From the IMG/VR virus record IMGVR_UViG_3300027754_000342, positions 1 through 27,970 of that record: DNA of 27,970 nucleotides; one strand, 5' to 3'. Both the position numbers and the translations under genes were made by a program. The DNA comes from a virus. Under the pieces are notes generated by a model that saw only the letters and a list, made by a program, of their open reading frames with translations, was not told where the DNA came from and ran no database searches. Within the stretch, counting starts at the first letter, position 1. The number at the start of each line of letters is the position of its first letter. Positions 1 to 27,970 of the stretch are shown here, piece after piece.

Positions 1-66
1 AAGTTCCGCCATAGTTTGGCGGGCGGTGTCCGCCCAGTGTGATGTTCTGATGGTTTCTGTGGTCAT
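1..66 (-). CDS. Partial small hypothetical protein (5' end only)
   Basis: This is the N-terminal 22 codons of a gene that runs off the left edge; the translation begins MTTETIRTSHWADTARQTMA and has no stop inside the window. The ATG lies directly after a microsatellite of five AAAACC units (minus-strand reading). The ATGACCAC opening resembles the neighbouring genes that start at 322 and 815, which supports it as the next member of the same minus-strand series. Function is unknown, and the piece is too short for family assignment. Confidence 0.5.
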   Translation of the reverse strand, partial: MTTETIRTSHWADTARQTMAEL

Positions 67-67
67 T

Positions 68-97
68 GGTTTTGGTTTTGGTTTTGGTTTTGGTTTT
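68..97 (-). repeat. Hexanucleotide microsatellite in a 5' leader
   Basis: There are five perfect GGTTTT units on the plus strand (AAAACC on the minus strand). They end two bases before the ATG of the leftmost minus-strand gene. The related seven-base unit CAGAAAC recurs in the leaders at 2034 and 2368. The tract is short and pure, so its copy number could vary by slippage. Confidence 0.85.
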
Positions 98-100
98 CTG

Positions 101-322
101 TCAGATTCCGCGTCCGGTTCCCCGGCACCGGAAGCACTCGCCTCCCTTTATGTGGGAGAAATTAGGGATGCGCCCGGTGCCGCTGCAACGGCTGCACGCT
201 GGACGTTCGGCGGCAGGAGGCGCGGCGGGTGCAGTAAGCGCGGCGGGTGCAGGCGGCGGCGAGGCATCGAAAAGCGCCAGCAGCCAATCGGCTTCGGTTT
301 CGGCTTCGGTGGTGGTGGTCAT
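101..322 (-). CDS. Small protein with a paired CxxCxGTG zinc knuckle
   Basis: The product is 73 residues. Residues 1-20 are acidic, residues 20-42 form an Ala/Pro linker, and the C-terminus holds two CxxCxGTG knuckles (C43/C46 and C63/C66). The knuckles are separated by a segment reading IPNFSHIKGGECF. The paired CxxCxGTG pattern resembles DnaJ-type zinc knuckles and small zinc proteins seen in phages, so four-Cys zinc binding is likely. An earlier in-frame ATG at 466 would read antisense to the upstream gene. The start at 322 is preferred because it matches the MTTT opening of its neighbours and follows a hairpin plus A/C-rich leader. The biological role is unknown. Confidence 0.6.
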   Translation of the reverse strand: MTTTTEAETEADWLLALFDASPPPAPAALTAPAAPPAAERPACSRCSGTGRIPNFSHIKGGECFRCRGTGRGI

Positions 323-339
323 TGGTTTTGGTTGGTGGT

Positions 340-362
340 GGTGCGGGGATCGGACCCGCACC
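340..362 (-). promoter_or_regulatory. Perfect 8-bp hairpin in the leader of the zinc-knuckle gene
   Basis: On the minus strand, GGTGCGGG pairs perfectly with CCCGCACC around the seven-base loop TCCGATC. It lies between the stop of the gene at 373 and the ATG at 322 and is followed by an A/C-rich stretch with no Shine-Dalgarno sequence. It could be a processing or stability element, or a translational control element. No U-tract follows, so it is not a canonical terminator. The loop resembles a tRNA T-loop, but no rest of a tRNA is present. Confidence 0.5.
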
Positions 363-372
363 GGGGTTGGGT

Positions 373-546
373 TTAGTTGCGGTTGGCGTGGGCGATGGTC
401 TGGTCGCGGGCGATGATGATCACCAGCACCTCGATCTGGCGCGACCATGCTGTGGTGCGCGCCCATTTACACAACGCCGCTCGTTCGTTCAACGGCTTTT
501 TTGAGTCGGTGATTTGGCGGGCGATGGTGCGGATGGTTGCGGTCAT
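373..546 (-). CDS. Small hypothetical protein
   Basis: The product is 57 residues, opening MTATIRTIARQITDSKKPLN, mostly helical-looking with a central Lys/Arg/Trp-rich part and a hydrophobic VLVIII segment. The start is set by a four-base ATGA overlap with the stop of the upstream gene (543-815), the classic sign of translational coupling. The longer ORF from 603 would begin inside that gene. No family was recognised. It belongs to a run of three genes linked by ATGA overlaps. Confidence 0.55.
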   Translation of the reverse strand: MTATIRTIARQITDSKKPLNERAALCKWARTTAWSRQIEVLVIIIARDQTIAHANRN

Positions 547-815
547 TCTGCGCCTCCCCTCGTCATTTGCAGCGCCGTGCGGGCCTCGTCTTCCGCTTCG
601 CAAAGCTCGTTCAGTGCTGCGATGGTGAAGTTTTCACGGTGTGCAACGACGGCATCGGCCAGTCTCTTGAGGATCGCCAGCAGTTTCCACACGGAATCCA
701 AGGATTCCGCATCGCGCTCCACTTGTGTCCTCAGTGCCTGGACTATTGCCAGCGGGCAGACTTTATTGTGGGCAGCGTATCCACAGGCTTCGTGGGCCAG
801 TTCGGTGGTGGTCAT
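543..815 (-). CDS. Hypothetical helical protein
   Basis: The product is 90 residues, opening MTTTELAHEACGYAAHNKVC, and predicted mostly alpha-helical. It contains a VWKLLAILKRLADAVVAH stretch followed by an acidic ALNELCEAEDEA stretch. It is coupled at both ends: its ATG overlaps the stop of the gene starting at 1027, and its own stop overlaps the ATG at 546, both as ATGA. These overlaps are stronger evidence for this strand than the longer plus-strand ORF across the region. Function is unknown. Confidence 0.6.
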   Translation of the reverse strand: MTTTELAHEACGYAAHNKVCPLAIVQALRTQVERDAESLDSVWKLLAILKRLADAVVAHRENFTIAALNELCEAEDEARTALQMTRGGAE

Positions 816-1027
816 TGCACCCCTCCCTTTGCTGCGTTCAGTGCGTCCTGGGCGATGAGCGAGCAATACACTGCGCGGGGCTGGTCCGACATGCGACCAG
901 CTTCGTGGATGGTTTCCAGAGCGGCGAGCAGCCGAAGGACGGCGGGCTCCGGCGTGGAGCTTACAGCCTGCACGGGCTGCGCGTCCGACATTTGTGCCGG
1001 GGTGGGGTGGTTTGGTTTGGTTTGCAT
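812..1027 (-). CDS. Hypothetical helical protein, first of a coupled trio
   Basis: The product is 71 residues. It starts MQTKPNHPTPAQM, has a Pro-rich N-terminal tail and then a helical region with LRLLAALETIHEAGRM. The start codon is only four bases from a UUCG-capped hairpin. The ATGCAAACC opening is shared with the genes starting at 2922 and 3724. The stop overlaps the next ATG (815). No known family was recognised. Confidence 0.55.
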   Translation of the reverse strand: MQTKPNHPTPAQMSDAQPVQAVSSTPEPAVLRLLAALETIHEAGRMSDQPRAVYCSLIAQDALNAAKGGVQ

Positions 1028-1031
1028 ACAG

Positions 1032-1065
1032 ACTCCCGAAGGAGTTTCGCCCGAATTTCGCGGGC
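1032..1065 (-). promoter_or_regulatory. Tandem hairpins immediately upstream of an ATG
   Basis: Two small hairpins lie in the 50-base gap between the gene ending at 1078 and the ATG at 1027. The first pairs GCCCG with CGGGC (1049-1065). The second is ACTCC-TTCG-GGAGT (1032-1045), whose C(UUCG)G cap is an exceptionally stable RNA tetraloop. The second ends four bases before the start codon, inside the ribosome footprint, so an effect on initiation is plausible. Confidence 0.5.
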
Positions 1066-1077
1066 TCGTCAGTGTAT

Positions 1078-2022
1078 TTAGGCGGCGAGGGGTTCCACTC
1101 GGCGGACTTTACGCGCTACAGCCAGCGCGAGACGGACGGCGGAGGCGTTGCCAGTGGTAAGGAGCGCCCTTAGCGGGGCCGAGTCGCCGATGTGGTGCTG
1201 GCTTTGGAAAGCCTCAATACCTGGCCGGCAGTAGCCTAGCGCGATGGCATCGGCTATGGTTGCAGACACATCGCACAGGCGTGCTATCAGCCGCGCGCGG
1301 CGCTCATCTTTCGCGTATTGGGCCGCGTTTTTCCGCGCCTCGGCTGCGCTCGCCCAGAAAGCGCGCTGGGACGCTAGCTTTTTCGCGAGTCCCTGCTCTG
1401 CCGACTTTTGCGAGGTGGTCGAGTGGTAGCAAGTCGCGCCGAAGTGGGAAATCCAGCCCGTTTCGCAGGTGATTGCTTGGCGTTTCGTTTTAACCCAGCA
1501 GGCGCGCCCGTCTTGGTGGATGCCGATGAGCGGGAGCCCGTCGCGCTCTGACAGTGTGGCGACATCCTCGCGTTCGGCGAGTAGGACCGCCCACTCGGGC
1601 GAGAGACTCACGACGTGGGACGCGTCGGTTTTCCGGTAGGTGCATCCTCGGGAGTATTGGTCGCCCTTGTCGGTGGATGTTTCCGCCTTTGGAAATGGGC
1701 ACGCCGTCCACTTGACCGAGTAATCCGTCGCACCAGAGTAATTTTCCCCGAATTTCACTGCCCGAGCGCCCAGCGTCTCGGCTTTGGATTTGGTCGCGAG
1801 CGCTAGGTCGCGCCGGGCGCCTGGCAACTTCGCGAATGCCGCTGCTGCTTTGCTCGCCGCCCCTCGGCTGGCGAGACTAATGTCGAGCGCAGAGATCGCG
1901 CTTTCGCGATGGTTGGTGCCGATGGCAACGGCAAGCCGTTCGGAATCGTGCTTGGCCTTGGTGGCCGCGTCGGTGGACGCGATGAGTTGGACGATGTCAC
2001 CGATTTTCGTTTGTAGTTTCAT
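1078..2022 (-). CDS. Hypothetical phage protein, 314 aa
   Basis: The product is 314 residues and opens MKLQTKIGDIVQLIASTDAA. The N-terminal third is Ala-rich and helical. The middle (about residues 95-230) is mixed and Cys/Trp-containing, with segments VKWTACPF, RGCTYRKTDASHVVSL and CETGWISHFGATCYH. The C-terminal third is again helical and Ala/Arg-rich. The ORF could extend to 2175, but the added part would run through the hairpin leader and the neighbouring gene, so the ATG at 2022 is chosen; it directly follows the first copy of the duplicated leader element. The Cys and His residues might bind metal. I recognise no family. Confidence 0.6.
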   Translation of the reverse strand: MKLQTKIGDIVQLIASTDAATKAKHDSERLAVAIGTNHRESAISALDISLASRGAASKAAAAFAKLPGARRDLALATKSKAETLGARAVKFGENYSGATDYSVKWTACPFPKAETSTDKGDQYSRGCTYRKTDASHVVSLSPEWAVLLAEREDVATLSERDGLPLIGIHQDGRACWVKTKRQAITCETGWISHFGATCYHSTTSQKSAEQGLAKKLASQRAFWASAAEARKNAAQYAKDERRARLIARLCDVSATIADAIALGYCRPGIEAFQSQHHIGDSAPLRALLTTGNASAVRLALAVARKVRRVEPLAA

Positions 2023-2033
2023 AGGTGGATTCT

Positions 2034-2108
2034 GGTTTCTGGTTTCTGGTTTCTGCTCGGGCCGGAGTGGCTCGCGCCTTCCGCACCCTCGGCCTTCCAA
2101 GGGTGCGG
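2034..2108 (-). promoter_or_regulatory. Duplicated leader element, copy A
   Basis: This consists of a 44-base block (2034-2077) containing three GGTTTCT units, identical to 2368-2411, followed by a hairpin at 2081-2108. On the minus strand the hairpin pairs CCGCACCCTTGG with CCGAGGGTGCGG, twelve pairs including one G-U, around AAGG. The transcript reads hairpin, spacer, CAGAAAC repeats, then the ATG at 2022. Copy B has different stem bases but an equivalent fold. Confidence 0.7.
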
Positions 2109-2123
2109 CGTGGCGCGGTCCTT

Positions 2124-2363
2124 TCAGGCGGTGAAGACGCGGATGCGGAAGTGTGCGCCGTTGAGTTCCCCCCAAACGTCGTAGCTGCCGTCATTTTCTT
2201 GCACTGCGTCCGGCTCATCTATACCATCGATGTCGTCGAGGATGTCGATGATCGTATTCTCTGCGCTGCGGCTGTCGCGCGGCCATTCCACGTCCACCTT
2301 GACGATTTCGTTGTGCCTGATGCTGCGCTTGATTGCCGATTTGATTTGGTCATTGATGTTCAT
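2124..2363 (-). CDS. Hypothetical acidic protein
   Basis: The product is 79 residues, beginning MNINDQIKSAIKRSIRHNEI. A basic amphipathic N-terminus is followed by a very acidic middle (IIDILDDIDGIDEPD) and a beta-like C-terminal half with DGSYDVWGELNGAHFRIRVF. It sits between the two copies of the duplicated leader element, with copy B directly upstream of its ATG. No family was recognised; a small DNA-mimic or modulatory protein is conceivable but unsupported. Confidence 0.6.
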   Translation of the reverse strand: MNINDQIKSAIKRSIRHNEIVKVDVEWPRDSRSAENTIIDILDDIDGIDEPDAVQENDGSYDVWGELNGAHFRIRVFTA

Positions 2364-2367
2364 TGGT

Positions 2368-2440
2368 GGTTTCTGGTTTCTGGTTTCTGCTCGGGCCGGA
2401 GTGGCTCGCGCTTGCTCGCCCCTGGACTGCCAAGGGCGAG
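2368..2440 (-). promoter_or_regulatory. Duplicated leader element, copy B
   Basis: The 44-base block at 2368-2411 is identical to that of copy A. It is followed at 2415-2440 by a hairpin that on the minus strand pairs CTCGCCCTTGG with CCAGGGGCGAG around CAGT (eleven pairs, one G-U). Compared with copy A, the basal stem bases differ on both sides while pairing is kept, so the structure rather than the sequence appears conserved. It precedes the ATG at 2363 by a few bases. Confidence 0.7.
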
Positions 2441-2450
2441 ACGGCGCGGG

Positions 2451-2636
2451 TCAATCGATGCGGGCGTCGCGGACGAAGCACGGGGCGAGTATCGGGCGAG
2501 GCGCGCCCACTATCGCCCACGGGATCTTCCCATCGCCGATAGCGTTAAAGCACCGCATGCTTTCGCCAAGTAGCGGGATTTGTGAGTGTCGGCGACGGTT
2601 TCGAGCGGCGCGGAAGAAGCGGATGAAGTATTTCAT
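2451..2636 (-). CDS. Small basic hypothetical protein
   Basis: The product is 61 residues, beginning MKYFIRFFRAARNRRRHSQI and strongly Arg-rich in the first 20 residues. A hydrophobic segment, IPWAIVGAPRPILAP, follows. The ATG lies four bases after the stop of the gene at 2641-2922, so the two are probably co-translated. An upstream in-frame ATG at 2672 would overlap that gene. The leader element copy B follows its stop. No family was recognised, and the small size keeps confidence modest. Confidence 0.45.
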   Translation of the reverse strand: MKYFIRFFRAARNRRRHSQIPLLGESMRCFNAIGDGKIPWAIVGAPRPILAPCFVRDARID

Positions 2637-2640
2637 CGGA

Positions 2641-2922
2641 TTAGCGGGTGAAGGCGGCGTCAATTCCGGCAATCATGGCAGAGATTCGCGCGCTCAAATC
2701 GCGCTTTGTGACGTGGCCGCACCCGAACACGTCGGAGATCCCGCCCCCATCGGTCGCCATCTTGTGGAGTGAATACCCTCCATAAGCGCCGGAGAGGTGG
2801 TAGTTTCCGATTTGGGCGGTGAATTTTTCGCCCTCGCGAATATATGGGACAAGCGGGAGATTCATCTCCCGATTTAGGCGGTCCACTTGTGCTTTGAGGA
2901 ATTTTATGGTGATGGTTTGCAT
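2641..2922 (-). CDS. Hypothetical phage protein, 93 aa
   Basis: The product is 93 residues, starting MQTITIKFLKAQVDRLNREM. An N-terminal helix is followed by a beta-rich middle with Gly/Tyr (IGNYHLSGAYGGYSLHKM) and a C-terminal helix. The internal ATG at 2922 is chosen over the ORF start at 3150 because the extra N-terminus would run back through the 3011-3724 gene and a hairpin. The ATGCAAACC opening is shared with two neighbours. It resembles many unassigned small phage early proteins; no function can be given. Confidence 0.6.
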   Translation of the reverse strand: MQTITIKFLKAQVDRLNREMNLPLVPYIREGEKFTAQIGNYHLSGAYGGYSLHKMATDGGGISDVFGCGHVTKRDLSARISAMIAGIDAAFTR

Positions 2923-2961
2923 TTTATTTGGTTTCTGATTTAGATGCGCGGAATTGCGCCT

Positions 2962-2994
2962 TTTCCCGGCTCGGGATTGAACCGTGCCGGGAAA
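2962..2994 (-). promoter_or_regulatory. Perfect 9-bp intergenic hairpin with nested stem
   Basis: TTTCCCGGC (2962-2970) pairs perfectly with GCCGGGAAA (2986-2994). Inside the 15-base loop, CGG and CCG can pair around a seven-base TTCAATC loop on the minus strand. It lies between the stop at 3011 and the ATG at 2922. No U-run follows on the minus strand, so processing or translational control is as likely as termination. Confidence 0.5.
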
Positions 2995-3010
2995 GTGGCG
3001 GAGCTCTTTG

Positions 3011-3724
3011 CTAGTTTGCGGCGATGGCGGACGCGGCGCGGGCTTGGGGGCCGTGGGCGAGAAATCCCACGATGACGGACCGTTGACGCTGACAAAGTCC
3101 ACACGTCGCGCACGTAGCGGCGGATCCGGGGCGCTGAGCGGGACAGACAATAACCTTGTGTCCTGCGGGCGTGGTCATCGCGAGAGGGGAGCCCACGGGC
3201 AAGACGACGACGACGGGACCGCAATCGGCATTTTTCAACTCATCCGCTTCCGCCAGATTGTCGGCGCTCAAATTGATCGTGAAACCGCGAGCGTTCGCGT
3301 CCCGAACTGCGGCGCGATTGCACGTAGCCTCGTTACCGTCGCCGACAACGGGCTTGTGAGTGTACGTCCAACCGCGCTTTCCCGCGTTTGCGTCCACCAA
3401 TTGCGCGAGCATATCGGTGTCGATTGCGTTATTTTCGCCAGGCAAATCGCCCGCCTGGTTGTGCCTCCACAATTGTCCAGAGGGGAGCCCGCTGATGCGG
3501 CTCACGAACGTCTGCCAATCATCCCCTCGCCCTTGTTCGGACACCTTCCGCCAATGTAGCGCGAGGGGTCCGCCCGCGCCGGCGTAACAACCCTTAGACT
3601 TCAGCGGGCACGCGTCGGGACAAGTGGAGTTGCTCGAAGTAGACACGGGAATCGGTCCCGTCTTCACGTTTCCCGATTTCAACGTGAGGTGGAAGCGGGC
3701 GGTTTGTTTGTTTGTGGTTTGCAT
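3011..3724 (-). CDS. Cys-rich phage protein of unknown function
   Basis: The product is 237 residues with two Cys clusters. The first is C35-x3-C39-x6-C46, in the segment STCPDACPLKSKGCYA and followed by GGPLALHW. The second comprises C194, C205, C208 and C211, in VIVCPAQ and ATCATCGLCQRQ. The spacing suggests zinc or an iron-sulfur cluster, and the first segment resembles a recurrent CPxxCPLxxxGCYA motif I associate with unassigned phage proteins. It is the longest gene near the promoter end of the minus-strand arm. The ATG at 3724 follows an A/C-rich leader with no Shine-Dalgarno sequence. The reaction is unknown. Confidence 0.7.
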   Translation of the reverse strand: MQTTNKQTARFHLTLKSGNVKTGPIPVSTSSNSTCPDACPLKSKGCYAGAGGPLALHWRKVSEQGRGDDWQTFVSRISGLPSGQLWRHNQAGDLPGENNAIDTDMLAQLVDANAGKRGWTYTHKPVVGDGNEATCNRAAVRDANARGFTINLSADNLAEADELKNADCGPVVVVLPVGSPLAMTTPAGHKVIVCPAQRPGSAATCATCGLCQRQRSVIVGFLAHGPQARAASAIAAN

Positions 3725-3746
3725 GGTTTGGATGGGTTGTTTGTTT

Positions 3747-3821
3747 TTAGGATTTGGTGATCGTGGAATATGTCATCCATAGGATGACGAGACCAAGGGC
3801 GAGAGCGGCGGTGATTTGCAT
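3747..3821 (-). CDS. Putative 24-residue membrane micropeptide
   Basis: The short ORF begins MQITAALALGLVILWMTYST, a single hydrophobic stretch long enough to span a membrane, and ends in a Lys/Ser tail. It would be the first gene of the minus-strand arm, 22 bases upstream of the ATG at 3724, and its ATGCAAATC opening resembles those neighbours. Reading it as a gene rests only on position and hydrophobicity. A 7-bp inverted repeat (GTCATCC/GGATGAC, 3772-3788) lies within it and could instead mark the region as regulatory. Confidence 0.35.
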   Translation of the reverse strand: MQITAALALGLVILWMTYSTITKS

Positions 3822-3944
3822 GAGAGAAGATTCCCACGGCTTTCAAGTCCCGTCAAAAGATATTTCGTTGCGGGGTGAAGATTGCCCGCAAATCAAGGCT
3901 GGTACAAGAAAAGATCGCATTGCCATTTTCCTTTTTCGCCTTGT

Positions 3945-3992
3945 GACTACGTGTAGTCTCACCTTGCTTTTCTTGTGTGACTACATGTAGTC
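3945..3992 (+). promoter_or_regulatory. Paired palindromic operator-like sites
   Basis: Two copies of GACTAC-NN-GTAGTC lie at 3945-3958 (centre GT) and 3979-3992 (centre AT, a perfect 14-bp palindrome). They are embedded in identical TGT and TCTCACCT flanks, and their centres are 34 bp apart. The second ends seven bases before the ATG at 4000. This is the usual look of a dimeric repressor or activator site, probably bound by the downstream HTH protein or another phage regulator. Confidence 0.65.
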
Positions 3993-3999
3993 TCACCTC

Positions 4000-4497
4000 A
4001 TGAACGAAATCGAAAAAGCAGCGCCGCAAATCAATCGCGAGGCGGTGAAGGTACTCGCGCAAGCCGTCGGCGTGAGGGAAGCGGCGCGCCGCATGGGATT
4101 AGGGGAGGAGCGCGTTATGAAGTGGAGCCAGCGGGATCCGGCAGGGCCGTGGATGACGCAACCAGGAGCCGCCATGATAGCAGCGCCAAGCATTACGGGC
4201 GCAACCCGGCAACTGTCCGCATGTCCGCAGCCTGTCCGCACACCGTCGGAAGCGCTCGCGGATGTAAACGCGGAAAACGGCGCGCGGTCGCGATCAGCGG
4301 CGCTCCGATATTCAGCGCGCGGGCTCGAGCACCTCGCCGACATGAGCCCGTCGGAAGGCGTGCTGCTCGCGCCTCAAGCCGCGTCTCTGGTCAAAGTCGC
4401 ATCCACGGCTGGCGACTGGTCAAGCACGAGCCGGGGGAATGTCCGCATTAACATCCTCGCTGCGGATCCGTTCGCGGTCCAGGTGATCGAAGGTTAA
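4000..4497 (+). CDS. HTH DNA-binding protein (regulator or small-terminase-like)
   Basis: The product is 165 residues. Residues 14-45 form a helix-turn-helix-like segment (AVKVLAQAVGVREAARRMGL, then EERVMKWSQRD). A Pro/Ala-rich linker follows, then helical residues 100-140 and a short beta tail reading VRINILA. From memory of the families, an N-terminal HTH with a C-terminal ASLVKVASTAGDW-like helix is reminiscent of some phage small terminase subunits. The gene is, however, 13 kb from the large terminase and directly behind two palindromic operators, which favours an autoregulated transcription factor. No Shine-Dalgarno sequence is visible. DNA binding is the firm part; the specific role is not. 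Confidence 0.6.
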   Translation: MNEIEKAAPQINREAVKVLAQAVGVREAARRMGLGEERVMKWSQRDPAGPWMTQPGAAMIAAPSITGATRQLSACPQPVRTPSEALADVNAENGARSRSAALRYSARGLEHLADMSPSEGVLLAPQAASLVKVASTAGDWSSTSRGNVRINILAADPFAVQVIEG

Positions 4498-4744
4498 GGC
4501 GTAGCGCGCTGCTATCATGGCAGCCAGCGCGCTGCTAGCGGCCGGGTAAGCATTCTTTTTATGGGGCGGCGAGAGAGGTGGTGGAGGGGGGGGGGTTGCG
4601 CGCGCGCGATATACGTGACCCCTCTTAGCTTCCGTCGAGTAAAATCGAGTTTTATAGCGCGAGACTGGCAGGTAACACGGCGTAGCGAAGCGAAGCCTAC
4701 CCAAGTATGTTGCGCGATGCAATTCCTCTTGGGCACGCTCTCTG
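4498..4744. other. Gene-free stretch with direct repeats, a G10 run and alternating CG
   Basis: I see no convincing gene between 4498 and 4851. A 12-base direct repeat, AGCGCGCTGCTA, occurs at 4503 and 4526. Around the spacer, GCGCTG and CAGCGC could pair, and a T-rich run at 4553-4560 leaves open a weak terminator for the upstream gene. At 4562-4595 there are several G-runs ending in ten consecutive G, followed by 11 bases of alternating GC (4598-4608). These could form a quadruplex or Z-DNA. Confidence 0.45.
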
Positions 4745-4845
4745 TATAATAGATACCAGTGTGTAATAGTTTAAGGCTATTTTCGATCTATTACCTTCTG
4801 GTATCCCTTTACGCTTGACAACTATTACCTTCTGGTATCCCTTTA
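4745..4845 (+). promoter_or_regulatory. Promoter/operator region with a 34-bp repeat period
   Basis: A perfect TATAAT (4745-4750) is followed by GATACCAGTGTGTAATAG (4752-4769), then by two identical 24-base direct repeats at 4788-4811 and 4822-4845 containing ATTACCTTCTGGTATC. The first element is a reverse-complement copy of the repeat core with three differences. A perfect TTGACA (4815-4820) lies between the two direct repeats, with a weak candidate -10 (TATCCC, 4836-4841). No good -35 was found for the TATAAT. The repeats end six bases before the ATG at 4852, so operator control of that gene is likely; replication iterons are an alternative. Confidence 0.55.
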
Positions 4846-4851
4846 TCTCTT

Positions 4852-5229
4852 ATGAACTGCAAAAAATGTGATGGATCAGGAGTGATTGGCGACAAGTTGT
4901 GCCCGGCTTGCCAAATGCCCGTTATGAAAAAGCGCAAAAACCGTGAGGCAACCATTGCGTTTACCTGCGCTGCGCTCAACAGCAAAGAGCCTACAACGCC
5001 ACCGTGGAGGCTGCTTTGGCTGGTGCTGGCGCTAGAGGCAGATCAATGTGGAGAGGTGATGTTGAGCAATGCGGAACTATCCAAGAAGTGTTGTATGAGC
5101 GGTCCAGCGGTCTGGCGGGCCATGAAAGGACTGGCTGGTCTGGGGTTGATTGAGCGAGAGAATCGGGCTGGTGGACGCGGCAACTGCGCGATAGTTCGAC
5201 TGAAAGGATTCGTTGATGCTCTTTCCTGA
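4852..5229 (+). CDS. Zinc knuckle plus winged-helix DNA-binding protein
   Basis: The product is 125 residues. Residues 1-21 carry a CxxCxGxG...CPxC knuckle (C3, C6, C17, C20). Residues 50-120 look like a winged helix of the kind found in phage replication and transcription proteins: a first helix (LLWLVLALEAD), the SNAELSKKCCMSGPAVWRAM helix pair, and a wing ending LGLIERENRAGGRGNCAIVRL. The upstream repeats suggest it is tightly controlled and may bind them itself. It could be a transcriptional regulator or a replication initiator/organiser; the sequence does not decide. The following gene begins inside its 3' end. Confidence 0.7.
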   Translation: MNCKKCDGSGVIGDKLCPACQMPVMKKRKNREATIAFTCAALNSKEPTTPPWRLLWLVLALEADQCGEVMLSNAELSKKCCMSGPAVWRAMKGLAGLGLIERENRAGGRGNCAIVRLKGFVDALS

Positions 5230-5524
5230 CCCGCCCTACGGCCCTGTTACGCTCGAAAATCGACGGGCGGCGCGAATAGCTGGCAAACTGAACAAGCCAA
5301 TTGGTGGGCCGAGGTGGGTGAAGTCCATCAGCAAAGTAGATCGAGACATGCCGGACGGGGTTGTGACGATTCAGGATCGAGCCCGTTGGGAGAAACGCTG
5401 GCGGCAAGACGGTCACAGTGAGCCGCAGATGGGCCTAGAAATCGTTTTGATCGTATTGCCTAGTCAACCAGTGCCGAAGCGAACCAGGAAGGCGTGGCGG
5501 GGACGCGGGAGGAGCGGGAATTAG
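5216..5524 (+). CDS. Small basic hypothetical protein
   Basis: The product is 102 residues from the ATG at 5216, which overlaps the end of the winged-helix gene by 14 bases (a TTG three bases earlier is possible). It is rich in Arg, Lys, Pro and Trp, with segments GGPRWVKSISKV and RARWEKRWRQDGH and a strongly basic C-terminal tail RTRKAWRGRGRSGN, suggesting nucleic-acid contact. No family was recognised. Its stop shares bases with that of the convergent HTH gene. Confidence 0.5.
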   Translation: MLFPDPPYGPVTLENRRAARIAGKLNKPIGGPRWVKSISKVDRDMPDGVVTIQDRARWEKRWRQDGHSEPQMGLEIVLIVLPSQPVPKRTRKAWRGRGRSGN

Positions 5525-5766
5525 CTGACTTTCCCCCACACCGCACGATTCCTGAGGGCTGTAACGATGCTCACTGAGCGATTCATGACCTTGGCGATTT
5601 GCGGGAAAGTCATGCCTTTTTCTCGGCAATCCATGACAAATTGAACTCGATCTTGTTTTGCAGAGGTTCGTTTCTCGCGGAGACGCCGTTGCCGAAGGCG
5701 CTCTTTGTATTTTTTTCCAGCAATTCCGCGTGAAATCCACTGAAAGTTTTGCAAAATCTCGTTCAT
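5521..5766 (-). CDS. Small HTH DNA-binding protein
   Basis: The product is 81 residues. After a basic N-terminal region (KKYKERLRQRRLREKRTSAK), residues 44-75 form a helix-turn-helix (FVMDCREKGMTFPQIAKVMN, then RSVSIVTALRNRA) of the type used by small phage regulators and recombinase-like binding domains. It is alone on the minus strand between plus-strand genes and is transcribed divergently from the gene at 5817. Its TAA overlaps the TAG of the convergent gene within TTAG. A role in a small genetic switch with the regulators at 4000 or 4852 is an inference from layout only. Confidence 0.65.
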   Translation of the reverse strand: MNEILQNFQWISRGIAGKKYKERLRQRRLREKRTSAKQDRVQFVMDCREKGMTFPQIAKVMNRSVSIVTALRNRAVWGKVS

Positions 5767-5816
5767 ATCCCAACTCTATATTTGACTTTACCTTTAATCA
5801 AGTGGATGTTCTGGCC

Positions 5817-6029
5817 ATGAGCATATCTTCACTTCCCACTCAAGCCCCTGCCAAACGCGCCTGGACACCCCGCCTAAGCGTTGCAGCCCGTTCCCTGACC
5901 GTTGGTATGTATCTGGACTGCGCGGATCGTGCTGAGGCGTTGTGCGTGCAGGCGTATTGGCGCAATCGGGGCGGCGATACGCGGCGGATAACGGGAGAAG
6001 GTTTTGTGCGCGTTTGGAGGCTGGCGTGA
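5817..6029 (+). CDS. Small hypothetical protein
   Basis: The product is 70 residues, beginning MSISSLPTQAPAKRAWTPRL and containing the segment VGMYLDCADRAEALCVQAYW followed by RNRGGDTRRITGEGFVRVW. The ATG at 5817 is preferred; the longer ORF from 5658 would overlap the divergent HTH gene. The stop overlaps the next ATG as TGATG, a sign of coupling. No family was recognised. Confidence 0.5.
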   Translation: MSISSLPTQAPAKRAWTPRLSVAARSLTVGMYLDCADRAEALCVQAYWRNRGGDTRRITGEGFVRVWRLA

Positions 6030-6529
6030 TGATTGAGATTGAAACAAATCAAGCCAGCTTGGACACAATGGCCGTGACCATTCAGGCGCTACACGTCAGC
6101 AAAAAGCAAATGACGTTGGCGGTATTCCGTCAGCTTCCAAAACTAGAAAAACCCGAAAAAAATGTGCCAAAAATAGAGGGTATTCAAAATTGGGGCGTGG
6201 TCCGGTATTCCATTAAAGACGAGGGAGAAATATGGATAGTGTTTTCACATAATGGAAAACTATTCCGACGCGAATTACGAACCTGTCCTCCACCATACTA
6301 TAAAGAGTGCGACAATTTCTTGAAATCCCTTGAACGCGATCTTTCCAAAATTAGCGTTTATGGCGTTGGTAAAGAAAAAGAAAGACGTGAGCAGGAGCGC
6401 CAAAATCTTCTTATAGAAATTGAGAAGGAAAAAGAGGACTGGCCCAAGCGCAAAGCAAAGCAGGATGCTTTCTACCAATCTGAAAAAGAACTACTTAATA
6501 ATCTTCCGCAGCTTTTCATAGCAGTTTGA
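6029..6529 (+). CDS. Hypothetical protein with coiled-coil C-terminus
   Basis: The product is 166 residues. The N-terminal 100 residues look globular and beta-rich (IQNWGVVRYSIKDEGEIWIV, FSHNGKLFRREL). A CPPPYYKECDNFL segment follows, then a charged helix rich in Glu/Lys (KEKERREQERQN, EKEKEDWPKRKAK) likely to form a coiled coil. The start overlaps the upstream stop (TGATG). Its codon use is more A/T-rich than the left arm. Function is unknown. Confidence 0.55.
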   Translation: MIEIETNQASLDTMAVTIQALHVSKKQMTLAVFRQLPKLEKPEKNVPKIEGIQNWGVVRYSIKDEGEIWIVFSHNGKLFRRELRTCPPPYYKECDNFLKSLERDLSKISVYGVGKEKERREQERQNLLIEIEKEKEDWPKRKAKQDAFYQSEKELLNNLPQLFIAV

Positions 6530-6669
6530 AACCCACACCCATCACCTGCACCATATGCGGTTCATTGGCCGTAGAGTTTTTGGTGCTGTTTCAGTGCCGC
6601 CGTAATCCGCGCCACATTGCTGACCTTGCGCGGCGGGTGTGGTTTGAGTGCGCTAAAAAGGGGAACTAA
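6526..6669 (+). CDS. Putative 47-residue Cys-containing protein (TTG start)
   Basis: A short ORF starts with TTG in a TTGA overlap with the stop of the upstream gene and ends in a TAA that shares bases with the stop of the convergent glycosyltransferase. It contains CTICG, then FQCRRNPRHIADLARRVWFE followed by Cys, giving four Cys (residues 8, 11, 24, 42) in a pattern compatible with zinc binding. The exact fit between both neighbours is the main support. The rare start codon and small size keep it tentative. Confidence 0.4.
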   Translation: MKPTPITCTICGSLAVEFLVLFQCRRNPRHIADLARRVWFECAKKGN

Positions 6670-7394
6670 AGCTCCACCGGGAGCAGGGGCTTGGCGCGGG
6701 CATCAAGTTTGATGCGCCAGAAGTTTAGGTGGGATTCCATTTTTCCGGCAGGCGTATCATAATTGCAAGTTTCGTGGCGGGAGACGTGATCCTCACCAAT
6801 TCGATCCCAATGATACGACGGCGTGCCATGGTAAATACGAATGTCAAAATAGCTATTTGTGGAAATCCACGAATCAGATGCAACCAGCATGTCTGGTGGA
6901 AACAATTTGTAGATGTAATCCAATTCGGCTGGAGTCAGCCGTTCAAAGAGCGACACGGCCCATCCGTTGCATTTGATTAACTTCGTTCCGTCCTCGTAGT
7001 GGGCTGTGTAATTTTGCCCACAAACTTGAAGCGGGGAGTCGTTGCGCTCGTTCACGTTGTTCCATGCAGCAACCATTTGTGTAATGTGATGCGGATCAAT
7101 CCAGTCGTCGTCATCAAGGATCGTCCAGCAATCGGTGCGAACCATTTTCAGATTGGCAATGTGCTGATAAACTGGACGAACATAAATGTCCTCTTCGTTT
7201 ACAACCTCAATGCGGAGTCGGTGCGATTCTGGGACATTGAGCAAAAGCAGGGGAGTCGGATGGCGATTGATGATGAGCAAACGCGCCCAAGGATAGTCCT
7301 GTTCAATAAATGAGCGAACAGCATGGGCAATTGTTTTGCGTCCAATCGTTTCCATAATAATGGTCACGGTTGGATTTTTGATATGCTTTCTCAT
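6666..7394 (-). CDS. GT2-like glycosyltransferase
   Basis: The product is 242 residues with a GT-A fold signature. The N-terminal beta-alpha unit reads PTVTIIMETIGRKTIAHAVR, then SFIEQDYPWARLLII, and the metal/nucleotide-sugar motif follows at residues 91-98 (TILDDDDW, D94-D97). The C-terminal part has GEDHVSRHETCNY, which may supply the catalytic base. Family 2 enzymes transfer a sugar from a nucleotide donor, in the cytoplasm. The gene starts two bases after the stop of the collagen-like fibre gene, so the two are surely co-transcribed; the Thr-rich repeats of that fibre are a plausible acceptor. It could instead modify host surface glycans or DNA. Confidence 0.75.
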   Translation of the reverse strand: MRKHIKNPTVTIIMETIGRKTIAHAVRSFIEQDYPWARLLIINRHPTPLLLLNVPESHRLRIEVVNEEDIYVRPVYQHIANLKMVRTDCWTILDDDDWIDPHHITQMVAAWNNVNERNDSPLQVCGQNYTAHYEDGTKLIKCNGWAVSLFERLTPAELDYIYKLFPPDMLVASDSWISTNSYFDIRIYHGTPSYHWDRIGEDHVSRHETCNYDTPAGKMESHLNFWRIKLDARAKPLLPVEL

Positions 7395-7396
7395 CG

Positions 7397-8212
7397 TTAA
7401 AATCCCGAAGGTCCAGTTGGACCCGTGGGGCCAGTTGGTCCAGTAGGTCCAGTTGCTCCAGTTAGTCCAGGATCACCAGTAGCTCCAGTAGCGCCCGTAG
7501 CACCTGTTGCTCCAGTAGCGCCCGTGGCCCCCGTAGCTCCTGTTGCTCCAGTAGCACCCGTAGGTCCGGTGCCTGCTGTCCATGCCCAGTTTGGAACAAG
7601 ACCCCAAATAAGCGCACCAGTAGAATCCATTTTGCGAGCCTTTTGCAAATGGGTGTTGGTAAGCTGGTCAATACGAAGACTCGGCTTCAAGTCTGGAAAA
7701 TCCCCTTGATCGGGGAACGGCGCATATGGCATTGAATTAACCGTGCTTTTGCCAGTAAACACTGTTCTCACATAAGCAATGGGTTGCCTCCAAATGTTGC
7801 TTACACCAGCAGTATTGGTATACATTGAGTTTCCCCAACTTGCGCCATATTTAAGGATTGGGCCTGCGGTAATTGTTCCAGCAAAGTTAAATGTCATCTC
7901 AAGCCAAACCCAGTTACCGCTTGTTAGAGTCATCTTGCTATCAATTCCGGTAATAGCTGCGGTCAGCGTCAGGTTGCCTTCGTCCAAAAATATCCATCCA
8001 CGCCGCACATAAGCAAAAATAGAGGTTAGTGCGTCTGACGTAAATCCAGCACCATAAACCTCAAAAGGATGAAGTTTTAATTCCTCTGGTATATTGAGCG
8101 AATAATCTGGTTTGTTTCCAGAATAATCGGAAGAACCACCATAATTGGGTTCTGGAAGTCCGGCAGGAACAACCCGCCGAATTTGGTTTAACGTAGAGTC
8201 GAGTTCTTCCAT
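7397..8212 (-). CDS. Collagen-like tail-fibre/virion protein
   Basis: The product is 271 residues. About 215 residues are globular, with beta-rich segments such as [20 protein letters not shown] and [19 protein letters not shown]. They are followed by 18 uninterrupted Gly-X-Y triplets (GPT, nine [12 protein letters not shown], four GPT, GPS) and a terminal Gly-Phe. Such tracts form trimeric collagen-like stalks in phage fibres. Having the tract at the very C-terminus, with no receptor-binding head after it, is unusual. Its ATG overlaps the stop of the upstream gene as TAATG, and the glycosyltransferase gene follows directly. Confidence 0.75.
7406..7567 (-). repeat. Collagen-like Gly-X-Y coding repeat
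   Basis: Eighteen nine-base units encode Gly-X-Y with Thr at nearly every Y position. Synonymous variation between units (for example GTA, GTT and GTG as the complement of the Thr codon) shows this is not a recent perfect expansion, although the unit is short enough to vary by recombination. Confidence 0.9.
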
Positions 8213-9288
8213 TAGAACGTCGTAGCTTCAATTTTGGTCAACCGCCAAAGATTGTATTTCCAGTATTCAACATTTGCAGAAATAATTACGTTTCTTCCAG
8301 GATACGCGCTAGCTGTTGGAGTAGTATCTGTCCACGAAACAGATTCTACAGTAAAAGGATATTTAGGATTTTCTGTACCAGTAGTAAACCCAAGTGTCTT
8401 CGCATTTGCCAGCACGTTGCTTTCGCGTATAGCTGGAATAAAAAACGCGTCACGAATTATGTCAATGACTCCTGGGTTTTCGATTGTCAGCAAAGCCTGC
8501 GCCGTCAACATGTTTGCTTGCGTTCCGTAAACTTTAGTCCGCGTCATTTTGACTTCGCGAGTTTTAGCGGCACGCTTTGTCCATATGATGTTGACAGCCG
8601 GAGTTCCGTCTCTGGATGACATTGAAGTAAGCGTAGCATCTGTAATCAGCGGTGGCGAACTCATGTTGCCAGTTGGATAATCCACTACCGTAACGGAAGC
8701 AAAGCCGGTCATCGAAGTAGTGATCTTGGTGCCGTGAACGGCTGAAATCGGCTGGTAAGTAATCTCGCTTCCAGCAACTTGAGTGAATGGCAGCGTTGGT
8801 TTAGCAATTATTTGCATCGTGACCAAAACCTCGCTGCCAGTCTCTCCATCCACTTCGGCGCGTATCCATGCTGTTCCCGGCAAATCTCGGGTTTCGTTGA
8901 TTTCCGTGGCAATAAGGTCGTCGTTTTCCTGCTCGTAAAAGTTGCGAATCAACACGCCTGAATCCACCGTTTCAGAACTGGCAATGTCGGCTTTGATATT
9001 TCTTCGGCGTTTAACCGTAATGATTTTGCTGTCACGATCAATCCGGGTGCTCGTGACCCACGGGCCGGGAAAAATCGAGTAGGACCACATGACGCGCCCA
9101 TCGTTTTCTGCGGGAGCAGCGCCATGAAAGACGTGATTCGGCCAATTTACGTCGTCGGGATGCGGCGCTAGGTCGGCTGGAACGGCGTAGCCGGGGGCAC
9201 GCGGGTCGCACAGGATGCCGAGAATCGGGTAGGCGCGGTTGTCGGCGTCGTAGGACTTAATATACGTGAGCTTGCCAAGAAGTGCCAT
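8212..9288 (-). CDS. Beta-rich structural protein, probable tail/fibre component
   Basis: The product is 358 residues from the ATG at 9288, opening [20 protein letters not shown]. The content is mostly alternating beta-type sequence with Thr/Val/Ile ([40 protein letters not shown]) and a possible autonomous C-terminal domain ending [16 protein letters not shown]. It looks like a virion surface protein. The ORF could extend to 9423, but that part is antisense to the start of the plus-strand gene at 9338. It heads a minus-strand trio with the collagen-like fibre and the GT2 gene. No specific family was recognised. Confidence 0.6.
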
Positions 9289-9303
9289 GAGCGGAATTTT
9301 TAC

Positions 9304-9331
9304 TTGATCTTCGTAAAAAAGCAAATACAAA
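9304..9331 (+). promoter_or_regulatory. Candidate promoter for the morphogenesis operon
   Basis: TTGATC (9304-9309) and TACAAA (9326-9331) are separated by 16 bases in the gap between the divergent genes at 9288 and 9338. The predicted transcription start would fall at or near the GTG at 9338, leaving almost no leader. Matches to sigma-70 consensus are moderate (four of six each), so this is a suggestion only. Confidence 0.3.
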
Positions 9332-9337
9332 AGAGGG

Positions 9338-10036
9338 GTGTCCTTCACTATTGCCAATGCAGTTTCACGTCTCACAGGGTCTAGGTTTAACCTCTTCCTG
9401 ACGCAGAATGGACAGATGAGCAATGTCCAGCAGCTTCAACGCATCAACGAGGTGCTTGAACAATTCTGGCTAAAAGGAACGTGGCCGGGGCTGCACACCG
9501 AAGCGACTTTGACCTCATCCAGCGGCGTAATTACATTGGACGCTTCGTATTTGCGTCTAGACGCATTGACGGCATCCGAGGATTTTACGCCACCAGATAT
9601 CGGTTGCTGGACAAAGGTGGACATCAAGTCAATGCAATATCGTTGGCAAACGGGTGGGCCGGGATACTTCGATCCAACAGACGTTTGCGGCGTGGTTGCC
9701 TTCGACATGGGCGACGTTGGTGGGCTTCGGAAGTATCAATTGACTGGCGAAATTGCAACGCTTGATACCTATGAATACAGGGGATTTGCCCGCAAACGCT
9801 ACGTGTGGGCGACGGCTGACAGCACAATTGTGACGCCAGATTGCTACCCGGCTTTAGAGATGGGCATCCGCGCCTACAACGCTGTGGATGAGCAGGCCGA
9901 CAACGCGGATGTGTTGTGGGCCAAAGCGTTTCAAGCGTTGGATGATAGCATGGGGCAATTCAACCAAGGAAACGAATACGGCGTTCTTCAAATTGATCCC
10001 GGTCTTAGCATGAGCGCAGTATCAAACTTAGTATAA
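9338..10036 (+). CDS. Possible head-tail adaptor/connector protein
   Basis: The product is 232 residues from the GTG at 9338, opening MSFTIANAVSRLTGSRFNLF. The N-terminal helix and NVQQLQRINEVLEQFWLKGT are followed by beta strands (ATLTSSSGVITLDASYLRLD) and a C-terminal helical part (ALEMGIRAYNAVDEQADNAD). This helix, beta, helix plan and the place at the head of the structural operon resemble phage connector or tail-tubular adaptor proteins, but no diagnostic motif is visible. A later ATG at 9416 would lose the first helix. Confidence 0.5.
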   Translation: MSFTIANAVSRLTGSRFNLFLTQNGQMSNVQQLQRINEVLEQFWLKGTWPGLHTEATLTSSSGVITLDASYLRLDALTASEDFTPPDIGCWTKVDIKSMQYRWQTGGPGYFDPTDVCGVVAFDMGDVGGLRKYQLTGEIATLDTYEYRGFARKRYVWATADSTIVTPDCYPALEMGIRAYNAVDEQADNADVLWAKAFQALDDSMGQFNQGNEYGVLQIDPGLSMSAVSNLV

Positions 10037-10039
10037 ATT

Positions 10040-10843
10040 ATGGCAGCACCAAGATACTTTCAAACGGAAGACGAAAAACAGATGGCGGCAATTCGCCAAG
10101 GAACAGCCGGAAGGTTTCCGCGAGAGACCCAAATGGTTCGCCCAATGCTGCCTTCAAACTACGACGCTACAGAAGTGGCGCGGTGGGGTAAAAATGAATT
10201 TGGTCAATCAAAGATTCCAATAGAAAGGTATATGGAAAACTCTCGGAAGATGCGTACAGTCGAGAATGTGCCAACTGCTGGAGATGCAACTGCATCGACT
10301 ATTCCAACTAATGCGCCCGATGGACGCCCATTGACGCAAGTAAAAACAAGCAACGGATATCAAACTCCAAACCAGCAAACATCAGTAGATATTGCACGCC
10401 GTTACGGCGGCGGCGCGCAAGCGCAAAACACAGCTATTTACGCACAGCGCGGTGTATTTGGAGCGCCTGATACTTCCATTGGAACCGGACCGTCGCAAGG
10501 CGATGTTATGGATATGGAGCGGGCCGGTGCGGTTCGCCCTATTGCTGAGGCACCTAAAAATGCGTGGCAGAGTGGCGCACTTGAGTCTCCAATTGCTAGG
10601 AAAGACCCGTATGGGACAATGCTGAATGATCGGCCAGGAGGTGGTAGAACCTACGAAAGTTTTTCACGACCAATGGGAAGCGGAACGCTTTCTCAAAGAC
10701 CTACGCCAACGGCTCCAGGAGCATCGGAACGCGTAGCGGCTCGGCGTGCAATCAGAATGAACCCCAAAAGCACCGAGGAGGATCGTCGCTTCGCAAGAGG
10801 AATTGGAGGAGCCCGCAACTCATCTTACGGAAACTACGACTAA
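10040..10843 (+). CDS. Hypothetical virion-associated protein
   Basis: The product is 267 residues, hydrophilic and probably largely disordered, rich in Gly, Pro, Arg, Thr and Gln. It contains MAAPRYFQTEDEKQMAAIRQ at the start and a C-terminal Arg/Gly-rich tail (RRFARGIGGARNSSYGNYD). It starts three bases after the adaptor gene and its TAA overlaps the next ATG as TAATG. Low complexity and operon position suggest a minor structural or ejected protein. No family was recognised. Confidence 0.55.
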   Translation: MAAPRYFQTEDEKQMAAIRQGTAGRFPRETQMVRPMLPSNYDATEVARWGKNEFGQSKIPIERYMENSRKMRTVENVPTAGDATASTIPTNAPDGRPLTQVKTSNGYQTPNQQTSVDIARRYGGGAQAQNTAIYAQRGVFGAPDTSIGTGPSQGDVMDMERAGAVRPIAEAPKNAWQSGALESPIARKDPYGTMLNDRPGGGRTYESFSRPMGSGTLSQRPTPTAPGASERVAARRAIRMNPKSTEEDRRFARGIGGARNSSYGNYD

Positions 10844-11619
10844 TGAAATCACCTTTTGATCAAAATGCAGAGCAGGAACCAAGTTCGCAGCAATCATACG
10901 AAAGGAATCTTTCGCGTGATTATGCGCCAAGCGAACGAGCCAAAGTACGTGCGTTAGATCAGCGTGCTGCATTTAACGAGGCTACGTTAAAACAACGGGC
11001 AGAAGCCGCAGGTGCAAATGCAGAAATAGCAAAGTCACGCCTTGGACTAGCAGAGCAACGTGCTGGAATTGACCAGATTCGGATTCAAATTGCTGAAGAA
11101 AAAGCAAAACTGGCAGAAAATAATGAACTAACTAAAGCAAAGCGTGAATTAAAAGTAATAAGTGACGCCAATGGATTTTTAAATGATGCCCAAGGAATGG
11201 ACCCAAACAGACCTTCTTTTGACACCCAATATCAGAGTATGATGGCAGGCTATCCAGATGCGTTTGAAAGCAAAGCTGTACAGGAATGGGCTAACTATCA
11301 TGTTCCAATTGCAAAGTCGCGCAGAGAAACAGCAACTCTAATTGCCAAAGAGAAACGCGATAAGGAAGCCTTAATTGATACTGAACAACGCAAAGAAAAA
11401 GCGGAAGGACGCCCAAAAATAACTGTTACTAGAACATCCGACATTGATCCTAAAACCTTAGAGCCTACAAAAAAAACATCGGTAACTGGATCGCCAGAAA
11501 AAGTAGAACAATACGAAAGGACCGTTACTCCACCAACTGGAGAGGCTTTTCTTGAGCAATTTGGTATTAAACCAAAACCAAAAAAAATTAAATACGTTGA
11601 CGGAACACCGGAAGGATAA
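10843..11619 (+). CDS. Coiled-coil virion-associated protein
   Basis: The product is 258 residues. Residues 25-105 form a long charged helix rich in Ala/Glu/Lys/Arg (KVRALDQRAAFNEATLKQRA, EIAKSRLGLAEQRAGIDQIR) predicted as a coiled coil. A middle region contains YPDAFESKAVQEWANYHV, another charged helix follows, and the tail is Lys/Pro-rich (FGIKPKPKKIKYVDG). It sits just before the giant protein gene, the place where podovirus-type phages often encode small ejection proteins. The function is inferred from position only. Confidence 0.55.
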   Translation: MKSPFDQNAEQEPSSQQSYERNLSRDYAPSERAKVRALDQRAAFNEATLKQRAEAAGANAEIAKSRLGLAEQRAGIDQIRIQIAEEKAKLAENNELTKAKRELKVISDANGFLNDAQGMDPNRPSFDTQYQSMMAGYPDAFESKAVQEWANYHVPIAKSRRETATLIAKEKRDKEALIDTEQRKEKAEGRPKITVTRTSDIDPKTLEPTKKTSVTGSPEKVEQYERTVTPPTGEAFLEQFGIKPKPKKIKYVDGTPEG

Positions 11620-11622
11620 CTT

Positions 11623-14600
11623 ATGCCGCTTGCACCTGATTTTACTGGCAGCGCAATAGATCAGCCAACTCGGGCTGATTCATTGCCAGAACCAATTGCA
11701 GCGGATGTTATGCCGCAACCAATTGGGCAAGTGCCGCCTCCACCGCAACAACCTCCAATTTGGGATGACCTTCAAGTCGCCCTTAAAGACGTTGGTGATG
11801 AGGACAGGTCACACGCTGTAGAGGCATGGCGCGACAATGTTTCGCGTTATGGATACGAAAAAACAGCATGGTCACAGGATAACGAAGACGCGCTACAACG
11901 CTTTGCCGATGATGAGCAAAAAAAGATTGCCAGTGAGGTTAAGTTTGAGCGTGGTGACAAACTCTACAAACAGTTAGTAAATGATTTTGTTACTGATCCA
12001 ATGCGTCCAGGGGATGCTTTAGTGCAGGCGTATCGCGATGGCGTAATTGATAAGGCTGACAAAGAACAACTCAGAAGCGCATTTGAGATTCAAGATCAAA
12101 TGCGAATGCAATCTGAAGAACAACGTCTTGCTGGTGGCAATCAAAAATTAAAAGCTGTTGGAGTAGGTTTAGGAAGAGGAGCAGCATTTACGGCTGGAGC
12201 AATAGGAGGTGCAAAAGTTGCGTCTTTTGGAACGGCTCTTATTCCAGTAGTTGGTGAAACTGTTGTTGCTCCAATTGTTACAGGTTTAGTAGGCGGTGCA
12301 ATTGGCGGAACAATTGCTGCTGCTGGATACGATGAATTGGTGCAGTCTAATTTTGAAAGCGCAATGGCTGCTTCCAAATTAAATCCAAATTACACCACCG
12401 CTGGAGAACTTTTGTCATTTGTAATTCCTGGAATTGCTGGCTTAGCTAAAGGAGTAAAGCGGTTTGCGCTTGTTGCAGAAAATCTAGGTAGGAAAGAAGC
12501 GTTAAAACAAGCAGCAACTTATGTAGCGGTTAGTGGAGGCATTGGCGCAGCTTCAGCGCCAATTATGGGCGCTATAGATCGTTGGAAAAATGCTGCCCTT
12601 GATTTAGGCCATGGGCCTCAAGCTGATTTACTTGACCCAAAATCTATTGTAGCAAACACGGTGCTGGCAATTATGCTTGGTAACCTTGGCGTGAAGTTTA
12701 CCAAGTTTAACGCAGCAGAAGCGGCATCCATCCATCAGCGCGGCATGGCCGGACAAAAACTATCGCCCGCCGAGAGCGAGATGTTTAACACCATCAACCG
12801 AAAGATGGCGGAAAACCCAAACAGCTTTGTTTTTGATGCTGAACAGGCAACATTCCGCAATCCCAAGACTGGCGAGCAAATGCCAATGAGCGGTGCTGGA
12901 GCAGCGCGCACACAACGTAACCCTGCCCAGCCGCAGCAACCAGCGAGCGGACCCGGTGGTGGAGCGCCACCTCCAACTGGAGGCGCAGCACCTCCCCCTC
13001 AACAAGGAGCGCCCCCTCCTCAACAAGGCGCACCTCCACCGCAACCAAGGACCGCGCCACGCCGGTTCAACTCGCAACAGGAGTTTAACGATTTTATGGA
13101 CACCGCATTTACGAGCGGCGATGCTGCCGCTGGTGGCGAGGCGTGGAAAACAGCAAACGCACAGGGAAGGGCAAGATGGTTTGCGGCGTGGATGAAATCA
13201 AAGGTTACGGCATCCGGGCTGGAGGGAAGGGCCGGTCGCACCGAAGGAACAGGTGACGCCGCGACGTGGTTTGCAACTTCCGTTCTCCGTGGTAGCAGTA
13301 ATGCAGAACATGCAAAATTCGTCGTCGAACAACAGTCTGCCGCATCAGCTAAAGCCGCACCAAAAGCAAGCGCAGCGGCAGCGGCAAGCGCAAGCCCACC
13401 ACCTGTTGCTGGAGTCCCTGGAAGCCAGCAAGGAAGACCCGGAGGAGTTCCAAACGTTCCTCGCGGCGGTTCGCCCGTCGTTGCGCCGGAACCCACAGTT
13501 CCGGTAACGCAAACCCCAAAAACCACGGCGGCACTGGCGGGCACGGTCGTTACTTTACCGGTTACAACTGCGACTCTTGCTGTAAAGCCGACCATTGTTG
13601 CTCCTCTTGCCACACCACCTCTTGCCGTTGCGCCGGTTGTTGAACCCGCACCGGCAGCGGCGGCTGCGTCGGAAGTAGCTACACCCGTGCCAGCAGCACC
13701 TGCTCCGCAATCACCCGCGCCGACTCCATTGATGAACGAAGTCATGACCGAACTTCGGAACTGGAAGGATATAGGCAAAAATCCTACCGAAGATTACTTC
13801 AGTAACGTCGAGAGCATTCAAGCCGCACAAGAAAAGGTCGGTAAGCCAGTGTTTAAAGCTGCCTTAAAAGCATTTGTTCGCGACGTTGGCGTATCGGACG
13901 AAACATCTTGGGATTCGCTTACTGAGGAAGATGCGATCACCGAGTTTGCGGGTCTGCTTCACGGCAAATCTAAAATTGCAAAGCGTTACATCGATGCGGC
14001 AAAAAAGCAAATAGCAACCCCCGCAGCACCCGTAGCACAAGCACCCGCAGCGCAGGCGGCTGCGTCGGAAGTAGCTACACCCGTGCCAGCAGCACCCGCT
14101 CCGCAGTCACCCGCGCCGGTCGCTGGCAAGCCGGTGGAACAGATGACGCCGGAGGAGTTTGATTCGGCAGTTAGAACGCTAAATAAAAAGAAGACATCTG
14201 AAATGTCTCCTGCTGATCTTGAGCCATCGAAAAAGCTTATCGCAGTTCTTGACAATGTTACACAGCCTCCACCAAAAATGGGTGGACTTGGGCCGGACGA
14301 AATAACTCAGAAAATTTTGATTGATGCCGGGTATGTAGAGAAAGCCAAGGCTAAGAAAGGCAGGCTGACTGAAAAAGGTCGAAACGAGTTGAGTGAACTC
14401 AAGAAAGGCATTCGCTCGTTTGAATCCGAGCTATTTAATATCCAGGAAGAAATTGCATCTGATATACCCATCTCCGCATCCGCCGTAGACACTTACGGCA
14501 TTAAGTTGCCCGAAGGCTGGACTAAACAGGGCGAGCTTTACGTGCCGCCAGCTCCAGCGACATCGCCCGCTCCTGCAACACCCGCAGCACAGGCACCCGC

Positions 14601-17586
14601 AGCGCAGGCTGCTGCGCCGGAAGTAACCGCGCCAGCAGCAAAGGTTGGTGAGGCAACAAGTGCAGAGGCTTCGGCAAAGCAAGAAAAAGACCAGCGAAAT
14701 ATGTTTGATGAGGAGTTTCCGCCAGAAGGTTTCCGTTCCTTTGGCGGAATCAGCATGGATGAGATTTTTTCTGCTGCAAGTAAGCTTTATAAATCGGGCG
14801 TAGACTTTGCTCGTTGGGCAGCAAAGATGTTGAAAAAACTTGGTGAGAAAATTGCGCCTATTCTTAACAGGATTTGGAGGTCGCTTACAATGCAAGACAT
14901 TAAGCCGGAGTTTCGCGAAAGCGGGGCAATCTTTGGCGCTGGGCGTCGTCGTCGCGGAAGCCAACCCGACGCACTCCCGCAGGAGGAGCGGTTCATGACT
15001 ACGCAGGGTTTTTACGAAGGCAGTGCCGACGTGTTTCTAAAAAAGCCGTTGTTCAAGTTTCTTGGCAAGGCTATTAACAAACAGGTCGATCTGGCCGATA
15101 AACGGCTTGGCGACACAACTGGTAAACTTGAAGCATGGGAGTCGAGAACCATCAGTGCCGCGCAGAAAGAAGCCAAAGCTACACTGAGCGATTACATTGC
15201 AGCGCGTGAGGACGGCAGGACTGCGGAAGCTGCAAACATTTTGTCTGGCGCATCGCCTGCTGCTACCGACCTCATTAAAACCATTGGTGAAATTGCCAAA
15301 TACACCGGCAGGGTCAGCACCACGCTTATCCAGCCAAATGGCCGCGTCGGTGTGGAGGTTGTCGCCACAGGAGGTATCCGCAGTCTGGTCAACATGGGCG
15401 ACAAGTTTTGGCCGCGTATTCTTAAGGGAAATTACGATGCTGTGCTGCGCGATCCGTTGAGTGATCCAGTTATGTGGCAGGAAATGGTTGCTGATCTTAT
15501 TGCCAATGGCAACATCGCAACACCTGCCGAGGCGGAGCAATTTTTAAAGGGCGGCAGCAGCAATGACGCTGAAAGTGATTTTCTTGGAAGTCTTTACAAA
15601 GGCCGTGCTAAAGAACGTATGCCAGCTAAGTGGTATGACACAAGCCTAGAAGGATTTGAGAATTGGGCGGTAAAGTGGAGCGACATTGTTTCTAAAATTG
15701 AGGCGTTCGGTCAAAAGATCAGGCCGAATGACACCAACCAGTTTGATGAAGCCTTAAAGCTAACAACTTTTGCACCAACGCAATCTTTCATTAACTCCGT
15801 TGCTTCCCGCGCCTACAATGAGCGCAATGTCGGCACCGCTGCGAAGTATCTGCTCGACGCCCCGCGCCTGCTTGCCTCTGGTCTTTTTCTGACCAATCCC
15901 GTCACCATCGGCATCAACGCACTTTCCAGCAAGGTTATGAACACCTTCACCTATGGACTGTCGGCAAACTTTGCCCGCAACCCGCTGGCAATGTTCAGCA
16001 AAAAGAACAATCTTGACGCTTTCGCACTGGGCGTGTTAAAACGCGACATGGTGCGGCTGCTTTATCGGGATGATGTTCCAGGGCTGGATGCGCTCAAGAA
16101 CTTTGTCAATGGGGCCATGACGATCAGCGGATACGGTGTGGTGGAAAACTTGACCCGCGTGGACAGCTACCTAACGGCACTTGCTTTTCTGCACGACGGG
16201 CTGGCGGCGCACCGCCGCGCGCACGACAGCCGCGCCGCGATGCAGTTCACGGCGTTCCTTGAGCGCAACGGATACGACACCACCGCCATCGTCCGCGAGA
16301 ATGGCACCGGAGACGCCACCGACACCTTCCTGCGCGGCACCATCCGCGACACGCAAGGCGGCTACGCCTACAATCAGGTGCCGTGGTGGACCGACACGCC
16401 GCTTGGCCGGTTCTTGCTCCAGTTCACCAAGTTCTCCACAATGTTTCACCGCAATGTTATGCGGAACGTCATCAAACCGGCCTTCGTAGGAACGCGCGTC
16501 ACGGTGAAGGTCAACGGCAGGACCGTCACGAAGCGCGTCTTTAACGTGCTTCCGCTGCTTTATTTCCTGCTCGGCTCGGCACTCGGCGGTGAAGCAATCA
16601 GCTTCCTCAAGGATAAGGCGTTTGGAATCGAGCGCCGGGATGCCACGCTAAAGGAAATAGCCAACGAAATGAACGAGAGCACAAGGGACGGACTGGTGCT
16701 CATCGCAATCAGGGTAATCAACGACATGCTGACAATGGGGATGCTGGGCATCTTCGGCACACCCATTCAAAGCGTAAAGGATGTTAGTGAGCAGACCAAG
16801 ATGCGTAACCCCCTTTCTCCTCCTGGAGTGTCGCTGGCTACCAATGTAGGCGGATTGATTCAATCAGGATGGGAACAGGGCAAATTAACGCCAGAAGATG
16901 TTGGCGATTTCCTAAAAAGTTCTGTTTCCATGTATCGCTATGGCGATGCTTTTGTGAAAGAACAAAGCCAAAACGCAGGAATGGAATGGGAGTCCGCACA
17001 ACTAAAGTCACGCCGTGATGATGCGTCTTTTATTCGGGCCGCATCTAAACGCTACGCCGCAGAAGCAGGACTACCGCTAGGTCGAGCTACGTCCGCTGGC
17101 AGAACAGCCAAAAGCGAAACTACTCCAATGCGTAGAGACTTGATGGATTCATTGATGACAGGCAATGAGGTAGACGCCCGCAAGACGGTTACTGATTACC
17201 TTAGTGAGTTCCCTTCTATCGCAGAGAAAAAAGAAAAATTGCGCTCCCTTCAAGCTAGCGTTGCACAAAACCAACCAGTTAAAGTTGGCGGCATTGCAGG
17301 AAACGAGCGCCGTATTGAGTTTATGGTATGGGCAAAAAAGAATCTTTCCGTTACTGATGTTGCACGCATTGAAGCAGTAGATCAAAGCTATCGTAAGACA
17401 GCCAATGCTATTGGACTAATGACCGTGCCTACTGCATATCAAGATGAACGGCAAAGTTTAAAAACTGCGCGTGAGATAGAAAAGAAAGAAGTGAAGGCAA
17501 CGGAAGATGAAAACGCTGATTTTTTTGAACGCAATCTTAAACCGCAATACAAACGTAGAACTCAAGGGATGCGTCTTGGCCTATGA
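11623..17586 (+). CDS. Giant 1987-aa internal virion/ejection-type protein
   Basis: The regions in order are as follows. Residues 1-175 are hydrophilic and helical. Residues 180-236 are a Gly/Ala-rich hydrophobic segment of glycine-zipper type, with further hydrophobic stretches to about 360. Residues 420-1010 hold several Pro/Ala/Gln linkers separating small folded units. Residues 1043-1085 hold an amphipathic unit (EIFSAASKLYKSGVDFARWA, then AKMLKKLGEKIAPILNRIWR) that I associate with large phage polyvalent proteins. The C-terminal 900 residues are mostly helical, with hydrophobic stretches near 1406-1440 (RLLASGLFLTNPVTIGINAL) and 1640-1662 (LPLLYFLLGSALGG). No enzymatic motif is evident. 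Size, membrane-active segments and place suggest an ejected internal core protein; a tape measure is the alternative. Its TGA overlaps the terminase ATG. Confidence 0.6.
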   Translation: MPLAPDFTGSAIDQPTRADSLPEPIAADVMPQPIGQVPPPPQQPPIWDDLQVALKDVGDEDRSHAVEAWRDNVSRYGYEKTAWSQDNEDALQRFADDEQKKIASEVKFERGDKLYKQLVNDFVTDPMRPGDALVQAYRDGVIDKADKEQLRSAFEIQDQMRMQSEEQRLAGGNQKLKAVGVGLGRGAAFTAGAIGGAKVASFGTALIPVVGETVVAPIVTGLVGGAIGGTIAAAGYDELVQSNFESAMAASKLNPNYTTAGELLSFVIPGIAGLAKGVKRFALVAENLGRKEALKQAATYVAVSGGIGAASAPIMGAIDRWKNAALDLGHGPQADLLDPKSIVANTVLAIMLGNLGVKFTKFNAAEAASIHQRGMAGQKLSPAESEMFNTINRKMAENPNSFVFDAEQATFRNPKTGEQMPMSGAGAARTQRNPAQPQQPASGPGGGAPPPTGGAAPPPQQGAPPPQQGAPPPQPRTAPRRFNSQQEFNDFMDTAFTSGDAAAGGEAWKTANAQGRARWFAAWMKSKVTASGLEGRAGRTEGTGDAATWFATSVLRGSSNAEHAKFVVEQQSAASAKAAPKASAAAAASASPPPVAGVPGSQQGRPGGVPNVPRGGSPVVAPEPTVPVTQTPKTTAALAGTVVTLPVTTATLAVKPTIVAPLATPPLAVAPVVEPAPAAAAASEVATPVPAAPAPQSPAPTPLMNEVMTELRNWKDIGKNPTEDYFSNVESIQAAQEKVGKPVFKAALKAFVRDVGVSDETSWDSLTEEDAITEFAGLLHGKSKIAKRYIDAAKKQIATPAAPVAQAPAAQAAASEVATPVPAAPAPQSPAPVAGKPVEQMTPEEFDSAVRTLNKKKTSEMSPADLEPSKKLIAVLDNVTQPPPKMGGLGPDEITQKILIDAGYVEKAKAKKGRLTEKGRNELSELKKGIRSFESELFNIQEEIASDIPISASAVDTYGIKLPEGWTKQGELYVPPAPATSPAPATPAAQAPAAQAAAPEVTAPAAKVGEATSAEASAKQEKDQRNMFDEEFPPEGFRSFGGISMDEIFSAASKLYKSGVDFARWAAKMLKKLGEKIAPILNRIWRSLTMQDIKPEFRESGAIFGAGRRRRGSQPDALPQEERFMTTQGFYEGSADVFLKKPLFKFLGKAINKQVDLADKRLGDTTGKLEAWESRTISAAQKEAKATLSDYIAAREDGRTAEAANILSGASPAATDLIKTIGEIAKYTGRVSTTLIQPNGRVGVEVVATGGIRSLVNMGDKFWPRILKGNYDAVLRDPLSDPVMWQEMVADLIANGNIATPAEAEQFLKGGSSNDAESDFLGSLYKGRAKERMPAKWYDTSLEGFENWAVKWSDIVSKIEAFGQKIRPNDTNQFDEALKLTTFAPTQSFINSVASRAYNERNVGTAAKYLLDAPRLLASGLFLTNPVTIGINALSSKVMNTFTYGLSANFARNPLAMFSKKNNLDAFALGVLKRDMVRLLYRDDVPGLDALKNFVNGAMTISGYGVVENLTRVDSYLTALAFLHDGLAAHRRAHDSRAAMQFTAFLERNGYDTTAIVRENGTGDATDTFLRGTIRDTQGGYAYNQVPWWTDTPLGRFLLQFTKFSTMFHRNVMRNVIKPAFVGTRVTVKVNGRTVTKRVFNVLPLLYFLLGSALGGEAISFLKDKAFGIERRDATLKEIANEMNESTRDGLVLIAIRVINDMLTMGMLGIFGTPIQSVKDVSEQTKMRNPLSPPGVSLATNVGGLIQSGWEQGKLTPEDVGDFLKSSVSMYRYGDAFVKEQSQNAGMEWESAQLKSRRDDASFIRAASKRYAAEAGLPLGRATSAGRTAKSETTPMRRDLMDSLMTGNEVDARKTVTDYLSEFPSIAEKKEKLRSLQASVAQNQPVKVGGIAGNERRIEFMVWAKKNLSVTDVARIEAVDQSYRKTANAIGLMTVPTAYQDERQSLKTAREIEKKEVKATEDENADFFERNLKPQYKRRTQGMRLGL
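13660..14117 (+). repeat. 62-bp direct repeats in an Ala/Pro linker
   Basis: Nearly identical 62-base segments at 13660-13721 and 14056-14117 differ at two positions and both encode AAASEVATPVPAAPAPQSPA. A third, decayed version lies near 14605. They mark duplication of a flexible linker between folded units of the giant protein and could recombine to change its domain content. Confidence 0.85.
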
Positions 17587-20300
17587 CAGCTAAAGCCAAG
17601 CCCGCGCCGCGCATTAGTTACGACAACTTTGCGCTGCCTTCCGGTTACGAACCGTGGCATCTGTGTTTGACTAAGTTTGGACTTGGTAAAGGCGAGGAAA
17701 AACTGAAATGGTTTAAGCGTCTTGTTACTGAGCTTTGGCCGGAACCGTTATTTATGTGGGACAGGTGGAGCGACCTGTTCTTTGGCGCGTTGTGCGGTGC
17801 GAAAGAAACTGTTGAGCGAACTACTGGCGAAAAGATTGAATCCGATTATCCGTGGTGGGAGCAATTAACAGCTACAGGAGCGGCGGGATGTATTGACGCC
17901 AACACACGGATACTTGATCCAACTACCGGGGAATCCCCTACCGTCGAACAACGTTACAAAAGCAAAAAGCCGTCGTGGGTAATGACACTTGGAGGTCCGA
18001 TTCTGGCGGACGTTCCGTTCATAAAAGGAACGGCAGAACTATTTGAGGTTCTATTGGATGACGGATCAAAATTTACCGCCACGGCAAATCATCGAGTTCT
18101 TACGCCGGATGGATACAGGTTTGTTTCCGAGCTTTCCGTCGGTTCAACGCTGACAGGATACGCGCTTTCCCATCCTCAGACCACTTTGGGCATTGCCCCT
18201 TTAGTTCAGAACGAAGATGCGCGCCATTGCTTGAGTAAAGCTCAAGATTCTCAATCCGATTATCGTCCTTCTTTTTGTTCCGGTGATGAACCACCTCTGT
18301 TTTCAAAAGCGGTCGGCCAATGTGATTTGACATTACCAATCGGTGCTCAAGAACATATCTCTTCCTCATCCTTGTCGCCATCGGATGACCCGGAATGTAA
18401 AGCAGAACGTAGCCATCCTCATCAATCACGCGGCCACCATTCCATGTGGAGCACCGCTCACCCTTCCACGCAGTTGGAAAAGTCCTTGTCTCTCCATTCC
18501 TGCGAAGAAATAGAGATACACGAGTGTGTGTTGTCCCAATCGTCTTGCCAATCTGGTTCAGAGAACAACCTTTTGCGTTCATCTCAAAAACAAGAGTGCG
18601 ATTCTTTTCACAGGCACCAAGCGGGCCATGTCGAGGAGCAGGAATTTCATTCATGGGCTGACTATACGGTGCAGCGGAGACTGGTGCAAGCGATAACGGG
18701 TGTTGGAAGCAGAATTTATTACGATCTGACAGTGCCGGAGCAGCACCACTATTTTGCGGAGGGTGCCATTCATCACAACACTGGCAAAAGTTCTAGGGCC
18801 GCGTTGTGGATTCTTTGCAACTGGCTATGCGCCCGCGAGCATACAACCTGCATGTTGACCTCAACTAGCGTCACTGCGCTTAAGCAGCGTATTTGGAGCG
18901 AACTGGTGGACTGGATACAGAAGTGTAAACAGCCATTGTCCGACCCCACGATTGGCTGGCTACAAATTGTGCCATCCGACACCATTATTCGGTGGAGCGG
19001 TGAGGATACGAAAAGCGCAATCTTTGGGCGTGCAGTCGATCAAGGAGGTTCTGTGGACAACGCGGTTGGGCGTATCAAGGGTATTCACAATCGTCGCGTG
19101 TTTGTTGTGACGGATGAGATGACGGCTATGCCCGAGGCTATTGCCAAGGCGTGTCGCAACTTGGATTCCGGCACAATGGAGTTTCAATTTATTGGGCTAG
19201 GCAACGCCACTGACTATTCTGACCAGCATGGTATTTATTGTGAGCCGGTGGACGGCTGGAACAGTGTTACGGTTAATGACGAGTTCTGGCTGACCAAGCT
19301 GGGCGGTTGTTGCGTGCATTTGGATGGGCACAAATCGCCATCATTGGATAATCCGGCCAAGTATCACTTTTACATCGGACGCAAGAAGCTGGAAAAGGAT
19401 GCGCGCTTCTTTGGTGGCGAGAACACCCCTGACTATTGGCGCGAGTGCCGAGGCTTTTGGGCACCGTCTGGATTGTCCACAACGGTCATGGATGCGTTCT
19501 TGCTATCACAATTCAATACCGCTGACAAAGCTGTGTGGAAGGCTCGCTGGGAGATGGGCGCTGGCTTTGACGTAGCGTTTGAGGGCGGCGACAGGCGCGT
19601 GCTTTATCCGTTCAAGTTTGGCGAGTTTGCCAGCGGCGTTAAAGGCATTGAGTTTCAAGCTCCGGTCATTGTGAACATCGACATGACGCAGGACAAACGC
19701 TTCATCCACTACGGCATTGCTGCTGCTGTAGAAGAGACATGCCGTAACTACAAGATTGACGGCAAGTCGCATCCAATCCTGCCTCACAACTTGGCGTGTG
19801 ACGTAACAGGCGAGGGTGCCGGTCCGTTTGGCATTATGTCTGGAAGCTGGTCACGCGACATTATTCCCGTGGAGTTCGGTGGTGCAGCGGAAAAGACGGC
19901 GGTATCCGCAGACCGACCAACAACGTGGCATGAGCTTTACGGAAACAAAGTGACAGAAATCTGGTATTCAATGCGTCGATTTATTGAAGGCGGACAGGTG
20001 AGAGGGCTTACCGACGCCGACACAATACGCGAGTTGACTTCCCGCGATTACGTCCGTAAGAACAACAAGACCCATGTGCTGCCTAAGAGCGAGATGAAGA
20101 AGCTCAAGTCCCGCAGTCCCGATTTGGCAGATGCAGCCTGCATTGCTGCCTTTGTGCTTCGCAAGAAGGGAATTATGCCAGCAAGCGTAGCGGACAATGT
20201 GGTGATAGATTCAACCGCTTGGAACGCGGCTGCTGAGAAAATGAACATGGAAGGAAACGAATCAGACTACGAAGATTCAAATTCAGCTTTTGCAATATGA
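17583..20300 (+). CDS. terL: Terminase large subunit precursor, interrupted by an intein
   Basis: The precursor is 905 residues; removing intein residues 103-399 leaves a 608-residue terminase, a normal size. The spliced Walker A loop reads GAAGTGKSS. Walker B is VFVVTDE (D511, E512, precursor numbering), followed by a coupling motif FIGLGNAT. The C-terminal nuclease carries acidic residues in AGFDVAFEGGDR (D663), LACDVTGEGAG (D740) and SPDLADAA (D847, D850). The enzyme powers DNA translocation into procapsids and cuts concatemers, docked on the portal encoded downstream. ATGA overlaps at both ends (17583 and 20297) show coupling. Since the intein splits the ATP-binding loop, packaging activity should depend on protein splicing. 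A reverse-strand endonuclease gene lies within the intein. Confidence 0.93.
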   Translation: MTAKAKPAPRISYDNFALPSGYEPWHLCLTKFGLGKGEEKLKWFKRLVTELWPEPLFMWDRWSDLFFGALCGAKETVERTTGEKIESDYPWWEQLTATGAAGCIDANTRILDPTTGESPTVEQRYKSKKPSWVMTLGGPILADVPFIKGTAELFEVLLDDGSKFTATANHRVLTPDGYRFVSELSVGSTLTGYALSHPQTTLGIAPLVQNEDARHCLSKAQDSQSDYRPSFCSGDEPPLFSKAVGQCDLTLPIGAQEHISSSSLSPSDDPECKAERSHPHQSRGHHSMWSTAHPSTQLEKSLSLHSCEEIEIHECVLSQSSCQSGSENNLLRSSQKQECDSFHRHQAGHVEEQEFHSWADYTVQRRLVQAITGVGSRIYYDLTVPEQHHYFAEGAIHHNTGKSSRAALWILCNWLCAREHTTCMLTSTSVTALKQRIWSELVDWIQKCKQPLSDPTIGWLQIVPSDTIIRWSGEDTKSAIFGRAVDQGGSVDNAVGRIKGIHNRRVFVVTDEMTAMPEAIAKACRNLDSGTMEFQFIGLGNATDYSDQHGIYCEPVDGWNSVTVNDEFWLTKLGGCCVHLDGHKSPSLDNPAKYHFYIGRKKLEKDARFFGGENTPDYWRECRGFWAPSGLSTTVMDAFLLSQFNTADKAVWKARWEMGAGFDVAFEGGDRRVLYPFKFGEFASGVKGIEFQAPVIVNIDMTQDKRFIHYGIAAAVEETCRNYKIDGKSHPILPHNLACDVTGEGAGPFGIMSGSWSRDIIPVEFGGAAEKTAVSADRPTTWHELYGNKVTEIWYSMRRFIEGGQVRGLTDADTIRELTSRDYVRKNNKTHVLPKSEMKKLKSRSPDLADAACIAAFVLRKKGIMPASVADNVVIDSTAWNAAAEKMNMEGNESDYEDSNSAFAI
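18100..18654 (-). CDS. HNH homing endonuclease encoded antisense inside the intein
   Basis: The product is a complete 184-residue protein. Residues 20-53 form a helix-turn-helix (FEMNAKGCSLNQIGKTIGTT, then HTRVSLFLRRNG). Residues 71-90 read WNGGRVIDEDGYVLLYIPGH, the strand pair that precedes the nuclease in this family. The HNH core spans 102-139: LEHRLVMSNHIGRPLLKTEV, then VHHRNKKKDDNRIENLEL with H123/H124, N126, N132 and N136. Both this layout and the DNR-x-x-NL-x-L ending are typical of phage HNH (HNH_3-type) endonucleases that cut DNA to drive homing. The ORF begins and ends between intein blocks B and F. It is on the opposite strand from all surrounding late genes and so needs its own transcript; a candidate promoter lies just upstream. 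The catalytic residues appear intact. Confidence 0.85.
   Translation of the reverse strand: MNEIPAPRHGPLGACEKNRTLVFEMNAKGCSLNQIGKTIGTTHTRVSLFLRRNGETRTFPTAWKGERCSTWNGGRVIDEDGYVLLYIPGHPMATRMRKRYVLEHRLVMSNHIGRPLLKTEVVHHRNKKKDDNRIENLELYSSNGAHLRSELKGQCPKWSEDGKARILSALNRRKARKQTCIHPA
18661..18689 (-). promoter_or_regulatory. Candidate antisense promoter for the HNH gene
   Basis: Read on the minus strand, TTGCAC (18684-18689) and TATAGT (18661-18666) are 17 bases apart. The -10 matches five of six consensus bases, the -35 only three. The ATG at 18654 is six bases beyond the -10, so a transcript would be leaderless or nearly so. The same bases encode intein residues (DYTVQRRLVQ) on the sense strand. 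Confidence 0.3.
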
Positions 20301-20932
20301 ACGAGATGACGCTAACCAACAAAACAATGGTGCCTCCTGGGGGATACCCGTTTAAACACCCAGCTACCGGCCACAATTTCAACAGTGGCACATACTCCCT
20401 ATTGCTTGGGCAGGTTCGTGACTACTGCACCGCCAACGGTTTCCCGCCAATTGACGAACTAGAAATCGAGCAATACATCTGCGAGCAGCTTGGAGCAAAG
20501 ACCGCCCGCCGTTTTTGTTCTGGTGACGGTATTTCGGTTGACGGAGTTGATTTAGACTGGCGCGATATATGGAACGGCACAAAAGTTATGGCGTCATTCA
20601 TTGCTGGTGGACGCCAAACTGTGGATCGGGCCGAAGCCGAGCGACGTGCTGCCATCTGTTTTCTGTGCAGCCGAAACGCTAAATACTCTAGGCCATGTGG
20701 CGGCGACTGCACAGAGCTTGCGGAACTGATTGTTTCTGTTGTTGGCGGTGAAGGAACATCCATAGATTTAGACCTCCACGCCTGTTCGGTGTGCAAATGC
20801 AGCAACAAAGCACAGGTCTGGGTGCCAATTGAACATCTGAAACGTGGTGTTACACCAGAAATGATGGTGCTTTTCCCACAAAAATGTTGGAAAAAACAAG
20901 AAATTGAGGCGTTGGACTCAGAAACAAATTGA
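20297..20932 (+). CDS. Cys-rich, probable zinc-binding phage protein
   Basis: The product is 211 residues. The C-terminal half holds a Cys cluster (C121, C124, C134, C138, then C163, C166, C168) in the segments ICFLCSRNAKYSRPCGGDC and HACSVCKCSNKAQVW, likely two zinc sites. The N-terminal half contains a helix pair (SLLLGQVRDYCTANGFPPID) of the kind seen in small phage structural or packaging accessory proteins. The ATG overlaps the terminase stop (ATGA), tying it to packaging and head genes. The role is unknown; head maturation or packaging accessory functions are possible from position. Confidence 0.6.
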   Translation: MNEMTLTNKTMVPPGGYPFKHPATGHNFNSGTYSLLLGQVRDYCTANGFPPIDELEIEQYICEQLGAKTARRFCSGDGISVDGVDLDWRDIWNGTKVMASFIAGGRQTVDRAEAERRAAICFLCSRNAKYSRPCGGDCTELAELIVSVVGGEGTSIDLDLHACSVCKCSNKAQVWVPIEHLKRGVTPEMMVLFPQKCWKKQEIEALDSETN

Positions 20933-20956
20933 CTATTTACGTAAATAACGTAAAAA
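20929..20956 (+). promoter_or_regulatory. Palindrome and candidate promoter before the portal gene
   Basis: TATTTACGTAAATA (20934-20947) is a perfect 14-bp palindrome, followed by a further ACGTAAA half-copy. It overlaps a TTGACT (20929-20934) that, with TAAAAA (20951-20956) 16 bases later, could form a promoter directed at the ATG at 20967. This is the longest gap in the otherwise overlapping structural operon, so a regulated internal promoter is plausible. Confidence 0.4.
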
Positions 20957-20966
20957 CCACCTACAG

Positions 20967-23321
20967 ATGTATAACCAAGAGACTCCAGACGGAAAACTTG
21001 CTGACCTGACCGAGTCGGGTGAGGTGGTAAAATCTCGCGTCTCGGACCCAAAACATGCGTTAAAAATCTGTCAGCGATTTGTCAACGACGACAGGCTGCG
21101 GGCTGCTCGTCGGGCTAAGGTTCAAGGCGCATTTGACGGCAACGCGCCAAAGGCGCAGAATGATCTTGTTCGGGCCGGTCGCGGCAACGACTCCAATCTA
21201 AACTTTAAGCGGCATCGCGGGAACATTATGAACGCATGGACGCCGTTCTTTGACATGGTGTGCGAGGTTCCTTTGTGCATTGACGGCGATTTGGAATATG
21301 CCGACTCGGCGCAGGACGCAGAATTGATGCGTGGATTTGCTGAGTATTTCCACAGCATGGTCTTCAACTGGCGCGGGTTTGATGACATGAGCCAGCTTTG
21401 CGACTTGCAGATGCTCCTGCATGGCCCTGGTATCTTGGCATGGGAGGATTCCTTGGATTGGCGACCAAAAGCAATTCTGGCTGGAAACATCTACTTCCCA
21501 GACGGCACCGAGATTTCCTTGGACAATTGCGAGATGGCAATGGTCTTTACGCCAATGAGCGCAGGACAGCTTTGGCGCAAGATTGAAAACGAGAAGGCAG
21601 CAACGGCAGCGGGCTGGAATGTTGCGGCAGTAAAATCTGTCATCATGGACAGCGCCAACAACAACAGCGATGCCTACGGCTGGAATCGCGATTGGCAGAG
21701 GTGGAATCAGGCGTTTAAGAATGGCGACATCTACGTGACCCAAACGCAGACCAAGCGAATCTCGCTTTACACGTTGTTTGTTGAGGAAATGGACGGAACA
21801 ATTTCTCAAAAGATTGCTCCTGCAAAAGATGGGGTGGCAGATTATGCGTTTCTTTTTGACAGCGAAAGCAAGTATGAGGGGTGGGATCAGTGCCTTTGCT
21901 TGTTCCCTTACGACATTGGGGCAGACGGAACGTATCATTCTATTAAGGGGCTTGGCACGGACATCTACCCATTCTGCGCGTTGCTTAACCAGATCGACAA
22001 CAGCATTGCCGATCTTGTGGTGACGGGCATTAAGCCGATGTGGCAACCGACCACAAACGCCAAGCTGGAAGACTTTAAAATGGTCAAATGGGGTGGTGGC
22101 AACTTCATCCCCAACGGGATCAATCCGCTCCAGTTGAACATGAGTCAGGGGATCAACCCTGCACTACAGGTTTCTGCTGCGTTTACGCAAACGCTAATCC
22201 AGAACACGGCAGCATCTAGCCAGCAAGATTTGAGCGCTCCTACGGTGGAGGAAACTGCCAAGGGCGCAATGATTCGCGCTGCCGAACGTGCAAAGATTTC
22301 CAAAGGTTTGTATAACCGTTACATGCGGTGCAAAGACCGGCAGTATTCGGAAATGTGGCGCAGGGCGACAAATCCTAATTTGAAGTCGTATCATCCAGGC
22401 GCAAAAGAAGCATTAAAGTTTCAAGAGCGATGCTATATGCTCTGCGACAAACTTGGGGTTGAGCGCGAAGCATTGCAGGCTGTTACGAACATCCGCGCTA
22501 ATCGTTCGTTGGGACTAGGAAGCGCAGCTATGCGGATTGAAATTGTGAATCAGTTGATGGCAAACATCGACCGCTTTGATGAGATTGGACAAAACGAAAT
22601 CAAACGCCAGTTTGTTTCCGTGATGACAAGCTACCACAGTGTGGACTCAATCATTCCCAGCATTACAACTGGGCGAGACGCTACAAACGATTCCGCATTG
22701 GCGGCTCAGGAGGACAATGGTTTCTCCATGTTGGGCGAAGAGGCACAGGCCATAGTAGCGCCAAGACAGAATCACGTTCTCCACTTGGAGGTTCACATTC
22801 CGTCTATGCAGAAAGACATGGAAATGTGTCAGGCCGGAGAGCAGGAACCAGAAGAATGTTACGACCGTCTGGAAGCAAAAGGCAAACACGCGGAAGAGCA
22901 TCTTGCAAGATTGGCTTCAAATCCCACACGCCAAAAAGAATACAGAGCGTTCAATGGCGCGCTTGATGAATTGGCTGCGTTTAAGGACGAGATTCAAGCC
23001 ATGCTGGAACAGCAGAAAGAAGACGCGCCACCGCCGCCCGATCAGCCGACGCCGGAGATGGCAAAGGTGCAGGGCAATCTGGAAATCAAAGCGCAGAAGG
23101 AACAATCTACGATGGCGCTTCGTCAACAGAAGCAACAGTTTGAGCAACAGATGAAGTTGCAACAGGCGCAATTTGACAAGGCTCTGGCTGATGCCAAGGC
23201 TGCGGCAGACATCAATCGTTCTACAGCAGAGAGTCGCGCTTATACCGCGATGGACATGGAGAAACAAAAACCAAAAATTGAAGAAACCAAAGTAATTGAA
23301 GAACCGATGAGCAATGACTAA
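20967..23321 (+). CDS. Portal protein
   Basis: The product is 784 residues, within the size range of podovirus-type portals. The N-terminal part contains a helical clip/stem-like region preceded by LNFKRHRGNIMNAWTPFFDM. The middle has segments typical of portal wings (GTDIYPFCALLNQIDNSIAD, LQLNMSQGINPALQVSAAFT, then TVEETAKGAMIRAAERAKIS). The C-terminal 100 residues are a Gln/Lys/Ala-rich coiled coil after a PPPPDQPTPE linker. The portal forms the dodecameric DNA gate on which the upstream terminase docks. The assignment rests on size, pattern and position between terminase and scaffold, not on one diagnostic motif. Its end overlaps the next start by eight bases. Confidence 0.75.
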   Translation: MYNQETPDGKLADLTESGEVVKSRVSDPKHALKICQRFVNDDRLRAARRAKVQGAFDGNAPKAQNDLVRAGRGNDSNLNFKRHRGNIMNAWTPFFDMVCEVPLCIDGDLEYADSAQDAELMRGFAEYFHSMVFNWRGFDDMSQLCDLQMLLHGPGILAWEDSLDWRPKAILAGNIYFPDGTEISLDNCEMAMVFTPMSAGQLWRKIENEKAATAAGWNVAAVKSVIMDSANNNSDAYGWNRDWQRWNQAFKNGDIYVTQTQTKRISLYTLFVEEMDGTISQKIAPAKDGVADYAFLFDSESKYEGWDQCLCLFPYDIGADGTYHSIKGLGTDIYPFCALLNQIDNSIADLVVTGIKPMWQPTTNAKLEDFKMVKWGGGNFIPNGINPLQLNMSQGINPALQVSAAFTQTLIQNTAASSQQDLSAPTVEETAKGAMIRAAERAKISKGLYNRYMRCKDRQYSEMWRRATNPNLKSYHPGAKEALKFQERCYMLCDKLGVEREALQAVTNIRANRSLGLGSAAMRIEIVNQLMANIDRFDEIGQNEIKRQFVSVMTSYHSVDSIIPSITTGRDATNDSALAAQEDNGFSMLGEEAQAIVAPRQNHVLHLEVHIPSMQKDMEMCQAGEQEPEECYDRLEAKGKHAEEHLARLASNPTRQKEYRAFNGALDELAAFKDEIQAMLEQQKEDAPPPPDQPTPEMAKVQGNLEIKAQKEQSTMALRQQKQQFEQQMKLQQAQFDKALADAKAAADINRSTAESRAYTAMDMEKQKPKIEETKVIEEPMSND

Positions 23322-23589
23322 AGCAGATTTCATTAAAGAATGGGGCGCTGACTGGCGCAAACTGGCAGGCAAACCAGTATTCTCGGCGTTGCTATCAGCA
23401 ATAGACGACGAAAGCCCTTCGCGAATTATTACAGCGCGAAGTGATGCAGACGTGCTACATGGCGGACCTGTGCTTGCTGCTGAGATTCGTGGACACGAAC
23501 GGCTGCGGGCTTTTCTGGTTTCCCTTTCCACAGAGCAAGACAAACACTTTGAACCAGACGACAAATTCTCCGAGTCAGAAACCATCTAA
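23314..23589 (+). CDS. Small hypothetical protein between portal and scaffold
   Basis: The product is 91 residues, opening MTKADFIKEWGADWRKLAGK. It has a helical N-terminus, the segment VLAAEIRGHERLRAFLVSLS, and an acidic C-terminal tail. It overlaps the portal stop by eight bases, so translation is coupled. Phages often keep small unassigned proteins at this place in the head module. Function is unknown. Confidence 0.6.
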   Translation: MTKADFIKEWGADWRKLAGKPVFSALLSAIDDESPSRIITARSDADVLHGGPVLAAEIRGHERLRAFLVSLSTEQDKHFEPDDKFSESETI

Positions 23590-23601
23590 TACCAAAACAA
23601 T

Positions 23602-24756
23602 ATGAGTACCACCATTGCAGAAACATCGCCAGCCGAAACCAAATCAAGTCCGTTTAGTGCGGCACTAGAAAACGCGTTTAACGGAGATAACGCTTTGCCT
23701 GTTGAAACCGAAAGCACATCACAGGAACCAGTTAAGGTTGCAAAAGAAAGCTCCAAGTCAGTTCCTGACGCTTTGTTCAAGAGGGCTGACTCTGATACCC
23801 GATCCGTTGAAGAATCGTTGCCAGAAAAAACTGCTGCGGATGAAATTGCCGAGCCGCCAAAACTGGATGCTAAAGGCAAAGCTGGCTGGGAGGCATTGAA
23901 GAAAACAGCGCGAGAAGAATCCACCAAGCGGGCGGAACTAGAACGGCAAATTGAAGATTGGAAATCCAAAGGCCGCGATCCTGAGACACTGGAAAAACAC
24001 CTTTCTGAGCGCGACAAACGAATTGCTGACTACGAAGAGCGTGTTGCTCGCGTTGATCTGGAACTTACAGACAGCTTTAAACGAGACATCATTGAACCGC
24101 GCCAAAAGGAAATTGGTAAAGCCAAGGCACTTGCGGATGAGATGGAAGTCAATCCAGACGAAATGAGTTCTGCTCTTAACTTGAGGGGCAAGGCTCGTTC
24201 TAATGCGCTTCGTGAAATGGGAATTGATCCTGATGGCGGTCGCATTAGCCGCATCATGGATAACCTGGATGAAATCCATGATCGCGCCGAGTATGATCGT
24301 GCTAATGCCAAGCAAGCTCTGGAATATCGCATTGAACGCGAGCGCATGGATAAGCTGTCCGAGCATGGCGAGTTTGTAAAAACCAAGTTCCTGCAATTTG
24401 ATGACATGACCAAACGGATGCGATCAAAGCTGGAAATCTTAAATCAAGTAGATGGGCATGAGGATTGGAACACCAAGTCAAGGGGTGTAGTAGAAAGCGC
24501 ACGCGCCTACATTCAGGACAATCCTTATGCCGATGTAGAAGCGGTAATTGAGGCCAAGTCCATGCCAGTATATCGCGAACTGTTTCTGGAAACCCGCGAG
24601 CGTGAGGCTGCGCTGGAATCCAGGGTGGCAGAAATGGAGAAGGAGTTAAAAGCCATTCATGGGCGTTCGCCTTCTCTGACGCAACGAGGACAGGCGGCAA
24701 CCACTGGCAATTCAAAACCGTTTAGCTCTATGATCGCGGAGGCGTTTGGACAATGA
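23602..24756 (+). CDS. Probable scaffolding protein
   Basis: The product is 384 residues, highly charged and predicted almost entirely helical. It has an acidic, Ser/Glu-rich N-terminal 100 residues and then long coiled-coil stretches (EESTKRAELERQIEDWKSKG, FLETREREAALESRVAEMEK). It ends in a short Ser-rich tail followed by SSMIAEAFGQ. This composition and its position after the portal match phage scaffolds, which guide capsid assembly and then leave. The leader TACCAAAACAAT before the ATG lacks a Shine-Dalgarno sequence and resembles the left-arm A/C-rich leaders. No capsid gene follows in the window, which is unexpected. Confidence 0.7.
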   Translation: MSTTIAETSPAETKSSPFSAALENAFNGDNALPVETESTSQEPVKVAKESSKSVPDALFKRADSDTRSVEESLPEKTAADEIAEPPKLDAKGKAGWEALKKTAREESTKRAELERQIEDWKSKGRDPETLEKHLSERDKRIADYEERVARVDLELTDSFKRDIIEPRQKEIGKAKALADEMEVNPDEMSSALNLRGKARSNALREMGIDPDGGRISRIMDNLDEIHDRAEYDRANAKQALEYRIERERMDKLSEHGEFVKTKFLQFDDMTKRMRSKLEILNQVDGHEDWNTKSRGVVESARAYIQDNPYADVEAVIEAKSMPVYRELFLETREREAALESRVAEMEKELKAIHGRSPSLTQRGQAATTGNSKPFSSMIAEAFGQ

Positions 24757-25670
24757 TTCTTGTCATTGCGTTCTGTCATAAAGACAAAGCAAAAGCCGTT
24801 CGTCTTGCCAACTGGATTGCAGAGTTGGGCGGCACTAACAAACATGATCTTTTGCTTGGGTATCACGAAGACACCACACCGGACCCAATTCACGAAATCC
24901 TTAAACCCCACTTCAACCACGTTGGCGGATTCAAGATCAGCGACTCGGAGACAAACTATCCGGCAATTGCCAATATCATGTGGCATGAGTGTTTGAAAAC
25001 CGTTGCAGATCAATTTAATGCACCGTGGTTTTGGATGGAGCCAGACGCCGTTCCGTTGACACCGGATTGGCTAGACAAGATTGAGGACGAGTATCTTAAG
25101 GCCAAGAAGCCCTTTATGCTTGATCGCGTAATTACGCCAACACGCTCACACAACAGCGGCGTTGGAGTATATCCTGGCAGGGTTCGCGACTACACTACGC
25201 GCCTGTGGGAGCTTTCAAACATGCCGTGGGACGTGTTTCTAGCCGAAGAGATCACGCCGTTCACGCATCATACAGAACTGATTCACGACAAATTCTATCG
25301 TGTTTGGGACGACCCCGACAGCGGACCTCCCGTTTTTCCTGACGCCAATTCTCTTTCCATCATTGAACCGAGTGCCGTGTTGTTTCATCGAAACAAGGAT
25401 GGCAGCTTAATTGAACGTCTTCGCGAATCGCGGGGTAGTGTAAGTGTAACACACCCCGTTCTCATCGGCGGGGAGATTGCCGGTGCAACCCCGGCCCCCG
25501 CAACTGTTGATGTTGCTGCAATGCTTCGTCAAATTGCTGAATTGCAGGAAAAGCTAAAAGCGCAAACTGTAACAACTCCGGTTACAGATGGGAAAAAGCA
25601 GCGCACGCCAACGCAGATTCAAGCCGCAAAAGATCGCATGGCAAAAGCGCGAGCAGGGAGAAAACCGTGA
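24753..25670 (+). CDS. Glycosyltransferase-like protein
   Basis: The product is 305 residues. The start MILVIAFCHKDKAKAVRLAN and a later WFWMEPDAVPLTPDWL segment (E96, P97, D98) fit a GT-A-type nucleotide-sugar fold with a modified acidic metal motif. A further FLAEEITPFTHHTELIHDKF may belong to the acceptor side. Residues 250-305 form a separate tail with an AAMLRQIAELQEKLKAQ coiled coil and a Lys/Arg end. The ATG overlaps the scaffold stop and the stop overlaps the next GTG. The substrate is unknown. Confidence 0.6.
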   Translation: MILVIAFCHKDKAKAVRLANWIAELGGTNKHDLLLGYHEDTTPDPIHEILKPHFNHVGGFKISDSETNYPAIANIMWHECLKTVADQFNAPWFWMEPDAVPLTPDWLDKIEDEYLKAKKPFMLDRVITPTRSHNSGVGVYPGRVRDYTTRLWELSNMPWDVFLAEEITPFTHHTELIHDKFYRVWDDPDSGPPVFPDANSLSIIEPSAVLFHRNKDGSLIERLRESRGSVSVTHPVLIGGEIAGATPAPATVDVAAMLRQIAELQEKLKAQTVTTPVTDGKKQRTPTQIQAAKDRMAKARAGRKP

Positions 25671-26356
25671 ACTGCGACATCTTCATTCGTAGCTACGAAA
25701 AGGATTTCGAGTGGTTAAAATACTGCCTTCGTTCAATCCAGCGTTTTGCTACCGGATTCAGAAACGTAATTGTGGTGGTTCCAAATGGGCAAACGCCACC
25801 AACCGGACCAGTCGAAAAGGTTTTCTATGTCCATGAAGGATGCGATGGATACATGCATCAGCAGCTAACCAAGCTGCACGCGGACTGCTTTTCCGACGCC
25901 GAGGTGTTTCTGTTTATGGACAGTGACACCATATTCACTCGGCCAATTTCGGCCCGTAATGCGTTTGATTCGTGGCTCTACACACCATACTCCAGTCTAA
26001 ATGATCCAAACACGATGACATGGAGGAAGGTTGTGGAAAAAGCCATCGGAGTATTTCCAGAATACGAGTTTATGCGAAGGCATCCGTTGAGCGTCCAGAA
26101 ATGGATGCTGCAAGGATTGCGCGACTTCTTTTGGCAGAAACACGGAATGAGCCTGGAAAGCTACATCATCGCGCAGCCGGGCCATGAGTTCAGCGAGTGG
26201 AATGTCATCGGAGCGTGGCTGTGGTATTTTCATCGCAGCAAGGTGCAATGGCAGAACACCGACGAGAAACTGGGAGTTCCCTTTGTCCATCAGTCGTATT
26301 CTTGGGGCGGACTCAACGATGAAATTTGCAAGAACCTGGAGGCGGCGTTGGCATGA
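25667..26356 (+). CDS. Glycosyltransferase-like protein (DUF6492-type)
   Basis: The product is 229 residues from a GTG start in a GTGA overlap. The beta-alpha start is NCDIFIRSYEKDFEWLKYCL. A DxD motif lies in VFLFMDSDTIFT (D85, D87), and a conserved FSEWNVIGAWLWYF segment is followed by FVHQSYSWGG. This set matches, from memory, the DUF6492 group of putative glycosyltransferases. The donor sugar and acceptor cannot be read from the sequence. It is the second member of the overlapping glycan cassette. Confidence 0.65.
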   Translation: MNCDIFIRSYEKDFEWLKYCLRSIQRFATGFRNVIVVVPNGQTPPTGPVEKVFYVHEGCDGYMHQQLTKLHADCFSDAEVFLFMDSDTIFTRPISARNAFDSWLYTPYSSLNDPNTMTWRKVVEKAIGVFPEYEFMRRHPLSVQKWMLQGLRDFFWQKHGMSLESYIIAQPGHEFSEWNVIGAWLWYFHRSKVQWQNTDEKLGVPFVHQSYSWGGLNDEICKNLEAALA

Positions 26357-27078
26357 GCAATGTGCTTGTGCTTGTGCTGAGTTCCCGCCGCGAACCGTGG
26401 GGAGATCTGATGGATGTCTCACTGGCAACGTGGGATGCTGACCCCCATCCTGATGTGCAGACGCTTTACTACTGCGCCCACGGCAGCAATCAGCTTATCC
26501 GTGACAATGTGCGATATTCGGCAATGGAAGATTCCTTGGAGAATATCAGCCCCCGCACTTTGGAAGCGTTGGGATGGGCGCTGGAACTGCCGGATTGGAA
26601 GTATTTGGCGCGACCTAACTCAAGCTGCTACGTCCATAAGGGCAATCTAGCCAAGCATTGCGAAACGCTACCAGAAACGGACGTATTGCGAGGCGCATGG
26701 GCTGGTGGCGATTCCGCCAATCCGTCTGTTGGATTTCTATGGGGAGGAGGTCAATACATCATATCGCGTGATGTTGTGGAGCGAATGGTCAAAGCTGGGG
26801 CCGGGTGGAAGAACGGACTCATGGATGACGAGGCCATAACAGACTGCGCCAAAGGAGTTGGTATTTCAATGAATCAAGGGTGCGTATTTGCTACGATTGA
26901 CGACCAGTTTGAGGGTAAGTGGTTGTGCATGTGTTACGGGCTTGGTGAACCGTTTACATTTACAGACTTTGCCGACTTGAGAAAAGCCGAGGGGCATTTC
27001 TTCTTTCGCGTAAAGCAAGATCATAATAGGCGGCTAGATGAGAAGCTGATGCGGGAGCTAAAGAAGAACCTGCCATGA
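26353..27078 (+). CDS. Glycosyltransferase-like protein (GT31/fringe-like pattern)
   Basis: The product is 241 residues from the ATG at 26353, set by an ATGA overlap; an ORF start at 26326 would extend into the previous gene. The segments KYLARPNSSCYVH, GGGQYIISRDVVERMV and GLMDDEAITDCAKG (D158, D159, E160) recall the order of motifs in beta-3-glycosyltransferases of the fringe/galactosyltransferase type. A typical metal DxD is replaced by the RPNSS region, so metal use is uncertain. The C-terminal end is basic. The stop overlaps the next ATG. Confidence 0.6.
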   Translation: MSNVLVLVLSSRREPWGDLMDVSLATWDADPHPDVQTLYYCAHGSNQLIRDNVRYSAMEDSLENISPRTLEALGWALELPDWKYLARPNSSCYVHKGNLAKHCETLPETDVLRGAWAGGDSANPSVGFLWGGGQYIISRDVVERMVKAGAGWKNGLMDDEAITDCAKGVGISMNQGCVFATIDDQFEGKWLCMCYGLGEPFTFTDFADLRKAEGHFFFRVKQDHNRRLDEKLMRELKKNLP

Positions 27079-27833
27079 TCTACACCTTTGACACCAAGCG
27101 GGCGCAACTGCGGGATGGATTCTATCAGACCGGCAGCGGACCGCGTTGTGTGTTGATTGTCGGTTCCTGCCGGACAATGGCGTTCTTAAACTATCTTGCA
27201 GCGTGGAATGAAGTAAGCGGAAACAGTTTTACGATCCGCTATATCAACCCGTTTGACTGGCACTGGAACGCAGCAGACGAACTGGTGGACTTAGAGAAGG
27301 CAATTGATGCTCTAGAAATTAACAGCGGAATCCTTGGCGTAATAGGCAACACCGAGATATTCATTCACGAACACTACGGAAACTACGGGATGTTCAATAC
27401 GTCGAGAGACGCTGCAAAGAATATCTATCAGTTCGGAATGAACGCGAACACGGACATTGGTATTCCAAACTTTCACGATCACTTCATTCTCTACAACGAT
27501 TTTGCGGCGTTCGGTGAAGTGCCAGAGGATTGGAAAGAGCGTGGGTTAGCGGCAGTTGATAAGTTCTGTGACCTCTGCGCTAAGACCAGTTTTCCAGAGA
27601 TGGCTGAATACTTCCGAAACAACTGGCAAAACATGCGCTTATTCTGGACTCCAAACCATACCAGCGGGGCGTTTACACTTTACCTGTTTCGCAGGATGAA
27701 TGAAGTGTTCCTACATCTTCCACTAGACAATGATTTCTGGCAACGGATTGGTGGTGACGATATGTTCCGCGATCCACATACTCCCGTTCATCAAAAGGAC
27801 ATTGAAGAATACAAACTTACATGGAATCACTAG
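27075..27833 (+). CDS. WcbI-like polysaccharide biosynthesis protein
   Basis: The product is 252 residues. The start of the domain, VLIVGSCRTMAFLNYLAAWN (G30-S31-C32-R33), resembles the GNC/GSC-containing first motif of WcbI-family capsule enzymes. Later, FIHEHYGNYGMFN, IGIPNFHDHFILYN and TPNHTSGAFTLYL could supply the His residues of an SGNH-like or acetyltransferase-type site. WcbI proteins act in capsular polysaccharide biosynthesis; activity here would be on a sugar made or transferred by the neighbours. It overlaps both neighbouring genes. The family call is from motif memory only. Confidence 0.6.
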   Translation: MIYTFDTKRAQLRDGFYQTGSGPRCVLIVGSCRTMAFLNYLAAWNEVSGNSFTIRYINPFDWHWNAADELVDLEKAIDALEINSGILGVIGNTEIFIHEHYGNYGMFNTSRDAAKNIYQFGMNANTDIGIPNFHDHFILYNDFAAFGEVPEDWKERGLAAVDKFCDLCAKTSFPEMAEYFRNNWQNMRLFWTPNHTSGAFTLYLFRRMNEVFLHLPLDNDFWQRIGGDDMFRDPHTPVHQKDIEEYKLTWNH

Positions 27834-27970
27834 CCAACATATTTACGCGCATTGGACATTTCGGAAGCGATGCTGGTCATAATGACAAAGGATCAACTCA
27901 TTCCTACATTGAATCATACGAGCGTTTGTTTTCGCCGTATCGGGAATTTGCCGACGTTCTAGAAATTGGA
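27821..27970 (+). CDS. Partial class I SAM-dependent methyltransferase-like protein
   Basis: The first 50 codons of a gene run off the right edge. The ATG lies 13 bases inside the previous gene. The segment DKGSTHSYIESYERLFSPYR, followed by ADVLEIG, matches the start of small methyltransferases (sugar O-methyltransferase or cephalosporin hydroxylase-like type), where LEIG is the beginning of the SAM-binding motif. With the rest missing, neither activity nor completeness can be judged. It extends the glycan cassette to at least five genes. Confidence 0.6.
   Translation, partial: MESLANIFTRIGHFGSDAGHNDKGSTHSYIESYERLFSPYREFADVLEIG

Follow-up and report, generated by a model that had tools for sequence, protein, structure and literature searches.

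The viral DNA analyzed here (IMG/VR record IMGVR_UViG_3300027754_000342, positions 1 to 27,970; this whole stretch of 27,970 nt is called the window) carries three minus-strand genes, C, D and E, with two related structured elements at their junctions (Table 1). Element W2 separates genes C and D, and element W1 separates genes D and E. The gene starts at 2022 and 2363 given in the first-pass annotation are correct. Each element starts 3-6 nt past the stop codon of the upstream gene, and its hairpins are followed by an A/C-rich leader and then the AUG. The minus-strand start codons at 3724, 2363, 2022, 322 and 64 are all preceded by A/C-rich tracts, often AAACC/AAAACC repeats, and a Shine-Dalgarno sequence is missing from most of the window's listed start sites.

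Table 1. Features at the locus and related ribozymes (window positions unless another genome is named)
Feature	Position	Strand	Remarks
Simple hairpin GGTGCGGG-TCCGATC-CCCGCACC	340-362	-	Between stop codon and A/C leader; no P1 or P3 seen
Hammerhead ribozyme, minimal type I	1026-1077	-	Directly after gene E stop
Gene E	1078-2022	-	314 aa, unknown function; downstream of W1; relatives 46-74% identical
Identical block, copy 1	2033-2077	-	45 nt; P1', P3 and A/C-rich leader
Element W1	2054-2121	-	Fold z -4.3; G001 ortholog with two double compensatory changes; covariance model
W1 P1	2117-2112/2078-2073	-	Internal loop ACG/AA
W1 P2	2108-2097/2092-2081	-	
W1 P3	2071-2061	-	GCC-ACUCC-GGC
Gene D	2124-2363	-	79 aa; between W2 and W1
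Identical block, copy 2	2367-2411	-	45 nt; P1', P3 and A/C-rich leader
Element W2	2388-2452	-	Fold z -3.3; R1 model E 1.3e-11
W2 P1	2448-2444/2411-2407	-	Internal loop CGU/CAA
W2 P2	2440-2430/2425-2415	-	
W2 P3	2405-2395	-	
Gene C	2451-2636	-	61 aa; upstream of W2; G001 homolog immediately precedes the element and gene E
Element W3	2945-3006	-	After DUF7227 gene stop; type II 3' half AAGGCGCAATTCCGCGC; same architecture
Type II hammerhead, G002	32186-32244 (L178 12186-12244)		Hammerhead_II 25.8 bits, below gathering score
Type II hammerhead, G004	about 51147-51205		

The inner stem P2 counts 12 pairs in W1 (CCGCACCCTTGG/CCGAGGGTGCGG) and 11 pairs in W2 (CTCGCCCTTGG/CCAGGGGCGAG), with one G.U in each, which agrees with the first description of two hairpins that differ in sequence yet stay paired. 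That description had missed the outer stem P1 (CGCGCC/GGCGCG), set apart from P2 by a 3x2 internal loop, as well as the small third hairpin P3 within the identical block and the placement behind the stop codons. The block itself, previously given as 44 bases, is indeed identical in both copies but is 45 bases long; its 23-base core has no further match in the window, and a chance occurrence is not expected. The stretch from P3 to the AUG consists mostly of unpaired AGAAACC repeats, and the AUG lies 40-50 nt from the structure. The folds of W1 and W2 both beat dinucleotide shuffles (z in Table 1).

Several other features of the window were recorded. Positions 3942-3998, just ahead of an ATG at 4000, contain two near-identical copies of TGTGACTACRTGTAGTCTCACCT, each with the palindrome GACTACRTGTAGTC, which likely represent an operator pair. 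A 24-base repeat in two exact copies, spaced 34 bases from start to start (4788-4845), is located ahead of an ATG at 4852. At the boundary of the minus-strand open reading frames 6666-7394 and 7397-8212, a nine-base tandem repeat of the CCAGTTGGTCCAGT type (7386-7579) may encode collagen-like triplets. On the plus strand, positions 17583-20300 encode a 905-aa protein that matches a terminase weakly and an intein-splicing domain at E 1e-5, which falls below Pfam's cut-off; its homolog in a related phage (G001) aligns to residues 16-101 and 399-905 only, as if the intein were absent there.

Gene E has four relatives in viral contigs, with an identity of 74% over the aligned protein in G001 (L003), 56% in G002 (L044), about 55% in G004 (L162) and 46% in G003 (L045). 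Some of the more distant relatives have no element at the junction before gene E. In G001 the element stands between the gene C homolog and gene E, and gene D is missing together with the second copy. A search for relatives of gene D found none. Since gene D and the second copy are both absent in G001, gene D was probably gained in the lineage of the window along with the second leader (or lost in G001). In an annotated phage collection, neither gene E nor the large proteins tested had a match, and in a Verrucomicrobiota sample gene E and the RNA model each had a single marginal match, which chance can explain. Pattern scans with the 3' block over viral contigs and 84,980 bacterial and archaeal species genomes yielded, beyond two phages, matches that looked coding or due to chance.

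The structure is under selection, judging from compensatory changes in homologs that were not picked by their pairing. The W1 ortholog in G001 (G001a) has the same length as W1 (68 nt), an identical P1, a near-identical P3 and an internal loop of the form AC./AA, and its P2 differs from that of W1 by two double compensatory changes, one G.U to G-C change and one C.A mismatch. Three further copies (W3, G002ii and G004ii) were found solely via an identical 17-nt flank; their P2 sequences differ while pairing is kept, with four double compensatory changes between W3 and G002ii. Across the flank-found set, 91% of the P2 cells are paired when each copy keeps its own arms, which ranks first among 720 arm permutations, against 56% on average for swapped arms and at most 67% for derangements. 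Some copies were recognized partly by pairing, which biases the overall pairing statistics, and only the flank-found set is clean in this respect. Because MAFFT misaligned copies of different length, a structural alignment made by hand served for counting covariation. The first-pass annotation had taken the compensatory differences between W1 and W2 as direct evidence for selection; selection is supported, but mainly by the G001 ortholog and the flank-found copies, whereas comparing the two window copies alone is weak evidence: the perfect 45-nt block lies right beside a hairpin half in which the copies resemble each other far less. This pattern suggests that W2 arose by recombination or duplication together with the inserted gene D and not through stepwise compensation. 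Relatives that had lost the pairing, which would have contradicted the original proposal, did not appear among the homologs.

A covariance model (R1) trained on just W1 and G001a was searched against 79 kb on the sense strand (E<=0.02). It recovered W2 and six more copies (G001b, G002b, G004ii, G004c, W3 and G004b), all directly behind stop codons. Adding the ortholog G002c and G002ii brings the family to 11 copies in four phages, the window and three related ones. W3 (fold z -3.7; R1 E 0.013) shares its exact 17-nt flank with G002 and G004, where its 3' half AAGGCGCAATTCCGCGC is found unchanged at other gene junctions. All 11 copies begin 1-9 nt behind an open frame of 50 codons or more, a distance within which only 6-7% of strand positions fall. 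The copies stand before unrelated genes, and on the coding strand G.U pairs outnumber C.A pairs. A loose descriptor (5-pair P1, 3x2 loop, 9-pair P2) showed no clear genome-wide enrichment over shuffles, and the claim of a family therefore relies on sequence, structure and position together.

The consensus order is P1, 3x2 internal loop, P2, P1', P3, A/C leader and AUG. P1 and P2 together form a stem of 14-18 pairs plus the internal loop, with P2 contributing 9-12 pairs closed by a loop of 4-7 nt, and P1' is followed by zero to two purines and P3. A C-G closing pair belongs to the consensus, and the internal loop mostly has ACN in its 5' strand and AA or AC in its 3' strand, with GUC/GA in the c copies and CGU/CAA in W2 as exceptions. 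The loop of P3 reads AAUUCC, AUUCC or ACUCC, except in G001b, where P3 carries a different loop. In the type II copies (W3, G002ii and G004ii), P3 has the form GCGC-AAUUCC-GCGC and overlaps the 3' strand of P1, so that P3 and P1 may compete. A pseudoknot between the P3 and P2 loops was discarded, since just a single copy allows it. In W3, the P2 arm (window 2960-2995, minus strand) ends in CGG-UUCAAUC-CCG, resembling a tRNA T arm, and G002ii has a similar UUCCACC loop.

The element could be set apart from several familiar RNA classes. A search of Rfam 15, including lax filters and E-values up to 10, placed no family at the element and gave only chance matches far below gathering scores, such as a flavivirus stem-loop model (18.8 bits against a threshold of 38.3) and microRNA models. 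The hammerhead core (CUGANGA ... GAAA ... UH) is absent from W1, W2, W3 and their homologs, and Rfam hammerheads occur at other junctions only. An intrinsic (Rho-independent) terminator was rejected as well, with no U tract (the tail reads AAGGCGCG) and no minus-strand terminator site at the elements. Despite the T-arm likeness of W3, the element is no tRNA either: ARAGORN detects a single tRNA, tRNA-Glu at 25429-25504. The first-pass annotation had called the structure a leader. Control of translation is not supported, nor is a riboswitch or thermometer gating the start site: folding predictions for W1, W2, G001a, W3 and G004ii leave the AUG and the A/C leader unpaired, and the structure sits close behind the stop codon of the preceding gene. 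For G002ii, a weak helix of 3 pairs is predicted to reach into the leader, but it spares the AUG.

Hammerhead ribozymes are found in the same phages. The type I hammerhead behind gene E in the window has a complete core (CUGACGAG...CGAAAC...GUC) and scores 19.4 bits with Hammerhead_1 (E 0.014 in a 121-nt search), which is below the gathering score. Its G001 homolog (L003 5921-5970, plus strand) is reported by Rfam under another topology. Both contain a possible AUG inside stem I. The predicted cut after GUC would place this AUG 3 nt behind the newly formed 5' end and so give a near-leaderless mRNA, unless translation really begins at the following ATG (991). The type II hammerheads of G002 and G004 are located directly past another stop codon and are followed by the same kind of A/C leader. 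Behind gene E, a hammerhead occupies the junction in the window and in G001, an element does so in G002, and G004 has only a short A/C leader there. The element and the hammerheads thus occupy the same kind of slot, since they alternate at this junction and both follow stop codons and precede A/C leaders. Perreault et al. (2011; PMC3088659) described hammerheads that flank single genes in prophages and proposed that these ribozymes cleave long phage RNAs to give gene-length mRNAs.

We tentatively propose that the element is a structured RNA in the polycistronic early mRNA of these unclassified, uncultivated phages, where it most likely marks a cistron boundary by cutting or shielding. The neighboring genes would share one transcript, and the long stem would be cut by host RNase III or a similar endonuclease acting on double-stranded RNA; alternatively, the stem would serve as a roadblock that shields RNA from exonucleases. 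With a protected 3' end on the upstream message and a separate 5' leader on the downstream one, expression would presumably be affected; the hammerheads in equivalent slots would do the same job through self-cleavage. RNase III would be the obvious host enzyme, although a stem of this length with an internal loop is short for it. Also counting against the proposal, the conserved internal loop and P3 loop exceed the needs of a plain double-stranded substrate, and the element is missing at many junctions of the same operons.

The post-stop position (1-9 nt) and the high stability of the stems (-25 to -44 kcal/mol, flanks included) would also suit a hairpin that stabilizes 3' ends or intercistronic regions without specific cleavage, either REP/BIME-like or as a stem-loop setting message ratios in an operon. 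We regard this as rather unlikely: such a hairpin needs neither a conserved P3 nor an internal loop, and the alternation with hammerheads points to cutting. That same alternation at the junction after gene E, together with the hammerhead-type slot, fits an undescribed class of small self-cleaving ribozyme interchangeable with hammerheads, in which the P1-P2 internal loop and P3 would form the catalytic core that cuts the polycistronic mRNA. Conservation in unpaired positions (AC./AA-AC in the internal loop, AAUUCC/ACUCC in P3) and the missing Rfam match agree with it. An active site would hardly tolerate the divergent internal loops of the c copies and W2 or the deviating P3 loop of G001b, however, and the variation of the internal loop in three copies argues against a self-cleaving RNA. 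The copies are also few, and no known ribozyme core was recognized in them. A new ribozyme is therefore less likely than a processing or insulating element, and we think it improbable.

It is more doubtful still that the element is a binding site through which a phage or host RNA-binding protein controls the downstream gene by translation or antitermination. A stem with a conserved internal loop beside a separate hairpin with a conserved loop would make a plausible protein site, but the downstream genes are unrelated and the unpaired AUG is remote from the structure in W1 and W2. Least probable is a function at the DNA level, as a cruciform, a recombination site or a mobile palindrome moving genes such as D. 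Gene D is indeed flanked by two copies sharing the 45-nt block and is absent at that place in G001, but recombination at a repeat can be a side effect of homology. The copies are moreover always in coding orientation and tied to stop codons, their stem sequences differ, and the coding strand has an excess of G.U over C.A pairs.

The proposed processing or insulating element can be compared with several known systems. T7-like phages carry RNase III processing signals (R0.3-R1.3) between the cistrons of their polycistronic early mRNA, in stems that contain an internal loop. The element is likewise an intercistronic stem with an internal loop, but its stem is shorter and it has an additional P3 with a conserved loop and an A/C leader, and no homology is claimed. 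The REP/BIME palindromes of enterobacteria are found after stop codons in operons and also have mismatched stems; the element differs in that its copies are few, not near-identical, located in phages and equipped with an internal loop and P3. RAGATH motifs are structured RNAs discovered near ribozymes, and the element follows the same neighborhood logic, yet it matches neither RAGATH-1-hammerhead nor the other RAGATH families in Rfam 15. With the hammerheads reported by Perreault et al. (2011; PMC3088659) between phage and prophage genes it shares the post-stop, intercistronic position, the same phages and an equivalent slot, but it has another fold, no CUGANGA/GAAA core and no Rfam match, and its cleavage is putative.

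The element provides a concrete candidate RNA family for intercistronic mRNA processing in phages with little or no Shine-Dalgarno sequence. Earlier ribozyme classes came to light through such ribozyme neighborhoods, and the finding would bear on why ribozymes are kept between phage genes.

Follow-up and report, generated by a model that had tools for sequence, protein, structure and literature searches.

An intein in a phage large terminase with an HNH endonuclease gene on its opposite strand, and related inteins in other tailed phages

The DNA that we analyzed (the window, meaning the whole stretch) is a virus record of 27,970 bases. It encodes a large terminase (TerL) precursor in a single open frame that runs through an intein, and the strand opposite the linker of this intein encodes an HNH endonuclease (Table 1). 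The intein corresponds to residues 103 to 399 of the precursor and carries all of the splicing motifs: Cys1, block B TxxH, block F, the terminal His-Asn, and a +1 Thr. Its insertion point is in the Walker A motif (ATGAAG/TGKSS, with the slash marking the site), between the first G and TGKSS. In intein-free terminases from viral contigs whose C-exteins are 96 to 100% identical to that of the window, TGAAG is joined directly to TGKSS, which places the intein inside Walker A with exact borders.

Table 1. Features of the terminase intein locus, in window coordinates
Feature	Position	Strand	Basis or remarks
Large terminase (TerL) precursor, 905 aa	17583-20300	+	Single open frame; homologues without the intein align across the site; PHROG 17415 terminase match
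N-extein and C-extein of TerL	17583-17888; 18780-20297	+	
Intein, 297 aa; first residue Cys (17889), last residues His-Asn (to 18779); +1 Thr	17889-18779	+	
N-terminal Hint half; Cys1 (17889); block B TANH (18081-18101)	17889-18173	+	AlphaFold2 pLDDT 88-96; motifs; sense dN/dS 0.04
C-terminal Hint half; block F YYDLTVPEQHHYF (18717-18755); block G AIHHN (18765-18779)	18660-18779	+	AlphaFold2 pLDDT 84-97; motifs; sense dN/dS 0.12
Sense linker joining the Hint halves	18103-18657	+	Stop-free, unconserved, predicted disordered
Antisense HTH and HNH_3 endonuclease gene, 184 aa; ATG at 18654, stop at 18102-18100	18100-18654	-	
Helix-turn-helix-like part, HNH residues 13-52	18499-18618	-	Helices in model; weak Pfam HTH_38; HTH_23 in relatives
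HNH_3 catalytic domain, residues 104-142; HR, VVHH, DDNR..N	18229-18345	-	Pfam E 1.6e-8; pLDDT 92-97
Putative HNH gene promoter (weak), TTGCAC-17-TATAGT, 6 nt upstream of ATG	18661-18689	-	Comparative scan

In HMM searches of both strands, intein profiles matched the sense strand and HNH_3 matched the antisense strand. The isolated intein matched the Pfam Intein_splicing profile with an E value of 7.5e-7 (29.5 bits, below the curated cutoff of 35.8) and the NCBIfam N-terminal and C-terminal intein models with E values of 3.4e-4 and 5.1e-4, respectively; NCBIfam profiles of intein-bearing proteins also matched. No endonuclease family was found in the sense frame of the intein in Pfam and NCBIfam profile searches. 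A previous reading of this DNA, made from the letters alone (the sequence-only reading), had claimed complete splicing blocks with no endonuclease in the same frame, and these claims were borne out, as were its coordinates for the intein and the antisense open reading frame (ORF). We rejected a large intein with an in-frame homing endonuclease domain, since the HNH is on the minus strand and the sense frame lacks a nuclease. We conclude that the insert is an intein, on the basis of its motifs, its Hint fold, and its in-frame insertion at a conserved site with insert-free homologues. The motifs, together with the purifying selection described below, are consistent with autocatalytic splicing.

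Two other features of the window were recorded upstream of terL. Positions 11623-17586 hold a 1,987-aa ORF with Ala/Pro-rich stretches and no PHROG match at an E value of <0.04, and at 7397-8212 and 6666-7394 (-) a collagen-repeat tail-fibre-like protein adjoins a glycosyltransferase-like gene. The DNA just 5′ of terL (upstream of 17583) varies between contigs with nearly identical terminases (the window and L006-L028), which suggests a recombination boundary at the start of terL.

The antisense ORF starts ahead of block F and ends where block B does. It matched Pfam HNH_3 above the gathering score (E value, 1.6e-8) and PHROG HNH families with E values down to 4.4e-24, and its core (HRLVM...VVHH...DDNR..N) is intact, in agreement with the sequence-only reading. 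HNH_3 was matched by 24 of 24 aligned family members. The same reading had assigned a helix-turn-helix to this protein; helices in the predicted model and HTH_23 matches in three relatives (3e-4) are compatible with that assignment, but the window copy itself matched HTH_38 at only 0.07. AlphaFold2 gave the antisense protein a mean pLDDT of 80, with values of 92 to 97 in the HNH core, and placed helices at the N terminus. For the sense intein, pLDDT was mostly 90 to 97 in the Hint halves and 30 to 50 in the linker. The best Foldseek matches of the intein model were the DnaB and RecA mini-inteins (E value, about 1e-7). A Foldseek search of the PDB with the HNH model gave no significant match; I-HmuI (1u3e) was matched by the HNH profile at 3e-4, with low significance.

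The sequence-only reading concerned a single locus. The arrangement turned out to be a widespread family that includes named phages. The first member found by HNH search (L004) is a Terminase_3 protein with an intein (E value, 2.6e-13), whose antisense HNH is 41% identical to that of the window. Further scans yielded a large set in which the frame opposite the HNH is an open precursor with Hint ends, and by our own count about 46 viral contigs carry the design. The HNH lies inside the intein at all loci where both borders could be placed, and HNH codon position 1 is opposite sense position 1 in every locus measured, giving one codon phase. Host genes encode Terminase_3, Terminase_6-type, and unassigned terminase-like proteins and, in one case, a DNA polymerase clamp loader (L086; PHROG match, 5e-54; insertion at GPSG/CGKTT; three intein-free homologues). 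Thus, antisense-HNH inteins recur in several host genes. At two loci (L046 and L073) they are inserted after the GK of the P-loop (GK/T), not after the G. A quick tree grouped the antisense HNHs together against free-standing relatives (one change; support, 63), and a single origin is possible on this basis. Searches for antisense HNH relatives gave no confirmed match in the genome_contigs collection and, with one query, only four partial HNH matches in plasmids. Two further candidates, an HNH beside capsid genes (L108) and an HNH in a methylase gene (L110), were rejected as same-strand genes with no antisense intein.

A tblastn search of the phage collection with the window TerL gave no match, so named phages were found through the HNH proteins of other family members. 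Nine named phage genomes matched the design. Eight are Ymer-type Pectobacterium/Dickeya phages (Ymer, Abuela, Koroua, Amona, Sabo, Taid, Pappous, and Dickeya phage Setonix), with matches to both the terminase and the antisense HNH, and the ninth is Pseudoalteromonas phage PHS3. In Ymer and Taid, the two of the eight that were inspected in full, the intein is present and the HNH is intact. Both exteins are matched by Klebsiella phage terminases, which have no insert.

We surveyed alleles independently of the HNH by searching with the terminase C-exteins of two families. A total of 151 alleles were classified, of which 23 bear an intein and 128 are empty. Among the intein-bearing terminases, found here through terminase sequence, 21 of 23 have the antisense HNH (E value, <1e-30). 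The other two are mini-inteins of 136 and 132 aa (L192 and L233, respectively, in terminase relatives of L036) that occupy the same Walker A site, have no HNH, and are apparently the nuclease-free state of the same element. The inteins of L233 and of an HNH-bearing allele, L264, are related, and what sets them apart is the HNH segment, which lies between blocks B and F. A homing cycle would be expected to leave alleles of all three kinds: empty, with a nuclease, and with a nuclease-free intein. A third survey, seeded with a Terminase_3 protein (L083), gave 79 empty alleles, 1 truncated allele, and no intein among the best 80 matches.

Two relatives carry the same intein as the window: L005 (98% HNH identity; contig shared with L002 and L032) and L015 (89%; contig shared with L003 and L033). 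The HNH is intact in all three intein-bearing alleles of this terminase, and all three inteins are 891 nucleotides (nt) long with no indels. Between the window and L005, the inteins differ at 8 of 891 sites and the exteins at 97 of 1,824 (Fisher P value, 9e-10), and the zone of low difference coincides with the intein. In several contigs that lack the intein (L006-L008), the C-extein is closer to that of the window than the L005 C-extein is. From the contrast between intein and exteins, and from these closer empty contigs, we conclude that the window intein was exchanged recently.

Some phage HNH proteins encoded beside terminase genes have been reported to function in DNA packaging, and the host genes in this family are mostly terminases, as would be expected if the HNH served packaging or another terminase-linked phage function rather than homing. 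We consider this improbable in view of the HNH in the clamp loader, the 128 of 151 classified related terminase alleles that do without an HNH, and the recent transfer of the intein. It is also quite unlikely that the intein owed its movement to ordinary recombination or to a nuclease gene at another location, with the antisense HNH as an independent parasite in the linker. Separate nucleases are known to assist the homing of introns and split inteins, and the mini-inteins at the same site would fit such a history. Against it, in all families the HNH lies between blocks B and F, where an intein endonuclease usually sits, in constant phase, and it is maintained by selection.

Evidence for selection came from the codon positions at which the window and L015 differ. 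Counted at sense positions 1/2/3, the N-terminal Hint half has 6/3/32 substitutions, the HNH segment 17/44/9, and the C-terminal Hint half 0/6/15; wobble positions of the HNH take 44 of the 70 substitutions in the HNH segment. Hence, protein-level selection passes from one strand to the other at the HNH ORF. For the HNH segment, dN/dS was 0.15 in the HNH frame versus 3.0 in the sense frame, and sense values for the Hint halves were 0.04 (N-terminal) and 0.12 (C-terminal); these pairwise estimates are simple and take no account of the overlap, of which the codon-position counts are independent. Across families, 68 pairs with HNH identities of 55 to 97% had dN/dS values of 0.07 to 0.46 in the HNH frame and 0.5 to 3.5 in the sense frame, dN/dS not being computable for pairs with saturated synonymous sites.

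We also compared observed sense-frame stops with the number expected from synonymous codon shuffling within each HNH ORF. In 20 of 20 representatives, 0 stops were seen versus 4.5 to 10 expected, and the other opposite frame that shuffling can change had about the expected number. Free-standing HNH relatives mostly have the expected stops in the opposite frame, and the negative controls (L048-L063, L066-L071, and L095-L105) are HNH relatives mostly lacking an open opposite frame. The lack of stops, together with the unconserved residues, indicates that the sense frame is kept open, as if translated merely to span the Hint halves. The sole exception, L078 (3867-4805), has an intact HNH and a TAA stop in the sense linker at intein codon 235; unless this stop is a sequencing error or is read through, TerL would be cut short. 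We conclude that the HNH frame is under purifying selection and that stops in the sense linker are selected against. The sequence-only reading had named a routinely broken antisense ORF opposite a conserved linker as the contrary outcome; we found the opposite, a conserved antisense ORF and an unconserved linker.

At the window antisense start, a sigma-70 consensus scan gave nothing above threshold, and there is no Shine-Dalgarno (SD) sequence. Across the family, promoter-like scores 5′ of antisense starts averaged 8.8, compared to 7.1 in control windows of the same contigs, with a P value of 2e-10 that overstates independence because the compared loci are related. Scores of ≥9.5 occurred at 43% of antisense starts versus 1.3% of controls, and SD matches of ≥5 bases at 33% versus 2%. 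Two patterns were seen, one with a -10-like hexamer 6 to 8 nt before the ATG (leaderless, mostly with no SD) and the other with a -10-like hexamer 31 to 40 nt before the ATG, with an SD in some cases. PHS3 has TTGACA-17-GATAAT 31 nt from the HNH ATG, and the clamp loader locus has TATAAT and AAGGAG ahead of its own HNH ATG. Some -35-like hexamers overlap conserved sense codons, so these signals are supporting evidence rather than proof.

The weakness of the promoter-like site in the window is what a chance or relic antisense frame, unexpressed and opposite the linker of a mini-intein, might show. Such a frame would have to account for the strong HNH profile matches, for purifying selection on the HNH frame in every family tested, and for an intact HNH in 21 of the 23 intein alleles found without using the HNH, which makes it very improbable. 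Antisense homing endonuclease genes (HEGs) are known in nuclear group I introns (PMC9548176), but a group I or II intron in place of an intein is exceedingly unlikely here, since translation runs in frame through the insert without meeting a stop, its complete Hint motifs are under purifying selection, and an Rfam scan at E values up to 1 found no intron family.

The anatomy of the locus, the empty and mini-intein alleles, and the recent transfer all come directly from the computation. We put at about 86% the probability that the element is a mobile tailed-phage intein with its homing endonuclease gene antisense in the linker between the Hint halves. The TerL precursor would be made by translating the sense strand straight through the insert, and the Hint domain would then excise itself together with the disordered linker and restore Walker A, as the intact motifs and purifying selection suggest. 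A separate antisense mRNA, probably from a promoter inside the C-terminal Hint DNA, would encode a free-standing HTH-HNH nuclease. We infer that this nuclease acts in homing, cutting or nicking intein-free terL near the insertion point so that repair copies the intein in. The shared segment is doubly constrained, its HNH codons by protein sequence and its sense codons by the need to stay stop-free. We think it likely that antisense-nuclease inteins are a separate, widespread class in tailed phages, with a single codon phase and their own internal promoter (giving a leaderless or SD-led mRNA), that they have spread to a clamp loader as well as several terminase families, and that their nuclease expression is uncoupled from the host gene and from splicing.

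The sequence-only reading knew of no described intein with an antisense nuclease, and likewise we found none in the open-access full-text literature, a scope within which a negative does not prove absence. The arrangement apparently has not been described before. Canonical large inteins (LAGLIDADG or HNH) share with it the Hint domain, an endonuclease between blocks B and F, and mobility in a conserved active-site motif; here, in contrast, the nuclease is a separate protein from the opposite strand, and the sense linker is unconserved and predicted to be disordered. Split inteins of fractured genes have a separate nuclease gene between the halves, and the intein is made as two polypeptides. 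They are alike in that the nuclease is a separate protein from within the intein locus, whereas the precursor described here is one continuous ORF, overlapped by the nuclease gene on the other strand. Nuclear group I introns such as that of I-DsqI also combine a splicing element with an HEG on the antisense strand, for which expression and cleavage have been shown (Lian et al. 2022, PMC9548176). However, they splice as RNA, their nuclease is of the His-Cys type, and the HEG lies in a peripheral RNA loop, where the other strand need not stay open as protein. ShiLan-type insertions in phage methylases have an out-of-frame HNH within an insertion through which the host frame stays open; a splicing domain was not detected in them, and translation from the same-strand host gene transcript was proposed (Arsenault et al. 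2025, PMC11855218). We rejected a hidden insertion of this type, since the HNH here is on the opposite strand and the Hint domain is complete.

GenBank annotation hides such inteins, as PHS3 and Ymer illustrate. The PHS3 record (KX912252.1, 1158-3284) has a shortened terminase and a separate opposite-strand HNH gene where the terminase frame is continuous over 708 aa, and the Ymer record (OP748252.2, 2077-4341) has a "hypothetical protein" where TerL lies. The main text of the paper on the Ymer genus mentions neither an intein nor an HNH. Such elements may have been counted as nuclease-free inteins in surveys limited to the sense frame.

The usual description of an intein is a splicing domain to which an in-frame nuclease may be added; here, the splicing domain and the nuclease are encoded on opposite strands of the same DNA. 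The nuclease would be freed from the splicing reaction and could be made while the host gene is off, and its timing may be independent of late transcription, as the sequence-only reading proposed. In addition, the locus is a clean example from nature of two protein genes that overlap in antisense, in which selection can be measured in both frames, and the timing and regulation of intein homing become testable in named phages.
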